A stretch of DNA of 64,000 bases from Phycisphaerales bacterium (GTDB lineage Bacteria > Planctomycetota > Phycisphaerae > Phycisphaerales > UBA1924), in NCBI GenBank assembly GCA_028289195.1, contig JANQQR010000005.1, forward strand, positions 124,001 to 188,000. Reading direction: 5' to 3'. The notes beneath the pieces were generated by a model, which had not been told where the DNA came from, did not search any database, and saw only the letters and a program-made list of their open reading frames with translations. The stretch's first letter is position 1; the number at the start of each line of letters is the position of its first letter. Made by a program: the position numbers and the translations under genes. This document shows, in pieces, positions 1 to 64,000 of this stretch.

Positions 1-2
1 AC

Positions 3-1115
3 TTCGGGGACCTCTCGCTCGATCAGATCGGGTCGCTCGCGTCGTTCCTGGCCTACTCGGCGCGCAGGGGCGAACTCGTCGAGCACCTGTCCGGGATCGC
101 CTCGCAGGAAACCGGCGAAGGAGCTGTGGCGATGATGTACATCGCCACGTTCATCGACGCCGACGCCGAGGGCGGCGCGGCGCAACTCGAGGACGCCTTC
201 AGGCGTGCCGCGGCGCACCCCGCGATGCCGGGCGCGCTGGTCGACGGCTCGACGCTGAACCTCTACCAGTCGATGGGGCGTTACGGGCGCGCCGACGTCG
301 CGGCTGCGGCGTTCGATGACGAACCGGAGCTGATGCTGCGACTGCTCCCGGACGGGCTGTCGAGCGTGGGGCTGCGCTCGTCGTCGTTCCTTCTTGATGC
401 CGCCGGCGCGATGGACGCACCGGCATCCGATCGTGCGCGAACCCTGCTGCGCGAGCGCATGCTCGAGATCGCAACGGCGGGCATGGCCGGCGAAAGCGCC
501 AACGAGAGCGGGAGCCGCTCCAGCTACACGAGCTCGCACGGATTCCTGAACGGCGCGTTCGCGCGCGGTGAGCTCGTCGACCACGGGCTGCCGGCGCTCG
601 ACATTCTCTGGTCGAGCGACCCCGAGATCTCGAGCTTCGGGGATCTGCGGGGCAGCGTTGTCGTGCTCGACTTCTGGGCGACCTGGTGCGGCCCGTGCAT
701 CGCGAGCTTCCCCCACATGCGTGAGATGGTCGAGCATTACGCCGACTACCCGGTGCGCCTGATCGGCGTGACGAGCCTGCAAGGGCGCCACTACGGGCTC
801 GAGCGCGTGCGGACGGACACCTCGGAAAACCCCGAGCTCGAGTACGAACTGATGGCCGAGTTGATGCCGCAGCGTGAGATGACGTGGGACGTCGTGTTCA
901 CCGAACAGAGCGTCTACAACCAGGACTTCGGGATCATCGGCATCCCGTATGTCGCGGTGGTCGACGCGGAGGGGATCGTGCGGAAAATCGCCCTGCACCC
1001 GACGCTGAACGCCGACGAGCTCGACGAAGCGATCCGCGATGCGCTGGTCGACGCGGGGCACGCCGCCCCCGGGCCGATGGGGCACGACGAGCATTCGGAC
1101 GCCACGGAGCGCTAG
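3..1115 (+). CDS. TlpA-like thioredoxin-fold protein (5' truncated)
   Basis: The frame is open from the first bases of the window, so the true start lies upstream; 370 residues are visible. The N-terminal half has no motif I recognise. The C-terminal ~170 residues are a thioredoxin-like domain of the TlpA/ResA/AhpC-TSA type: a WATWCGPC active-site CxxC at about 686-697, then a 'GIPYVAVVDAEG' segment containing the cis-Pro typical of the fold. Family members reduce periplasmic disulfides or act in cytochrome c maturation, usually anchored by an N-terminal signal or membrane segment that would lie outside the window. The C-terminal tail is His/Asp-rich. It converges on the next gene, with the two stop codons directly adjacent (TAG then CTA at 1113-1118). 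The fold is certain; the substrate is unknown. Confidence 0.85.
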   Translation, partial: FGDLSLDQIGSLASFLAYSARRGELVEHLSGIASQETGEGAVAMMYIATFIDADAEGGAAQLEDAFRRAAAHPAMPGALVDGSTLNLYQSMGRYGRADVAAAAFDDEPELMLRLLPDGLSSVGLRSSSFLLDAAGAMDAPASDRARTLLRERMLEIATAGMAGESANESGSRSSYTSSHGFLNGAFARGELVDHGLPALDILWSSDPEISSFGDLRGSVVVLDFWATWCGPCIASFPHMREMVEHYADYPVRLIGVTSLQGRHYGLERVRTDTSENPELEYELMAELMPQREMTWDVVFTEQSVYNQDFGIIGIPYVAVVDAEGIVRKIALHPTLNADELDEAIRDALVDAGHAAPGPMGHDEHSDATER

Positions 1116-2336
1116 CTACTCGCGCAGCGCCGCGGTGTTGGCGACGATCTCGAACGGGATCAGGCGCTCGGCGACGCCCGCCGAGGCGCGGTCCTTGATC
1201 GTGAGCTTCAGGCGGTAGCTCCCGACCCCGAGGGTCGCGGGCAGATCAACGCGCTGGAGGACGAAGAAGTCTCGGCGCTGGCGGCGCGAGAAATCGGTGA
1301 TGAGCTGGTCGGGCTTGCGCCAGACGAGCGCGTCGGCGTCGGACCCGACGTGGTAGAGCCGGAGGTCCATGCTCAGAGCAACCTCGTATCCCCATTCGGA
1401 GTCGCGAGAGGCCGACGTGTGCGAGAAGCGGTCGAGCTCGGCATAGACAATGAAGCTGATGGGCCTCGCGGCGAGGAAGCGGTGCTCGTCGTTGAACGTC
1501 GGCAGCTCGCGGAAGTTGCCGAATCCGTCGACGCGCGTGCAGAGGTGTGCGCTGCTGATGATGATCGGGCGCCACGCGTCGAGGCCGTCGGCCAGGGCGC
1601 GGGCATCGTCGGCGATGGCCGCGGGATCATCGGCCGAATCGAGACGATCGCGGACGGCGGTCGCGAACGTGCGCCACTCGGTGGCGATCTCCTCGTCGCG
1701 CGGGGGCATGGACACGCCGGGCTCGTCCTCTCCCAGGACACCGGGGTGCGCGATCTCGAGCGCGCCGAGTCGCACGAGTTCCGAGACGGGCATGGGCGAG
1801 AACGCGGCTTCGGCACGCAGGAACGACCCGAGCTCGTGCGCGCCCGCTTCGGCCCTCTCGCGCGGCGTGGGCTCCGGCTCGGCGGGCGCCGGCGGATCAG
1901 ATTCGGTGTCTTCGGCCAACTCGATAGGTTCGGCGACGGGCGTGGGTGTCGAGGGGGCGTCGTCGATCGCCATCGAGGGACCGGTGTTGGATTGCGCGTC
2001 CGGGCTGGTGGTGTCGAGCGTCGGATCGGCCTGGGTCGCCTGGGGAGCGGCGGTGATGGCAGGGGTGGCGGGCGCCTGGTCTGGTTCGGCGACGCTCACC
2101 GAGGCGTTCTGCTGGGCTTCTTCCATGAGCGCCAGCAGCTCCTCGGTGGACTGCTCTGGCATGCCGGCGACGCTGCCGCGCGGGAACGCGGGGCCGTCTG
2201 AGGCGACCTGGTCGAGGCCGGTGTTGACGGTCGGCGTCTGCGCCGTCGAGCGCTGGCTCCCGGTCTGGCAGCCCGCTGCGATGGCGAGCGCGGGGGTGAC
2301 GGCGAGCAGTACGGGGAGCGATCGTCTTGGGTGCAT
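1116..2336 (-). CDS. Secreted lipoprotein of unknown function
   Basis: 406 residues starting at an ATG that gives MHPRRSLP followed by a hydrophobic stretch and an IAAGC lipobox, so it is very probably a lipoprotein exported by Sec and acylated on Cys. After the lipobox comes a ~110-residue low-complexity linker rich in Pro, Thr, Ala and Glu. The rest is a globular domain ending in beta-rich sequence ('GSYRLKLTIKDRASAG'). I do not recognise the domain. The frame continues open upstream of the chosen ATG, but that part lacks a signal and is Arg/Pro shadow-like. holA lies upstream on the same strand, 64 bp away, so the two may be co-transcribed. Confidence 0.75.
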   Translation of the reverse strand: MHPRRSLPVLLAVTPALAIAAGCQTGSQRSTAQTPTVNTGLDQVASDGPAFPRGSVAGMPEQSTEELLALMEEAQQNASVSVAEPDQAPATPAITAAPQATQADPTLDTTSPDAQSNTGPSMAIDDAPSTPTPVAEPIELAEDTESDPPAPAEPEPTPRERAEAGAHELGSFLRAEAAFSPMPVSELVRLGALEIAHPGVLGEDEPGVSMPPRDEEIATEWRTFATAVRDRLDSADDPAAIADDARALADGLDAWRPIIISSAHLCTRVDGFGNFRELPTFNDEHRFLAARPISFIVYAELDRFSHTSASRDSEWGYEVALSMDLRLYHVGSDADALVWRKPDQLITDFSRRQRRDFFVLQRVDLPATLGVGSYRLKLTIKDRASAGVAERLIPFEIVANTAALRE

Positions 2337-2400
2337 GGCTTGGAGCGTCCTGCGTGGGCCTTGCGATAGTCGGGAATGCGGGCGTCCTGCCCGGTGCGCA

Positions 2401-3432
2401 CTAGCGCCTATCGGCCCCGGCGCGGGCGGCCCTTGCGAATCGGATCGCCAGCATCTCGAGCCCGAGGCGGGCGTCGGTCTGCCCGGTCTTGGCCCGGAAA
2501 TCCGCTTCGATCGCGTCGTCGAGGAGGCGGGCGGCTTCGTGCACACCGATGCGCGACCCAACCTGTCGCGCCATCTGTCCGGACTGGCCCCAGAGCTTGG
2601 CGGACTTGCCCGCGCCGGCGGGGGGCACGCCCCTGTCGATGTCCCGCGCGACGGCGTGCACCTTCTTGGCGAGATCAATGGCCGCCCAGCGGAGGGGGAC
2701 TGGGTCGATCCGCGCGACGTCGACCATCTCGCGGATTCTCGCGAGCGCTGTCGTCGGATCCGGGTGGAGCAGATCGTCCTGGATCACCCAGGCCTTTTCG
2801 TCGCCGCGGCGTTGCGCGCCGACCATGCGATCGACGAGCTCGCCGGTAATCACCGCCTCTTCGGCACCCGGCGCGAGCTTGGCGATGTGCGAAGTCAACG
2901 GGCCGGTCTCGGTGCCGACGCGCTCGACGAGAAGCTCCGCGCCCTCTGGGGCCAGGGTGACCCGGTGGCGCTCCCGGGCGTGCTTGACCGCCCACGCGCG
3001 GGCCTGGGCCGGCTTGAGCGGGTCGCAACTGACGATCACGCCGACGCCGGGGATCAGCTTGTCGAGCTTCCCGGGGCGCCACGTGGGGGCGCGCAGGACG
3101 AGCGTGGCGCCCTCGACGGGTGCCTGGGCGTAGCGCTCGAACATGGGGCGGGCGTCTTCCTTGACCAGTTCGTGGGCGTCGTCGACCACAACGAGCTTGT
3201 GCTGGCCCATGAGGCCGAGGCTTCGGCACTCGTCGAGCACGTCGCCCGCCTGGGCTTCCTGCCCGCTGAACCGGACAAGGTCCACGGTCTCGCCGGCGGC
3301 CTCGAGGGCGTCGCGCAGCTTCTGCGTGTAGAGGTTCCTCAGTCCGGCGTCGGGGCCCTTGAGGAGGACGACGCGGTGCTCGGGCCCCGGGGAGGCCTTG
3401 GCGCTCCTGGAAGCTGTCTTCTTCTTCGCCAC
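2401..3432 (-). CDS. holA: DNA polymerase III delta subunit
   Basis: 343 residues from a GTG start (VAKKKTAS...), the usual length for HolA. Delta opens the beta clamp inside the clamp-loader complex. Family features visible: an N-terminal segment that opens with 'LLKGPDAGLRN', the 'LVVVDDAHEL' beta strand of the degenerate nucleotide-binding fold, 'LVLRAPTWRPGKLDKLI', and the C-terminal helical collar region ('VHEAARLLDDAIEADFRAKTG...LGLEMLAIRFA'). The N-terminal Lys/Ser tail is short and basic. It is divergent from the EF-G-like gene, with 237 bp between the starts. The minus-strand frame stays open for another 2.3 kb behind EF-G; that extension is antisense shadow and is excluded. Confidence 0.88.
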   Translation of the reverse strand: MAKKKTASRSAKASPGPEHRVVLLKGPDAGLRNLYTQKLRDALEAAGETVDLVRFSGQEAQAGDVLDECRSLGLMGQHKLVVVDDAHELVKEDARPMFERYAQAPVEGATLVLRAPTWRPGKLDKLIPGVGVIVSCDPLKPAQARAWAVKHARERHRVTLAPEGAELLVERVGTETGPLTSHIAKLAPGAEEAVITGELVDRMVGAQRRGDEKAWVIQDDLLHPDPTTALARIREMVDVARIDPVPLRWAAIDLAKKVHAVARDIDRGVPPAGAGKSAKLWGQSGQMARQVGSRIGVHEAARLLDDAIEADFRAKTGQTDARLGLEMLAIRFARAARAGADRR

Positions 3433-3669
3433 GGCCCCAAGATACCGGCGCCGGCCCGCGGGGGCCCTCGCTCCCCCCTCACGCGGCCCGCGACGGCGGG
3501 TTACACTCACCGGTCCGACGGGCCCGGATCGCTTGCCGCTGGTGGGATCCGATGGCAGGCACGCTCGCACCGGACCTGTTCCGGTCGCGATCGACGCCGC
3601 GGGGCCCGCCGGGCGCAGTTCCGGCCGCGCGCGCCTCGCTCCGGTCGCTGGAAAGGAGACGATCCCCGA

Positions 3670-5730
3670 ATGGCTGCTCACACCGTCGAAAACATCCGCA
3701 ACATCGCTCTCGTGGGCCACAGCGGCTCCGGCAAGACCACGCTCGCCGAGTCGATCCTCGCCAAGCTGGGCGCGATCGGTCGCGCCGGCCAGGTCGAAGA
3801 GGGCAACACCGTCTTTGACCACGAGCCCGAAGAGAAGGAGCACAAGCACTCGCTGAGCCTCTCGATCGCGAGCTTCGACAACGACGGCTTGCACTTCAAC
3901 CTGATCGACACGCCGGGCTACCCGGACTTCTTCGGTCAGGCACTGAGCGCCTTCCCGGCGGTCGAGATCCTGGCGATGGTCATCGGCGCCGACAAGGGCA
4001 TCCAGACCACGCACCGGCGCCTGATGCAGGTGGCCTCGGAGCGCAACCTGCCGCGGATGATCATCATCAACAAGATCGATGATCACGTGGGCGACTGCGA
4101 GACGCTGCTGGCGACGATCCGCGAGTCGTTCGGGAACGAGTGCCTGCCTCTGAACCTGCCTTCCAGCGGCGGGACCGATGTGGTCGACGTGTGGGACGAG
4201 GCCGCGGGCGACGCCGACTTCTCGTCGGTTGCCGAGGCGCACCAGCAGATCATCGACCAGGCGGTCGAGGTCGACGAAGAGTTGATGGAGACCTACCTGG
4301 AGACGGGCGAGGTCGACAAGGACAAGCTGCACCACGCCTTCGAGCGTGCGCTGCGCGAGGGGCACCTGGTGCCGGTCGTGTTCACCAGCGCCCGCTCGGG
4401 AGCCGGCCTGGACGACCTGCTGCACATCCTGCGCAAGCACTGTCCCAACCCATCGGAGGGCAACCCGCGTCCGTTCCAGATGATCGACGACAGCGGTGAT
4501 CGCGAGGACTGGTTCCCCGAGGCGGACCCGTCCAAGGAGACCGTCGGGCACATCTTCAAGGTGACGACCGACCAGTTCGTCGGGAAGCTCGCCTACGTGC
4601 GCCTGCATCAGGGCACGCTGACGCCGGGCTCGTCGATCCATCTCGACGACGGCAAGAAGGCGATCCGCGTCAGCCACCTGTACGAGATCTTCGGGAAGGA
4701 AACCAAGGAGCTCGAGAAGGCGGTGGCGGGTGACATCATCGCGCTGGCCAAGATCGATGATCTCCACACCGGGGGCGTCCTGCACTCGTCGACCGATAAG
4801 GCGGGCCTGGTGTTCAAGAGCCTGCCGATGCCGAAACCGATGTTCGGCCTCGCGGTAGAGGCCAAGAGCCGCAACGACGAGAGCAAGATCGGTCAGGCAT
4901 TGCAGAAGCTCGTAGACGAGGATCCGACGTTCCAGGTCGATCGCGTGGCCGCGACGCACGAGACGGTTGCGCGCGGGCTGGGCGAACTGCACATGCGCGT
5001 GCTGCTCGAGAAGCTCAAGAACCGGTTTAACGTCGAGGTCGACACCCGCCCGCCCAAGGTCGCCTACAAGGAAACGATCACGGCGCAGGCCGAGGGCCAC
5101 CACCGCCACAAGAAGCAGACCGGCGGCGCCGGGCAGTTCGGCGAGGTGTACCTCAAGGTCGAGCCGCTGCCCGACGGAGAGGCCAACGGCGACGGGTTTG
5201 AGTTCCTCGACGAGACGGTCGGTGGCTCGATCCCGCGCCAGTTCATGCCCGCGATCGAGAAGGGCATCCGCCAGGCGCTCGTGGAGGGCGCGGTCGCCGG
5301 GTACCCGATGTCCGGTGTGCGCGTGCGCGTCTACGACGGCAAGTACCACCCGGTCGATTCCAAGGAAGTCGCGTTCGTGACGGCGGGCAAGCGGGCGTTC
5401 ATCGACGCCGTGAACAAGGCGCGCCCGGCGCTCATGGAGCCGTTCGTCGATGTCGAGATCACGGTGCCCTCGTCGAACATGGGCGACATCACGGCGGATA
5501 TCTCGGGCAAGCGCGGTCAGGTGCAGAACACCGACTACCTGCCCGGCGACCTGTGCGTGGTCCAGGCGAAGGTGCCGCTGGCCGAAATGAGTCAGTACTC
5601 CAACCAGCTCAAGAGCATGTCGGGCGGCCAGGGCTCCTACGTGATGGACTACAGCCACGACGAGCAGACGCCGCCGAACGTGCAGGCCGAGATTGTTGCC
5701 GCGTTCAAGCCGGCGGGCGACGAGGACTAG
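3670..5730 (+). CDS. Elongation factor G-like GTPase (EF-G2/FusA2 type)
   Basis: 686 residues from the ATG at 3670, preceded by GGAG 11 bases upstream. This is a full translational GTPase of EF-G architecture: G1 'GHSGSGKTTL', G3 'DTPGYPDF', G4 'NKID', domain II, then domains III-V including 'PRQFMPAIEKGIRQALVEG' and a 'GDITADISGKRGQVQ' block. G1 and G3 differ from canonical EF-G (GHIDAGKTT, DTPGHVDF) and match the divergent EF-G2/FusA2 clade, whose role in elongation or recycling is less clear than that of FusA. I therefore do not call it fusA. The frame runs open upstream through the antisense of holA and the lipoprotein, but the Shine-Dalgarno and family alignment fix the start here. Confidence 0.9.
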   Translation: MAAHTVENIRNIALVGHSGSGKTTLAESILAKLGAIGRAGQVEEGNTVFDHEPEEKEHKHSLSLSIASFDNDGLHFNLIDTPGYPDFFGQALSAFPAVEILAMVIGADKGIQTTHRRLMQVASERNLPRMIIINKIDDHVGDCETLLATIRESFGNECLPLNLPSSGGTDVVDVWDEAAGDADFSSVAEAHQQIIDQAVEVDEELMETYLETGEVDKDKLHHAFERALREGHLVPVVFTSARSGAGLDDLLHILRKHCPNPSEGNPRPFQMIDDSGDREDWFPEADPSKETVGHIFKVTTDQFVGKLAYVRLHQGTLTPGSSIHLDDGKKAIRVSHLYEIFGKETKELEKAVAGDIIALAKIDDLHTGGVLHSSTDKAGLVFKSLPMPKPMFGLAVEAKSRNDESKIGQALQKLVDEDPTFQVDRVAATHETVARGLGELHMRVLLEKLKNRFNVEVDTRPPKVAYKETITAQAEGHHRHKKQTGGAGQFGEVYLKVEPLPDGEANGDGFEFLDETVGGSIPRQFMPAIEKGIRQALVEGAVAGYPMSGVRVRVYDGKYHPVDSKEVAFVTAGKRAFIDAVNKARPALMEPFVDVEITVPSSNMGDITADISGKRGQVQNTDYLPGDLCVVQAKVPLAEMSQYSNQLKSMSGGQGSYVMDYSHDEQTPPNVQAEIVAAFKPAGDED

Positions 5731-5767
5731 CATCCCCCGTCACCCCGGCCCCACGGAGAAGAACACG

Positions 5768-7204
5768 ATGCCCTGCTGGATGAGAACCGCGTGTGTTTCC
5801 CTGCTTCTCACCCTCGGCGCTCCCTGCGCGCTGGCTCAGGACGGAACCGATCAGAACGCGCCGGCGGACGACGCGCCGCTGGAGTGGGAGCTCGACCCGA
5901 CGCTGCAGGCGGCCCGGGCCGAGCGCCTGCGCCGGGTGACGTGGGACATGATCGAGGCATCCAAGGGGAACCTCTCGCACATCAGACGGGGCAACTTCTC
6001 CCAGGAAGCCCTCGACGACGGCATGTTCGACGAGGTGCTGTCGCGGTTCACCCAGATCGACGCGCAGACCGGGGGGCTGGAGTTCGTCGCGATCCGAAAG
6101 ATCGACGACTACACGATGCAGGCCTGGCTGCTCCTGCCGGCCAACAACCAGATGTACGACCTGGTGGTCTGGCTCGAGCGGAGCCCGCCTTTCGGCATCG
6201 ATGGCATGACGATGGGCGAGTCGCAGGGCGTGCCCGACAACCTGGTCGCCGGCTGGGACGAGGTCGGGCCGCTATTGGATGAACTCGATTTCCAGGCAGG
6301 CATGGCCGTATACGAACTCACGGACGACGGAGGGCTCGCGCCGATCTTCCTGCAGAACGAGGACGCCCCGGTCAACGTCAACACCATGGCGCATCTCTGG
6401 GTGCTCGGGCTGCTGAACGACTCGATCATCGCGGGAGACGCCACGTGGAGCGACACCTATCCCGTCAACGACCTGCTCAAGTGCCCCGCGCCGGGGACCG
6501 TGTACCGCACACCCCCGCGCACAGAGTTGACGCTCCGCGAGTACGTGGCCTTCATGCTCGATAAGGGTGAGTGCTCGGCGATCAACCACCTGATCACAGT
6601 CCTGGGCCAGGAACGCGTCACGCGCTACTTCCGCGAGTCCCTCGGGGTAGACGTCGGCGAAAACGTTCGCGAGGTGGATCCGTTCCTGAAGTTTCACGAG
6701 GCCTATGCGCTGAAGTGCTCCCCGAGGAACGATCTCCTGCGCGAATATGCCGCGGCGGACCCGGCGGAGCGCTGGCGCATGCTCGAAGAAGACGTGAATT
6801 GGTTCCTGATGGACGAAGCGCTCTTCGTCAGTTGGCGGGCCCCGAACCATGTCGACTCGGTCGGTTGGTTCGCCTCGCCGAAGCAGATCTGCGAGCAGGT
6901 CGCGCGTCTGTGGGCGATGACCCAGTCACGCCCGGATCTGTTTTCGGATCAGATCGGCCTGATGCGCGGCCCCGCCCGGATCGATGTCGCCGATGTGTGG
7001 GACGTCGCCTGGGTCCGCGAAGGCCAGGAGCCCGGCGCACAATCCAAGGCGTGGCTGTTCAGGGGCAACGACGGGCGTGTGTTCGTCATGGCCGCCGCGT
7101 TCATGGATCCGCAGCGGGATATCGTCGACGACCTCCGCCAGAACGACGCGGTCTTCGGCGCGCTCGAACTGCTCGAGACCGAGGGCGTGCGCGTCGACGA
7201 TTAG
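5768..7204 (+). CDS. Secreted beta-lactamase-fold protein lacking catalytic motifs
   Basis: 478 residues from the ATG at 5768, 37 bp after the EF-G-like gene. The N-terminus has a signal peptide (CVSLLLTLGAPCALA, cleavage before QDG). The middle and C-terminal parts align by eye with class A beta-lactamase-like 'serine hydrolases': the helix 'LWVLGLLNDSIIAGDATW', 'TELTLREYVAFML', 'INHLITVLG', 'VGWFASPKQICEQVARL' and a C-terminal 'GRVFVMAAAF'. All three catalytic motifs are altered. SxxK reads T-M-A-H (Thr206-His209), SDN reads G-E-C, and the K-[TS]-G position reads R-E-G. The protein is probably a binding or structural pseudoenzyme in the cell envelope. The fold call is by pattern, and the alignment should be confirmed by profile search. 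Confidence 0.7.
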   Translation: MPCWMRTACVSLLLTLGAPCALAQDGTDQNAPADDAPLEWELDPTLQAARAERLRRVTWDMIEASKGNLSHIRRGNFSQEALDDGMFDEVLSRFTQIDAQTGGLEFVAIRKIDDYTMQAWLLLPANNQMYDLVVWLERSPPFGIDGMTMGESQGVPDNLVAGWDEVGPLLDELDFQAGMAVYELTDDGGLAPIFLQNEDAPVNVNTMAHLWVLGLLNDSIIAGDATWSDTYPVNDLLKCPAPGTVYRTPPRTELTLREYVAFMLDKGECSAINHLITVLGQERVTRYFRESLGVDVGENVREVDPFLKFHEAYALKCSPRNDLLREYAAADPAERWRMLEEDVNWFLMDEALFVSWRAPNHVDSVGWFASPKQICEQVARLWAMTQSRPDLFSDQIGLMRGPARIDVADVWDVAWVREGQEPGAQSKAWLFRGNDGRVFVMAAAFMDPQRDIVDDLRQNDAVFGALELLETEGVRVDD

Positions 7205-7214
7205 CGGGCGCCTC

Positions 7215-8756
7215 TTACGAGCCGATCAATTCCAGCAGCATCTCGCGGACCCGCTTCGCGTCGGCGCGCCCGCCCGAGAGCTTCATCGCTCCGCCCACGA
7301 GGCGTCCGATCGCCTGCTGCTTGCCCGAACGCACATCTTCGACGGCCTTGGTGTTGGCCGGGTCGGCGATCACCTGGCGGCACCACTCGGTGAGCGCACC
7401 ATCATCCGACACCTGCAGAAGGCCGAGACGCTCGGCGATCGATCGCGCATCGTCGTCGGACTCGGTGAGCGCCGCGAAGACCTGGTCGACGGCCGACGAG
7501 CCGATGTCGCCGGCGAGCCGGAGTGCGACGAGCCCCGCGAGCTGGTCCGGGCTGATACCGAGTTCCCCGACAGTGCACGAGCGTTCGTTGGCGAGCTTGT
7601 TGCCCTGCTGCAGCACGAGGTTGGCCAGCGCTTTGGCGCACTGCTCCAGCTCGATAGCTCCCGCGCTCCGCGCGGCGATCTCGAACGAGGCGTCGAACAG
7701 ATCGGCGCTGGCGACCTCGCTCGCAAGCCCGCGGGCGTCTTTCACACCGAGTCCTAGATCGTCCTGGTATCGACGCGCGCGGGCATGGGGCAGCTCTGGA
7801 AGCGTCTCGCGGACCCGCTCGACCCATTCCCGATCGATGTCGAGCGGCGCGAGGTCGGGGTCCGGGAAGTAGCGGTAGTCGTGGGCGTCTTCCTTCTCGC
7901 GCTGGAGGACGGTCGCTGCGCGTGCGTCGTCCCAGCCGCGCGTGGACTTTGCGCCGGGGCCCATCTCGCGCCCGTCCTCGAGGAATCGCTTGGGCTGCTG
8001 TGCCTGCTCGTACTCGATCGCGCCGCGGACGGCGCGGAACGAGTTGAGGTTCTTGATCTCGACGATCGGGGTGCGGACGGTCCGCCCGCCTTCGAACTCG
8101 AGTTCCATATTGATGTTGGGCTCGAAGCGCATGTGCCCGCGCTGCATCACGCCCTCGGTGACGCCGAGTGCGCAGCAGGTGGCGTGGAGCATCTGGGCGA
8201 AGGCCACGGCCTCCTCGGCGCTGCGCATATCGGGTGCGGTCACGATCTCGAGCAGCGCGGTGCCGGCGCGATTGAGATCGATGATCGAGTAGTCGATCGC
8301 CTTGCCGCCGGGCCACTCGTGGAGGAGCTTGCCGGCGTCTTCCTCGAGGTGGGCGCGGATGATGCCCACTCGACACAACGTCTCAGACCCGTCGCTGTCG
8401 GGGTCGGGCACGTCGACGGCGCCGTCGAAACACAGGGGCAGGTCGTACTGGCTGATCTGGTAGCCCTTGGGGAGGTCTGGGTAGAAATACCCCTTTCTGT
8501 CCCACTTGGTGCGCTCGGCGATGGAGCAGCCCAGCGCGAGCCCGACGCGCATCGACAGTTCGATCGCGCTGCGATTGAGCACGGGGAGCGCGCCGGGCAG
8601 GCCCAGAACCACCGGGTCGAGCAGCGAATTCGGCTCGGCGTCCTCCATCTCCGCGTGCGCGGGCGAGGGCGCTCGGCAGAACATCTTGCTCCGCGTCGAG
8701 AGCTCGACATGGATCTCCATCCCGACGATCAGCGTTGAGCGCACTATGCCCGCCAT
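7215..8756 (-). CDS. gatB: Asp-tRNA(Asn)/Glu-tRNA(Gln) amidotransferase subunit B
   Basis: 513 residues, usual length. GatB phosphorylates the misacylated Glu-tRNA(Gln) or Asp-tRNA(Asn) and accepts ammonia from GatA. Diagnostic segments: 'VGMEIHVELSTRSKMFCRAPS' near the start, 'LPGALPVLN', 'RKGYFYPDLPKGYQISQYDLPLC', 'LEEDAGKLLH', 'DLNRAGTALLEIVTAPDMRS', 'MRFEPNINMELE', 'EIKNLNSFRAV' and a C-terminal YqeY-like helical region ('SGKQQAIGRLVGGAMKLSGGRADAKRVREMLLELI'). The start is divergent from the ketosynthase-like gene, 43 bp away. gatA and gatC are elsewhere in this window (42 kb and 55 kb). Confidence 0.95.
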   Translation of the reverse strand: MAGIVRSTLIVGMEIHVELSTRSKMFCRAPSPAHAEMEDAEPNSLLDPVVLGLPGALPVLNRSAIELSMRVGLALGCSIAERTKWDRKGYFYPDLPKGYQISQYDLPLCFDGAVDVPDPDSDGSETLCRVGIIRAHLEEDAGKLLHEWPGGKAIDYSIIDLNRAGTALLEIVTAPDMRSAEEAVAFAQMLHATCCALGVTEGVMQRGHMRFEPNINMELEFEGGRTVRTPIVEIKNLNSFRAVRGAIEYEQAQQPKRFLEDGREMGPGAKSTRGWDDARAATVLQREKEDAHDYRYFPDPDLAPLDIDREWVERVRETLPELPHARARRYQDDLGLGVKDARGLASEVASADLFDASFEIAARSAGAIELEQCAKALANLVLQQGNKLANERSCTVGELGISPDQLAGLVALRLAGDIGSSAVDQVFAALTESDDDARSIAERLGLLQVSDDGALTEWCRQVIADPANTKAVEDVRSGKQQAIGRLVGGAMKLSGGRADAKRVREMLLELIGS

Positions 8757-8799
8757 GGCCGGGCGATACTACCAATCCCTGCGGCTACAATGCCCGCCC

Positions 8800-10113
8800 A
8801 TGTCCAGACGAGTCGTCATCACCGGCGCGGGCGCCGTGTCAGGATTCGGATACGGCGCGGGCGCCCTGTGGGAGGGCCTGTGCGCCGGGTCTTCCGCGAT
8901 CGCGCCCATCGAGGCGTTCGATGCTGCGGGGATGCGATGCGGGCTCGGCGTCGAGGCCCGCGGGTTCTCGGCCAAGGACCATGTCCCCAAGAGCTATCGC
9001 AAGGCAGTCAAGGTGATGGCGCGGGACATTGAGCTTGCGGTCGGCGCCGCCAAGGACGCCGTGGAGCGCGCCGGCATCGTGACCAAGGGTGCGGGCGACG
9101 GCGCCGAGCCGACGTACCGGCCAGACCAGGTGGGCTGCCAGATCGGCGCCGGGCTGATCGCGGCCGATGTCTCCGAACTCGCGATGGCGCTGTCGACCTC
9201 GACCGACGACTCGGGCAGGTTCAGCTACCAGGCGTGGGGGGAGAGCGGCATCAACAACCTCACGCCGCTGTGGCTGCTGAAGTACCTGCCCAACATGCTC
9301 GCGTGCCACGTGACGATCATCCACGAGGCGTGCGGCCCGTCGAACACCATCACGTGCGGCGAGGCGAGCGGCCTGCTGTCGATCGGTGAGTCGCTGCGTG
9401 TGATCCAGCGCTCCGACGCCGAGTTGTGCTTCTCCGGCGGGGCGGAATCGAAGGTCAACCCGATGGGCGTGCTCAGGCTGGAGTACGCCGGTCGCCTCGC
9501 GGGCGCCGAAGACTGCGAGGGCGTGGCCCCAGAGTCGATCGTGCGTCCGTACGACCCGGGTTCGCCCGGCGGGGTCGTCGGCGAGGGCGCGGGCATCCTG
9601 CTCCTGGAGGCCCGGGACTCCGCCGAAGCGCGCGGGGCCGACGCGCTCGCCGAGATCGTCGGGTTCGGCGCCGGGCAGTCTCCACGGTCCACGGAGCCCG
9701 AGCAGCGCGCAGAGGGACTGACGATCGCGGTCGAGAACGCCCTCAGCGAGGCGGGGCTCGAGCCGGGCGAGATCGACGCCATCATGCCCGCGGCGACCGG
9801 CGTTCCGAGGCTCGACGAGACCGAAGCGCACGCGCTGCAGTCGGTGTTCGGACCCGGCGCTTCGGGCACCCCGCTCATCACGCTGCCGGGCGCTATCGGG
9901 GATACGATGGCGGGCGCGGGCGCTCTGCAGGCGTGCGTTGGAGCGATGTGCGTCAAGGAGCAGAGGCTCCCGGCTCGCCTGCACGGCGGCTCGCCGGCGC
10001 ACGGGATGGACGCCGGCGCGTCCGAGTCTCGCGAGGCGAAGCTCGAGCGCGTGCTGGTGTGCACGGGCTCGCTCGGGGGACAGAACGCGGCGCTCGTGCT
10101 CGCCCGGGCCTGA
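8800..10113 (+). CDS. Ketosynthase-like protein without active-site histidines (KS-beta/CLF-like)
   Basis: 437 residues from the ATG giving MSRRVVITGAGAVSGFG, a thiolase-fold beta-ketoacyl-ACP synthase. The nucleophile position is kept (Cys178 in 'EACGPSN'), followed by 'RSDAELCFSGGAESKVNPMGVL' and the C-terminal 'GSLGGQNAALVLA'. Both histidines needed for decarboxylation are gone: the HGT position reads A-A-T (Ala331), and the KSMTGH block reads P-G-A-I-G-D (Asp368, with Lys also lost). Normal condensation is therefore unlikely. A complete FabF paralogue follows 0.7 kb downstream, so a heterodimer like KS-alpha/chain-length factor is a reasonable hypothesis. Unlike classical chain-length factors, Cys is not replaced by Gln. 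Confidence 0.8.
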   Translation: MSRRVVITGAGAVSGFGYGAGALWEGLCAGSSAIAPIEAFDAAGMRCGLGVEARGFSAKDHVPKSYRKAVKVMARDIELAVGAAKDAVERAGIVTKGAGDGAEPTYRPDQVGCQIGAGLIAADVSELAMALSTSTDDSGRFSYQAWGESGINNLTPLWLLKYLPNMLACHVTIIHEACGPSNTITCGEASGLLSIGESLRVIQRSDAELCFSGGAESKVNPMGVLRLEYAGRLAGAEDCEGVAPESIVRPYDPGSPGGVVGEGAGILLLEARDSAEARGADALAEIVGFGAGQSPRSTEPEQRAEGLTIAVENALSEAGLEPGEIDAIMPAATGVPRLDETEAHALQSVFGPGASGTPLITLPGAIGDTMAGAGALQACVGAMCVKEQRLPARLHGGSPAHGMDAGASESREAKLERVLVCTGSLGGQNAALVLARA

Positions 10114-10259
10114 GCGCCGGGAGGGGGATCCGGGGAGGACGGCGGAGCGCGGTCGCGCGGCGCGGAAGCGTCTCGCGGGCATTCGATCAACGCTCGGGAG
10201 CGAGCAGCCGGCCATGTGTTCCGCCTGCCGTGCTCCCCCACACCTATGAGGCACTACAC

Positions 10260-10775
10260 ATGAATCGCCACTCGCACGGACCGTCGAAGCGCCCGACCCT
10301 CAGCAACGAGGAGTTGGATCCGGCGCTCACGGAAGTCAGCCGCAAGGTCATCGGCTGCGCGATCGAGCTCCACAAGGCGCTCGGCCCCGGCTTCGGCGCC
10401 TCGGCCTACGAGAACGCCCTGTCGAACGACCTGAGCGACGAGGGCGTCGCGCACTCGGTCGGCCACGAGTTCCCGCTGATGCACAAGGGCAAGCAGGTCG
10501 GCACGTTCCGCGCCGGCCTGTTCGTCGACAACCGGTTCATTGTCTGGGTGCTGGCCAGCGAGGACGAGGTGAGCGGGTTCGAGCGCACGGCGCTGCGGGC
10601 GCACCTGCGGGCCGCGGATCTCGAGCTCGGGCTGATCATCAACTTCCACCGTCGTCGCCTGAAGGACGGCGGGCTCGTGCGTGTGCTGAACCCCGACAAG
10701 CTCGAGTCGCTGCGCGGCTCGGATGAGTACGACGACAGCCCCGCAGAAGCCGCGTCGGTCGCGGACGCCGACTGA
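10260..10775 (+). CDS. GxxExxY / PDDEXK_3 family protein, degenerate
   Basis: 171 residues from ATG 10260. It matches the GxxExxY family (PD-(D/E)XK_3 superfamily): 'RKVIGCAIELHKALGPGFGASAYENAL' near residues 25-55, a 'HEFPLMHKGKQVG' strand, and 'LELGLIINFHRRRLKDGGLVRVLN' towards the end. The signature GxxExxY reads G-F-G-A-S-A-Y, so Glu is Ala. The nuclease-like residues are also missing: the usual D-L-(I/L/V)-V strand reads A-G-L-F-V, and the usual V-E-L-K strand reads V-W-V-L. The family has no settled function. The gene lies in the same direction between the two ketosynthases (146 bp and 35 bp gaps), an unexpected place for it. A C-terminal acidic tail of ~20 residues follows the domain. 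Confidence 0.75.
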   Translation: MNRHSHGPSKRPTLSNEELDPALTEVSRKVIGCAIELHKALGPGFGASAYENALSNDLSDEGVAHSVGHEFPLMHKGKQVGTFRAGLFVDNRFIVWVLASEDEVSGFERTALRAHLRAADLELGLIINFHRRRLKDGGLVRVLNPDKLESLRGSDEYDDSPAEAASVADAD

Positions 10776-10810
10776 GAGACGACCAGCACCCGCCGGAGGG
10801 CATGGAGCGC

Positions 10811-12181
10811 ATGATCGACGATCGCTCGCGCGTAGTAATTACAGGCATGGGCTGGGTCACGCCTCTCGGTCACGACGTGACGAGCGTGTGGTCCAAGCTC
10901 CTGGCCGGCCAGAGCGCGATGGGGCCGATCACGCGCTTCGACGCTAAGTCGTTTACGACGAACTTCGCCGCCGAGGTGCGCGATTTCTCGCTCGACGGGT
11001 TCCTCGCGGACACGTCTGCGCACGAGGGCGCGCACCGGAACTCGCAGTACGCCCTGGCTGCGGCGGCTCAGGCCTGGCGCCAGGCCGGGCTGGGTGATGT
11101 GTCGAAGCCGGGCCATCCGCACTCGGGGCACCCGAGTCTCGAGCCGCGCAGGCTGGGGATCTACCTGGGTGCCGGCGAGGGGATCCTCGATTTCGACAAC
11201 TACGTGAGCGCGAACCTCGCGGGCTGGGACCCCGAGTCGCGCACGATGCGGGGTTCGGAGTGGGGGCGTGTTGCGCACGAGACAATGACGCCGGTGTGCG
11301 AGCTCGAGCAGGAACCGAACATGCCGCTGGCGCACATCGCCGAGGCGTTCTGCGCTCGGGGCCCGGCGTACAACACGCTCACGGCGTGCGCGGCGTCCAC
11401 GCAGGCGACGGGCGAGGCCACGGAGATCCTGCGCCGGGGCGACGCCGACGTCATGATCGCCGGCGGCGCGCACACGATGATCCACCCGCTGGGCATCACG
11501 GGATTCATCCGACTGACGGCGCTCAGCGCCGCGAGCGACGATCCGGTCCGCGCCAGCAGGCCCTTCGACGCGACGCGCAACGGATTCGTGATGGGCGAGG
11601 GCGCCGGGATCATGATCCTCGAGCGCCTCGAGCATGCCCTGGCTCGGGGGGCGACTCCCCTGGTGGAGGTCGTGGGCTACGGCTCCTCGGCTGACGCCTA
11701 TCGCATCACCGACATCCAACCCGAGGGAATGGGGGCGGTGGCTTCGATGAACGAGGCGCTGACCGAGGCCGGCATCGATCCGCTCGCCACCGACGAGCAC
11801 GGGCGCCCGCTGATCCACTACATCTCCGCCCACGGGACGGGCACCAAGGAGAACGACTCGATCGAGACCCGGGCCGTGAAGCGGGTGTTCGGCGAGAACG
11901 CGCCGAAGATCCCCATGAGCTCGATCAAATCGATGATGGGGCACCTGATCGCCGCGGCCGGGGCCGTGGAGCTCATCGTCTGTGCGCAGTCGATCGCCAG
12001 TTCCTTCGTGCCCCCCACGATGAACCTCAACACGCCGGATCCGGCGTGCGACCTGGACTACGTGCCCAACGAGGCCAGGGACCTGCGGGGGGCCCCTGGG
12101 GGCGTCCGGTGCGCGATGAGCAATAGTTTCGGATTCGGCGGGCAGAACGACACGATTATCATCAAGAGCTACGAGGGCTGA
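10811..12181 (+). CDS. Beta-ketoacyl-ACP synthase II (FabF type)
   Basis: 456 residues from ATG 10811; an in-frame ATG at 10802 exists but sits only two bases after the GGAGG, whereas 10811 is well spaced. It is a complete FabF/KAS II: Cys193 in 'TACAASTQA', His341 in 'ISAHGTGTKEND', Lys373 and His378 in 'KSMMGH', and the C-terminal 'NSFGFGGQNDTIIIK'. It condenses malonyl-ACP with an acyl-ACP. With the histidine-less paralogue upstream it may form a dedicated ketosynthase pair instead of the housekeeping FabF, so I give no symbol. No ACP, ketoreductase or dehydratase gene is visible nearby. Confidence 0.9.
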   Translation: MIDDRSRVVITGMGWVTPLGHDVTSVWSKLLAGQSAMGPITRFDAKSFTTNFAAEVRDFSLDGFLADTSAHEGAHRNSQYALAAAAQAWRQAGLGDVSKPGHPHSGHPSLEPRRLGIYLGAGEGILDFDNYVSANLAGWDPESRTMRGSEWGRVAHETMTPVCELEQEPNMPLAHIAEAFCARGPAYNTLTACAASTQATGEATEILRRGDADVMIAGGAHTMIHPLGITGFIRLTALSAASDDPVRASRPFDATRNGFVMGEGAGIMILERLEHALARGATPLVEVVGYGSSADAYRITDIQPEGMGAVASMNEALTEAGIDPLATDEHGRPLIHYISAHGTGTKENDSIETRAVKRVFGENAPKIPMSSIKSMMGHLIAAAGAVELIVCAQSIASSFVPPTMNLNTPDPACDLDYVPNEARDLRGAPGGVRCAMSNSFGFGGQNDTIIIKSYEG

Positions 12182-12226
12182 CGGACCGGCCCTGACAGAC
12201 CAACGCCCCACGGAACGGGAGCAGCC

Positions 12227-13105
12227 ATGCGCACGGAGCCGCGCCGGCACGACGACCACCCCAGCGACAGTGCGCGATCGTTCGTGATCCCCCCGCCGGC
12301 ACGGTTCCCGGGCCGGACGCCGGGCCTGCGTGCGCCGATGCACCCGTCCCGCCTCGTGCGCGTCGGGCTGACGTTCGGCGCGGCGCTCTCGCTCGCCATC
12401 GCTATCGCAATCGGGCATTTCTGGTGGAGTTCGCTGCAAACCCCCGCGTGGTGGGAGCGGGCGGGGGTGCTGCCGGGCGACAGCCCGCAGCGGGCCCAGG
12501 CGGTCGAGCACGGCATCTCTGTCGCGCTCTTCGAGCCCGATGCGCTCCACGAGTCGCGGACCGTCGAACTCCGAGCCGTCGATGCCAACGCCTGGCTCAC
12601 CGAGCGTCTGGAGGCGTGGCTGTCGAGCCAGGGGGACGACTGGCCCCGTCGCCTCTCGGCGCCGCGTGTGCAGTTCTCCTCGGGTCGCCTGCGCCTTGGC
12701 GTCGCGCTCGAGCCGGCGCGGGAGGGGGGGACCGGTCGCGTGCTGTCGATGAGCTTCATCCCGTATCTCGACCGGCGCGGGGCGCTGTCGCTCGCGCATG
12801 CCGAGACGCGGGTGGGCGAGGCGCGCCTCGGGGGGCTGGCGGCAGAGATCGTCGGCCTGACCACAAAGCCGGATGGGACGACCGGCACACCGCTCGACGA
12901 GTTGCTGGCCGAGAGCGAGGGCGTCAGCCTGGGCGCGATCCTGCGCGGCTCGCAGCCGGTGCTGGATCCGGCGGAGATCAACCTCCGCGACGGTCGCCTG
13001 GTCAAACTGCTCCGTGTCGGGGTGGTCGAGGGAGGCCTGCGATTCACCTATGCCCACACGCTGCGCCCCACGCGGACAGCTTCGGCGTCCGACACGGATC
13101 TGTAG
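12227..13105 (+). CDS. Membrane-anchored protein of unknown function
   Basis: 292 residues, ATG preceded by a GGGAG. About 45 N-terminal Arg/Pro-rich cytoplasmic residues are followed by one membrane segment ('LTFGAALSLAIAIAIGHFWW'). The rest would be periplasmic: a domain containing 'RTVELRAVDANAWLTERL', 'LRLGVALEPA' and a long closing region ('SLGAILRGSQPVLDPAEINLRDGRLVKLLRV'). I do not recognise a family. It follows the FabF-type gene by 45 bp on the same strand and could be transcribed with it. It converges with the following minus-strand gene. Confidence 0.65.
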   Translation: MRTEPRRHDDHPSDSARSFVIPPPARFPGRTPGLRAPMHPSRLVRVGLTFGAALSLAIAIAIGHFWWSSLQTPAWWERAGVLPGDSPQRAQAVEHGISVALFEPDALHESRTVELRAVDANAWLTERLEAWLSSQGDDWPRRLSAPRVQFSSGRLRLGVALEPAREGGTGRVLSMSFIPYLDRRGALSLAHAETRVGEARLGGLAAEIVGLTTKPDGTTGTPLDELLAESEGVSLGAILRGSQPVLDPAEINLRDGRLVKLLRVGVVEGGLRFTYAHTLRPTRTASASDTDL

Positions 13106-13126
13106 TCAGAGTGCGGCGAGTGCTGG

Positions 13127-13714
13127 TCAGGAGGTCGCCGAGGCGACAGCGAGCAGTTGCGCTGCTGTGTCGGCGCCCACGCAGCTGAGCGCGAGTCGTC
13201 CCGCCGAACCCACCTCCACGAGCAGCGGCGACTCGGCAGAAGCGATCGTCAGGTCGTGCGCCGGATCTTCGCCGTTGACGATCAAGGCGTTGACGATCTT
13301 GGGGATGATGTGCCGCTGGCGCGGCACGATCATGAGCGGGTCGTGGCTGTTCTGGTGCAGCGACGCTTCAGCGTCGATGTCGAGCCAGTCCTCGTCGTCG
13401 GCGAGAGCGAAGGCGAGCAGGTCGAGCACCGCGCGCCACTGGCCGACGGGGATCAGCAGGATCTGGTTCAGGTGGGACTTGTGGAGGATGCCCTCGGCGA
13501 CCTCGCCGAGCGTGTCGGGCTTGGCCTCGACGTGGCGCGTTCCGGAAGCATCTCCGGGCGCGGTCCCGATGGTTGCGCGCACGATCTCGCCGGGGCGGAT
13601 CTTGGCGACCGACTCGGCGTCGAGTTCGAATCGGATCGAGTCGCCTTCACGGCGTTCGGCGATGCCGAGCTCTCCGAGCCACCCGTGCGCCTCGTTGTAT
13701 GGAACGAATTCCAC
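13127..13714 (-). CDS. Conserved-looking hypothetical protein
   Basis: 195 residues from a GTG (VEFVPYNEAHGW...) preceded by GAGG five bases upstream. The frame extends further back, but that part overlaps the divergent phosphatase gene and looks like shadow. The sequence reads as a soluble globular protein with two parts: an N-terminal 'LGELGIAERREGDSIRFELDAESVAKIRPGEIVRATIG' and a C-terminal domain 'LNQILLIPVGQWRAVLDLLAFALADD...RQRHIIPKIVNALIVNGEDPAHDLTIASAESPLLVEVGSAGRLALSCVG'. I do not recognise it and assign no function. It shares an intergenic region with the phosphatase gene at 13847. Confidence 0.6.
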   Translation of the reverse strand: MEFVPYNEAHGWLGELGIAERREGDSIRFELDAESVAKIRPGEIVRATIGTAPGDASGTRHVEAKPDTLGEVAEGILHKSHLNQILLIPVGQWRAVLDLLAFALADDEDWLDIDAEASLHQNSHDPLMIVPRQRHIIPKIVNALIVNGEDPAHDLTIASAESPLLVEVGSAGRLALSCVGADTAAQLLAVASATS

Positions 13715-13846
13715 CGGTTCCTCGCGATTGTGCCTGCGCCCCGGCCCGTGCGGTGGCGGTGCATCGAATCTACCGTCCGCCGGCCCAGATGCAAGATCTC
13801 GGGCCTGCGCCCTGCGCCGGATGGGCCCAGCTATGCTGTTGTCGAG

Positions 13847-14356
13847 ATGCCCGAAGCGACGCCCACAAGCGGGGCCGCAGCCGCGGCTCGCCAGGACGCC
13901 AGATCCGTGCTGTTCGTGTGCACGGGCAACACGTGCCGGAGCCCGATGGCCGAGGCGATCGGGCGGGCGCTGGTCGCCGGCGCCGACCCAGAGCCGGCGG
14001 TGCGCGTGAACATCTTCTCGGCCGGCACATCGGCCGCCGACGGCTTCCCGGCCACCCCGGAGGCCGTCGAAGCCGTGCGCCGCCTTGGGTTTGAGATGCC
14101 CGAGCACTCCTCGACCCCCCTGACGCCGGAGATGATCGCGGGGGCGGACGTGGTGTTCGGCCTCACTCAGAGCCACGTGGACGCCATCCGGTCGCTCCAC
14201 CCCGAGTCGGGGCACAAGATCCAGCTCCTGGACCCCGCGGGCAACGACGTGCCCGATCCGATCGGGTACCCGCAGAACGTCTACGACGACACGGCCCGCG
14301 TGATCCTCGAGGCGATCCGGGCCCGGCTCGGTTCGCTCACGGCCCCCGGAAACTAG
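13847..14356 (+). CDS. Low-molecular-weight protein-tyrosine phosphatase family protein
   Basis: 169 residues. The phosphate-binding loop C-x5-R is plain in 'LFVCTGNTCRSPMAEAI', and the general-acid region reads 'LDPAGNDVPDPIG' (the DP-[YFI] motif). Members dephosphorylate phosphotyrosine or phosphoarginine, or act as arsenate reductases; the loop is typical of the phosphatase/YwlE side. About 20 extra N-terminal residues (MPEATPTSGAAAAARQDARS) precede the domain. The next gene, rpiB, starts 30 bp downstream. This is the same order as the ywlE-ywlF (LMW phosphatase-rpiB) pair known in other bacteria, which supports an arginine phosphatase-like role by context. Confidence 0.88.
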   Translation: MPEATPTSGAAAAARQDARSVLFVCTGNTCRSPMAEAIGRALVAGADPEPAVRVNIFSAGTSAADGFPATPEAVEAVRRLGFEMPEHSSTPLTPEMIAGADVVFGLTQSHVDAIRSLHPESGHKIQLLDPAGNDVPDPIGYPQNVYDDTARVILEAIRARLGSLTAPGN

Positions 14357-14385
14357 CGCCCGGCGTGTAGAATGGCGGCGTGGCT

Positions 14386-14853
14386 ATGAAGCTCGCAATC
14401 GGTGCCGATCACCGGGGGGTCGACGTGGCCCGACGCCTGTCGGACTCTCTCACCCAGGCCGGCCACTCGGTCTCGCTGTTCCTTCCTCCCGACGGCCAAT
14501 CCTGCGACTACCCCGAAACCGCTTGGGAGGTCGGAGGGGTCGTGTCCAACGGCGAGGCGGAGATGGGTGTGCTCGTGTGCGGCACCGGCGTCGGCATGTG
14601 CATGGCCGCGAACAAGATCAAGGGTGTCCGCGCCGCGAGCGTGCACGATGAACTCACGGCCGAACTGAGTCGCTCGCACAACGACGCGAACGTTGTGTGC
14701 ATCTCGGCGGACCTGCTCGGGCTGCAGTTGATCGAGCGGATCGTCGACCTCTGCCTCCGGACTCCGTTCAACGGCGGGCGCCATGCGCGGCGACTCGAGA
14801 AGATCGCGATGATCGAGAGCGGGGTCGATCCACGATCGACGGAGCAGGCCTAG
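14386..14853 (+). CDS. rpiB: Ribose-5-phosphate isomerase B
   Basis: 155 residues from ATG 14386 (an in-frame GTG lies at 14380). RpiB interconverts ribose 5-phosphate and ribulose 5-phosphate in the pentose phosphate pathway. Family motifs: 'KLAIGADHRGVDVARRL' at the N-terminus, the active-site Cys region 'VLVCGTGVGMCMAANKIKGVRAASVHDELTA', 'SRSHNDANVVCISADLLG', and the closing 'PFNGGRHARRLEKI'. It sits directly behind the LMW phosphatase. Its stop shares a CTAG with the stop of the convergent TPR gene. Confidence 0.92.
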   Translation: MKLAIGADHRGVDVARRLSDSLTQAGHSVSLFLPPDGQSCDYPETAWEVGGVVSNGEAEMGVLVCGTGVGMCMAANKIKGVRAASVHDELTAELSRSHNDANVVCISADLLGLQLIERIVDLCLRTPFNGGRHARRLEKIAMIESGVDPRSTEQA

Positions 14854-17150
14854 CGCCCCGACATCGCGCGGAGACGCTCGGCGCATTCGGGGCAGCGTGA
14901 GATCGACTGGCTGGCCAGGAGCCTCGCGGCTTCGCGCTGGATCTGCGCCGTCCGCGAGCCGTCCGTGTTCTGTCGCGAGAGGATCTCGAGCATCCGCGTC
15001 CAGGCGATGAGGGCGCCGCGCCCGGGCAGCGCCGGGTCTCGCTCGGCTTCGGCGAGCGCTCGGAATCTCGCGAACGCGCCGGCGTCGTCCCCAGCCGCCA
15101 GGAGCGTCTCGCCGAGTCCGAGCAACGCGATCGCGTCCTGTGGCTGCGAGGCGAGCACCGCTTCGAATCCTGCGCGTGCGTCGGCGAGATGCCCATCGAG
15201 GAGTGAAGCCCAGGCGTCGCATCGCAGGAGCGCGGGCGTCGCGTCCCGCCCCGCCTCCTCACGCGCCCAGGAGACGACAGCGCTCGATGATTGGGCGCTC
15301 CGCGAAGGAGTGACAGGGAACGCGGTGCGTGCGTCCATGAGTTCGGCGCACGCGGGGCGCGCGACCGACTCCAGCACCTCTCCAATCGGCACGCCCTCGC
15401 CGCGGAGCCCGGCGAGTATCGCGTTGGCCACCTCGAACTCTCGGACGCGGACCGCTGCTTCGAGCGCCCGGCGCGAATCGGGTGCATCGAGCGCGATGCC
15501 CGTATCTCGGATCGTCGCGTACGTGACGATCACGCCGGCATCATCGCCCACGTGCGACGCGGCGCGGAGTCGGGCGACGAGCAGATCGTCTGGTGCGTCG
15601 CCGGCCTCCGGGAACCAGCGCAGAATCTGTCGCGCGCTCTGATCTCGACGCTCGGGGTGCGCGTCGAAGGCCTTCGCCCACGAGGTCGCGCCGATCCTCG
15701 CCCGGTCTGCAGGCGCCACCAGGAGCAGGCAGCGTTCCATTGCGTTGGCATCACCGGCGCTCGCCAATTCGGCGGCCAGCACGCCGACGATCTGCGTGCG
15801 CGTTCGCTGGTCAGATTCGGCTTCGGCCGCGCGCTCGAGCACATCGCAGAGCCACTGACTGTGTCCGGGATGTGACGCCGCCCATTCCTGGGCACCGGCT
15901 GCAGCGCGGAGCGGTGCCGATCGTGCCCGATCATCCGCAGGGTGCCTCTCGGCGACCGCGAGGAGGAGGCTCGCCCCGCCGTCGGTGACATCGGGGCCCA
16001 GCATCCCCAGCGCCAGGCGCGTCGAGGCGAGCGCGAACTCCACATCCCGCAGCAGGGGGTCGCCGTCTTTCCGTGCGCGGGCGAGAGCGCCTGCGAGGAT
16101 CGCTTCGCTGCGCTGGCGGGGGCCCTGGCCGATCTCGGCCCTGCGGGCCGCGCCGAGGCTTGCGATCGCGGGCAACTGCTCCAGCACCCAGGAGGCGTCC
16201 GATGCCCGCGCGGCGCGGGCGATAACCGCTTCGCGGACGGATCGGGCTATCTCTGCATCCCGGGTCGACGCGATCGCGCGTTCGGCTCGCCCCATTGCGC
16301 GAGCGAGCACCACGGTCCGCTCGGCGCCGGTGACGCCCGCGAGTTCTGCGCGTGCGATGCGCCAGGCGAGGTCGGTCGCGAGCACGCTCAGCTCGGGCGA
16401 GTTCAGCTCGGGACCCTCGAGGATGTCCCGGGCGAGATCCGGCCGGCCACGCTCGACGGCGCAGAGGCCCAGACCCGCGCCGCAGCGCCGGAGGACACTC
16501 CGCCGGTAGAACTCGGGGAACTCGGGCACGACCGAAACCTGAGCCCGCTCGAACAGCACGCCGGCCTCGTCCCATCGCTCGAGCACCAGCACCGCTTCGG
16601 CGCTGACACAGAGGCGCTCGGTCTCGGCCCACTCACTCGGCGCGTCGATGTCGTTGAGCACGTCGAGCACCGCGCGGAGTCCGTCCTGTCGCGCCAGCAC
16701 CCCGCGCTCCGTCGCCGCCAGCGCGACAGCGCAGCGGGCGGCCCGCAGCGGCAGCGTGGTCCGCACCAGGTGCAGCGCATCGTCGAGTGCCCGGTCGCGA
16801 TCACCGGTCGCTTCGCCGAAGCGGTCTTCGGCGTCGAGTTGGCTGATGATGCCATGGACCGCGTCTTCGAGATCGCTGCACAGGGCCAATCCGGCCTGCG
16901 CGGATTCGCGCGCCTGTGTGCGCTCGCCCTCCAGCGCATCCCCGCACACGACGAGCAGGAACAGCGCATCGTTCTGCGCGAGAAGCGCCTCGAGTGATGC
17001 GAGGGCGTTCTCGATGGATCCGGCGTCGGGATCCACGCGGATCTCGCTCGCGCCCGGAATCCCGGCTCCCCGGGCGATGGCGGACGCGCCCTCCTGCGCC
17101 TGCGCGCCCGGTGCGAACACGAGCAGGAGCGCGATCGCCCATCTCCTCAT
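14850..17150 (-). CDS. Secreted TPR-rich protein, last gene of the ExbBD operon
   Basis: 766 residues beginning MRRWAIALLLVFAPGAQAQEG, a clear signal peptide. The body is almost entirely helical and Ala/Arg/Glu-rich, with tetratricopeptide-like units most evident near residues 640-730 ('ALLRCDAWASLLDGHLADARAGFEAVLASQPQDAIALLGLGETLLAAGDDAGAFARFRAL'). A possible cysteine pair 'CPEC' lies near the C-terminus. Its ATG overlaps the stop of the upstream exbD in an ATGA, so it is translationally coupled to the motor genes. TPR proteins in such operons may act as periplasmic scaffolds for the TolQ/TolR-like complex. I see no enzymatic motif. Its stop overlaps that of rpiB by 4 bp. Confidence 0.82.
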   Translation of the reverse strand: MRRWAIALLLVFAPGAQAQEGASAIARGAGIPGASEIRVDPDAGSIENALASLEALLAQNDALFLLVVCGDALEGERTQARESAQAGLALCSDLEDAVHGIISQLDAEDRFGEATGDRDRALDDALHLVRTTLPLRAARCAVALAATERGVLARQDGLRAVLDVLNDIDAPSEWAETERLCVSAEAVLVLERWDEAGVLFERAQVSVVPEFPEFYRRSVLRRCGAGLGLCAVERGRPDLARDILEGPELNSPELSVLATDLAWRIARAELAGVTGAERTVVLARAMGRAERAIASTRDAEIARSVREAVIARAARASDASWVLEQLPAIASLGAARRAEIGQGPRQRSEAILAGALARARKDGDPLLRDVEFALASTRLALGMLGPDVTDGGASLLLAVAERHPADDRARSAPLRAAAGAQEWAASHPGHSQWLCDVLERAAEAESDQRTRTQIVGVLAAELASAGDANAMERCLLLVAPADRARIGATSWAKAFDAHPERRDQSARQILRWFPEAGDAPDDLLVARLRAASHVGDDAGVIVTYATIRDTGIALDAPDSRRALEAAVRVREFEVANAILAGLRGEGVPIGEVLESVARPACAELMDARTAFPVTPSRSAQSSSAVVSWAREEAGRDATPALLRCDAWASLLDGHLADARAGFEAVLASQPQDAIALLGLGETLLAAGDDAGAFARFRALAEAERDPALPGRGALIAWTRMLEILSRQNTDGSRTAQIQREAARLLASQSISRCPECAERLRAMSGR

Positions 17151-17656
17151 CGGGCCGCTCCGGGGGCGCCGAAACGGATGCGAACGAATCCCGCGCCGAG
17201 TGCGGCGTTGTACACCTCGAGCGTGTGCTCCCATCGTGTGCCGCTGACCGGGCTGATGACGACCTCGTGATCGGGTTGGTACAGAGACTCGAGGGCCTGA
17301 GACAGCGCCGCGGAGAGGCCGGGCCCGGGCGCAAGGGAACCGACGAGCGGGTCATCGGCGCCGAGCGTGAAGTCGAGTTCGCGATCGCTGCGTGATCCCA
17401 CCTGGAGCACGAGCGGGCGGTCGGGGAGTTCGAACGGATCGATTGCCTGCTGCGAGGAGCGGATCTCGGGGACATCGGCACGCAGGCCCCGCTCCTGCTG
17501 ACCGAAGTTCGAGCCGAGCACGAAGTACACCAGCAGGAGGAAGACCACGTCGATCATCGGCGTCATGTTCAGCGACATTGACGCGGACGCCGGCTCGTGC
17601 ACGCGCCGGCGCCGGGAGTCGTCGTGCTCGATCGGCGGGGCCTGGCGCTCACTCAT
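17147..17656 (-). CDS. ExbD/TolR family proton-channel subunit (second copy)
   Basis: 169 residues. A ~25-residue cytoplasmic tail is followed by the signature 'MSLNMTPMIDVVFLLLVYFVLGSNF', whose Asp in 'MIDVVF' is the conserved protonatable residue of ExbD/TolR. A periplasmic domain follows ('LPDRPLVLQVGSRSDRELDF...LYQPDHEVVISPVSGTRWEHTLEVYNAALGAGFVRIRFG'). It forms an inner-membrane proton channel with ExbB/TolQ. Overlaps of 4 bp with both neighbours show a single coupled operon. This copy has a slightly longer N-terminal tail, with His/Arg-rich sequence, than the first. Confidence 0.93.
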   Translation of the reverse strand: MSERQAPPIEHDDSRRRRVHEPASASMSLNMTPMIDVVFLLLVYFVLGSNFGQQERGLRADVPEIRSSQQAIDPFELPDRPLVLQVGSRSDRELDFTLGADDPLVGSLAPGPGLSAALSQALESLYQPDHEVVISPVSGTRWEHTLEVYNAALGAGFVRIRFGAPGAAR

Positions 17657-18123
17657 CGGGTCGCCTCCCCGACGGAAAGCGAGGAGACCACGAGGTCGAC
17701 GTCCTGCGCGCCGGCGAGCGTCGCCGCCTGCAGCGCCGGGTGGACGCGCTCGTACGCTTCCGTGCGATCGGCCCGGACGAGCACGCGCACCTGCGGGTCG
17801 CGCCGGAGCAGGTCGCCCAGCGTCGACGAGAGGCGCCGGACTCCGTCGGGAGATCCGTCGAACGCGAGGGTGCCCAGGCGGTACGACCCGCCCTCGAGGG
17901 CTGTGCTGGGCGCGGGCACCACGTTGATCACGGCGCGTCCCTCGGAGTCGAGGAGGTCGGCGCCGCTCTCGGTGAGCGACGGCAGCACGAGGTCGATCGC
18001 CTGCTGGCTCGAGAACTGCGCCACGAGCATGAAGAAGATGATCAACTGGAACACGACGTCGATCATCGGCGTGAGGTTGACGAACGATCGCCCGCGCGGG
18101 CCTGTCCGGGAGGCGCGACGCAT
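17653..18123 (-). CDS. ExbD/TolR family proton-channel subunit (first copy)
   Basis: 156 residues with the hallmark 'FVNLTPMIDVVFQLIIFFMLVAQF' membrane segment near residues 14-37, including the conserved Asp, and a periplasmic domain ending 'VHPALQAATLAGAQDVDLVVSSLSVGEATR'. 'PQVRVLVRADRTEAYERV' matches the usual ExbD 'v.i.aD...y..v' strand-helix. The start overlaps the exbB stop by one base (TGATG), and its own stop overlaps the next exbD by 4 bp. The two ExbD copies are clearly different sequences, so the channel may be heteromeric. Confidence 0.93.
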   Translation of the reverse strand: MRRASRTGPRGRSFVNLTPMIDVVFQLIIFFMLVAQFSSQQAIDLVLPSLTESGADLLDSEGRAVINVVPAPSTALEGGSYRLGTLAFDGSPDGVRRLSSTLGDLLRRDPQVRVLVRADRTEAYERVHPALQAATLAGAQDVDLVVSSLSVGEATR

Positions 18124-18971
18124 CAGGGGCGCTCCGGGACCGGCGCCTCGACTCCGTTGATCAACTCTTCGGCCTCACGCGACGCCTGGCTGGTGATCTC
18201 ATCGATCCGGTTCCGCAGGACCGCGTAGCCGGCGAGCGCCGGGATCGCGACGACCAGGCCCCAGAACGTGGTCACGAGCGCGGTGCCGATGCCGCTGGCG
18301 AGGTTCACCGGATCGGGCGTGCCGCCCGAGGCGACGATCTCGCGGAAGGCGAGGATCATGCCGTAGACCGTTCCGAACAGTCCGATCATCGGTGAGACGT
18401 TCCCGATGATGTTCAGCGGCTCGATCCGGCGCATGAGATGGACGGTCCGCTCCTCGCCCGCCTGCTCGCCTGCCCGGACCATCGGGGCCTTGCCGTGCTG
18501 GTGTTCGCGGAGCGCGGCGTGGAGCACGCGGGCGAAGTAGGACTCGTCGCCCCGGACGAAGTCGAGGGTGTCGTTCACGCGCGACTCGGCGAGCAGGGTG
18601 CGCGCGCGGGCGCGCAGTTCCTCTGGAAAGAGCGACGATCGCGCCGATTCGAGCGCGTACCGGATCATCAGGCCGATGCTCGCGGCGCTGAGCGCCAGCA
18701 GCAGCCAGATGAGCAGCGTGCCGAGCCACTCCACGCGGCGCGTCGTCGGGTGGCGCTGGATGAAGAACACCTCCCCCATCGATACGGTCGCCATGTTCCC
18801 GGCGCCCTCGGCCGGGGCGTCGGATGACGATCCCGAGAGCGCCAGCACCAGCACGAGGACGACAACGAGCATCGCGCCTCCGACGAGGAAGCCAGGGCTG
18901 ACGACGACGCGGCGCACGCCCGGGGGCAGAACGCGGAGGATCGGTCCTGTTCGTGATTCGGCTGCGCTCAT
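18123..18971 (-). CDS. ExbB/TolQ/MotA family proton-channel subunit
   Basis: 282 residues. Three hydrophobic zones fit the MotA/TolQ/ExbB fold, plus one extra: an N-terminal segment near residues 27-48 ('GFLVGGAMLVVVLVLVLALSG'), TM near 83-107 ('WLGTLLIWLLLALSAASIGLMI'), and two close to the C-terminus ('IIGNVSPMIGLFGTVYGMILAF' and 'LVTTFWGLVVAIPALAGYAVL') holding the conserved Pro/Gly/Thr residues of the channel. The extra N-terminal segment and ~35-residue periplasmic loop are seen in many planctomycetal MotA/ExbB proteins. It is coupled to both flanking genes by overlaps. Confidence 0.92.
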   Translation of the reverse strand: MSAAESRTGPILRVLPPGVRRVVVSPGFLVGGAMLVVVLVLVLALSGSSSDAPAEGAGNMATVSMGEVFFIQRHPTTRRVEWLGTLLIWLLLALSAASIGLMIRYALESARSSLFPEELRARARTLLAESRVNDTLDFVRGDESYFARVLHAALREHQHGKAPMVRAGEQAGEERTVHLMRRIEPLNIIGNVSPMIGLFGTVYGMILAFREIVASGGTPDPVNLASGIGTALVTTFWGLVVAIPALAGYAVLRNRIDEITSQASREAEELINGVEAPVPERP

Positions 18972-19951
18972 CGCTGGGGCAACTCCTCGCGGCTGATGAA
19001 GTTGTACCCGTCTTCGCCCCCGTGCGCCGCGCCGAGCGCCTCGAGCACACCCGATCGGTCCTCGTCGATGAGGCCGATGGTCTTGATGAGCACCCTGCGC
19101 CGGCCGTTGCGCTGGTCAACGGGATTGAGCGAGTCGATGCGCGAGAGGATCTCGGGGCGCGTCGGGAGCCATTCCCCGACGCCGTTGATCTCTCGCGAGA
19201 GCACGAACACAGCGTCGGGCTCCAGCCCGAGGGCGAGTTCCAGGGCGCCGATGGGGTCGCTGCTGCCCGAGGGGAGGACCGAGCGGGCCCAGGCGAGGGC
19301 GTGGGCAACGTTCCGGGTCGTCGCGCGGATGAGCCGGATCATGCGCACGCCGTCGGCGGGATCGGCGGGGTGCCGGGCGGCGACCTGGCCCGACGGGCCG
19401 AAGAAGAGGATCTGGAAGCGCTGGGTCGGCTCGAGGCGACGCACGCTGCGCTCCAGTTCAGCGAGCACGACCGGGAACGTGCTGACCATCGACCCCGAGG
19501 CGTCGACAACGAACACCACATCTCGCGCGTTCGACGCACCCAGACCGGCAAACCGGACGTCCGGCACGCTCCGCCTGCGCGTGAGTTCGAGCATCTGGTC
19601 GATCGGCGCGGGCTCGGGCACACTCGGTGCGGCGCTCGGCGCGCTCTCGGCCAGGAGATCCGAAAGGCTGGGGGCTTCCGGTGCGGCCGGGGAGTCCTGC
19701 TCCGGCGCCTCGGCGGCCCGGGTGCTGGTGTCTTCGGTGTCTGGCGCCTGCTCCATCGCGGCCATGCCGATCTCGTCGAAGCTCGCGATGACGCGCGGTT
19801 TCTCCGGATCGCTCGACAGAATGGTCCAGGCGATGAAGAAAAGGCCCCAGACAAGTGCGCCGTGGAGCACGAGCGAGAGTGCCCACGGCCCCGCGATGCG
19901 CCAGGCCCGGCCGGCGCGTCCCGCGGGTGGGTTGTCCGAAGGCCCGGGCAA
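18968..19951 (-). CDS. Von Willebrand factor A protein with TonB-like N-terminus
   Basis: 327 residues. Residues ~20-46 form one membrane segment ('WALSLVLHGALVWGLFFIAW') that resembles the N-terminal anchor of TonB. It is followed by ~70 residues rich in Pro, Ala, Glu and Ser. From ~residue 140 comes a VWA domain: 'RDVVFVVDASGSMVSTFPVVLAELERSV' with the DxSxS metal-ion site, 'FQILFFGPSG', and 'DAVFVLSREINGVGEW'. VWA domains bind protein partners through a bound divalent metal. The stop overlaps the exbB start by 4 bp (18968-18971). By position and anatomy it could take the place of TonB or TolA as the arm driven by the ExbB/ExbD channel; that is inference. Confidence 0.85.
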   Translation of the reverse strand: MPGPSDNPPAGRAGRAWRIAGPWALSLVLHGALVWGLFFIAWTILSSDPEKPRVIASFDEIGMAAMEQAPDTEDTSTRAAEAPEQDSPAAPEAPSLSDLLAESAPSAAPSVPEPAPIDQMLELTRRRSVPDVRFAGLGASNARDVVFVVDASGSMVSTFPVVLAELERSVRRLEPTQRFQILFFGPSGQVAARHPADPADGVRMIRLIRATTRNVAHALAWARSVLPSGSSDPIGALELALGLEPDAVFVLSREINGVGEWLPTRPEILSRIDSLNPVDQRNGRRRVLIKTIGLIDEDRSGVLEALGAAHGGEDGYNFISREELPQR

Positions 19952-19953
19952 GC

Positions 19954-20856
19954 TCAGTCGTCCGTTTCTTCCCCGGAGGAGTCGCGCGTATCACGCTTGC
20001 CGGATCCGAACAGGCGCCGATCGATGCTGGCCGCCCCAGCGCCGGTGAGCACCAGGCAGAGCGCCATGAGCAGGAGCGTGAACTGGAACAGCCACGGCTG
20101 CCAGGCGCCGACCCAATCAGAGCTGTCGAAGCGTGGCGCGGGGAGGAACCCGAGGAATGATGCGCTGGCGCCGGTCACCGCCGGTCCGATCGTGGTGAGG
20201 GTCATCGCCACCGCCATCGTCCCGGCGATCGACAGCGCGCTGAGGCGTGTGAACACGCCGAAGATCAGGAACACGCCGGCGACGATCTCGGTGATCGGGG
20301 CCGCCCACGCGAGCAACTTGATCACGGTGTTGCCCGCCAGGAACGAGGGCCAGAGTTGGCCGGAGCCGCTGGCGTTTGGTTCGGAACTGGTCTTGAGCAG
20401 GTAGGCCAGGTAGTAGAGCCGGCGCGCCTCGACGGGACCGGTGATGACCTCCGCAACGTCGGCATCGGGGCTCGCCTCGGTCGGGGCTTCGAGCACCTCG
20501 CCGGTGGCCTCGTCGCCTTCACCCTGAGCTTCTTCGGGCTGAGACTCTTCGGGCTGGGCTTCTTCCTCCTCGGCGGGTTGCTCGGCCTGGGCCCGGATGA
20601 CCCGGGGTGACGCGCCCGGTGCGCGGACGTTGGCGTCCGGATCGAGCTCTGGCTCCGGGGCATCGGCGTCGCCCGGTGCGTCCGGGGCCGCGTCGGTGGT
20701 GCTGACGCCGAGCTGTGCGAGCACCGCCGCCTGCTCGGGGCCGAAGGTCTCGACATAGAAGAGCTTGCCGTACCCCGCCCAGATGAACACCAGCGCTAGC
20801 CCGAGACGCAGCAGGAGCGGCGCCGCGTTGGCTGCCATCTTCTGGCTCACGGTCAT
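19954..20856 (-). CDS. DoxX-family membrane protein with long acidic insert
   Basis: 300 residues from the ATG giving MTVSQKMAANAAP, preceded by AAAGGA. It is DoxX/SURF4-like: TM1 'LLLRLGLALVFIWAGYGKLF', then after a long insert 'NTVIKLLAWAAPITEIVAGVFLIFGVFTRLSAL', 'IAGTMAVAMTLTTIGPAV' and a last segment 'WLFQFTLLLMALCLVLTGAGAASIDRRLF'. Between TM1 and TM2, where relatives have a short loop, there are ~110 residues dominated by Glu, Pro, Ala and Asp ('PAEEEEAQPEESQPEEAQGEG'). It lies 2 bp upstream of the VWA gene and is probably the first gene of the ExbBD operon. DoxX proteins are linked to oxidation/redox functions in some bacteria; the role here is unknown. Confidence 0.85.
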   Translation of the reverse strand: MTVSQKMAANAAPLLLRLGLALVFIWAGYGKLFYVETFGPEQAAVLAQLGVSTTDAAPDAPGDADAPEPELDPDANVRAPGASPRVIRAQAEQPAEEEEAQPEESQPEEAQGEGDEATGEVLEAPTEASPDADVAEVITGPVEARRLYYLAYLLKTSSEPNASGSGQLWPSFLAGNTVIKLLAWAAPITEIVAGVFLIFGVFTRLSALSIAGTMAVAMTLTTIGPAVTGASASFLGFLPAPRFDSSDWVGAWQPWLFQFTLLLMALCLVLTGAGAASIDRRLFGSGKRDTRDSSGEETDD

Positions 20857-21015
20857 TTCAATCGGTCCTTTCGTCGCGGCCGACGATGTGCGCCATCGTG
20901 TGGCGGCCTGAGGGGTCGGCCCTGGTCCTCGATCACCAAGCCCTCGACCGCTCATCCTACTCGCCCCGGCGCTCGGGCGGGGCGGAAACGCCCGCGTACA
21001 ATCGCCCTCGCACGC

Positions 21016-21099
21016 GCGGGCGTGGCGGAATTGGCAGACGCGCGGGATTTAGGTTCCCGTGTCCGGAAGGACGTGCAGGTTCGACCCCTGTCGCCCGCA
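21016..21099 (+). tRNA. tRNA-Leu(UAG)
   Basis: Complete class II tRNA of 84 nt without encoded CCA. Acceptor stem GCGGGCG pairs with CGCCCGC and A is the discriminator. The anticodon arm is CGGGA-TTTAGGT-TCCCG, giving anticodon UAG (reads CUN Leu). The long variable arm forms the hairpin GTCC-GGAA-GGAC, and the T arm contains GGTTCGACCCC. CCA must be added by the nucleotidyltransferase. Confidence 0.97.
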
Positions 21100-21109
21100 T
21101 TGGCCCGGA

Positions 21110-24193
<3,084 letters not shown>

Positions 24194-24424
24194 GGTCGGA
24201 TCGGCGCCGGCGCTGCGAAGGCGGCGCACAGAGGCACTCGGTGGCTATCGGTGAGGGAGGACCAGCCGTTTATCCGCACCCGGCGGGAGCTTCCCTATTC
24301 ACCAAAGCCTCTCATCGCGCCTCCCGCGCCTCTTGGGATTGACCCCCTCGAACGGGTGAATTGCGGGATATCCGGGGACGGCCCTGACGTCGTGCGTCTA
24401 TTCTGACAGCGTCAGGACCGCACC

Positions 24425-24727
24425 ATGAAGATCCCGCCGTCATCCATCCCTCTGCAGATCGCCCGCGCCTACGCCGCTGCGGGCCCGAATCCTGCGCAAC
24501 CAGCTCCGCCCGCGCAGCCGATCGGGCGCATCGACCGCTTCGACGGCCAGCAGGCGCGCGACCCCAGCGGTGCTGATCGCCTCGTCGCAGGCGCCGTACC
24601 CGGTCGGGTGGAGTTCGACGACAGCGGCGCGGCTCGCCCGGCCCTGTCGATCTACTCGAGCCCCGCCGAGCGCAACACGGCGGCGACCGGGGTCGCGCTC
24701 GGGCGCACGATCGACGTCTCGGGCTAA
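24425..24727 (+). CDS. Small Pro/Ala-rich protein, possibly lineage-conserved
   Basis: 100 residues from ATG 24425, with AGGA 7 bases upstream. The N-terminal half is Pro/Ala-rich ('NPAQPAPPAQPIGRIDRFDGQQ'). The C-terminal half has the ordered stretch 'DRLVAGAVPGRVEFDD' and ends 'LSIYSSPAERNTAATGVALGRTIDVSG'. There is no signal peptide or membrane segment. The ending has the look of a short conserved planctomycetal protein I have seen in similar form, but I cannot name a family and give no function. It ends 9 bp before the class V aminotransferase start, so the two are probably co-transcribed. Confidence 0.55.
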   Translation: MKIPPSSIPLQIARAYAAAGPNPAQPAPPAQPIGRIDRFDGQQARDPSGADRLVAGAVPGRVEFDDSGAARPALSIYSSPAERNTAATGVALGRTIDVSG

Positions 24728-24736
24728 CCTTCGGCC

Positions 24737-25939
24737 ATGCCGGCCGATCAGACCCTCCCATCTCGCAGCGCACTCGCGCACCACTGGACGCTCGATCCGG
24801 ACGTGGTGTTCCTGAACCACGGCTCGTACGGCGCGTGCCCCATCGGTGTGCAGGAGATCCAGCGCGAGTTCCGCGACCGGATGGAGCGAGAGCCGGTCCA
24901 GTTCTTTGCTCGGGATCTCGAGGGGTTGCTCGACAGCGCGCGCCAGACCCTGTCGTCGTTGCTGTCGTGCGACCCGGCCGGGTTGGGGTTTGTCCCCAAC
25001 GCGACCGCCGGGGTGAACGCCGTGGTGCGCTCGATGCGATTCGAGCCCGGCGACCAGTTGCTGACGACGAGTCACGAATACAACGCGTGCAACAACGTGC
25101 TGCGCTGGGCCTGCGACCGGTGGGGGTGCGAGCTTGTTGTGGCGGACGTGCCGTTCCCCCTCCATGGCCCGGACGATGTGACCGGTGCGATCAGCGCTGC
25201 GCTCACCGATCGCACTCGCCTGGCTTTGGTGAGCCATGTGACAAGCCCGAGCGCGGTCGTGTTTCCGATCGAAGCGATCGCCCGGGTCTGCGAGTCTCGC
25301 TCGGTCCCGCTGCTCGTCGACGGGGCGCACGCGCCGGGGATGGTCGAGCTCGATATCGGCTCGCTGGGTGTGCCGTTCTACACGGGCAACTGCCACAAGT
25401 GGATCTGTGCGCCGAAGGGCGCCGGGTTCCTGCACGTGCGCGAGGACTGGCGCGAGCGGATCCGCCCGGCGATCATCTCCCACGCCTACAACACGCGCAA
25501 CGACGAGCGCTCGAAGTTTCATCAGCTCTTCGACTGGACGGGTACGGGGGATCCGACGCCCTACCTGAGCGTGCCGGCGGCTCTCGAATCCATGCGGAGC
25601 ATTGGCGGCAGCTGGGAGGGAGTCCGCCGGCACAACGCGGGACTCGTGCGCACGGGACGCGACGCTCTGTGCGCCGCCCTGGGTGTCGAGGCACCCGTGC
25701 CTGATGCCATGCTCGGGTCGATAGCCACTGTGCCGCTGCCCGATTCCGATGGGCCCGCGCCGAAGTCGAGCTTGTACGCCGACGCGCTGCAGGACGCGCT
25801 CAAGCGTGAGTGGGGCGTGCAGGTGCCGGTGATCCCCTGGCCGTCGCACCCGTCGCGTTGCATGCGCATCAGCGCGCAGCTTTACAACGCGCGGGAGGAG
25901 TACGACCACCTCGCCAGCGCCCTGCGATCGCTGCTCTAG
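24737..25939 (+). CDS. Class V aminotransferase family protein (isopenicillin N epimerase-like)
   Basis: 400 residues. PLP-dependent fold type I enzyme: N-terminal 'FLNHGSYGACPIGVQEIQREF' typical of the isopenicillin-N-epimerase-like branch, PLP-contact region 'VPNATAGVNAVVRS', 'TSHEYNACNNVLR', Asp in 'PLLVDGAHAPGM', and the Schiff-base lysine in 'TGNCHKWICAPKGAGFL'. The C-terminal small domain ends 'SRCMRISAQLYNAREEYDHLASALRSLL'. Substrate cannot be predicted; relatives include epimerases, cysteine desulfurase-like and selenocysteine lyase-like enzymes. The 3' end overlaps the convergent methyltransferase gene by 4 bp within CTAG. Confidence 0.9.
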   Translation: MPADQTLPSRSALAHHWTLDPDVVFLNHGSYGACPIGVQEIQREFRDRMEREPVQFFARDLEGLLDSARQTLSSLLSCDPAGLGFVPNATAGVNAVVRSMRFEPGDQLLTTSHEYNACNNVLRWACDRWGCELVVADVPFPLHGPDDVTGAISAALTDRTRLALVSHVTSPSAVVFPIEAIARVCESRSVPLLVDGAHAPGMVELDIGSLGVPFYTGNCHKWICAPKGAGFLHVREDWRERIRPAIISHAYNTRNDERSKFHQLFDWTGTGDPTPYLSVPAALESMRSIGGSWEGVRRHNAGLVRTGRDALCAALGVEAPVPDAMLGSIATVPLPDSDGPAPKSSLYADALQDALKREWGVQVPVIPWPSHPSRCMRISAQLYNAREEYDHLASALRSLL

Positions 25940-26772
25940 GTCTCGCTGAACGCTCGCGCACAGGCCGTGGTGTGGGCGACGCCCGTGCCGCAGCAGCCTC
26001 CGATGATCGTTGCTCCTGCGTCCGCCCACTCGCGGGCGAACTCGGCGTAGCGACCGGCTCCAAGGTCGTGATCGCTCGCCCACCCGACGTATTCGTCGGC
26101 GTGACCGGCGTTGGCGTAGGCGCCGAATGGGACACCTATGCCCGCAGCCGCGATCGCGCGCACGAAGCCCGTCGTCCGGGACGCGGGCACGCAGTTCACG
26201 AGCACGGCGCTCGCCCCGGCGCGTGCGCCCCGGGCGAGCGATCGTGCCAGGTCCGTTTCGCTCAGCAGATCGGCATCGGGCCCCGCGGTGAGGCTGAGCC
26301 ACACGGGCAGGCCGGTCTCGAGCGCCTGCTCGCAGGCGATCAAACCCTCGTCGGCGCTGGGGAACGTCTCGCACAGGATCAGGTCGACTCCGGCGCCCGC
26401 GAGGCAGCGGGCCATCTCGGCGTGCTCGCGCGCGCACTCGGCACGCGCCGGGGAGAGAGCGGGCCGGTAGCAGTCTTCGAGCGGCGAGATGCTGCCGGCG
26501 ACTAGATGCTCCGCGGGAATCGCGGCACGGCAGATTTCGACGGCGCGAATGGTCAGGCGCTCCCACTCGTCGCCGGCCTGGCGCCGCTTGGTTCTGAAGG
26601 TGTTGGTCGTGTGCACCCTCGCGCCCGCCTGCGCGTAGTCGCGATGGATCGCCCCGAGCACGTCCGGGGCGCTGTCGATCGCGCCCGCGCTCCAGAGCGG
26701 GAGCGGCGTGGGCACCGCGCGGGCGTGCAGCTCGGTTCCCACCGGGCCATCGAGGATCGTGATCGGCGACAT
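25936..26772 (-). CDS. Homocysteine S-methyltransferase family protein
   Basis: 278 residues from ATG 26772. Zinc-dependent methyl transfer to homocysteine (BHMT/MmuM/MetH N-terminal family). N-terminal 'ILDGPVGTELHARAV', then 'HTTNTFRTKRRQAG', 'DLILCETFPS', and the zinc ligands: Cys in 'AVLVNCVPAS' and the paired Cys in 'IIGGCCGTGVAHTTACA'. The methyl donor (S-methylmethionine, betaine or other) cannot be told from sequence. It is single-domain, so it is not a full MetH. It shares 44 bp of upstream DNA with the divergent Eis-like gene. Confidence 0.88.
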   Translation of the reverse strand: MSPITILDGPVGTELHARAVPTPLPLWSAGAIDSAPDVLGAIHRDYAQAGARVHTTNTFRTKRRQAGDEWERLTIRAVEICRAAIPAEHLVAGSISPLEDCYRPALSPARAECAREHAEMARCLAGAGVDLILCETFPSADEGLIACEQALETGLPVWLSLTAGPDADLLSETDLARSLARGARAGASAVLVNCVPASRTTGFVRAIAAAGIGVPFGAYANAGHADEYVGWASDHDLGAGRYAEFAREWADAGATIIGGCCGTGVAHTTACARAFSET

Positions 26773-26816
26773 CGAGCCCAAGCCTAGCACCCGCGCCCGA
26801 TTACACTGGCCCCGCT

Positions 26817-28025
26817 ATGGCACCATCCAACCTCACCTACCGGCCCTACGACCACGAACGCGACAACGAAGCGGCAGCAGCCTGCATCGCCCACGCCTTC
26901 GGCACGCCGATCGACCTGTGCTCAAAGTGGCTAGGGATGCTCAAGGACGAGTTCCGCGTCGCGACACTGGGCGACACGCTCGCGGGGACGGTCGTGCTCT
27001 ACGACGCGGGGCAGTTCTTCGGGAGCAAGAGCGTGCGCATGCTCGCCGTGGCCGGCGTCACCGTCACGGCCGAGGCCCGCGGCAAAGGCGTGGCCAAGGA
27101 GATGATGCGGCGCTGCGTGCTCGAGATGCACGAGATGGGCGCACCGCTCACGTCGCTCTACCCGGCGACGCAGCCTCTGTACCGGGGCGTGGGCTACCAG
27201 GTGTCGGGCTGGATCTACGAGCACCGCATCCCCACGGGCGACTTCGCCCCGCGCCCGGGCGACACGCCCGGCGACGAGCGCGCCCTGGACATGCGCCCCG
27301 TGACCGAGAACGACCACCCGCGCATCAAGGAGATCTACTCCGATTTCGCGCGCGGCCTGGACGGCTACATCGATCGCGATCGCATCTTCTGGCACCGGGT
27401 GTTCCTCCCGCAGGCAGAGCCGACGGACTCGTTCTGCGCGTACGACCCGGCGACGGGCGAGATCGAGGGATACGTGGTCTTCAAGCGCCGTTCGGGCGGC
27501 GGCGACCCGGGCACGCAACTGGTGATGGACGTCGCCTTCTCGACGCCCCGCGCCGGGCGGCGCCTGTGCGTGTTCCTGAGTTCGCACTCGTCGACGATCA
27601 AGGACATCCACATCCGGGGCGGCGCCTACCACCCGCTGCAGATGCTGCTCACCGAGCAGCGCTACGAGTGGCTCAAGCGCGACTACTGGATGAACCGCGT
27701 GCTCGACGTGCCCAGCGCGATCGAGGGGCGCGGCTACACAAAGGGCCTGCGCACCCGCGCCGAGATCGCGATCACCGACCCGATCATCGAGGCCAACACC
27801 GGCAACTGGACCATCGAGACTGATGGCTCGGGCGGCGCCTCGTGCACAAAGGGCGGCAGCGGGATGGTGATGCTCGATATCCGGGATCTTGCGCCGCTGT
27901 ACTCGGGCCTCTTTGATGCCCGCACGCTGCGCACGCTCGGTCGCCTGAGCGGCCCGGACGACCAGCTCGATGCGCTCAGCGCGATGTTCGCCGGTCGCGG
28001 GCCGGCGGTGTGCGATCAGTACTAG
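26817..28025 (+). CDS. Eis-like GNAT-family N-acetyltransferase
   Basis: 402 residues, the length of Eis-type proteins. An N-terminal GNAT domain carries the acetyl-CoA loop 'VTVTAEARGKGVAKEMMRRCV' and 'LYPATQPLYRGVGYQVSGW'. A second GNAT-like domain follows, and a C-terminal sterol-carrier-like domain ends '...GPAVCDQY', with the terminal carboxylate that in Eis enzymes reaches the active site. Eis of mycobacteria acetylates aminoglycosides and host proteins; substrates of environmental relatives are mostly unknown. No regulatory or partner gene is obvious nearby. Confidence 0.88.
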   Translation: MAPSNLTYRPYDHERDNEAAAACIAHAFGTPIDLCSKWLGMLKDEFRVATLGDTLAGTVVLYDAGQFFGSKSVRMLAVAGVTVTAEARGKGVAKEMMRRCVLEMHEMGAPLTSLYPATQPLYRGVGYQVSGWIYEHRIPTGDFAPRPGDTPGDERALDMRPVTENDHPRIKEIYSDFARGLDGYIDRDRIFWHRVFLPQAEPTDSFCAYDPATGEIEGYVVFKRRSGGGDPGTQLVMDVAFSTPRAGRRLCVFLSSHSSTIKDIHIRGGAYHPLQMLLTEQRYEWLKRDYWMNRVLDVPSAIEGRGYTKGLRTRAEIAITDPIIEANTGNWTIETDGSGGASCTKGGSGMVMLDIRDLAPLYSGLFDARTLRTLGRLSGPDDQLDALSAMFAGRGPAVCDQY

Positions 28026-28128
28026 GCCGGGCTTCTGCCGGCCTTCTCCTTGCCCGGACCCGGACTCGGGGTAGGTTTGACCAATTGGCGTGTGCCATGG
28101 ATCGCACCCGACGGTCGGAGGAGGACCC

Positions 28129-29868
28129 ATGCTGAAGATGTGCGGAGTTGGCGCGGCGGTCGGTGCGCTGGTGGCGGGTGCATCTGGGCAGATCGACTAC
28201 TCCACGGTCGCGCTCTCCGGTGACACGGCTCCCGGGCTCGGCGGACCTGTGTTCGACAGCTTCTCCAGCTTCGGGATTCCGGTCATCGGCGCGACCGGCG
28301 AGATCGCGTTCCGCGCGGACTTACAGGTCGGTGTCTCCGGTGTCGCCGGCGACAACGACCGGATCATCTATTCCGCCCAGGGTGGTTTGCTGCAGCCGGT
28401 GATGCGGGAGGGCGACCCCGCGCCCGACATTCCTGGCGCGATCCTCGCAGCCCCGAACGAGGTCTTCGCCGGATCGAATGGTTGGCTGGGGATTCCCTGC
28501 TTTTTGGTTTCGGGTGTGGGCGGGGTCGATTCGACGAACCGGAGCGGGATCTGGAGAGGGACCCCCGGGTCGATGCAACTGGCTGTGCGCCAAGGAACAG
28601 AGACTCCGGGAGCACCGGGGAACTTTTTCAACTCGCTCCCGGGTGTCGAGATGCGTTTCGGCGGCGAGGGCGCGCTCGCGATCGTGAACGTGCCCCAGTC
28701 GGGACCGTCGGCGTTCGAGTTGGGTCTGTGGTCCAGCGATGGCGGGTCTTTGCAGCTCGTCGCGATGGACGGGCTGACCTCCACCGGAGGGAACCCGATC
28801 AACGGCCCGCAAACGTGCACGCTTGAGCCGAACGGGCGTGTTGCATTCAACCCCACTTTCCTGAACAACACCATTGTTGCGGGCACACCCGGATCGCTCA
28901 GCGTCCTGGCGCAGGTAAATGACGTTGCTCCGGGTCGTGCGCCGTGCGAGTTCAGCGTGCTCCCTGAGTTGGTGACGATCAACGGGGTTGGTGATGTTGC
29001 GTTCAACGGATCGTCGGGCATTGGGCCTCAGCCCTGCCCAATGGACTTGCTGCCCGGCGGCATCTGGGCTCGACTTGGAGGGAGCGTGGCGCTGCTGGTC
29101 GATCAGGACGATTCGCCTCCGGGTGTCCCCGGCGCCGAGTTCTCCGCATTGCCCCAACCGTTGCTCAACGGGGCGAGCAGGATCCTCTTCATCGGAGGCC
29201 TCAGCATCGGCGTCGGTGGTGTCACGTTTGAAGACGCGGGGGCGATGTGGAGTGACACTCCGGGAACGCTCGAACTCATCGTCCGACAAGCGTCACCGGC
29301 GCCGGGAGCGGGAGTTGCACGATTCAGGCGGTTCGAAGAACCCGCGTTCAACAAACGGGGCGACATCGTCTTTCTGGCTGATCTGATTCGGGAGAATGAT
29401 GTCACGAGCAACAACGACCGGGGGCTGTGGGCGTATTCGAGTGTTCTCAATCAGGTTCTCTTGATCGCCCGCACGGGAGATGAATACGACGTCGATGACG
29501 ATCCGCAGGTTGAGGATCTGCGCACGATACAATCGGTTGAATTCATCAATTCCAACGTCACGGAGGGTTCCGGACTCGAAGACGGCAGGCGTGCCGGGCT
29601 GAGCGAGAACGGCAGGGTCGCGCTCCGGCTTCGGTTCCTTGGAGATGGGACCGACGCGATCGTGGAGGCCGTCCTTCCGCAGCCGCCGTGCTTCGGCGAC
29701 GCCAACGGTTCCGGCACGGTCGACTTCGCCGACATCACCAACGTGCTGGCCAACTGGCTGAACGACTACACGCCGGGCACCGGACCCGGCGACGCCAACG
29801 GAGACGGGATCGTGAACTTCGCCGACGTCACCGCGGTGCTCGCCAACTGGCTGGCGATGTGCCCATAG
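28129..29868 (+). CDS. Secreted repeat protein with C-terminal dockerin-like domain
   Basis: 579 residues from ATG 28129 behind a strong GGAGGAGGA. A signal peptide (MLKMCGVGAAVGALVAGASGQ) precedes ~500 residues built from repeats of the form 'GDTAPGLGG.VFDSF...G..AFRA' (for example near residues 32-60, 95-150, 260-300, 330-370). This style is common in planctomycetal secreted proteins. The last ~60 residues hold two calcium-loop/helix units, 'GDANGSGTVDFADITNVLANWL' and 'GDANGDGIVNFADVTAVLANWL', ending CP, like type I dockerins. Dockerins bind cohesins, but none is visible here. Function of the repeat region is unknown. Confidence 0.85.
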   Translation: MLKMCGVGAAVGALVAGASGQIDYSTVALSGDTAPGLGGPVFDSFSSFGIPVIGATGEIAFRADLQVGVSGVAGDNDRIIYSAQGGLLQPVMREGDPAPDIPGAILAAPNEVFAGSNGWLGIPCFLVSGVGGVDSTNRSGIWRGTPGSMQLAVRQGTETPGAPGNFFNSLPGVEMRFGGEGALAIVNVPQSGPSAFELGLWSSDGGSLQLVAMDGLTSTGGNPINGPQTCTLEPNGRVAFNPTFLNNTIVAGTPGSLSVLAQVNDVAPGRAPCEFSVLPELVTINGVGDVAFNGSSGIGPQPCPMDLLPGGIWARLGGSVALLVDQDDSPPGVPGAEFSALPQPLLNGASRILFIGGLSIGVGGVTFEDAGAMWSDTPGTLELIVRQASPAPGAGVARFRRFEEPAFNKRGDIVFLADLIRENDVTSNNDRGLWAYSSVLNQVLLIARTGDEYDVDDDPQVEDLRTIQSVEFINSNVTEGSGLEDGRRAGLSENGRVALRLRFLGDGTDAIVEAVLPQPPCFGDANGSGTVDFADITNVLANWLNDYTPGTGPGDANGDGIVNFADVTAVLANWLAMCP

Positions 29869-29906
29869 GCGTTCGCCGGGCGGCCACGCGCCACCGAGCC
29901 TGCCCC

Positions 29907-29940
29907 AAAAACAAAGACACCCCGCGCGATGCGCAGGGTG
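29907..29940 (-). terminator. Intrinsic terminator of rplM-rpsI
   Basis: On the minus strand, 33 bp after the rpsI stop, a 10-bp stem with one mismatch (arms 29931-29940 and 29918-29927, loop ATC) is followed by TCTTTGTTTTTG. The stem is GC-rich and the U-tract is on the minus-strand side, so it terminates the ribosomal operon; the plus-strand dockerin gene has no U-tract here. Confidence 0.8.
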
Positions 29941-29973
29941 CCTGAGTAATCCGTGCTCGCTTCGGTGATTCGT

Positions 29974-30546
29974 TTAGCGCTTCGAGAACTGGAACTTCCG
30001 GCGGGCTCCGGCCTGGCCGGGCTTCTTCCGCTCGACCTCGCGGGGGTCACGCGTGAGGTAGCCCTTGTCGCGGAGGGTGCCTTCGAAGGCTGGGTCGTAG
30101 CCCTTGAGGGCGCGGGAGATGCCGAGGCGGATGGCCTGGGCCTGGCCCATGTAGCCGCCGCCGTCGACGCGGCAGATCACGTCCATCTTCGACGCGGTGT
30201 CGGTCGCCTTGAGGGGAGCGATGACGTCCTCCCGATCGCGGATCTCGGTGAAGTACTCGTCGACGCTCTTGTGCTTGCCGCGGCTGACGCGGATCTTGAT
30301 CTCGCCGGAGCCGGGCTTGATGCGGACGCGGGCGACGGCGGTCTTGCGTCGACCGGTTCCCCACCACCAGCCCTGGGCGTCGCTCTTGGCGGGCGCCTTG
30401 GTGGACACGGCCGGGGCCGGCGAATCCGAGAGCGGCGCCATCTCGGGGGCGGGCGCTTCGATCGGGGCCGGGGCGGCGGTCGGCGTGGGAGCCTCGGCGG
30501 GCGCCGGGGTCTCGGTGGCTTCGGGGGTGTTCGTGTCTTCGTTCAT
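29974..30546 (-). CDS. rpsI: Ribosomal protein S9 with Pro/Ala-rich N-terminal extension
   Basis: 190 residues. The C-terminal ~130 residues are S9: 'GTGRRKTAVARVRIKPGSGEIKIR' , 'YFTEIRDREDVIAPLKATD', 'VDGGGYMGQAQAIRLGISRAL', 'GYLTRDPREVERKKPGQAGARRKFQFSKR' with the invariant basic C-terminus that reaches the P-site tRNA. Bacterial S9 is usually about 130 residues. Here ~58 extra N-terminal residues precede it, consisting largely of Pro, Ala, Glu and Thr. No internal start with a good Shine-Dalgarno is obvious at the domain boundary. It lies 71 bp downstream of rplM, the conserved bacterial order. Confidence 0.95.
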   Translation of the reverse strand: MNEDTNTPEATETPAPAEAPTPTAAPAPIEAPAPEMAPLSDSPAPAVSTKAPAKSDAQGWWWGTGRRKTAVARVRIKPGSGEIKIRVSRGKHKSVDEYFTEIRDREDVIAPLKATDTASKMDVICRVDGGGYMGQAQAIRLGISRALKGYDPAFEGTLRDKGYLTRDPREVERKKPGQAGARRKFQFSKR

Positions 30547-30617
30547 TCGTGTGGTGTCCGTGTGGTGACGGGTGTGTTCTGTGTCGTGCGGTCGTGGTGA
30601 CTCGGAGCGGGGCTGCC

Positions 30618-31058
30618 TCAGCGGGCGCCGACCTCCAGGGGAACGGGTTGCTGGGCCTGGTGCGGGTGCTCGGGGCCGGCGAAGACGCGCAGCTTCTTGA
30701 GCATCTGGCGACCGAGGCGTCCCTTGGGGAGCATCCGCTTCACGGCGTCGGTCACGACGAACTCGGGCTTGGTCTCGATGAGCTCTTCGTAGGTCTGGAA
30801 CTTGATGCCGCCGGCGTAGCCCGAGAAGCGGCTCTTGAGGCGCTGCTGCGCCTTGTTGCCGGTCATCACGATCTTGTCGGCGTTGGTGATGATCACGAAG
30901 TCGCCGGTGTCGATGTGGGGCGTGTACTCGGGGCGGTGCTTGCCCATGAGGACGGTCGCCACCTCGGTGGCCAGTCGCCCGAGGCGCTTGCCCTCGGCAT
31001 CGACGTGGCGCCACTGGGCTTCGAGTTCGCCGGTCTTGGCGTAGTAGGTCTGACGCAT
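30618..31058 (-). CDS. rplM: Ribosomal protein L13
   Basis: 146 residues, normal length. Typical L13 sequence: 'RHVDAEGKRLGRLATEVATVLMGKHRPEYTPHIDTGDFVIITNADKIVMTGNK', 'YAGGIKFQTYEEL', 'VKRMLPKGRLGRQMLKKLRVFAGPEHPHQAQQP'. It is a large-subunit assembly protein and, in several bacteria, part of an autoregulated rplM-rpsI operon. It is the first gene of that operon here, behind a long leader. Confidence 0.97.
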   Translation of the reverse strand: MRQTYYAKTGELEAQWRHVDAEGKRLGRLATEVATVLMGKHRPEYTPHIDTGDFVIITNADKIVMTGNKAQQRLKSRFSGYAGGIKFQTYEELIETKPEFVVTDAVKRMLPKGRLGRQMLKKLRVFAGPEHPHQAQQPVPLEVGAR

Positions 31059-31409
31059 GGCTCTGTAGCCGCCTTTCTCTTCTCACGCGCGCCCGCGAGC
31101 CGGGCGGCGCATGCAAACAGTCCATCTCCGCGTCTGTTCCCCAGTGATGAGCAGGAAACCACGCGTCCCGGGAGCCAAGAATTGCTCCCGTGCCCGCCGG
31201 AGGCGTCACCTGTGTGATCGCCGCGTGTCGCGAGCCTTCGAATCGGGTTGTGCGCCCCGGCCATTCGCCCGGATCACGGGCCCCACCGGCCAGAGGCAGG
31301 AGCGGAAATTTACCAAACAGGCCCCCGAAGTCAACCAGGCGGGCCCGGATCCCAATGAGAATCGCCCTCAGGCGGTGGAAACAGGCCCCTCGGGCCCGAT
31401 GATACGAGC
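31059..31409. other. 351-bp divergent intergenic region and rplM leader
   Basis: No gene found. On the minus strand it holds the rplM-rpsI promoter (31307-31334) and a ~240-nt leader down to the rplM start. The leader contains several GC-rich inverted segments but nothing I can match to a named riboswitch. On the plus strand it holds the unidentified promoter of the CPBP protease gene. Confidence 0.6.
31307..31334 (-). promoter_or_regulatory. Sigma-70-type promoter of rplM-rpsI
   Basis: On the minus strand a -35 TTGACT (31329-31334), a 16-bp spacer and a -10 TAAATT (31307-31312). It stands out as AT-rich in a GC-rich region and points at rplM. Predicted transcription start is near 31300, so the leader is about 240 nt. 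Confidence 0.65.
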
Positions 31410-32972
31410 ATGCACGACGCCCACGATCCCCACACCCCCCACGATTCCCACGACCCGGACGGTGCTCCCGAAGCTCCCGCCGGTTCGGTTGCGCCTGCGC
31501 CAAGAGTCCGGGCCAGCGGTCCGACGCGCGCCGGGCTCGTCGGATGGTGGTCGCTGCTGGCGCTGGTGACGGTCGGGATCTTCTTCCTGCAGAAGATGGG
31601 CTCGGCGCCGCCCGAGGGCGTGCCCGACCCGGCGAACGTCTCGAGCCTGCAGCTCAAGCTCACCGGGCGCCTGGCGGTCGGCATGGACGTGCTGACCGGC
31701 ATGGGCGGCGCCTCGTCGACGAGCGGGTCGCTGGCGGGCACGAACGCCGAGCAGTTCGAAGAGCAGATCCGCGCCGGCATCCCCGAGTCGGTCGACGACA
31801 TGACGCCCGCGGGCTTCATCGAGCGCATCCGTGCCGCGACGATCATGGGCGAGTTGTCGGGCGCCGAGGGCGCGCTGGCGTGGCTCGAAGAGGCTTCAGC
31901 GGATCTCGAAGCCGTCGCCGACGCCGGGAAGTTCGATTTCGTCGACGGCGAGAGCGATCTCGACGCCTTCCGCGCCGACATCGCGGCGCTGCGCACCGTC
32001 TACGAAGCGCCGGAAGAGATGGCGTCATCCGAAGCTCGCGGCGCGCTGCCGGGGATCGACACGCTGCGCGCGCGCCACAGCTGGTACACCGATCTGGCGC
32101 TCACGCACGGGCTCGATGATTCGGACCCGCTGCGCGAATCCATGCAGAGCCGGTCGTTCCTGTCGCTGATGGCGGCGACGATCGGCATCCTCGGGATCAT
32201 CGGGCTGTTCCTCGTGGGCCTGGTCGCGTTCCCCGTCTCGATGGTGTTCATCGGGAAGGGGAAGATCCGGTCGCACTACGAGGCGGCGCGGGCCGAGTTC
32301 CCGGCGCCCCACAGCAGCTTCCTTGGGGTGATGGCGCTGTTCCTGGCGGGGTTCATCGGCGTGAGCCTGCTGGCCGGCGTGATCGCCGGGGCCGGCGGGC
32401 CCGACGTGACGTTCGGGCTAATCTGGATCCTGCCGCTGATCGCGTTCTTCCCGCTGGTCGCGGGCTTCTCGTGGCGCCAGGTGAAGGCGGGCAACGGGTG
32501 GACGACCGGGCGGAACCTGTTCGTTGAGATCGGCGCGGGCATCGCCGGTTACGTGACGCTCATGCCGATCGTGGCGATGGGCCTCGGGCTGACGCTGCTG
32601 CTGTTCGCGATCTTCGATACGACGTCATCCCACCCGGTGCAGGAGCAGCTCGAGTTCTCCAGCACGTGGGGCATGCTGAAGGTGTTCCTGCTGGCGGCGG
32701 TCTGGGCGCCGCTGACCGAGGAGACGGTGTTCCGCGGCGCGTTCTACCACCACCTGCGCCAGCGCATGGGGTTCCTGATCCCGACGCTGGTGAGTTCGTT
32801 CCTCTTCGCGTTCATCCACCCCCAGGGCATCCTGGGCGTGCCGGTGCTGATGGCGCTGGGCGTGAACTTCGCGCTGCTCCGCGAGTGGCGTGGGAGCATC
32901 GTGGCGCCGATCGTCGCGCACGCGCTGCACAACGGCTGCATCGTGGGCGGGCTGATGCTGATCGTGGCGTAA
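31410..32972 (+). CDS. CPBP family intramembrane metalloprotease
   Basis: 520 residues. The N-terminal ~35 residues are His/Asp/Pro-rich and cytoplasmic. TM1 lies near residues 42-62 ('AGLVGWWSLLALVTVGIFFL'), followed by a ~190-residue soluble domain unusual for the family. Membrane segments resume at ~255. The C-terminal Abi/CPBP domain carries 'LTEETVFRGAFYHHL' (EExxxR), 'FLFAFIHPQG' (FxxxH) and 'HALHNGCIVGG' (HxxxN), the three catalytic motifs. Relatives include eukaryotic CAAX-prenyl Rce1 proteases and bacteriocin-immunity proteins. Substrate is unknown. It converges with the M32 peptidase gene, 28 bp away. Confidence 0.9.
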   Translation: MHDAHDPHTPHDSHDPDGAPEAPAGSVAPAPRVRASGPTRAGLVGWWSLLALVTVGIFFLQKMGSAPPEGVPDPANVSSLQLKLTGRLAVGMDVLTGMGGASSTSGSLAGTNAEQFEEQIRAGIPESVDDMTPAGFIERIRAATIMGELSGAEGALAWLEEASADLEAVADAGKFDFVDGESDLDAFRADIAALRTVYEAPEEMASSEARGALPGIDTLRARHSWYTDLALTHGLDDSDPLRESMQSRSFLSLMAATIGILGIIGLFLVGLVAFPVSMVFIGKGKIRSHYEAARAEFPAPHSSFLGVMALFLAGFIGVSLLAGVIAGAGGPDVTFGLIWILPLIAFFPLVAGFSWRQVKAGNGWTTGRNLFVEIGAGIAGYVTLMPIVAMGLGLTLLLFAIFDTTSSHPVQEQLEFSSTWGMLKVFLLAAVWAPLTEETVFRGAFYHHLRQRMGFLIPTLVSSFLFAFIHPQGILGVPVLMALGVNFALLREWRGSIVAPIVAHALHNGCIVGGLMLIVA

Positions 32973-33000
32973 ACGTCGCGGGCGTTGGCCAGGCGGTGGC

Positions 33001-34629
33001 TCAGCCGTAGACGTCGGCGACCTTCTTCTTGAGGTGCCTCACGAGCGCGGCGCTGGAGAGTTCCTTGCCGGTCACGCGCTTGCACAGGTCCTTGGCGCTG
33101 TACTGGCGTCCCTTGGTGTGGACGTTCTTGCGCAGCCAGTCGAGGATCTGGTCGTAGTCGCCGCGGGCCATCTTCGAGTCGCGCCCGCGGATGTCCTTGC
33201 CCATCGCTTCCCAGAACTGGGCGCAGTAGATGTTGCCCAGCGAGTAGGTCGGGAAGTAGCCGATGAGCCCGGCGCTCCAGTGGACGTCCTGCAGGCAGCC
33301 GAGCCTGTCGTCCTTGACGGTCAGGCCGAAGTCGCTCTTCATGCGCTCGTTCCAGGCGCCGGGGAGGTCCTTGGGGTTCAGGTCGCCTGCGACCATGGCC
33401 CGCTCGAGGTCGAAGCGGAGCATGATGTGCAGGTTGTAGGTGCACTCGTCGCTCTCGACACGGATCCACCAGGGCTTGACGATGTTCACGGCCCGGTAGA
33501 CATGAGCCGGCGTCACGCCGCGCATGGAGCCTGCGCCGAAGACCTTCCGGGCCACGGGAAGCGCGAACTCCCAGAACGCCTGTGAGCGCCCGATGAAGTT
33601 CTCGTACATGCGGCTCTGGCTCTCGTGGATCCCGAGGCTGATCGCCTCGGCCAGCGGTTGCCCGAACAGTTTGTGCTTGGGCAGGCCCTGCTCGTAGATG
33701 CCGTGGCCGGCCTCGTGCATCGCGGTGAGGAGCGCCTCGGCCCAGCCGTGCCTGGTGTAGCGGCAGGTGAAGCGCGTGTCGCCGGGGCCGACGCCTTCGC
33801 AGAACGGGTGCGTGCTCTCGTCGATGCGCCCGCCCTCGAGGTCGAAGCCGATGGCGCCGGCGATCTCGTGCACGAACTGCTTCTGCTGCTCGATCGGCAG
33901 GGCGATACGGATCTTCTTCGGATCGGGCTTGCGCTTGCTGCGGCGCACGTGGCTGACGAGCGGGACGATCTGCTCGCGCAGCGGCGTGAAGATCGACTCG
34001 ACCTCCCTGGCCGTCATGTCTGGCTCGTAGTCGTCGAGCAGCGCGTCGTATCGCTCGCCCCCGCGGGGCACGCCGTAGCAGTCGGCCTTCTGGCGGGCGA
34101 GTTCGACGCTCTGGGTGAGCCAGGGGAGGAACTTCTTGAAGTTCGATTCGGCGCGGGCGTCCTTCCAGGCGTCCATGCCGAGCGAGGCGCTGCGGGCGAG
34201 TTCGGCCACGAGGTCTGAGGGCAGCTTGCGTGCCTTCTCGTAGTCGCGCTTCGCTTCGCGGATGTTGGCCTTCATCTTCGCGTCGCCGTTGGACGTCGCG
34301 TAGCGCTGGGCGGAGCGGAGCATGTCGCCCATCTGAGCGCTCGTCGAGCGCTCGTGGATCATGGTGCTGAGCAGGCCGATCTGGTCGGCACGCAGCGAGG
34401 CGCCCTTGGCGGGCATGAGCGCCTCCTGATCCCAACTGATCGTCGCGAGCACGCTGGAGAGCGTCGCGATCTCACGCAGTTCGGACGTGAGCTTCTCGTA
34501 GGCGTTGCCCGAGCGCTTCGCGGCCGGGGCGCGACGGGCGGCGTGCGAAGACCCCTTGCCCGAGCGTGCCTTCTTCTTCGAGGCCGTCTTCGAACGCTTC
34601 TTCTTCGACCGCTGAGCAGTGCTCGCCAT
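33001..34629 (-). CDS. M32 family carboxypeptidase (Taq-type)
   Basis: 542 residues. Zinc carboxypeptidase of family M32: 'HEAGHGIYEQGLP' (HExxH), the downstream 'IHESQSRMYENFIGRS' (third ligand Glu), 'ISWDQEALMPAKGA' near the N-terminus, 'FTCRYTRHGWAEALLTAMHE' and 'DVHWSAGLIGYFPTYSLGNIYCAQF'. It removes C-terminal residues except proline. The usual protein is ~500 residues; here ~42 extra N-terminal residues are extremely Lys/Ser/Ala/Arg-rich ('KKKRSKTASKKKARSGKG'). The start is fixed by a textbook GGAGGTGATC four bases before the ATG. Confidence 0.93.
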   Translation of the reverse strand: MASTAQRSKKKRSKTASKKKARSGKGSSHAARRAPAAKRSGNAYEKLTSELREIATLSSVLATISWDQEALMPAKGASLRADQIGLLSTMIHERSTSAQMGDMLRSAQRYATSNGDAKMKANIREAKRDYEKARKLPSDLVAELARSASLGMDAWKDARAESNFKKFLPWLTQSVELARQKADCYGVPRGGERYDALLDDYEPDMTAREVESIFTPLREQIVPLVSHVRRSKRKPDPKKIRIALPIEQQKQFVHEIAGAIGFDLEGGRIDESTHPFCEGVGPGDTRFTCRYTRHGWAEALLTAMHEAGHGIYEQGLPKHKLFGQPLAEAISLGIHESQSRMYENFIGRSQAFWEFALPVARKVFGAGSMRGVTPAHVYRAVNIVKPWWIRVESDECTYNLHIMLRFDLERAMVAGDLNPKDLPGAWNERMKSDFGLTVKDDRLGCLQDVHWSAGLIGYFPTYSLGNIYCAQFWEAMGKDIRGRDSKMARGDYDQILDWLRKNVHTKGRQYSAKDLCKRVTGKELSSAALVRHLKKKVADVYG

Positions 34630-34633
34630 GCTT

Positions 34634-34643
34634 GATCACCTCC
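34634..34643 (-). promoter_or_regulatory. Full-length Shine-Dalgarno of the M32 peptidase gene
   Basis: Minus-strand GGAGGTGATC, complementary over ten bases to the 3' end of 16S rRNA, four bases from the ATG. Most genes in this window have weak or partial sites, so strong translation is expected here. Confidence 0.85.
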
Positions 34644-34700
34644 AGCGCGCAGAAGCAATGTCCTAGCGCGGGCTGGAATGATACAAGCAGAACGCGGGGC

Positions 34701-35888
34701 CTACTGCAGCGCTTCCTGCAGCGCGATCAGGGCGTAGGCGGTGATGAGCACCGGGTCGCCCTCCATCCAGCGGTCGTTCACCGGCTGGAAGGAGCCGTCG
34801 GGCTGCTGGAGCGCCCCGAGCGCTTCGACCAAATCCGACCGCCAGTCGCGCACCTCGCCCGGGCGACCGAGGTCGTCGATCGTGGCGACGGTGTCGTCGC
34901 CCAGCGCGTGGAGCGCCCGGGCGAACATGAGGAAGTAGTAGTACCGCCCCTCGTCGCCGATGCCGGGGTTCTCGGCGAGTGTGTAATTGCGCCGGATCCA
35001 GTCGTAGGCCGCCTGCACGCGCAGGTCGTCGGGATCCAGGTCGGCGTAGATCAGCGCCTTGAACCCCGCGTAGGTGATCGATCCGTATGCGCGAAGCCGG
35101 CTGACAGCCCGGCCCTGGAGCGACTCGTCGATCTGGCCGGCCTTGCTCTCGCCGATTCCGATCTGCTCGCCGTTGGGGGAGGTCGCGTAGATGAAGCCGC
35201 CCTGACGCGAGCCTTCGGCGTACTCCCGGTCGTTGATCCGGTCGTCCATCTGGGTGCGCTGCAGGAACGTCAGCGCTCGCTGCACGGCCGGGTCGTCGCC
35301 GGGGACGCCGGCGTCCTCCAGCGCCTGCAGGAAGAAGTTGAGGTTCGACATGTCGGGGCGGCTGCTGTTGCCGTAGCCCAAGCCGCCGTAGAACGCGTGC
35401 TCCGGCCCGACCTGCCCGGTCTCGGGATGGTTCGCGGAGTCTTCGCTCCACTGGAGCGTGCGCAGGAACGAGATCGCGGTGCCGATCTCCTCGTCGCGCT
35501 CTCCCTCGAGTTGCGCGAGCGCGCTGACACAGATTGCGGTGTTGTAGCTGGCGAGGATCCGGTCGTAGATGCCGCCGTCGGGCTGTGCGAAGCCCAGCAT
35601 GTACTCGACACCCCGCGACACGGCCGGATCGTCGGCGCCGATCTCGTCGTCCATGGCCATGCCGGTGACGACGAGGCCGGTGATCGCCGGGAATTGCGGG
35701 CGTTCTCCCGGGAACACCCCCCAGCCGCCGGTCTCGGCGTCCTGCTGGGCCCGCAGGAACTCGATGGCCCGCTCTGCCATCTGCTCGGCCTGGCGGCGCT
35801 CGGCGTCGTCGAGGGCGAGAGCCGGTGCCGCGAGGGCAAAACCCAGTGCGAGCGAGACCGAAGCGAGTGCGGTGCGTGCGTGGTTCAT
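34701..35888 (-). CDS. Secreted prenyltransferase/terpene-cyclase-fold (alpha/alpha-barrel) protein
   Basis: 395 residues from ATG 35888. A signal peptide (MNHARTALASVSLALGFALAAPALA) is followed by repeated helical units of the squalene-cyclase/prenyltransferase fold: 'AIEFLRAQQDAETGGWGVFP', 'GVEYMLGFAQPDGGIYD', 'ALTFLQRTQMDD', 'AYDWIRRNYTLAENPG', 'ALGALQQPDGSFQPVNDRW'. I see neither the DxDD of squalene-hopene cyclases nor prenyltransferase zinc ligands, and the protein is exported, so enzymatic activity is doubtful. This type of protein is frequent in planctomycetes. Its ATG overlaps the rsmE stop (ATGA), so it is coupled to rsmE. Confidence 0.82.
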   Translation of the reverse strand: MNHARTALASVSLALGFALAAPALALDDAERRQAEQMAERAIEFLRAQQDAETGGWGVFPGERPQFPAITGLVVTGMAMDDEIGADDPAVSRGVEYMLGFAQPDGGIYDRILASYNTAICVSALAQLEGERDEEIGTAISFLRTLQWSEDSANHPETGQVGPEHAFYGGLGYGNSSRPDMSNLNFFLQALEDAGVPGDDPAVQRALTFLQRTQMDDRINDREYAEGSRQGGFIYATSPNGEQIGIGESKAGQIDESLQGRAVSRLRAYGSITYAGFKALIYADLDPDDLRVQAAYDWIRRNYTLAENPGIGDEGRYYYFLMFARALHALGDDTVATIDDLGRPGEVRDWRSDLVEALGALQQPDGSFQPVNDRWMEGDPVLITAYALIALQEALQ

Positions 35889-36613
35889 GCCGTGTTTTCC
35901 CGGTGAGAGTTGTTGTCGTTGCATCGCTCGGCAGCGAGCACCGTCGTGACGGCCGCGGGCCCGGCGGCCTCGATGCGCATCGTATGGGGACCGAATGTCA
36001 CGATCTGGGCGCCGGCCCGTGCAGCGGCATCGATTTCTTCGGGGAGGAACCCCCCTTCGGGGCCGATGAGCACCCGGATTTCCGGGGCGCCGCTCGCCCG
36101 GTATTCGCTGCCGCCGGAGTGGGCGATCACGAGTTCGGCGTCGCCTCCGCCGCTGATGACGTCGCCGAGGGGTGATTTGGGTCTCAGTTCCATCGCGTAG
36201 GGTCGACGGGCCTGCTTGAGCGCCTCGGACGCGATGCGCTGCAGGCGGTCGAGCTTGTTCTCGCGCGGGTCGACGACCCCGAGCTTGGTGAGCATCGGCG
36301 TCCAGCTGGCAGCGCCGACCTGCACGAGCGAGTCGACGAGTTGCTCGACGCGGGCCCCCTTCGGTGTTGCGCTGCAGACGTGGACAGCCGGTCGCACGGG
36401 CTCTGCGTGCTCGGTTTCCTGGATCACGAGTTCCAGGTCCCTGCCCGCCGGCTCGGCGAGACAGCGCAGGAGGGTGCCCTTTCCGTCGAGCACGACGACC
36501 TGCTCGCCCCGGCGGACGCGCTTCACGCGGATCGCGTGGCGAGCCTCGTCGCCCTCGACGAGGAGGCGATCGGCGTTATCGGTCGGGATGTCGGGGATGA
36601 GGAGGACGTGCAT
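35885..36613 (-). CDS. rsmE: 16S rRNA (uracil1498-N3)-methyltransferase
   Basis: 242 residues, normal length. SPOUT-class methyltransferase RsmE: N-terminal PUA-like domain ('GDEARHAIRVKRVRRGEQVVVLDGKG'), then 'CSATPKGARVEQLVDSLVQVGAASWTPM', 'ASEALKQARRPYAMEL', and the SAM-binding trefoil knot 'VLIGPEGGFLPEEIDAA...FGPHTMRIEAAGPAAVTTVLA'. It methylates U1498 of 16S rRNA. It is divergent from the acidic-protein gene and overlaps the following secreted protein gene by 4 bp. Confidence 0.95.
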   Translation of the reverse strand: MHVLLIPDIPTDNADRLLVEGDEARHAIRVKRVRRGEQVVVLDGKGTLLRCLAEPAGRDLELVIQETEHAEPVRPAVHVCSATPKGARVEQLVDSLVQVGAASWTPMLTKLGVVDPRENKLDRLQRIASEALKQARRPYAMELRPKSPLGDVISGGGDAELVIAHSGGSEYRASGAPEIRVLIGPEGGFLPEEIDAAARAGAQIVTFGPHTMRIEAAGPAAVTTVLAAERCNDNNSHRENTA

Positions 36614-36734
36614 GGGGCGGCTCAGAGCGCCTGGCGGGGGTCGCCTTGAGTCCGCCGGCTCCAGCGTCGATCATCATGGCAGCGGTCCGCGCCTGCAAAC
36701 AGGGTGCGGGACGCCGGAGTTCAGAGACGGACCG

Positions 36735-37619
36735 ATGAACGAACCCCAGCCCAATCCCGATCCCGAGGCCGACGCCGGCTCGAACGCCGCGGACGGAGCC
36801 GCGCAGGAAGAAGCGCTGGGGGCGCAGATCGACACCCTGCTCGATCAGATGCAGTCGTCCGTCGAGACGCTCGAGCCCGAAGCGGCGCCGGCCCCTGACG
36901 CTCCGGCCAGCGACGAGGAATCCGACGCGGCTCTCGAAGCGAGCGACGAACTCGGGGCGTCGATCGATGCTGCGCTCGCCGATGCGCAGGAGAAGCTCGA
37001 GGACGCCGTCAACGCCGGGCAGCCGCCTTCGATCGAACAGCTCGACGAGGCGCTCGCCGACAGCACTCCGACGGATGAAGAACTCGACGCAGCCGACGAG
37101 CCGTCACCGGCGGGGTTCGCGGATTCGAGCTTCCTGAGCTCACTCGCCGAAGACATCGCGACGTCCGATGAAGAGGCGACCGAGACCGAGGAGATCGCTC
37201 AGGCGGGAGCGGAAGCCGAGCTCGAGGCCGCGGGCGCCCAGGTCGAAGAGACCGGTGCCGAGCCTGAAGCAGACTCCCAAGACGCGAACGAGCCGGAGGC
37301 GTCTGACGAGAGCGCAGAGTCGCACGAAGACGCCTCGCTCACTGAGGACGGGTCATCCCCCGAGCGCACCGAGGACGAGGAAGCCGAGGGCTCGATCGTC
37401 GAGGTCATCGGCCCGGACGCCACCGACACGGTCGAGACGCTCGTCCGCGCGTCGCTGGGTGCGCGGGTCGCTCAGGCGGCCCTGGTCGCGCCGCGAGTGC
37501 TCGCCCAGCCGCTGCGCCTGGTCTCGCCAGACGTTCGCGACGTCGTCGCCTGGGCGGCCCTGGTGACGGCGTTCAACGCGGGCTGCATCTGGATGTACAT
37601 CCTCTTCCTGCGCGGCTGA
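36735..37619 (+). CDS. Highly acidic protein with C-terminal membrane anchor
   Basis: 294 residues from ATG 36735. Residues 1-~220 are dominated by Glu, Asp, Ala and Ser, with few hydrophobics except short amphipathic patches ('LGAQIDTLLDQMQSSVETLE', 'GASIDAALADAQEKLEDAV', 'SSFLSSLAEDIAT'). The final ~60 residues turn ordered: 'LVRASLGARVAQAALVAPRVLAQPLRLV', then a single membrane segment 'VVAWAALVTAFNAGCIWMYILFL'. It is a tail-anchored protein with a long disordered cytoplasmic region. I recognise no family. The frame continues open upstream through the antisense of rsmE, which is shadow. Confidence 0.75.
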   Translation: MNEPQPNPDPEADAGSNAADGAAQEEALGAQIDTLLDQMQSSVETLEPEAAPAPDAPASDEESDAALEASDELGASIDAALADAQEKLEDAVNAGQPPSIEQLDEALADSTPTDEELDAADEPSPAGFADSSFLSSLAEDIATSDEEATETEEIAQAGAEAELEAAGAQVEETGAEPEADSQDANEPEASDESAESHEDASLTEDGSSPERTEDEEAEGSIVEVIGPDATDTVETLVRASLGARVAQAALVAPRVLAQPLRLVSPDVRDVVAWAALVTAFNAGCIWMYILFLRG

Positions 37620-37677
37620 CGGCGCGTGATCGAGGGGGACAGCGGGGCGGGCCACGCCCACCGGGTACACTCCGGGC

Positions 37678-38685
37678 GTGGCCGACAAGCGACTCACGCT
37701 GGCTGTGTTCAACGAATCGGGTGGGTGGCGCCTGCCGGATTCGCTGGTTACGCGCATCGTCGATGCGGCGGGGCCGTCCGTCGAGGTCGTGTGCGCCGAG
37801 TCCCGCGCCGATGTGGACGGCGTGATCGCCGAGACCAACTACCTCGTGGGCATGCCGCCGGCGGACGAAGAGACGCTGATGGCGGCGGGGCAGCTCGAGT
37901 GGATCCAGCTGACCAACGCCGTGGGCGACTTCGAACTCTCGCTGCTGCCGGCATTGCGCTCGGGTGTCCGCGTGTGCTCGGCGGCGAGCATCCGCGCCCC
38001 GCAGGTCGCCGAGCACGCCCTGGCGCTGACGCTCGCTCTGAGCAGGCGCCTGCACGATGCGCTGGAAGCGCAGCACGAGCAGCGCTGGGCGCCCGATGAG
38101 ATCGCGTCGAAGCTCGTGACGCTCCACGGGGCGACAGCCGGGATCGTGTCGATGGGCCCTATCGGGCGTGAGATCGCCACCCGCCTCCAGGCCCTGGGGA
38201 TGCACGTGATCGCCACGGAACGCGAGGGTGTGAGCGCGGCGGATGTCGCTGAAGAGGTCCTGGGCGCACACCAGACCGGAGAGTTGCTGGCGCGCAGCGA
38301 TGTCGTCGTGGTTTCGGCGGTGCGCACGCCGGCGACGGAGAAGCTCATCGGGCGCGACCAGTTCGGGCAGATGAAGAAGACGGCGTTGCTGATCGACGTC
38401 AGCCGGGGCGGCGTGGTCCAGCAGAGCGCGCTCATCGAGGCGCTGCACAAGGGCAAGATCGCCGGAGCGGGCATCGACGTGTTCGAGACCGAGCCCCTGC
38501 CCCCCAACTCGGCGCTCTGGACGCTGGACAACGTGATCATCACGCCGCACATCTCCTCGGCGAGCCCCGCGTACTGGTCACGGGCTTCGGAGGTTGTCTG
38601 CGAGAACCTCCAGCGACTGCGCGACGGTCAGCCTCTGATCGACGAGGTGGCACAAGAGTGGTATCTGGCCAGCGGGCGCAGGTAG
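37678..38685 (+). CDS. D-isomer-specific 2-hydroxyacid dehydrogenase family protein
   Basis: 335 residues from GTG 37678. NAD(P)-binding half: 'GATAGIVSMGPIGREIATRLQALGMHVIA' (the first Gly of GxGxxG is Ser). Catalytic triad visible as Arg in 'LLIDVSRGGVV', Glu in 'DVFETEPLPPNS' and His in 'VIITPHISSASPAYWSRASEV'. The N-terminal substrate half is divergent. Relatives reduce 2-keto acids or act in serine, phosphonate or glyoxylate metabolism; substrate not predictable. The following comEC start lies 28 bp inside this gene's 3' end. Confidence 0.88.
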   Translation: MADKRLTLAVFNESGGWRLPDSLVTRIVDAAGPSVEVVCAESRADVDGVIAETNYLVGMPPADEETLMAAGQLEWIQLTNAVGDFELSLLPALRSGVRVCSAASIRAPQVAEHALALTLALSRRLHDALEAQHEQRWAPDEIASKLVTLHGATAGIVSMGPIGREIATRLQALGMHVIATEREGVSAADVAEEVLGAHQTGELLARSDVVVVSAVRTPATEKLIGRDQFGQMKKTALLIDVSRGGVVQQSALIEALHKGKIAGAGIDVFETEPLPPNSALWTLDNVIITPHISSASPAYWSRASEVVCENLQRLRDGQPLIDEVAQEWYLASGRR

Positions 38686-41123
38686 GCCCGCCCGGCCCCG
38701 AGCGGGGGTACCGGGGGCTCTGGGCGGCGGGCATCGTCGGCGCCGGGATCCTTCTGGCGCACGCGTTCGGCGGCGCGGTGCACTCTGCATGGCTCTTTGC
38801 GTTCGGTGCGTCGTTCGGCGCCGGCGCGATCGCCGTCCGCGGTCGCGGGAGCCTGGCGCTGCTCGGTGCGAGCGCGGCACTGGCGTCCGGAGCGTGGGCG
38901 ACGGCGCGATTGCACGAGACCTCGCCCGATCATGTGTCGCGGGTGCTTTCCGGCGCGCCGGCGCTCGTTGAGTTTGAGGGGCGAATCTCGGGACGGGTGC
39001 GCTCGACAGATCAGAGCCCCGGCGCCCTCGGGCGATTCGCATCGGGCGGGATGCGAACGAGTTTCGTGCTCGATGTCGATCGGGTGCTCGGGCCCGCGAC
39101 GCGACGCGCATCGGGCAGGGTCTGGGTCTGGGTGAACGCCGAGCGTGACGGGCTCGAGCCGGGGCAGCGTGTCCGTGTGCTCGGGTTCGGACGAGGATTG
39201 CAGGGCGCGAGCAACCCCGGCGAGTTCGATCTCGGGATGTGGGCACGCTCGCGCGGGTACGCGGGGTCGATCAGTGTGAAGTCGCCCGATGCCGTCGAGG
39301 TGCTGGAGCCCGCGGGGACGTCGTTTGTTGGCAGATTCGTCGGGCGCGCCCGAGCGTGGATCGATGAACAGATCGTGTCGCGCCCCCGGGACGAGCGTAC
39401 GCGTGATGCGCTCGGCGCGTTGCTCCTTGGCGAACGCGACGCCGGCTATGGGCGCGTGCAGGCGGCCTTCGCACGGAGCGGTGTGACGCACGTGCTGGCC
39501 ATCAGCGGGCTCCACCTCGTGATCGTCGCGGGGCTCGGCGCGATGGCGGTGCGCGCCGGGGGTCTCGGGCCCCGCTGGGAACTGCTGATAGTCGGCGCGT
39601 TCATCGTGCTGTACATCGCGATCGTCCCCGTGCGCGCGCCGATCATGCGCGCGGGGCTCATGGCGCTGGCGTTCCTCCTGCCCCGGTGTCTCGGACGGCG
39701 ATACGACACGATCAATCTGCTGGGATGGGTGATGGTGGTCGTGCTGCTTTGGCAGCCGTCTGAGTTGTTCTCTCCAGGGTTTCAGTTGTCGTTCGGCATC
39801 GTCGGGGCGTTGATCCTCTTCGGCGACGGCCTGCGCAACCGGATGTTCGGGGCGCGGGTTCCCCGGGACGAGCAGACCGGTGTCGCGTGGATCGCGGATC
39901 TCGCCAAGGACGGCGCCAGCGCCAGCGTCTGTGCGTGGCTCGTCGCGATGCCGGTGGTGATCGTGCATTTCGGTGTCGTCTCGCTGGTCGCGCCGCTGAT
40001 GACGCTGATCGTGCTCCCGCTCGTCGCGATGGCGCTGGCGACGGCGACACTCTCGCTGATCGTCTCTCTGTTCATCCCCTGGCTCGGTGCGCCGATCGGT
40101 GTGCTGTCCGCGTGGCTGGGCGGCGCCGTCGCGGAGGTCTCCTTTTGGAGCGCGACGCTCGATCTCGCGGGCGTGTATCTCCCGGTCATCCACTGGCTCT
40201 GGGCGATCCCGGCGACCGGCGCTCTCTGCCTGTGGCTCTGGGGACGCGGGTTCCCGGTGCTCCGCCTGGCATCGAGCGCTGTGGCGCTCGTGTGGCTCTG
40301 CGCTGCGCTCGTGTTCACGGGCCTTCCCGGGTCGCAGAGCCTGCGGATCGACACCCTCGATGTCGGCGATGGCTCGTGCCACCTCGTGCGCAGCGGGCGA
40401 TCGGCGGTGCTCATCGATTGCGGCTCGCTCAACCTCGGGATCGGCGAGCGCACGATCCCCCGCGCCGTGCGCGCGTTGGGGGCGCGGAGCGTGCCGTCGG
40501 TGATCCTGACGCACGCCAACATCGACCACTACGCGGGCATCCTCGATATCGCGCGTCCACTGGGCGTGCAACGCGTGCTCCTGACCGATGCGTTCCTGGC
40601 GAGCGCCGAACGATCGCCGGGCGGCCCGGAGGCGTTCGTGCTCGAGGAACTCGACCGGCGCGGCATAAAGGTGGAGCGGGTGGGCGCCGGCGACTCTATC
40701 GAACTGGGTCGTGCACGCCTCTCGTTCCTCTGGCCCGACGCCGGCGTCCCGATCGATAGCCCCAACGACACGTCGATCGTCACGCTCATCGAGACCGGGA
40801 GCGATTCCGACGAGGTACGCGTGCTGATGACAGCGGATATCGAGCGCCTCGGACTCGATGGCATCCGCGCCGCGCTCGGTGGGATGCGGATCGACGTGAT
40901 GGAAGCCCCGCATCACGGCAGCGCCCGCCCGGAGGCGATCCGGTTCGTCGCGGAGATCGATCCGTCGATCGTGGTGCAGTCGACAGGCGAGCGCCGACTC
41001 GACGACAACCGATGGGATGAGGTGCGTGCCGGCAGGGAGTGGCTCGTGACGGCGCGTGATGGGGCGGTGTCGGTGATCGTGCGATCGGACGGATCGATCG
41101 AGACCCGCACGACACGCCGCTAG
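38658..41123 (+). CDS. comEC: ComEC/Rec2-family DNA-uptake channel protein
   Basis: 821 residues from a GTG overlapping the previous gene by 28 bp. Three ComEC parts in order: N-terminal TM pair and DUF4131-like OB region ('GVRVWVWVNAERDGLEPGQRVRVLGFG'-like segment), the competence domain with 'ALGALLLGERDAGYGRVQAAFARSGVTHVLAISGLHLVIVAGL', 'RAPIMRAGLMALAFLLPRCLGRR' and several TM segments, and a C-terminal metallo-beta-lactamase domain ('LDVGDGSCHLVRSGRSAVLIDCGS', 'LTHANIDHYAG', 'VLMTADIERLG', 'EAPHHGSARP'). It carries one DNA strand across the inner membrane during transformation. The metal motif reads HANIDH where HxDxDH is usual. Its stop shares CTAG with the convergent gene. Confidence 0.9.
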   Translation: MVSGQRAQVGPPGPERGYRGLWAAGIVGAGILLAHAFGGAVHSAWLFAFGASFGAGAIAVRGRGSLALLGASAALASGAWATARLHETSPDHVSRVLSGAPALVEFEGRISGRVRSTDQSPGALGRFASGGMRTSFVLDVDRVLGPATRRASGRVWVWVNAERDGLEPGQRVRVLGFGRGLQGASNPGEFDLGMWARSRGYAGSISVKSPDAVEVLEPAGTSFVGRFVGRARAWIDEQIVSRPRDERTRDALGALLLGERDAGYGRVQAAFARSGVTHVLAISGLHLVIVAGLGAMAVRAGGLGPRWELLIVGAFIVLYIAIVPVRAPIMRAGLMALAFLLPRCLGRRYDTINLLGWVMVVVLLWQPSELFSPGFQLSFGIVGALILFGDGLRNRMFGARVPRDEQTGVAWIADLAKDGASASVCAWLVAMPVVIVHFGVVSLVAPLMTLIVLPLVAMALATATLSLIVSLFIPWLGAPIGVLSAWLGGAVAEVSFWSATLDLAGVYLPVIHWLWAIPATGALCLWLWGRGFPVLRLASSAVALVWLCAALVFTGLPGSQSLRIDTLDVGDGSCHLVRSGRSAVLIDCGSLNLGIGERTIPRAVRALGARSVPSVILTHANIDHYAGILDIARPLGVQRVLLTDAFLASAERSPGGPEAFVLEELDRRGIKVERVGAGDSIELGRARLSFLWPDAGVPIDSPNDTSIVTLIETGSDSDEVRVLMTADIERLGLDGIRAALGGMRIDVMEAPHHGSARPEAIRFVAEIDPSIVVQSTGERRLDDNRWDEVRAGREWLVTARDGAVSVIVRSDGSIETRTTRR

Positions 41124-41602
41124 CCGGGTGCGCGCAGTGTGTCGAAGTCCAGGCGCCCGCTCTCGCGCACGTGGCTGCGGGGACGCCGGAGCTCGTAGTC
41201 GAACAGCAGCTCGCTGAACGTCCCGGGGAGGACGTAGCGGATCGCGGCGTCGAAGCGATAGGGGACCTGCCCCTCGGGCATGGACTCGGTGTCTTCGAAC
41301 GCGATCGCAACGGGGAGTTTGAGGGTCTGACGCCCGAATCGCTGCAGGGTGGTCTCGGCGTCCCTCGAGCCGGAGAACACGCGGCGCCCGTCGAGCGAGA
41401 GGCCGTAGTGCACGCGCCGGAGGGGGAAGGGCTCTGGGTTCCGGTTCTCGCCTTCGAGCGTGAACGTCAGCACGAATCCTTCGGGCGTCTCCTCGGTGAG
41501 GGCGACGTTGACGACCGTGAATGTTGGCTTGTGGTGGCCGCACGCGCCCAGCGCGCAGGCGAACGCGAGCGCGAGAATTGTGCGAGTCAATCGGGCGGGC
41601 AT
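41120..41602 (-). CDS. LEA14-like (WHy-type) lipoprotein
   Basis: 160 residues from ATG 41602. The signal 'LTRTILALAFACALGAC' ends in a lipobox, so Cys is lipidated. The mature part is a beta-rich single domain with 'FTVVNVALTEETPEGFVLTFTLEGENRNPEPFPLRRVHYGLSLDGRRVFSG', matching the LEA14/water-stress-hypersensitive pattern in which a strand pair is followed by an N-P-.P loop. Such proteins in bacteria are periplasmic and of unknown function. The frame extends upstream through shadow of another gene. It converges on comEC with a 4-bp overlap. Confidence 0.75.
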   Translation of the reverse strand: MPARLTRTILALAFACALGACGHHKPTFTVVNVALTEETPEGFVLTFTLEGENRNPEPFPLRRVHYGLSLDGRRVFSGSRDAETTLQRFGRQTLKLPVAIAFEDTESMPEGQVPYRFDAAIRYVLPGTFSELLFDYELRRPRSHVRESGRLDFDTLRAPG

Positions 41603-41642
41603 GCGCGCAGGGTACCAGAGGGTCGCCCGCGCCTGGAGGTTC

Positions 41643-41936
41643 TCAGGAGCCGGCGCGCCGGCGTCGGGACGCGACGATCGCGAGACCGGCGCCGCCCAGC
41701 AGGGCGGCCGAGGGCAGGGGGACGGCGGTGCCGCCATCGACGGAGCCGCGAACGGGCTCGGAGCCGCCGGCCATCGGGTCGTCGGTGGTGCGCATCTCGT
41801 CGGGTTCTGGATCGGCATAGATGCCGGCCATCACCCACTCGCTCGTGGAGATGTCTTCGCCGATACCGAACGCTGCTCCGGCGAACAAGCACACGGCGCA
41901 TGCGCCTCCGATTCCAAGGTGTCGGCCCTTCATCAT
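41643..41936 (-). CDS. Small secreted protein with PEP-CTERM-like sorting tail
   Basis: 97 residues. A signal peptide (GACAVCLFAGAAFG) is followed by only ~45 mature residues, then 'VPLPSAALLGGAGLAIVASRRRRAGS': a proline motif, a hydrophobic stretch and an Arg cluster, the layout of exosortase or rhombosortase tails. The planctomycetal version often reads VPLP. A GGGAGAGAG abuts two consecutive ATG codons, so translation may begin at 41936 or 41933. No sortase-type gene is in the window. Function of the short mature part is unknown. Confidence 0.7.
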   Translation of the reverse strand: MMKGRHLGIGGACAVCLFAGAAFGIGEDISTSEWVMAGIYADPEPDEMRTTDDPMAGGSEPVRGSVDGGTAVPLPSAALLGGAGLAIVASRRRRAGS

Positions 41937-42069
41937 CTCTCTCTCCCTGCGCCCCCACGACGTGAGGCGGCTCCATGAAGGCTACTCCGTAAGCGCCTTG
42001 TGTACAGGAGTTTCCGATGATTCGGGGAGAGACTGCCGGGTTCGCCCGGGCCGATAAGCGCCGGCGGGG

Positions 42070-43530
42070 TCAGGGAGGTCCGAGAGCCTCGATCGCCCTG
42101 GATATCGACAGCAGACGATCGTCCGCGAACGCCGGCGTCATCAGCTGGATGCCCTGGGGCATGCGTGCTCCCCCGTCGTCGCACTCGCCCGCGGGCAGCG
42201 AAATCGCCGGGAGCCCGGCGAGGTTAGCAATCACGGTGAACAGGTCTTCGGCGTACATCGCCAGCGGGTCGCCGAGCAGCGCACCGATGGGGAACGCGCC
42301 GCCGGGGGTCGTCGGGGTCAGGATCGCATCGCAACCGGGACGAGCAGCGAACGCTTCGTCGAGGTGGTTCTTCAGCAGGCGTCGTGCGCGGAGCGCAGAG
42401 AGGTAGTAGGCGTCGTAGTACCCGGCCGAGAGCACGTAGGTGCCCAGCATGATGCGCCTCTGCACCTCGTCGCCGAAGCCCTCCGACCGGGACCGGGCGT
42501 ACAGCGTCTCAAGGCCCTCGCCGGGGCCCAGCGCCGCGCGCCGGCCGTAGCGGATGCCGTCGAATCGGGCGAGGTTCGAGGACGCCTCGGCGGGCGCGAC
42601 GATGTAGTACGCGCTGACGGCGTGCTCGAGTTCCGGGATGTCGACATCCACAATCGTTGCCCCGGCGGACCGGATGTGCTTCAGTGCGCGCTCGAACGGC
42701 TCCTGCGCTTTCGTCCCCTCGATCGCGCTGCGGGCCTGCAGGGGGACACCGAACCGGAGATCGGAGAGTTCTGCTCGTGTGCCATCGAGCGCAGGCGGAT
42801 CGCGCCGGGCACTGGTGGAGTCGCGATCGTCGAACCCCATTATCACCGAGGCGAGCAGCGCACAGTCGTCGACGGAGCGCGCGAGCGGCCCGATCTGATC
42901 GAGGCTGGATGCGTAGGCCACGAGCCCCCATCGTGAGACGAGGCCGTAGGTGGGCTTGTATCCGGTGATGCCGCAGAACGAGGCGGGCTGCCGGATGGAG
43001 CCGCCGGTGTCGGAGCCGAGTGCCCCCGGGACCATGTTCGCGCCGACGGCGCACGCGCTGCCGCCCGACGAGCCGCCCGGGACGCGATCCGGATCGAGCG
43101 GGTTGCGCGTCGGGCCGTGGATCGATCGCTCGCACGATGAGCCCATCGCAAACTCGTCGAGGTTGGTCTTGCCGATCACGATTGCGCCGGCGCGATGGAG
43201 CCTCTCGATGGCCCCGGCGTCGAACGGCGAGGCGTAGCCCTCCAGGATGCGCGACCCGCACGTTGTCAGGCCGGAGATCGTGCAGATGTTGTCCTTGATC
43301 GCCACGGGGACGCCGTCGAGGGGGCCCCGCGTCTCGCCCGCGCCCTGGCGAGCATCGGCGTCCGAGGCATGGCTGAGCGCGGGTTCCGCGAAGACCTGTG
43401 TGAAGGCGTTGAGATCGGCGTTGCGCTCCTCGATGCGCTCGAGGCAGGCGCGCACAAGTTCGGTGGAGGATAGTTCGCGCGTACCAAGCGCGCCGGAGGC
43501 ATCTGCGAGTGAGAGATCCGCGGGGTGCAC
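42070..43530 (-). CDS. gatA: Asp-tRNA(Asn)/Glu-tRNA(Gln) amidotransferase subunit A
   Basis: 486 residues from GTG 43530; an upstream TTG at 43566 is possible, and neither has a clear Shine-Dalgarno. Amidase-signature enzyme that frees ammonia from glutamine for GatB. The Ser-cisSer-Lys triad is intact: Lys in 'PVAIKDNICT', cis-Ser and nucleophile in 'GSDTGGSIRQPASFCG', with 'VPGGSSGGSACAVGA'. GatA-specific segments follow: 'GYKPTYGLVSRWGLVAYASSLDQIGPLARSVDD', 'RIMLGTYVLSAGYYDAYYLSA', 'DAILTPTTPGGAFPIG' and 'NLAGLPAISLPAG'. The downstream stop is next to a small intergenic region; gatB and gatC are elsewhere in the window. Confidence 0.94.
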   Translation of the reverse strand: MHPADLSLADASGALGTRELSSTELVRACLERIEERNADLNAFTQVFAEPALSHASDADARQGAGETRGPLDGVPVAIKDNICTISGLTTCGSRILEGYASPFDAGAIERLHRAGAIVIGKTNLDEFAMGSSCERSIHGPTRNPLDPDRVPGGSSGGSACAVGANMVPGALGSDTGGSIRQPASFCGITGYKPTYGLVSRWGLVAYASSLDQIGPLARSVDDCALLASVIMGFDDRDSTSARRDPPALDGTRAELSDLRFGVPLQARSAIEGTKAQEPFERALKHIRSAGATIVDVDIPELEHAVSAYYIVAPAEASSNLARFDGIRYGRRAALGPGEGLETLYARSRSEGFGDEVQRRIMLGTYVLSAGYYDAYYLSALRARRLLKNHLDEAFAARPGCDAILTPTTPGGAFPIGALLGDPLAMYAEDLFTVIANLAGLPAISLPAGECDDGGARMPQGIQLMTPAFADDRLLSISRAIEALGPP

Positions 43531-43688
43531 AGGCCAGAAGGTAGGGAGAGCGACGCGGAGCGACAAAGCGCCCCGGGGGCCAGGCTCCGAACAGGAATGT
43601 GCGGGCCTCGGATCGACCGGGACGATTGCTGGCGTAGATTGATGTTGTTCTCGCGGCCGACCCGGCTCGTTGATGCAGGGGATCGCGC

Positions 43689-44486
43689 ATGAAGACCACA
43701 GCGGGGCCGGTTCGCCTCGCCTCCATCCTGATGCTGGTGGTGCTGGTCGCGGGCTGCGCCAAGCCGGTGAACCCCTCGTTCGACCTGAGCGTGCGCCAGG
43801 CCAAGCGCGACCTGCGCGCGATGCGGGCCGACCGGAAGGTCCCGGAGCGCCCGATCGTGGTCGCGGCCGGTTGGGGGGATCCCGGGTTCCGGAGCACCCA
43901 TGTCTCGATGGCGATCGAGCGGGTGCTTGACGACGAGCGGATCGAACGCGTCGTCTTCACAGGGGGGATGAAGACGTTCGACATGTGCCGCGAGCGCATG
44001 ATCGGCGAGGTTGAGAGCGCGTTCCCGAGCGATGACCCCGAGTGGACGACAGAGGTGGACGTCGTGGCCACCTCGATGGGGGGCCTGGTTGCGCGCTACG
44101 CCGCGATCCCGCGGGAGGGCGAGAAGACGCTGCGGATCCGGCGCCTGATGACGATCGGCACGCCCCACCAGGGCGCGTCGATGGCCAGCGTCCCGGTCGG
44201 CGGCAAGATCGTGCGCGACATGCGCGTCGGCTCGGACTTCATCACAGAACTCAATCGCCAGCCGATTGAGTACGAACTCATCCCGTACGCGCGCCTCGGC
44301 GACACGTGGGTCGGGCACGAGTACACGGCGCCGCCCGGCGAATTCCCCTGGTGGGTGGCCAACAAGTGGCTGAGCCTGGCGCACATCGGCTCATCGAAGG
44401 ACCAGAGGATCCTGGCCGACATCGCGCGCCGCCTGCGCGGCGAGACGCCCTACACAACGCTGCCTCGTGCGCCGTTCCCGGAGTGA
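43689..44486 (+). CDS. Lipase-like alpha/beta-hydrolase lipoprotein
   Basis: 265 residues. The signal 'LASILMLVVLVAGC' ends in a lipobox. After it comes an alpha/beta-hydrolase core: strand 'RPIVVAAGWGDPGFRS', nucleophile elbow 'VDVVATSMGGLVARYAA' (Ser in TSMGG, the elbow's first Gly replaced by Ala-Thr), then 'RRLMTIGTPHQGASMASV', and a C-terminal 'LSLAHIGSSKDQRILADIARRL' that could provide the catalytic His. The overall layout resembles PGAP1/lipase-like hydrolases that act on lipids or esters at the membrane. It is monocistronic, with a minus-strand terminator just after its end. Confidence 0.8.
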   Translation: MKTTAGPVRLASILMLVVLVAGCAKPVNPSFDLSVRQAKRDLRAMRADRKVPERPIVVAAGWGDPGFRSTHVSMAIERVLDDERIERVVFTGGMKTFDMCRERMIGEVESAFPSDDPEWTTEVDVVATSMGGLVARYAAIPREGEKTLRIRRLMTIGTPHQGASMASVPVGGKIVRDMRVGSDFITELNRQPIEYELIPYARLGDTWVGHEYTAPPGEFPWWVANKWLSLAHIGSSKDQRILADIARRLRGETPYTTLPRAPFPE

Positions 44487-44513
44487 CCCGACGGCATCAT
44501 TCCGGCTGCTTCC

Positions 44514-44569
44514 AAAAAGAAAGCCGCCGACGCCGAAGGCCCCGGGGTTCGGGCACTCGGCGTCGGCGG
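44514..44569 (-). terminator. Intrinsic terminator of the pirin/NTF2 operon
   Basis: Perfect 13-bp GC-rich stem (arms 44524-44536 and 44557-44569) with a 20-nt loop that contains its own small hairpin. On the minus strand it is followed by CTTTCTTTTT, giving a good U-tract. It lies 26 bp after the NTF2-like gene's stop. In the plus direction there is no U-tract for the lipase-like gene. Confidence 0.88.
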
Positions 44570-44595
44570 ACGGGTTCTGGAGAGTGGCGAGGGGC

Positions 44596-44970
44596 TTACT
44601 TGCCCGAGGCGTCGTAGTAGAAGCGCTCGTGGGCGACCTTGCCGCCGGACCAGCGCTGCACGCTGACCTGCTCCAGGCGGACGGGCTGGTCCTGCTGGTT
44701 GATGAAGTCCATCGTGGCTTCGATCAGGGCGACGTCGCCGTCGACGCCGAGGGACTTGACCTCGTAGCCCTTGAACTCCTTGACCTGCGCGAGGAACTCC
44801 TTCTCGCGCTCGATGTTCGCGGCAAGACCGACGCACGGCTCGTTTGCGTTCTCTTGCATCGCGATGTCGTCGGCGTAGAAGGTGTTCATGGCGCCCAGGA
44901 TGTCGCCAGCGGCGATGGTGTCCTGGAGTTTGCGGGCGAGGGTGGCGGTGTCGGTTGCCGTCGCGGTCAT
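44596..44970 (-). CDS. SnoaL/NTF2-fold protein
   Basis: 124 residues, AAGGA eight bases before the ATG. Compact NTF2-like domain: helices 'ATLARKLQDTIAAGDILGAMNTFYADDIAMQEN', 'FLAQVKEFKGYEVKSLGVDGDVALIEATMDFINQ' and a closing strand pair 'VSVQRWSGGKVAHERFYYDASGK'. Members are small stress or ligand-binding proteins, or SnoaL-like enzymes; no catalytic residue can be assigned. It follows the pirin gene by 56 bp on the same strand and shares its promoter and terminator, so a role in the same stress response is likely by context. Confidence 0.85.
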   Translation of the reverse strand: MTATATDTATLARKLQDTIAAGDILGAMNTFYADDIAMQENANEPCVGLAANIEREKEFLAQVKEFKGYEVKSLGVDGDVALIEATMDFINQQDQPVRLEQVSVQRWSGGKVAHERFYYDASGK

Positions 44971-45026
44971 GGTGCTTGTCCTTCCGGAATGGGTGGGGTT
45001 GATGGTTCGGTTCAGAGAGGCGTGAA

Positions 45027-45725
45027 TCAGGCGAGGTCGAAGAGCAGGATCTCGGCGTCTTGGCTGGCGCGGATGGTGATCGATGGTTCGTCTTCGATCG
45101 AGGCTCCATCGCCGGCGCTCAGGGCTGAGCCGTTCACGTCGACGCTGCCCCGGGCGACCTGCACGTAGGCGCCGCGTCCGTCGCCGAGGGCGAGTTCGAC
45201 GCTCTTGCCTTCGCTCAGGAGGCTCGTGTAGACGCGGGCGTCCTGCTTGATCGTGGCGGAGCCGTCCGCGCCGTCGGGTGAGGCGAGCAGGCGGAGCGTG
45301 TCGGTGCGCTCCTCTGCGGGGAAGTGGAACTGGTCGTAGGCGGGCTCGTGGCCGGAGGCGTCTGGGGTGATCCAGATCTGCAGGAAGTGCGCCGGCTCGG
45401 TGTCGCTGGCGTTCATCTCCGAGTGCAGGATGCCGGTGCCCGCGCTCATGCGCTGCAGGTCGCCGGGGTGGAGCTCGCGCTGGTTCCCGATCGAGTCGCC
45501 GTGTTTGAGGGCGCCCGAGAGAACCCAGGTGAGGATCTCCATGTCCCTGTGGGGGTGCTCGCCGAAGCCCTGGGCGGGACGGACGACGTCCTCGTTGATG
45601 ACTCGCAGGGAGCGGAAGCGTCCGTGCTCGGGGTCCTGGTACTGGCCGAAGCTGAACGTGTGCCTGGTGTTGAGCCAGCCGAAGTCGTAGGAGCCGCGGG
45701 TGTTGGAGGGTCTGGTGGTGATCAT
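45027..45725 (-). CDS. Pirin family protein
   Basis: 232 residues, the length of YhhW-type pirins. Bicupin with the metal site in the N-terminal cupin: 'FGEHPHRDMEILTWVLSG' and 'AGTGILHSEMNAS' (His-x-His, His, Glu). Other family blocks: 'FDFGWLNTRHTFSFGQYQDPEHG'-like start, 'FLQIWITP', and the C-terminal cupin 'VYVQVARGSVDVNG'. Some pirins are quercetinases or redox sensors. The start follows a strong sigma-70 promoter with an operator-like palindrome, so it is inducible or repressed by an unidentified regulator. It is co-transcribed with the NTF2-fold gene. Confidence 0.92.
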   Translation of the reverse strand: MITTRPSNTRGSYDFGWLNTRHTFSFGQYQDPEHGRFRSLRVINEDVVRPAQGFGEHPHRDMEILTWVLSGALKHGDSIGNQRELHPGDLQRMSAGTGILHSEMNASDTEPAHFLQIWITPDASGHEPAYDQFHFPAEERTDTLRLLASPDGADGSATIKQDARVYTSLLSEGKSVELALGDGRGAYVQVARGSVDVNGSALSAGDGASIEDEPSITIRASQDAEILLFDLA

Positions 45726-45750
45726 GACTGTTTTCTTGTTGAGACGACTA

Positions 45751-45779
45751 ATACTACTTGTTTCAACAAGCAGTGTCAA
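45751..45779 (-). promoter_or_regulatory. Promoter of the pirin operon with internal palindrome
   Basis: Minus-strand TTGACA (45774-45779), a 17-bp spacer and TAGTAT (45751-45756), close to the sigma-70 consensus. The spacer holds the palindrome CTTGTT-TC-AACAAG (45757-45770), and a further AACAAG occurs between the -10 and the ATG (minus strand). Repressor binding between -35 and -10 would block polymerase. Predicted start of transcription is near 45744. Confidence 0.82.
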
Positions 45780-45855
45780 GGGGATATTCCGTGAGGAGAG
45801 AAAAAACCGGCCTGACGGGCTCTGAGCGGGTCCGCAGGGGGATATAGATCCATCG

Positions 45856-47253
45856 ATGGCGAGGCGCGATCGCTCCAAGAAGTGGGGTCGATGGGCCCTG
45901 GCGGCGCCCGTCGCGGGCCTCATGGGCGGGTTCGTGCTGGCCTCGGTGTTCTTGCCTGGCCTGCTCGGGCGGGGATCCGTCGCACACGTGGATTACGTCG
46001 CGGCGTTCAACGCGCTGTCGGAACCCCCGTCCGATGAGGCCGTCGATCGGTGGCGGCGCCTCATTGAACTGGGAGGCGAGATCCGCAAGCGCCAGGAGTA
46101 CGGCCACATCACGGACGGTGCCGTGGACTGGCGCTGGCCGGAGCGCGTTGACTGGTCGGCGCTCGATCCCGAAGTGAGCAGCGAGTATTCGGCGGAGAGC
46201 GTGGAAGCGGCGCGGTCGGTGTTCGACTCGCTGGTTGAAGATGGTGTGTTCGTCGAACTCGAGCGCGTCGCGACGGCGGGCCCGCCGTCCCCGCCACCGG
46301 AGGTTGGGCCGCTCTGGTCGTCCAGCATGTCTGATGCGTTTCGATCTGCGCGAGGGATCGTGCACGTCGAACGGGTGCGATTCAAACAAACGATCGATCG
46401 GGAGGACTCTGACGCGGCGATCGGCGCAATCCGAACGATACTCGCAGCGACTCGATCGACCTCTCGCCCCTATCTGCTCGACTGGCTTGTCGCGGTGGCC
46501 ATGTGCGCCACACTGATCGACACCATCGACTTTTGGCTGATCCATGATTCGATCGACGCGGAGATCGCTGTCGACTTGCTCGGCGTGCTACCCATCCGGG
46601 CACCCATCGGTCCCATCGCCCGGACGTTAGAAGGCGAGCGTCTGGTCACACTGGAGTTCTTGCAACAGTCGTACCAAGGCGCGGCCGCCGCACCCGGTAC
46701 GCCCGCGCTCTCGCCGTTTTACCGATGGAAATACTCGCACAGAGAAGTGGTCCGAGCGGTCGATTCCTACTTCGATGAAGCTGAACGGATCGCCGAGGTT
46801 TCGGCGCACAGCCTCTCCGATGAGCAACAAGCCCTCGAGTCGATCGATAGCGCCTGGGGATCGGACCCGATGTTCTCACCGCTCTTCGCGCCGCTCCTCT
46901 CTCGGCCCATCGAGATCGAACCAGCGTTGAAGTGTTCGTGGCGTGCGGCCCGCCTCCGCTTGGCTCTCGATGCGTACAGGTCCTCGAACGACGGCGCGTA
47001 CCCCGACGACCTGGAGTCGCTCGTCCCGGCGGTGATCGAAGCGATCCCGCTCGACCCGCTCGCGCCCGATGGGGCCTTCCGGTACATACCCGCGGCCGAC
47101 GGTTCGTCATACGTGCTGTATTCGGTCGGCTTCGACGGCGAAGACAACGGCGGCTTGGAGCAACTCGACAGGGGTCATTCCGCCCCGCGCCTCAAGGCGG
47201 AAGAGTTGGGGCGCGATTTCGTGTTCGGCCTGCCGGACGAGAGCGATGAGTAG
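45856..47253 (+). CDS. Membrane-anchored protein with pseudopilin-like C-terminus, unknown function
   Basis: 465 residues. A basic N-terminus (ARRDRSKKWGR) is followed by one membrane segment ('ALAAPVAGLMGGFVLASVFLPGLL'); the remaining ~420 residues would be outside. Most is helical with no recognised motif. The last ~100 residues ('RLRLALDAYRSSNDGAYPDDLESLVPAVIEAIPLDPLAPDGAFRYIPAADGSSYVLYSVGFDGEDNGG') resemble the C-terminal domain of type II secretion pseudopilins or GspG-like proteins common in planctomycetes, which contain 'G.YP..L..L.....P.DP..G..y.y'. No Shine-Dalgarno is obvious. It is divergent from the pirin operon and terminates opposite the dockerin protein gene. Confidence 0.75.
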   Translation: MARRDRSKKWGRWALAAPVAGLMGGFVLASVFLPGLLGRGSVAHVDYVAAFNALSEPPSDEAVDRWRRLIELGGEIRKRQEYGHITDGAVDWRWPERVDWSALDPEVSSEYSAESVEAARSVFDSLVEDGVFVELERVATAGPPSPPPEVGPLWSSSMSDAFRSARGIVHVERVRFKQTIDREDSDAAIGAIRTILAATRSTSRPYLLDWLVAVAMCATLIDTIDFWLIHDSIDAEIAVDLLGVLPIRAPIGPIARTLEGERLVTLEFLQQSYQGAAAAPGTPALSPFYRWKYSHREVVRAVDSYFDEAERIAEVSAHSLSDEQQALESIDSAWGSDPMFSPLFAPLLSRPIEIEPALKCSWRAARLRLALDAYRSSNDGAYPDDLESLVPAVIEAIPLDPLAPDGAFRYIPAADGSSYVLYSVGFDGEDNGGLEQLDRGHSAPRLKAEELGRDFVFGLPDESDE

Positions 47254-47260
47254 TGCATGC

Positions 47261-47298
47261 AAAAACGGAGGGGCCGGCCCAGCAGGCGACCCCTCCGT
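47261..47298 (-). terminator. Intrinsic terminator of the 756-aa dockerin protein gene
   Basis: Minus-strand stem of 9 bp (arms 47290-47298 and 47265-47273, sequence ACGGAGGGG/CCCCTCCGT) with a 16-nt loop, followed by TTTTTG (47264-47260). It starts 36 bp after the gene's stop. The plus-strand hypothetical gene ends on the other side and may use the same hairpin, but without a U-tract. Confidence 0.85.
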
Positions 47299-47333
47299 CG
47301 GTGTGTGACTCTCGCTCTCCTCCAGAGCGGTCG

Positions 47334-49604
47334 TCAGGGGCAGGCGTTGCCCCAGTTCTCGAGGATCGAGGTGATGTCGTTGAAGTCGACCATGCCGTCG
47401 CAGTTGGCATCGCCGGGTTCGGAGCCGTCGCCGGACTCGAGCCAGTGCATCAGCACCGCGGTGATGTCACCGAAGTCGACCTCGCCTCCCTCGTCCTTCT
47501 GGGCGTTGCCGGGGCAGCAGCCGGGGGCGGGGCCGATGTCGTCGACAACGAGCACGATCGAATCGGCGAGGTAGACGACGTCCCAGTAGTACGTCGCGAT
47601 GGCGGTCTCGGTCACGGGGTCTGCGTCGAACTGGCCGGCGACGCTGCCCTGCGTGGTAAGGATGGTGAACTTGGCGCCGATCGAGGGGGCGAGGATGCCC
47701 ATGCCGGTGTCGATGAGGTTCACCTCGAGCGTGCCGCCGACGGTGGCGTCTTCGACGCCCACCACGAGCTGGTCGTGCTCGGTGCCGGGGGTCGAGCCGC
47801 CGATGTCGACGCTCCAGGTCGCTCCCGCGCCCTGGAAGAACCCGGGGACGGTCGCTGAACCGCTGCCTGGCCCGACACTCACGGTGCCGTTGTTGTAGAG
47901 CAGCGAGGTATTGAGATCGACGCCGTCTTCGAGCGACATCTCACCGGAACCGCTGTTGACCAGCGTGCCGAATCCGGAGAACCCGGTGTTGGCGAGGATG
48001 CTGGTCGCGCCGCTCATGATCAGCTCGGCGCCGACCGGGCCCGTGTTGACGCTGGCGGGGGAGCCGGCGGTCGAGAATTGCGCGTCGGCGCTGACGACCG
48101 GGCGTCCGCCGGTGTTCTCGAGCGAGCCGGTGACGATCACCTCGTTCCCAGTCAGGCGCTGTTCCGGCAGGTGCGTGAGGCCCGAGACTGTCATCGACCC
48201 GTCCATGACCCAGGGGTCGCCGGGGTCATCAAGGTTGATCGCCAGGCGCGAGAGGATCCCGCCCGCGACGGTGATATCTCCGTTGAAGATATTGTTGTTG
48301 ACGTCGATGCGCTCGGCGTTCACCGTTGTGATCGAGGCGACGTTCCACACGCCGTTGCCCGAGTTGCCGTCGAGGTCGAAGATCTCGGCGTTGATCGTCG
48401 TGTTACCCGACGTCGACGAGACGCCGTCGGTTCGGGCGTAGCCGCTGAACCCGTTGGTGCCGCTGAACTGCGTGGAGCCCTCGAACGCGACTGCGCCGTC
48501 GGCCGGAGCCGGCCCGAAGGTGGTGAACACGGCGCCGGTGACATCCGCCTGACCGCTGAAGACGAGCGTCGCGCCGTCGGCGAGATCGAACGTGCCGCCT
48601 TGGACGTCGGTCGTGCCGGCGAACTGGAGGTCGCAGTCGGCCCCGGCGCTGACGGTGATCGTGGGTTCGAGCACGGCGTCGGCGTTGACGTCGAGCTTCG
48701 CCATGGTGCCGGTGAGGTTGAGGTCTCCGGCGATGGAGACCTCATCGCCGTCGAGGATCGAGGTGGGCGCGGGGATGCCGAATCCCCCGGCCTCGATCTC
48801 GCTGCTCGCGTCGGCGCGCCAGCCGTCGGCGATGGCCATGGTGAGTTCGGCGCCCGGCGCGAGCAGGGCGTAGGAGCTGAAGTCGTCGGCGAGGCTCTGG
48901 GCGATCACGTCGAGTTGGGCGCCGGCGTTGTTGAGGAACAGGGACCCGTTGCCCGACGCGCCGTCAAGATCGATCTCGCCGTCGCCGGCGGCGTTGATCC
49001 GCACGGTGAGCAGTTCGTGGGCATCGGGGATGAAGAGGCCGTTGTTGTTGAACGAGTTGGTGTCGATGATCTGCAGCAGCCCGCTGCCGACGACCTCGCC
49101 GCTGTTGGTCGAGCCGTCGAGCATGCGCACGGGGACGTTGTTCCGCATCTCGAGGCGGGCGCCGGCGCCGATGTTGATGATGGCCTGCAGGTCGTAGAAG
49201 TTGGGGCCCGCGCCGGAGGGGCGGGCGATGATCCTCGAGTTGGCGCCGACGAGGTTCGCCTGCCCGGTCGAGACGATCTCCGTGCCGTTGCTGTCGAGCG
49301 TGGCGCCGTTGGACACCTGGAGGAAGTTGAAGGTGGCCGTCGGCGGGCCGCCCATGCCGACGATGGCGTTGATGCCCTGGGGGATGTTCCCGATGTAGGC
49401 GTCGTCGCCGGCGCCGGGGACGCCGTTGGGGAACCAGTTGCCGGCGTTGAACCAGCCGCCGTTGAAGCCGGTCCACGACTTGTCGCCCGCGACGGCGGGA
49501 GCGGCCAGCCCGGCGCACGCGAGGATCGCGGCAGCGCCGAGGGTTGAGGTGCGGGCGCGCCGGGCGCGCACGGACAGCGGGGCAGGGGTGCGAAGGGGGT
49601 GCAT
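47334..49604 (-). CDS. Large secreted beta-rich protein with dockerin-like C-terminus
   Basis: 756 residues from ATG 49604 behind AGGAGAC. A long Arg-containing signal peptide ends 'ACAGLAAPAVAG'. Mature N-terminus 'DKSWTGFNGGWFNAGNWFPNGVPGAGDDAYIGN' is the recurring W...G.W..a.NW....P...D entry block of autotransporter-like or pectin-lyase-like planctomycetal proteins. Then ~600 residues of Asn/Gly/Thr/Ser-rich beta repeats follow ('GATLDSNGTEIVSTGQANLVG', 'GDLNLTGTMAKLDVNADAVLEP', and similar). The end has 'FTILTTQGSVAGQFD' and two calcium-loop units 'VDFGDITAVLMHWL' and 'GDANCDGMVDFNDITSILENW' closing with CP. It is a surface or secreted beta-helix protein; ligand unknown. Confidence 0.87.
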   Translation of the reverse strand: MHPLRTPAPLSVRARRARTSTLGAAAILACAGLAAPAVAGDKSWTGFNGGWFNAGNWFPNGVPGAGDDAYIGNIPQGINAIVGMGGPPTATFNFLQVSNGATLDSNGTEIVSTGQANLVGANSRIIARPSGAGPNFYDLQAIINIGAGARLEMRNNVPVRMLDGSTNSGEVVGSGLLQIIDTNSFNNNGLFIPDAHELLTVRINAAGDGEIDLDGASGNGSLFLNNAGAQLDVIAQSLADDFSSYALLAPGAELTMAIADGWRADASSEIEAGGFGIPAPTSILDGDEVSIAGDLNLTGTMAKLDVNADAVLEPTITVSAGADCDLQFAGTTDVQGGTFDLADGATLVFSGQADVTGAVFTTFGPAPADGAVAFEGSTQFSGTNGFSGYARTDGVSSTSGNTTINAEIFDLDGNSGNGVWNVASITTVNAERIDVNNNIFNGDITVAGGILSRLAINLDDPGDPWVMDGSMTVSGLTHLPEQRLTGNEVIVTGSLENTGGRPVVSADAQFSTAGSPASVNTGPVGAELIMSGATSILANTGFSGFGTLVNSGSGEMSLEDGVDLNTSLLYNNGTVSVGPGSGSATVPGFFQGAGATWSVDIGGSTPGTEHDQLVVGVEDATVGGTLEVNLIDTGMGILAPSIGAKFTILTTQGSVAGQFDADPVTETAIATYYWDVVYLADSIVLVVDDIGPAPGCCPGNAQKDEGGEVDFGDITAVLMHWLESGDGSEPGDANCDGMVDFNDITSILENWGNACP

Positions 49605-49690
49605 TGCGATGTCTCCTGTGGAGCAAGAAGGGGATCTGCTGAGCCGCCAGTCACGCGGTGGGCGTTGGTCGGCTCCAGGAGACCACGCGT

Positions 49691-49710
49691 GCGCACTCCG
49701 GCGAGTGCGC
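49691..49710. other. Perfect 8-bp hairpin between two dockerin genes
   Basis: GCGCACTC-CGGC-GAGTGCGC. It lies between the start of the 756-aa gene and the stop of the 1527-aa gene, both minus strand, 47 bp after the latter's stop. There is no adjacent U-tract on either strand, so it is a possible weak or Rho-assisted terminator or mRNA end, not a clear intrinsic one. Confidence 0.45.
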
Positions 49711-49756
49711 CGCGCCGATCCGGATTTTTGCGGAGTTTCTCGCGCCGTCGCGCTGC

Positions 49757-52700
49757 CTACGGACAGATGCGCAGCCAGTTGCGCAGCGCGGCGGTGATGT
49801 CCGCGAAATCAACGGTGCCGTTGCCGTCGGCGTCGCCCGGGCCCCCGGAGCCGGGCGCGTAGGTCGCGAGCCAGTTGCGCAGGATCTCGGTGATGTCGGC
49901 GAAATCGACGGTGCCGCTGGCGTCGGCGTCGCCCTCGCAGAAGGCTGGCGCCGGCGCCTGGGCGAGCACGGAGACCGCATCAAGCGTCATCGTGACAGGA
50001 CCGCGATCGCCGTCGGCGAAGATGGTCGTTCCGGCGTTGATCGTCAGCACGTCGTTGCCCTCGGCGTTGTCGACGTCGGCGCCGAGCACGAACCGCGGGT
50101 CGGGCCCGGTCGCCAGGTCGTCGTCGAGCGTGAAGATCAGGTCTCCGCCCGGACCGCCGGTCAGGTCGTTGCGCAGCACCTTGACCACGGTCGAGCCTGA
50201 GCCGCCATCGGCGACGATCGCGAGATCGAGATCGCCCTGGGGGTCGCTGTCGAGATCGACCGCTGCGATCGAGAAAGCCGCGGGCCCGATCGGGAGCTCG
50301 ACGCTCGGGGCGAAGCTGTAGTCGCCGATGCCTGAGCTCGTGTTCTTGAGGATCGACACCGAGCCGCCGGCCTGATTGACCGTGGCGAGGTCTACGCGAC
50401 CGTCGAGGTCGAGATCGGCGCCGATCACCTGCACGGGCTGCTCGCCGACCGGGAGTGAGATCGGCGCCGCGAAGTTCGCGCCGCCGGAGTTCGCGAGAAA
50501 GGACAGCGTCCCGCCCGACGCGTTCGCCGAGGTCAGGTCGTCCCATTTGTCGTCGTCGCTGTTGACGACGCCCACCCAGACCGGGCTGCCTCCTGTTGGA
50601 AGGAGCGAACTGAAGCTCACGCCGTTCCACCCATCGCCGGATCCGCCGAGGTTCGTCAGCACGGTGATGGTGTCGTCGTCCGTGTTGGCGACGGCGATGT
50701 CCGTGCCGTTGTCGAGGTCGAAGTCGCCGAGCGCGACGGCCCCGGGCGCATCACCGACGCCGATCGACGGGTCGGGCACCAGGTTGCCGGCGCCGTCGTT
50801 GCGGAGAACCGTGAATGAATCGTCTGCGCGGTTGGTGACGACAGCGTCGGGAAGGCCGTCGTTGTCGATGTCGCCGGCGGCGATCGCGCTGGGGTCGCGA
50901 CCGACCGGCGCCTGAAGCGTGCCGCCCGTGAACCCGAGCCAGGCGCCGCCGGAATCCGTGCCCGCGTTGAACAGCACGATGGCGTCGCCGGGGTTCGCGA
51001 CCGGATCCGTGGCGTCGGGCACGACGATCGCGATGTCGACGAACCCGTCGGGCTGGCCTCCCGGCCCGCCGCCAAAGTCCGCGGTCGCGGCGGCGACGGG
51101 CGCGCCGTCGACGTCGAAGCTCTGGGCCGGGTCGACGTTGATCTCGTCGCTGAGCGTGTCGACGACCAGCGAGACCGAGATGATCCCCCGACTGTCGGCG
51201 ACGGGCAGCGGGTAGTCGACGCGGAGGAAGCGACCCATGCCGTCGGCCCCGTCGGGGATGCCCGGCATGAGCGCGACATCGAAGCGCGAGGCGCTCACGT
51301 TGCTGGACGCCGAGATGAACTCGGCGGGCCCGAACGTGTCGGGATCGGGGACGAAGCCCTGGGCGAAGGCGACGCCGAGGCGTCCCGATAGCTCGACATC
51401 TCCAGAGAGATCCAGGCGGTCGATGTCGCCCGTTCCGGCGCCGAACACATCGACCGAGAGGGCTCCCGACTCGCTCGCGCTCCCGCCGGGCGGCACGCCG
51501 CGCTGGCGGAACGAGCCGTCGATCGAGAGCACGCCGGCAGCGAGGTCGGAACCGGGGTCGACGTCTCCGAAGTTCGAGAGGATCGAGGTGTTGATCGAGC
51601 CCTGGCCTTCGATCGCGCCGCCGGCGCGGTTCGTGATGCCGATCGGCGCGGTGAGCACCCCGTCGTTCTCGAGCGTCAGCGTCGCGTCTCCGGCGCCCGC
51701 GAGCGTGATGCGCTGGCTGGTCTCGGTCCAGTTCGACGTCGAGCCGTCGATCACCACGCTGGCGCTGGAACCCGGCTCGTCCGCGAGGACCAATTCGTTG
51801 AAGGTCGTCGTCTGGAGCGTGCCGCCAGCGCGGATCTCGAGCGCGGCGCTGCCCGCGCCCCCGATGAACAGGTCGTTGTGCACCAGCGTCACGCTGCTGG
51901 AGTCGCCCTCGATGCGCAGGGTCGCATCGGAGGTGGCGTCGCGCGCCAGCGTGGTCGAGTCGAGGAAGCCGGTGGTTTCGATGACGCCCTTGTCGGCGAC
52001 GACAACCTCCGCGTCGCCGGCGCCCCCGATGATGATGCCGGTCGCCGTGCCGGTCAGTTGCAGCGTCGACGGCGTGCACATGGTCATCTGCTGATCGCAC
52101 AGCGACTGGAACACGCTCAAAAGGCCGCTCGATCCGGCTTCGAGGCCGACGATGAGTTCTGCGCCGACCTGGGCCAGCGCCCCGTCGATGATGCGCGCCT
52201 CTGCATTCGTGGCCTTCGAACCGACCACCAATCGCCCCGAGGTGTCCAGGCGGGTCGTCGGGTCTTCGACGATCAGCAGCGACAGGGGTTCGAGCATCGT
52301 GTCCGTCGGTTCGGGCCCGACGACGGCATCGACGGCGCTCAGCACGCCCTCGACACCCAGCGCGTTGATCAGGCGGAGGCGCGCCTCCTTGTCGGGCAAC
52401 CCCCCGACGCTCAGGCCCGGCGCCGCGAGCGAGGCCGGGTCGGTGAGCGTGAGCGACTTGCCGTTGAAGCTGATGCTGACGTCGTCGGTGCGGACGCCGA
52501 GTGCGCGCACGATCGGGTCGGGAGTGGTCGGGTTGATGTTGATGCCGAACGCGGCGTCGGTCGTGCCGGTGATCTGGTTGTCGACGAGCGTGACGTCGAG
52601 CGGGCCGGGCGCCACGTCGCCGAGCCAGTTGGTCGCGAGGTCGAACAGGCCGCCGGTGGTGCTGTCCCACACCCGAGGGCCCACGTCGCGCCCAAAAACG

Positions 52701-54340
52701 ATGTAGGCCTCGCCCGCGTCGGCGGTGCCGGCGAGGATCGCGCCGATCGCGATGTCGTCGATGCCGTCGTTGTTCACGTCGCCGATGCAGGCCACCTCCT
52801 GCCCGGCGCGATCGCGGGAGTTCTCGCCGAACAGCACGAACCCCTCGGCTCCGGTGAGCGAGGAGCGGTTGAAGCGGACCGGGAACTCGCCGAACACCGA
52901 GGTGTCGCGCCCGAAGATGACGTAGCACTCGCCGGCGTCCTCGATCATGTCGGGGTTCGCGTAGCGCGACGAGATGAGCATGTCGTCCACGCCGTCGCCG
53001 TTGATGTCGCCCGCTCCGGCGACGGCGAACCCCAGCTGGTCGCTCAGCTCGACGCCCTCGAACGTGAAACCGTCCGAGCCGTTGAGGTTCGTGAGTTCGA
53101 TGAGGCCGGACGATCCGACCGACGGGCCGCCGAAGACTATGTAGCTCTCGCCGGCGTCGTTGACGGCGCCGTAGCCGCCGGGGTTGGCGCGCCACGCGCC
53201 GATGATGACGTCGTCGAACCCGTCGCCGTTGACATCGCCCGTGCCGGAGACCGATCTCCCGGCGTTGTCGAACGCGTTGATGCCGTTGAGGATGAACCCG
53301 TCGGTGCCGTTGAGCGCGGAGATCTCGATCGCTGCGGCGAAGTTGCCCTGCTGCGCCGTGTTGCGCCCGAAGATGATGTAGGCCTGCCCGCCGTTCTGGT
53401 TGTTCTGGATGTTCGGATCGGCGCCGCGCGCGCCGATGATGATGTCATCCACGCCGTCGCCGTTGAAGTCGCCGATGCGATCGAGTCGGTCGCCGCTGAG
53501 ATCACCGCCCCGGATGCCGTTGAGCACGAACCCGTTCGCGCCGTTGAGTGTCGACAGGACGAACGAACCGGTCGAGCCGAGGCCGGCGGCGCCGAAGATG
53601 ACGTACGTCTTCCCCGCGTCGTTGCCCGAGGGCAGGTCCGACTTCGAAGCGCCGATCATCAGGTCCGTGATGCCGTCGCCGTTGAGGTCGCCCGCGCCGG
53701 ACACCGTCCCGGTGTACGAACCGTTCTCGATGCTGGGGATCACGAAGCCGTTGGTCCCGTTCAGCGACGACAGATCCAGCGAGGGTGCGAACGGGCCGCT
53801 CATCGCGGTGTTGCGCCCGAAGATGACGTAGCTCTCGCCGACCTGGCTGTATCCGTTGCGCGGTGCGCGCGAGGCGCCGATCAGGAGATCGTCGAGACCG
53901 TCGCCGTTGATATCGCCGGCGCCTGCGACGAAACGCCCACTCATGTCGTTGTCGGCGACACCGTTGACGACGAACCCGGTAGTGCCGTCCAGAGCGGCCG
54001 CGGAGAAACTCGCGGGGAACGGGCCGCTAACGGCCGTGTCCTTCCCGAAGATCACCAGTGTCTGACCGCGATCGGTGCCGCCCGCCGCGACGTCCCACGC
54101 GCCGACGACAAGGTCGTCGATGCCGTCGCCGTTGAGGTCGCCCGCTGCAGAGATCGAGACGCCGAGTTCGTCGAGATCGGCCTGGCCGAAGACAACGAAA
54201 CCATCCGAGCCGTCGCCGCCGTTACCGGGCTTGAGGCTCGCAAGCTCGAACCGTTCAGGGAACGGGAGCGTGGACTGGCCGAACGCCGTTCCCGCGATCG
54301 CCGCGATCATCGCGGCCGCTGTGACGCGACAGGGGGTCAT
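49757..54340 (-). CDS. Giant secreted FG-GAP/VCBS protein with dockerin-like C-terminus
   Basis: 1527 residues. Signal peptide MTPCRVTAAAMIAAIAGTAFGQ. Residues ~45-560 form seven FG-GAP repeats, each with 'GDLNGDGIDDLVVGA' calcium loops and 'G.tYVIFGR' strands, as in integrin-alpha beta-propellers. Residues ~570-1060 form a beta-helix-like region with autotransporter-style passages ('VTLVDNQITGTTDAAFGINI', 'LTLENDGVLTAPIGITNRAGG'). Residues ~1100-1430 contain further VCBS-like repeats ('GDFDLDNGTDIAVANTDDDTITVL', 'DLDLDGRVDLATVNQAGGSVSIL'). It ends with two dockerin-type units ('GDADASGTVDFADITEILRNWL', 'GDADGNGTVDFADITAALRNWL') and CP. Likely calcium-stabilised, secreted and adhesive. Enzymatic motifs are not seen. 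Confidence 0.9.
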   Translation of the reverse strand: MTPCRVTAAAMIAAIAGTAFGQSTLPFPERFELASLKPGNGGDGSDGFVVFGQADLDELGVSISAAGDLNGDGIDDLVVGAWDVAAGGTDRGQTLVIFGKDTAVSGPFPASFSAAALDGTTGFVVNGVADNDMSGRFVAGAGDINGDGLDDLLIGASRAPRNGYSQVGESYVIFGRNTAMSGPFAPSLDLSSLNGTNGFVIPSIENGSYTGTVSGAGDLNGDGITDLMIGASKSDLPSGNDAGKTYVIFGAAGLGSTGSFVLSTLNGANGFVLNGIRGGDLSGDRLDRIGDFNGDGVDDIIIGARGADPNIQNNQNGGQAYIIFGRNTAQQGNFAAAIEISALNGTDGFILNGINAFDNAGRSVSGTGDVNGDGFDDVIIGAWRANPGGYGAVNDAGESYIVFGGPSVGSSGLIELTNLNGSDGFTFEGVELSDQLGFAVAGAGDINGDGVDDMLISSRYANPDMIEDAGECYVIFGRDTSVFGEFPVRFNRSSLTGAEGFVLFGENSRDRAGQEVACIGDVNNDGIDDIAIGAILAGTADAGEAYIVFGRDVGPRVWDSTTGGLFDLATNWLGDVAPGPLDVTLVDNQITGTTDAAFGININPTTPDPIVRALGVRTDDVSISFNGKSLTLTDPASLAAPGLSVGGLPDKEARLRLINALGVEGVLSAVDAVVGPEPTDTMLEPLSLLIVEDPTTRLDTSGRLVVGSKATNAEARIIDGALAQVGAELIVGLEAGSSGLLSVFQSLCDQQMTMCTPSTLQLTGTATGIIIGGAGDAEVVVADKGVIETTGFLDSTTLARDATSDATLRIEGDSSSVTLVHNDLFIGGAGSAALEIRAGGTLQTTTFNELVLADEPGSSASVVIDGSTSNWTETSQRITLAGAGDATLTLENDGVLTAPIGITNRAGGAIEGQGSINTSILSNFGDVDPGSDLAAGVLSIDGSFRQRGVPPGGSASESGALSVDVFGAGTGDIDRLDLSGDVELSGRLGVAFAQGFVPDPDTFGPAEFISASSNVSASRFDVALMPGIPDGADGMGRFLRVDYPLPVADSRGIISVSLVVDTLSDEINVDPAQSFDVDGAPVAAATADFGGGPGGQPDGFVDIAIVVPDATDPVANPGDAIVLFNAGTDSGGAWLGFTGGTLQAPVGRDPSAIAAGDIDNDGLPDAVVTNRADDSFTVLRNDGAGNLVPDPSIGVGDAPGAVALGDFDLDNGTDIAVANTDDDTITVLTNLGGSGDGWNGVSFSSLLPTGGSPVWVGVVNSDDDKWDDLTSANASGGTLSFLANSGGANFAAPISLPVGEQPVQVIGADLDLDGRVDLATVNQAGGSVSILKNTSSGIGDYSFAPSVELPIGPAAFSIAAVDLDSDPQGDLDLAIVADGGSGSTVVKVLRNDLTGGPGGDLIFTLDDDLATGPDPRFVLGADVDNAEGNDVLTINAGTTIFADGDRGPVTMTLDAVSVLAQAPAPAFCEGDADASGTVDFADITEILRNWLATYAPGSGGPGDADGNGTVDFADITAALRNWLRICP

Positions 54341-54439
54341 CAGAAGGGCTCTCTCCGGTGGATCACTCCAGCAGAGAGAGGCTACACCGTGTGGTGCGCG
54401 CGTCCAGCGCGAAGCAAACAGTTTGCGCGCCTCGCGGGG

Positions 54440-54904
54440 CTACTTCTGGCGAACCCGCTCGTGCAGTTCGCTGAGAAGCCCGAGATCGGACGCGGGCATG
54501 TGCCCGAGCTGCTTTTTGTGAAGATCGCGCACGGGCTCTTCGAGTGTGTCGAGCTTCTCGAGGCCCTGCTGGGTTATCGACACGAGAACGACGCGACGGT
54601 CGGTGTCGCTCCTCTGGCGCTCCACGTACCCGGACGCTTCCAGGCGATCGAGGATGCGGGTCACATCCGGCACGCGGGTGACCATCTCGCCGGCGATCGA
54701 GAGGCTGGGGATCGGCCCGCCGTGGCCTCTCAAGATCCGCAGGACGTTGTACTTAGGCTGGCTGAGGCCGTGGGCCTTGAAGAGCGCATCGAACTCGCCC
54801 GCCAGCATGCTGGCGGTCCGGATGAGGTTCAGGAAGGCCTCTTGCTCCGGGGAGTCGAATGGGGCCGATTTCCCGAGGTCGCGCTGGAGTGATCGCTCTC
54901 TCAC
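54440..54904 (-). CDS. MarR family transcriptional regulator
   Basis: 154 residues from GTG 54904; a TTG at 54940 would add 12. Winged-helix domain with 'EAFLNLIRTASMLAGEFDALFKAHGLSQPKYNVLRILRGHGGPIPSLSIAGEMVTRVPDVTRILDRLEASGYVERQRSDTDRRVVLVSITQQGLEKLD', clearly MarR: recognition helix near 'VTRVPDVTRILDRL' and beta wing 'RSDTDRRVVLVSIT'. The C-terminal helix closes the dimer. It lies just downstream of gatC on the same strand. MarR proteins often repress stress operons; a link to the pirin operon 9 kb away is possible but unproven. Confidence 0.9.
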   Translation of the reverse strand: MRERSLQRDLGKSAPFDSPEQEAFLNLIRTASMLAGEFDALFKAHGLSQPKYNVLRILRGHGGPIPSLSIAGEMVTRVPDVTRILDRLEASGYVERQRSDTDRRVVLVSITQQGLEKLDTLEEPVRDLHKKQLGHMPASDLGLLSELHERVRQK

Positions 54905-54912
54905 CGCAGGAA

Positions 54913-54940
54913 GTATCAGATGCTCCCTCAACGCGGTCAA
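54913..54940 (-). promoter_or_regulatory. Possible promoter of the MarR gene (leaderless)
   Basis: Minus-strand TTGACC (54935-54940), 16-bp spacer, TGATAC (54913-54918). The GTG proposed as start lies nine bases after the -10, so the transcript could begin almost at the start codon. Low confidence: the sequence also codes if the upstream TTG is used. Confidence 0.35.
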
Positions 54941-54959
54941 CTATCGGTACCCACGGGAT

Positions 54960-55298
54960 TTATGAGCGGGGGTTATCGTCACTCGCAGCCCCCCCAGATC
55001 CGAGGACAGGCGGGACTTTGAGGAATGGGGGGGCCGCGTCGGGGCTGAGAGCCAGGGCGGACCGGGGATCGAGTGTCGAACCCGGCTCGTCGTCGTCGAG
55101 CCTGGCCCCCTCTGTGCCTGGCGAGGCCAGGGGTTCGACGTCCCGGAGATCCAGTTCACCGACCTTGGCCACGTGGCGGAGGATGCCCGAGATCTCGGGG
55201 GCCATCTGTTCCGCCCGGGGGTCGTCGACCTCGAGGCGGGCCAGACGCGCCAGGCGCTTGATGTCTTCGGCGCTGATGTCGGGGGCGGGCTGGGTCAT
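54960..55298 (-). CDS. gatC: Asp-tRNA(Asn)/Glu-tRNA(Gln) amidotransferase subunit C
   Basis: 112 residues. GatC tethers GatA to GatB. N-terminal 'ISAEDIKRLARLARLEVDD' and 'ISGILRHVAKVGELDLRDVEPLASP' are the family's two helices and linker; the C-terminal 'ALALSPDAAPPFLKVPPVLG' corresponds to the usual 'NAP...g.F.VPkV' tail, here less regular. Divergent from the metallo-beta-lactamase gene. The MarR gene follows 20-56 bp downstream. Confidence 0.9.
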   Translation of the reverse strand: MTQPAPDISAEDIKRLARLARLEVDDPRAEQMAPEISGILRHVAKVGELDLRDVEPLASPGTEGARLDDDEPGSTLDPRSALALSPDAAPPFLKVPPVLGSGGAASDDNPRS

Positions 55299-55434
55299 GC
55301 GTCGGCGGTCCTCGGGCTCAAGGATAGGTCTCGGCGGGTGATCCCGCGGGCGTTAGCCGCTAGCATCGGGCGGCCCGTCGACGAAACGAGTGTGTTCTCT
55401 GCTGAGCGAGAGCTCAGCGCGAGGAGATTCCGTC

Positions 55435-56379
55435 ATGATCCCCAAGCCGCCGCCCCGGGAGGGCAGCCTCGGATTTCTGTTCATTCCGCCCTTCCGGGTC
55501 CAGGGCATCTCGATCGCGGGTGAGTCGACCTGCGTGCAGGTGCCCGAGCTGGACACGTGCTTCGACCTGGGGACGTGCCCCCGCGCGATGCTCCCGAGCA
55601 AGTACGTGGCGTTGAGCCACGGGCACATGGACCACATCGGCGGGCTCGCGTACTACTGCTCGCAGCGCCAGTTCCAGGGCATGGGGACGGGCACGATCAT
55701 CTGTTCGCGCGAGGTCGCCGGGGCCGTGCACAAGATGATGGAGGGGTACCAGGATCTCGAGCAGCAGCGCACGCCGTACGAGCTCATAGAGATGAGCGAG
55801 GGCGACGAGTACGAGATCAAGAACAACATGTTCATCCGCATCTTCAACACGGAGCACACGAGCCCGTCGTCGGGCTACACGATCGTGGAGAAGCGGAGCA
55901 AGCTCAAACCCGAGTTCTACGAATTGCCCCAGGAAAAGCTGCGTGAGATGAAGGACCGCGGCGACGACATCACGCGCATCGTGGAGGTTCCGCTGGTGGC
56001 CTACACGGGGGACACGCTGCCGGGCCCGTACCTGCTGCGGGAAGATGTGCGCACAGCGCAGATCGTGATCAGCGAGTGCACGTTCATCGAACCGGATCAC
56101 AAGGACCGTGCGCTGGTCGGGAAGCACATGCATCTCGATGATGTCGCCGAATGGTTGCGTGTTCTCGAGTGCGAGAAGCTCGTGCTCATGCATCTGTCGA
56201 GGCGGTCGAACATGATCGAGGCCCGTAAGCGTTTGGCGCGACTTGTCAAGCCCGAACAGGCACGGAAAGTGGAGTTTCTGATGGATCATCGGAACAACCG
56301 CATGCGCTACGAGCGGCAGGCGATGGACGCCGAACGTGCCGAGGCGCAACGCCTTGCGAAAGCGCGCAGCGGCGGCTGA
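55435..56379 (+). CDS. Metallo-beta-lactamase fold protein (RNase Z-like)
   Basis: 314 residues from ATG 55435 with GAGGAG nine bases upstream. The metal motif 'ALSHGHMDHIGGLAYYCSQRQF' (HxHxDH), 'IRIFNTEHTSPSSGYTIVEKRSKLK', 'LVAYTGDTLPG' (the Asp ligand) and 'LVLMHLSRRSNMIEA' (the late His) are all present. These are the features of the RNase Z/ElaC or beta-CASP-less hydrolase branch. No flexible exosite arm of classical RNase Z is obvious, so I do not call rnz. It is the gene just upstream of dnaA, on the same strand, 185 bp from the dnaA start. Confidence 0.85.
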   Translation: MIPKPPPREGSLGFLFIPPFRVQGISIAGESTCVQVPELDTCFDLGTCPRAMLPSKYVALSHGHMDHIGGLAYYCSQRQFQGMGTGTIICSREVAGAVHKMMEGYQDLEQQRTPYELIEMSEGDEYEIKNNMFIRIFNTEHTSPSSGYTIVEKRSKLKPEFYELPQEKLREMKDRGDDITRIVEVPLVAYTGDTLPGPYLLREDVRTAQIVISECTFIEPDHKDRALVGKHMHLDDVAEWLRVLECEKLVLMHLSRRSNMIEARKRLARLVKPEQARKVEFLMDHRNNRMRYERQAMDAERAEAQRLAKARSGG

Positions 56380-56384
56380 GCGCA

Positions 56385-56396
56385 TTTGCGCGCAAA
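56385..56396. promoter_or_regulatory. 12-bp perfect palindrome upstream of the dnaA promoter
   Basis: TTTGCGCGCAAA ends four bases before the -35 of the dnaA promoter. Perfect dyad of this length next to a core promoter suggests a regulator or DnaA-independent binding site. It has no DnaA-box resemblance. Confidence 0.5.
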
Positions 56397-56400
56397 CGTG

Positions 56401-56429
56401 TTGACACGCGGTTGAACCGGTCGTAATTT
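56401..56429 (+). promoter_or_regulatory. Sigma-70-type promoter of dnaA
   Basis: TTGACA (56401-56406), a 17-bp spacer and TAATTT (56424-56429). The spacing is ideal and the -35 is consensus. The start would be near 56436, about 130 nt upstream of the dnaA ATG. Confidence 0.82.
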
Positions 56430-56564
56430 CTGAGCGGTGTTGTTTCCAATCGTCGCGCAGCGGTGGGCGTGAAAGTTCGGATGGAGTGGGCCGAACGTCA
56501 CGGAACGCGAGCGACGCTCAAGAATGGTTCAGAGACCGGCCAGGATCGCCGGAAGGTACGCTGG

Positions 56565-57962
56565 ATGGCCAAGCCTGATCATGAGGTCTGGGTGGAGATC
56601 TTGTCGTATCTCCGCGACAACCACAGCGCGGTGTGCCGCAAGTGGTTCGAGGAGATCGAACCGGTGCGCATCGAGGGCGGCGTGTTCAACGTCCGTCTCG
56701 AGCACCCGATCCGTCGCCAGTACCTCGAGCGCGAGTGCTCGGAGCATTTCACCGAAGCGCTGCAGGCCGTCACCGGCCGGTTGATGTCGGTCCGGTTCGT
56801 CGAAGACGAGGAGCCCGAGGCCGAAGCGCCCTCCGGGCCGGCCGTGGCGGCGTCCAACGGCTCGATGTCGGGGATGCGCAAGGCTCCCGCGTCGAGTTCC
56901 GCGTCCCCGCTGGCGATCGTCCCGGATTACACGTTCGAGAACTTCATCGTCGGCCCCGAGAACCGCCTGGCCCACGCGGCGGCGAAGGCGGTCTCCTCGA
57001 ACCCGGGCAAGACCTACAACCCCCTGTTCATCCACGGTGGCGTCGGCCTGGGCAAAACGCACCTGCTGCAGGCGATCTGCCTGGCCCTGCTGAACGACTT
57101 CGAGGACCTCTCGATCTACTACGTCTCCTGCGACGAGTTCATGACCCAGTTCATGGATGCCGTCCAGGCCGGCCAGATGCACGATTTCCGCCACCGCTTC
57201 CGCGACGTGGACGTGCTCGTGATCGATGACATCCACTTCCTCGCCAAGCGCGATCGCACCCAGGAGGAGTTCTTCCACACCTTCAACAGCCTCTACCAGG
57301 CCGAGAAGCAGATCATCCTCTCCAGCGACGCCCCGCCGAACGAGATCCCGGATCTCGAGTCCCGGCTCGTCAGCCGGTTCCAGTCGGGCCTCGTCGTCCA
57401 GGTGAACGTGCCGACCTACGACACGCGCGTCCAGATCGTGAAACAGAAGGCCAAGATCCGCGACATCACGCTCGAGGACGACATCGCCTGCTACATCGCG
57501 TCGCGCTCGGCCACGAACATCCGCGAGCTCGAGGGCGCGATCACCAAGGTGCACATGCAGAGCATCGCGGACTCCAAGCCGCTGTCGCTGGAGATCGCCA
57601 AGGCCGCGCTCGGCTCCGGGGACGAAGAGGCCATCAAGCCCCAGGTGACGATCTCGAACATCATCGAGACCGTCACGGCGTTCTACGGCGTCAAGCTGAC
57701 CGATCTCCAGTCGCGACGGCGCCAGAAGTCGATCGCCCTCCCGCGTCAGGTGTGCATGTACCTGGCCCGTCGCCACACGAGGTTCAGCCTCGAGGAGATC
57801 GGCGGCTACTTCGGGGGGCGCGACCACACGACGGTCATGCACGCCGTGAAGACGATCGATCGCAAACGCAATGAGGACTACGACTTCGGTCGCCTGGTCA
57901 CCTCGTTGGAAGAGCAGATCGAGGTCGCCTCGCCGGGCACCATCCACGCCGCGGCCAGCTGA
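56565..57962 (+). CDS. dnaA: Chromosomal replication initiator DnaA
   Basis: 465 residues from ATG 56565 with GGAAGG upstream. Domain I (residues ~1-85, 'HEVWVEILSYLRDNHSAVCRKWFEEIEPV'), a linker, AAA+ domain III with 'NFIVGPENRLAHAAAKAV', Walker A 'IHGGVGLGKTHLLQA', Walker B 'VLVIDDIHFLAKRDRTQEEFFHTFN', the arginine-finger region 'DLESRLVSRFQSGL', and DNA-binding domain IV ending with the signature 'RRHTRFSLEEIGGYFGGRDHTTVMHAVKTI'. It binds DnaA boxes and opens oriC. The frame runs open upstream but the Shine-Dalgarno and domain I fix the start. dnaN does not follow, as in other planctomycetes. Confidence 0.97.
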   Translation: MAKPDHEVWVEILSYLRDNHSAVCRKWFEEIEPVRIEGGVFNVRLEHPIRRQYLERECSEHFTEALQAVTGRLMSVRFVEDEEPEAEAPSGPAVAASNGSMSGMRKAPASSSASPLAIVPDYTFENFIVGPENRLAHAAAKAVSSNPGKTYNPLFIHGGVGLGKTHLLQAICLALLNDFEDLSIYYVSCDEFMTQFMDAVQAGQMHDFRHRFRDVDVLVIDDIHFLAKRDRTQEEFFHTFNSLYQAEKQIILSSDAPPNEIPDLESRLVSRFQSGLVVQVNVPTYDTRVQIVKQKAKIRDITLEDDIACYIASRSATNIRELEGAITKVHMQSIADSKPLSLEIAKAALGSGDEEAIKPQVTISNIIETVTAFYGVKLTDLQSRRRQKSIALPRQVCMYLARRHTRFSLEEIGGYFGGRDHTTVMHAVKTIDRKRNEDYDFGRLVTSLEEQIEVASPGTIHAAAS

Positions 57963-58369
57963 CCGCGCCCCGCCCTCCTGACAGATGATTGCGGATCTGA
58001 TGTGGACAACTTGCGCCCGCACCCCTCTTCGCTGCCGGGCATGGGTTGTGGATCGGGTGTCGGTTGACGCTCGCGAGTGTGCGGACGCTCCTGGAGGGCC
58101 CCGGAACTGTCGAGAGACTGTCAGGTTGTCCCCAGGCCTTGTGGCCTGAGAACCACCTCTCTATGGGCGTTTTCAGGGATTCACCACGGGTTTTCCCCGA
58201 AGCGCCAGCGCCTTTCACTAGAGGTATTGGTTCTTCTCTTTGATGAAAGAGGAAGAGGCTGCCCTTCGGGAGCGCCCCGGTTTGTGCAGGTCGTGCGAAG
58301 GCTTATCCGGACCCACGCTCGCCTGTCCACATGTGGATAGACCGTTGTGAACTCTGGCTTTGCGCTCCG
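57963..58369. other. oriC: Probable replication origin (oriC) region between dnaA and mutM
   Basis: 407 bp without a gene between the convergent dnaA and mutM. DnaA-box-like nonamers: TTGTCCACA (58001-58009, minus strand; the common high-GC variant), CGATCCACA (58047-58055, minus), TTGTCCCCA (58126-58134, plus), TTATCCGGA (58303-58311, plus), CTGTCCACA (58323-58331, plus) and CTATCCACA (58332-58340, minus). The last two abut as an 18-bp near-perfect palindrome. Between them, 58155-58260 is AT-richer than its surroundings, with TTCTTCTCTTTGATGAAAGAGG, a candidate unwinding region. Placement beside dnaA fits the usual arrangement. Confirmation would need GC-skew or origin mapping. Confidence 0.7.
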
Positions 58370-59209
58370 TCAGCCTCCGGGCTGGCACCCGGAGCACCAC
58401 ACGGTGGTCCGCTGTGCCAGCGATCCGGAGTCGAGAGCCCGGCCACAGATCACGCAGGGCTGTCCGCCTCGGCCGTAGACGCGGTGCCGGTGCTGGAAGG
58501 CCCCGGGCTGGTCGTCGGTGTGGCGATAGTCGCGGATCGTCGAGCCACCCTGCTCGATGGCCTCGGCCAGCACGCACCGGATGTGGCGGGCGATCTCTTC
58601 GAATTGACCTGTCTCCAGGTCCCTGCACAGCGCGAAAGGGGAGATGCCCGCCCGGAAGAGCGATTCATCGGCGTAGATGTTCCCCACGCCGGCGATCACC
58701 GCCTGGTCGAGGAGCGCCGCCTTGATCGCCCGGGCGGAGCTGCCCGCTCGAGCCTGGATGTCTGCGCCCGTCGCCTCGAGGCCGTCGGGACCGAGGCGGC
58801 ACCAGCGCTGGGTGTGCAACTCGTCGAGGCTGGGGAAGGTCCAGACGCCGCCGAAGCGTCGGGGGTCGCGGAACAGGATGCGCCCGGCCGGGCGTCCATC
58901 CGGGTGGGCGAGGCTCCAGATGACATGGGTGTGGTCGGCCTGCGCGGGCCGGGCGCCGGGCGGGAGCGCCGTCAGCTGGCCGCTCATCCCCAGGTGCAGA
59001 CAGATCGCGGCGCCGGAATCGGACACGATCGCCATCTGTTTGCCTCGCCGCAGGAAGCTGGCGAGCGTCTGGCCCGAGAGCAGTGCGCGGGGCGAGCGAC
59101 TGCCGTGGGCGTAGTCCCGGCGCTTCAGCGAGACGCGCCTGACCGAGAGGCCCCGCGTGGCCGATTCCAGGCTGGAGCGGACGTGCTCGACCTCCGGGAG
59201 TTCGGGCAT
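58370..59209 (-). CDS. mutM: Formamidopyrimidine-DNA glycosylase
   Basis: 279 residues. The N-terminal catalytic 'PELPEVEHVRSSLE' (Pro1 nucleophile after Met removal, Glu2), Lys in 'LRRGKQMAI', H2TH region 'LLDQAVIAGVGNIYADESLFRAGISP', and a zinc finger 'CVICGRALDSGSLAQRTTVWCSGCQ'. It excises 8-oxoguanine and other oxidised purines. Oriented against dnaA, with oriC between. The C-terminus is slightly shortened after the last Cys. Its start is 110 bp from the divergent MoxR gene. Confidence 0.94.
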   Translation of the reverse strand: MPELPEVEHVRSSLESATRGLSVRRVSLKRRDYAHGSRSPRALLSGQTLASFLRRGKQMAIVSDSGAAICLHLGMSGQLTALPPGARPAQADHTHVIWSLAHPDGRPAGRILFRDPRRFGGVWTFPSLDELHTQRWCRLGPDGLEATGADIQARAGSSARAIKAALLDQAVIAGVGNIYADESLFRAGISPFALCRDLETGQFEEIARHIRCVLAEAIEQGGSTIRDYRHTDDQPGAFQHRHRVYGRGGQPCVICGRALDSGSLAQRTTVWCSGCQPGG

Positions 59210-59319
59210 GTGCCAAGCGTAGACACCCGACGCGGCATCCGGCTCCCCCGGGGGCGGTAGGATCCCGGAGCCGGGCGGGGGCCCATCAGTTTGGAACGAG
59301 CCACGAATCGAGGACCTTG

Positions 59320-60396
<1,077 letters not shown>

Positions 60397-60481
60397 TCCT
60401 CCGCTCTCGCGTGTAACCCAGGGGGTGCGCCCGCGAACTGCTCTCGTGGGCGAACACCCGGCGGTGCGAGAGGGCGAGTCG

Positions 60482-61240
60482 ATGAAGACAATTCCCGCTT
60501 TTCTGATAGGGATCGCTGCGGCTGCGCTGGGTGCCGGCGCTGCGGGCGCCGCGGCGCATGACCCGTACTCGAACTACCTGGAGCTGCGCGTCTATCGCGC
60601 GCAGGAGGGGCAGCGAGACAGCTTCCTCGCGTACTTCGAGGACAACCTCCTCGAGACTCAGGAAGCGCACCCCATGCGCATCTGGGGAGAGTTCCGCGAC
60701 GTGCAGAACGAGCACCAATTCGTGTGGATGCGCGGCTACCGAACGATGGGCGAGCGTCTCGAGTCTCTGCAGGGCTTCTACTTCGGGCCGGTCTGGGCGG
60801 AGAAGGGGCCGGAGGTCATGCAGAGCCTGTTCGATGGGCGGGTGATCGCGTACCTCCTTGAGCCGATGCGCGAAGGATCGGGATTCAGCGCGCTCCCGGG
60901 TCGCGAACCGGCCGGCGGCGAGCGTGGTGTGATCGGCGTCGAGATCTACGTGCTCGAGGGGGGCGAGCGCGACGCGGTGGTCGAGCATCTGCACTCGGTC
61001 GCGCTGGCGCACCACGAGAAGTGCGGCGGCGTAACGCTCGGGCTGTTCGAGACCAGCGACGAGCAGAACAACTTCCCCATGCTGCAGCACAACGAGGATC
61101 AGCACGTGATCGTCTGGGTCGGGAGCTACGCGTCGGCCGAGGCGTTCGATCGGGCGAGCGCGGGCGCCGGGGGGATCGAACCCGACACCCGGCTCACGCT
61201 CGAGCCGGGGCCGCGTTCGCGCCTCTCTCACCGGGAGTGA
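60482..61240 (+). CDS. Secreted NIPSNAP-domain protein
   Basis: 252 residues from ATG 60482. A signal peptide (KTIPAFLIGIAAAALGAGAAGAAA) precedes two ferredoxin-like alpha/beta halves. The first is NIPSNAP: 'YLELRVYRAQEGQRDSFLAYFEDNLLETQEAHPMRIWGEFRDVQNEHQFVWMRGYRTMGERLESLQGFYFGPVWAEKGPEV', typical of the domain. The second, 'GVEIYVLEGGERDAVVEHLHSVALAHHEKCGGVTLGLFETSDEQNNFPML...VWVGSYASAEAFDRA', looks like a second copy. Members bind small ligands or have no known enzyme activity. Located between the moxR gene and the moxR-tail scrap. Confidence 0.87.
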   Translation: MKTIPAFLIGIAAAALGAGAAGAAAHDPYSNYLELRVYRAQEGQRDSFLAYFEDNLLETQEAHPMRIWGEFRDVQNEHQFVWMRGYRTMGERLESLQGFYFGPVWAEKGPEVMQSLFDGRVIAYLLEPMREGSGFSALPGREPAGGERGVIGVEIYVLEGGERDAVVEHLHSVALAHHEKCGGVTLGLFETSDEQNNFPMLQHNEDQHVIVWVGSYASAEAFDRASAGAGGIEPDTRLTLEPGPRSRLSHRE

Positions 61241-61359
61241 TCCGGGTTCGACAGAGGTGGTTTCGCGGGCAACCCGACGCGCTGCTCGAGGGGTCGGGCC
61301 CGGTGGAGAAGCGCCGGATGGACGCGCTGATGCACGAGGGCGCAGTCCGGCCGCTCTGA
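61237..61359 (+). pseudogene. Duplicated scrap of the moxR 3' end (within a 40-codon frame)
   Basis: From 61276 the reading 'DALLEGSGPVEKRRMDALM' matches the MoxR C-terminus 'DALLEEIPIEGSGPAEKRRMDAVMR' (60319-60396) with the five residues EIPIE deleted; the matching DNA is nearly identical over ~45 bases. Similarity continues weakly past the stop (CTGATCC then CGCTC in both). A GTG at 61237 overlaps the NIPSNAP stop in GTGA, so a 40-residue peptide could be translated, but it most probably is a remnant of a tandem duplication. The rest of the second moxR copy is gone. Confidence 0.65.
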
Positions 61360-61366
61360 TCCGCGC

Positions 61367-61579
61367 TCAGAAGTGGGGTTCCGGTACGAGTTCTCCCGCG
61401 ACCGGGGTTGGGGTGCCGTCGTCGTCGAGATGTTGCGGCGCCGTCGGGCGGGCGTCAGAGCTCTCGGTCGGGGCTCCGCTTGGGCCCGAGCGGGCGAAGT
61501 AGTTCACGCCCGCGATCAGGGCGACGAGGACGACCAGGGCGCCCAACTGGGCGCGACGACGGGTGCTTGTGTTCGGCAT
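61367..61579 (-). CDS. Small single-pass membrane protein
   Basis: 70 residues with GGAGA eight bases before the ATG. A short basic N-terminus (MPNTSTRRRAQ) is followed by one membrane segment ('LGALVVLVALIAGVNYFA') and a ~35-residue Pro/Asp/Thr-rich tail. Positive-inside charge distribution places the tail outside. I recognise no family. Its location beside the moxR remnant, and being one of the few minus-strand genes here, give no hint of function. Real but unassigned; the strength of the Shine-Dalgarno is the main support. Confidence 0.6.
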   Translation of the reverse strand: MPNTSTRRRAQLGALVVLVALIAGVNYFARSGPSGAPTESSDARPTAPQHLDDDGTPTPVAGELVPEPHF

Positions 61580-61643
61580 GGTTGGGTCTCCATGGCTGGA
61601 GAGCCGAGCGAACGCCCCGGTTCATGCCAAAAGCGAAGAAATC

Positions 61644-61660
61644 CCAATTTTTTCAATTGG
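61644..61660. other. AT-rich hairpin upstream of the beta-helix gene
   Basis: CCAATT-TTTTC-AATTGG, a perfect 6-bp inverted repeat in a locally AT-rich stretch (about 61636-61662) within a GC-rich genome. It lies between the divergent small membrane protein and the beta-helix gene. The rest of the 222-bp gap (61580-61801) shows no other structure. It may be an operator or part of a promoter; it is too weak to be a terminator. Confidence 0.4.
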
Positions 61661-61801
61661 TGGCCCCTTCTCCTCTGAGCGGATTCTCTGGACGCTCCTC
61701 CGATCCGGGCTCATACTTCCTCTTATCGAACCGGTTGGTGCCCGTTTGCGTCATCGAGCGGGCAAGGGGCTTGTCAGGGCTCCGGGGCGGGAGGAACGGC
61801 G

Positions 61802-64000
61802 ATGTTGGCGAATGCAGACTTTCGTGCGCGCGCCCGGGGGGCGACGCGGGGTGTTGTTGCGTGTGTGCTCATCGCCGGCGCTTCGGGCGCGAGCTCTGCC
61901 GGCGATCTCGCGCCGCCGACCGGCCCGGTGCAGGCGACGATGCTGCGCCTCGACGAGATCGAGGCGCGCACGCCGATCAACATCAACACGACACCAGGTG
62001 ACGCGGCAGCGGTTTTCGTGATCACGGAGCCTGGGAGCTACTTCCTGACGTCCGACGTGCAGGGGCAGGTGGGCAAGCACGGCATCGAGGTGCGCCTGTC
62101 GCAGAACACGCCGAACAATCGCGTGAACATCGATTTCAATGGGTTCGCGCTCCTCGGCGTGCCCGGCTCGGGTGACGGGATCCACCTGGCGGCCAATCCC
62201 GGCGTGCTCGACTTCGAATTCACGGTCAAGCCCGACCGAATCGAATTCAAGGGCGGGATCGTGAACTGGGGCGGCAACGGCGTGAACATCGGGGGCGCGT
62301 CGCGTGTCGAACTGACGCACCTGGAGATCGGCAGCAGCGGGCTCGACGGCGTCTGCGTGGTCGGCGCGCGGGAGGCCGTGATCTCGAGCGTGTCAAGCTC
62401 CGGCAACGGGGGAGACGGCGTCAACCTCCAGGAATGCTCGATCACCAAGATGCTCGATACGGCATGCGATGCTAATGGGGGCGACGGCATGAATGTTGGC
62501 GTGTCGTGCACGAACAACAGCGACGTGTTCGTCGAATTCTCCAGTTCCGTCTCTTCCAACAATGGGGGCCACGGTGCGCGCGTGGCGAATCTCGGCGACG
62601 CGTTCGGGTTGTTCTGCTCGGCCAAATTCGACTGCGTGGGAGTGACGACTTGCACCAACACACTCGACGGTGTGCACGTCGAAGACATCAGTTTCACGAA
62701 GTACGTGGACTCGGTTGCAATGGGCAACGGCGGGGATGGGATCAGCGCGCGAATATCGTGCAACGACAATTCCGATTCGTCATTTTCGATCGGCGGCTCG
62801 AATTCGAGTGGCAACGGCGGCAACGGCGTGAAGGTGACGAACGGCGGCGATAGCGGTGGCGTCTTCTGCTCCGCGAAGTTCGACTGCGATGGCCTGACGG
62901 CCTGCAACAACATGCTCGACGGTGTGAATGTCGAGGACATCGGACGCACGAGGTGCGCCGACCTGACATCGATGGGGAACGGCGGCGACGGGCTCTATAC
63001 TCGCATGGCGACCAGAGCGGCCCGTGAGGGGTTCTTCGACATCGCCGCCAGCTCGATGATGGGCAACGGCGGGCAAGGCGCGCATGTGGAGCGGGCCGCC
63101 GGTTCTGCGGCGTCGTACGACAAGTGTTTCTGGAGTTCGGTGGGCGCGTGCGGCAACCTGGGCGATGGCGTGCGCCTGGACGGCATCTCGCATTCGAGCA
63201 TGCGCGGGTGCGCGTTGGATCTGAACGACGGGTCGGGGATGGTCCATACGTACGCCCCCGGCAACCCGGTGTACGGGAACATCACGTTCGAGAAGTGCTC
63301 GGCCTCGGGCAACGGCGGGACCGGCCTCGATCTCACCCAGGGAACGAGCGCCAGCATCACGAACCGGTTCCTGGGCTGCCGCACGAGCGAGAACGGCGCA
63401 CTCGTCGGCGTGGGCCACGGGGTGCACCTGCGTTCATCCGGTGCCGGCGGTGGCGGGCGGATCGCGGTGTACTACGAGTCCTGCGTCTCGGACGGCAACC
63501 TGGGCGACGGGCTGCGCGTGCGCTGCGACCACCATCTCGCGCTGCACTCGGTCCGGAACTGCAACGCGATGGTGAACACCGGAGCGGGGATCGACATCGG
63601 CCGGCTGCTGGCCCCGCCTTCGGAGGTCCGGGTCGAGATCGAGGAACTCTTCAGCGTGCAGAACGGCTCCCACGGGATGAGCCTAGAGGGCACCTCGGGC
63701 GCGATCCGCCATTCGAACTGCTCGAACAACGCGGGGGACGGGATGTTCCTCACGCTCGACGAGGCGTCGATCGAGCACTCGGAGTGTTCGAGCAACGGGG
63801 GCAGCGGCGCCAGCACGCGGGCGAGCGGCGGGGGCACGACGCGTTCCAAGTGTTACACGAATCACTTCAGGTGCGATCTGAACACGTTCTACGGGATGGA
63901 CCACGAGGACACCGACGCGACGGGCACCAACATCTACAGCGCCGACAGCAACGAGGGCGGATGGCGCTCGATCAGGGGCTCGGTCAGACTGGATGGATTC
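61802..64000 (+). CDS. Secreted right-handed parallel beta-helix protein (3' truncated)
   Basis: Open from ATG 61802 (GGAGGAA six bases upstream) to the end of the window, 733 codons with no stop, so the C-terminus lies outside. The signal region 'GVVACVLIAGASGASSAG' precedes a domain entry with 'IEFKGGIVNWGGNGVNIGGASRVELTHLEIGSSGLDGVCVVG'. It then builds up as repeats of ~20-25 residues around 'NGGDGVNLQECS', 'NGGDGMNVGVSC', 'NGGHGARVANLG', 'NGGDGISARISC', 'NGGNGVKV' and 'NGGDGLYTRM', the coil pattern of parallel beta-helices. Two stretches of ~84 residues repeat each other (252-bp spacing) with 'FCSAKFDC' and 'LDGV.VEDI'. Cysteines recur at fixed places. Likely surface or secreted; ligand unknown. 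Confidence 0.85.
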   Translation, partial: MLANADFRARARGATRGVVACVLIAGASGASSAGDLAPPTGPVQATMLRLDEIEARTPININTTPGDAAAVFVITEPGSYFLTSDVQGQVGKHGIEVRLSQNTPNNRVNIDFNGFALLGVPGSGDGIHLAANPGVLDFEFTVKPDRIEFKGGIVNWGGNGVNIGGASRVELTHLEIGSSGLDGVCVVGAREAVISSVSSSGNGGDGVNLQECSITKMLDTACDANGGDGMNVGVSCTNNSDVFVEFSSSVSSNNGGHGARVANLGDAFGLFCSAKFDCVGVTTCTNTLDGVHVEDISFTKYVDSVAMGNGGDGISARISCNDNSDSSFSIGGSNSSGNGGNGVKVTNGGDSGGVFCSAKFDCDGLTACNNMLDGVNVEDIGRTRCADLTSMGNGGDGLYTRMATRAAREGFFDIAASSMMGNGGQGAHVERAAGSAASYDKCFWSSVGACGNLGDGVRLDGISHSSMRGCALDLNDGSGMVHTYAPGNPVYGNITFEKCSASGNGGTGLDLTQGTSASITNRFLGCRTSENGALVGVGHGVHLRSSGAGGGGRIAVYYESCVSDGNLGDGLRVRCDHHLALHSVRNCNAMVNTGAGIDIGRLLAPPSEVRVEIEELFSVQNGSHGMSLEGTSGAIRHSNCSNNAGDGMFLTLDEASIEHSECSSNGGSGASTRASGGGTTRSKCYTNHFRCDLNTFYGMDHEDTDATGTNIYSADSNEGGWRSIRGSVRLDGF
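62612..62960 (+). repeat. Internal 252-bp direct duplication within the beta-helix gene
   Basis: The block beginning TTCTGCTC (62612) recurs at 62864, 252 bp later (84 codons). At protein level 'FCSAKFDCVGVTTCTNTLDGVHVEDI' and 'FCSAKFDCDGLTACNNMLDGVNVEDI' correspond, followed in both by 'MGNGGDG'. Codons have diverged at many third positions, so the duplication is not very recent. Confidence 0.75.

Follow-up and report, generated by a model that had tools for sequence, protein, structure and literature searches.

The intergenic gap between dnaA and mutM in this Phycisphaerales genome raises the question whether it is the origin of chromosomal replication (oriC), as a sequence-only reading of this DNA had proposed. 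The window, by which we mean the whole 64-kb stretch of DNA that was analyzed (C6:124001-188000), has a GC content of 68% and is part of a 266-kb contig (C6) in a 3.63-Mb draft genome of 28 contigs. The gap is 407 bp long (57963-58369), and two genes converge on it, dnaA on the plus strand and mutM on the minus strand. The encoded DnaA displays an ATPase domain and a domain IV bearing the canonical GGRDHTTV motif. Its start codon is probably the ATG at 56565 rather than 56463, as suggested by M35, which is invariant in an alignment of 18 sequences. Elsewhere in the genome (C2:179244-180461), there is a second, divergent DnaA of 561 aa, which matches PF00308 and PF08299 and in which domain IV reads GRRNHSTA in place of GGRDHTTV; most relatives also have at least two DnaA-like matches. 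Also in the window, a minus-strand gene (49757-54340) encodes, as judged by eye, a 1527-aa secreted protein with many FG-GAP-like (GDINGDG) repeats and a dockerin-like C terminus.

DnaA boxes between dnaA and mutM

We searched for DnaA boxes using the consensus TTRTCCACA and allowing up to two mismatches, with sites of at most one mismatch forming the strong class. Exactly six sites were recounted in 340 bp (58001-58340), as the sequence-only reading had claimed for this gap, and four of these have at most one mismatch. The genes and boxes are as follows.

56463..57962, plus strand: dnaA, initiator (PF00308, 2.8e-65; PF08299, 1.1e-28)
57963..58369, no strand: predicted oriC region (box cluster, layout in relatives, mutM linkage)
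58001..58009, minus strand: proximal DnaA box, perfect TTGTCCACA (0 mismatches; conserved class +50 to +150)
58047..58055, minus strand: weak DnaA box (2 mismatches)
58126..58134, plus strand: DnaA box TTGTCCCCA (1 mismatch)
58303..58311, plus strand: weak DnaA box (2 mismatches)
58323..58331, plus strand: DnaA box CTGTCCACA, left half of an abutting pair (1 mismatch; partner in some relatives only)
58332..58340, minus strand: distal DnaA box CTATCCACA (1 mismatch; conserved class +350 to +500)
58370-59209, minus strand: mutM (PF06831 and PF01149), the gene that keeps its linkage to the oriC module

Over the whole 64 kb, sites with at most one mismatch occur at chance level (7 versus 6.93 in shuffled sequences), and four of the seven sit within the gap, which is the densest 407-bp window on the 266-kb contig. 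With 0.047 such boxes expected per 407 bp, finding four has a Poisson P of ∼1.2e-7, uncorrected for the choice of window. The cluster thus exceeds chance, which is one of the criteria for a bacterial oriC.

The last two boxes, CTGTCCACA and TGTGGATAG, abut head-to-head with a spacing of 0 bp (58323-58340), which confirms the inverted pair noticed earlier, and they are the only head-to-head pair with a spacing of 0-29 bp across the contig. When the module regions of this genome and its relatives were inspected, a plus-strand partner was found no more than 40 bp upstream of 12 of 83 minus-strand boxes, at spacings of 0, 1, 1, 5 (four times), 12, 13, 13, 16, and 32 bp. As a control, only one partner was found on the other side (tail-to-tail) of the same 83 boxes. 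Close head-to-head box pairs are therefore a recurrent element of this oriC module, and because they recur, a spacing of 0 belongs to a wider set of values. The earlier view that the zero spacing is unusual stands only in part: zero itself was seen in none of the other sampled relatives, but close pairs (1-16 bp) recur in relatives.

The predicted unwinding core and its linkage to mutM

Between the boxes lies a putative unwinding core, composed of the following elements.

58191..58199, plus strand: degenerate middle box TTTTCCCCG, aligned with TTNTCCACA, which is conserved in the unwinding core
58202..58209, no strand: GC-rich spacer GCGCCAGC, of which relatives keep SGMCA(G)
58213..58230, no strand: stretch resembling DnaA-trios, degenerate in this genome and CTACTATGATGATGA-like in relatives (motif rules from PMC8287927)
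58211..58250, no strand: AT-rich stretch, probable unwinding element (37.5% GC)
58233..58255, no strand: inverted repeat of pyrimidine/purine type, CTTCTCTTT-GATG-AAAGAGGAAG, weakly supported as a feature of the family

The locally AT-rich stretch that had been noticed previously could be placed at 58211-58250. These 40 bp rank in the lowest 0.06% by GC content among the 40-bp windows of the 64-kb window, providing the AT-rich element adjoining boxes that is another criterion for oriC. The inverted repeat is weakly above shuffled sequences (z -2.4); over 27 relatives the combined P is 1.6e-4, with individual values non-significant in most, and RNAalifold predicted no pairs in the unwinding core. 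An alignment shows the core common to relatives to consist of TTNTCCACA, 2-4 bases, CGACAG or GCGCCAG, triplets of the CTA/TGA type, and an AT-rich pyrimidine/purine inverted repeat. A basal unwinding system (BUS) is composed of a DnaA box, a spacer of at most 16 bp, and at least three DnaA-trios (PMC8287927), and this order is plain by eye in four relatives (G001, G013, G067, and G083). In the genome under study, as judged by eye, the middle box TTTTCCCCG is degenerate and ∼4 of 6 trios retain the central base. The predicted oriC here may well be of the BUS type.

To define how far the layout is conserved, boxes with at most one mismatch were counted downstream of the dnaA stop codon in 58 genomes drawn from the same family or order. 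Counts in successive 50-bp intervals are 5, 20, 11, 2, 8, 10, 6, 14, 16, and 6, and beyond +500 boxes are nearly gone (1, 1, 1, 0, 2, and 1). There are three positional classes, i.e. minus-strand boxes at about +50 to +150, plus-strand boxes at about +200 to +350, and minus-strand boxes at about +350 to +500. Some relatives, such as G015 and G020, have no box with at most one mismatch beside dnaA or mutM. Fourteen genomes have dnaA and mutM apart; in these, 23 boxes lie after mutM and 1 lies after dnaA. The array is therefore not an appendage of dnaA. Two order-level relatives, G127 and G131, carry this core as TTTCCACAAAGCGCCAGCATAACTACTAGGTAAGAAG beside mutM, 6-12 kb from dnaA. Retention of the box array at the orthologous locus in relatives is a further criterion for oriC, and it was found here.

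The box classes in 58 relatives, the BUS-like core, the linkage to mutM, and the skew steps of G127 and G131 described below all support the proposal of an origin in this gap. We consider it very probable that 57963-58369 is oriC, of the ordinary DnaA type and with a layout common to relatives. From these sequence features we infer that, in this organism, DnaA binds the gap, the DNA unwinds there, and replication begins there. The protein, with GGRDHTTV in its domain IV, would occupy the boxes at the proximal, middle, and distal positions. Starting at the middle box, it would be guided over the GC-rich spacer onto the trio-like AT-rich strand and would open it, leading to helicase loading. The pair at 58323-58340 would form the distal head-to-head end of the array, probably with two DnaA molecules face to face.

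Like oriC/BUS of Bacillus subtilis, the module has a box, then a spacer rich in GC, then CTA/CTT/TTA repeats that resemble trios, with relative G001 reading TTACTTCTACTAATACTG. Unlike in B. subtilis, the core box and trios are degenerate in this genome, an AT-rich pyrimidine/purine inverted repeat follows, and the module is linked to mutM, not to dnaA alone. In the epsilonproteobacterial and Thermotoga oriCs, which are directional arrays, oriented DnaA boxes flank an unwinding element, as they flank the probable one here, whereas the distal head-to-head pair is distinctive, with 0 bp in this genome and 1-16 bp in relatives. A literature search for a described origin in this planctomycete order found none. 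For an uncultured planctomycete order, the locus provides a specific origin that comparison with relatives supports, and the reliable neighbor of oriC in this order is mutM, not dnaA.

GC skew and the position of the origin

A GC-skew switch at oriC is usual but not defining, and some bacterial chromosomes have no clean skew. The skew of this genome was read on contig C6, one of the 28 contigs, where it is weak. It is positive from 0 to ∼212 kb, where it reaches zero, and we found no switch on this contig at 182 kb (dnaA/oriC), which is G-rich on both sides, nor at 47 kb (parS). parB and parS share the contig with dnaA/oriC, 134 kb away. Four-fold sites show the same unswitched skew, whichever strand the gene is on. 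A skew switch at the locus, a usual sign of oriC, is thus missing on contig C6. Because this is one contig with weak skew, and skew is mosaic in relatives, the finding weakens the case for oriC but does not exclude it.

Skew in relatives is divided between two loci. A step from negative to positive lies within ∼2 kb of parB/parS in seven relatives (G055, G035, G050, G066, G127, G131, and G135) and is weaker in G015 and G023. Four of these (G055, G035, G050, and G066) switch locally at parB/parS rather than at dnaA, and in several family members the parB/parS switch is 29-184 kb from dnaA. At the orthologous oriC locus, skew switches in G127 and G131, shows a local step in G023, and has none in G055, G035, G050, G066, and G120. 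The sequence-only reading had named skew switching elsewhere as evidence against an origin, and this was partly found, in the G-rich flanks on contig C6 and in the relatives that switch at parB/parS.

Within the regions read in G127 and G131, skew changes most strongly (steps of 0.86 and 0.94) at ∼0.5 kb or less from the mutM-linked module. As a whole-chromosome proxy, we used a strand-specific G-rich 10-mer. In G127, one up-switch accounts for 61 of 82 sites (permutation maximum 57), with the best grid position at 4.28 Mb; oriC is at 0.007 Mb, equivalent to 4.299 Mb, and 0.2-0.32 Mb is also within the interval. In G131, the fit is 143 of 195 sites (permutation maximum 126), with the up-switch at 2.28-2.48 Mb, oriC at 2.511 Mb, and parS at 2.363 Mb. 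Because the single up-switch in both genomes beats every permutation, a global origin for the order falls in the oriC-parS interval, within which the 10-mer proxy cannot tell oriC from parS.

These skew data bear on the possibility that the main origin of the lineage is at parB/parS, the dnaA/mutM cluster being a former or secondary origin. The steps near parB/parS favor it, as does the unswitched skew at dnaA in most of those relatives. Nevertheless, we regard it as unlikely, given that no conserved DnaA-box cluster was found near parS, that the skew of this genome does not switch at parS, that relatives conserve the BUS-like array next to mutM, and that the step at the mutM-linked module is the larger one in G127 and G131. 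Box clusters can also titrate or reactivate DnaA, as established for E. coli, and a datA/DARS-like locus that is no origin might look similar; this is very improbable here, as the layout of an unwinding core and an AT-rich stretch are present, the skew step coincides with the module in G127 and G131, and the cluster is the sole dense one on the 266-kb contig. The single perfect match and the chance-level count over the window might suggest that the box-like nonamers arose in the gap by chance, but this has a negligible probability given a P of ∼1e-7 and is refuted by the positions conserved in 58 relatives.

Mosaic skew and the number of origins

Because of the mosaic skew, attempts to locate the origin from skew will fail for many genomes of this order, as will growth-rate estimates that depend on them. 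In samples of G066 (380-780 and 2870-3310 kb) and G035, skew reaches ±0.3 (±0.6 at four-fold sites), has equal sign for genes of both strands, and flips sign many times around single-contig chromosomes. Steps from negative to positive are sharp and returns slower, giving a factory-roof skew in G066. These flips may be inversions or extra origins. In G127 and G131, whole-sequence skew is up to ±0.6, in domains of 15-30 kb. Left of dnaA, collinear and equally oriented genes have opposite third-position skews in the two species (-0.7 to -0.85 versus +0.5 to +0.8), and in G131 the passage between skew states is smooth. Simple inversion fails to explain this pattern.

Several skew boundaries in G066 are near copies of a ∼1.0-kb repeat that are 99% identical (copies at, for example, 735.6k, 2926.9k, 2962.5k, 2981k, and 3143.6k); the repeat is probably an insertion sequence. 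Two ∼1-kb near-identical repeats are inverted near boundaries, which fits inversions. Neither DnaA boxes nor a common motif were found at all skew steps of G066. Multiple origins, which the factory-roof skew of G066 had made a serious candidate, were rejected as the main explanation in view of the near-identical ∼1-kb repeats at some boundaries in G066, the non-significant asymmetry of up versus down steps (P 0.07-0.12), and the single global switch in G127 and G131. It seems to us quite improbable that replication of some Phycisphaerales chromosomes starts at several fixed origins, including at least oriC/mutM and parB/parS. If it did, alternating strand-asymmetry domains of 15-100 kb with sharp negative-to-positive steps and gradual returns would result, and a divergent second DnaA could act at the additional origins.

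Two other observations were made in G066. A further parS (606189) is 1 kb from another skew step, and a perfect inverted repeat, TGGCACCGCTCTCCAGAGCGGTGCCA, is dispersed in ∼17-25 copies over the 840 kb read, its copies possibly being terminators.
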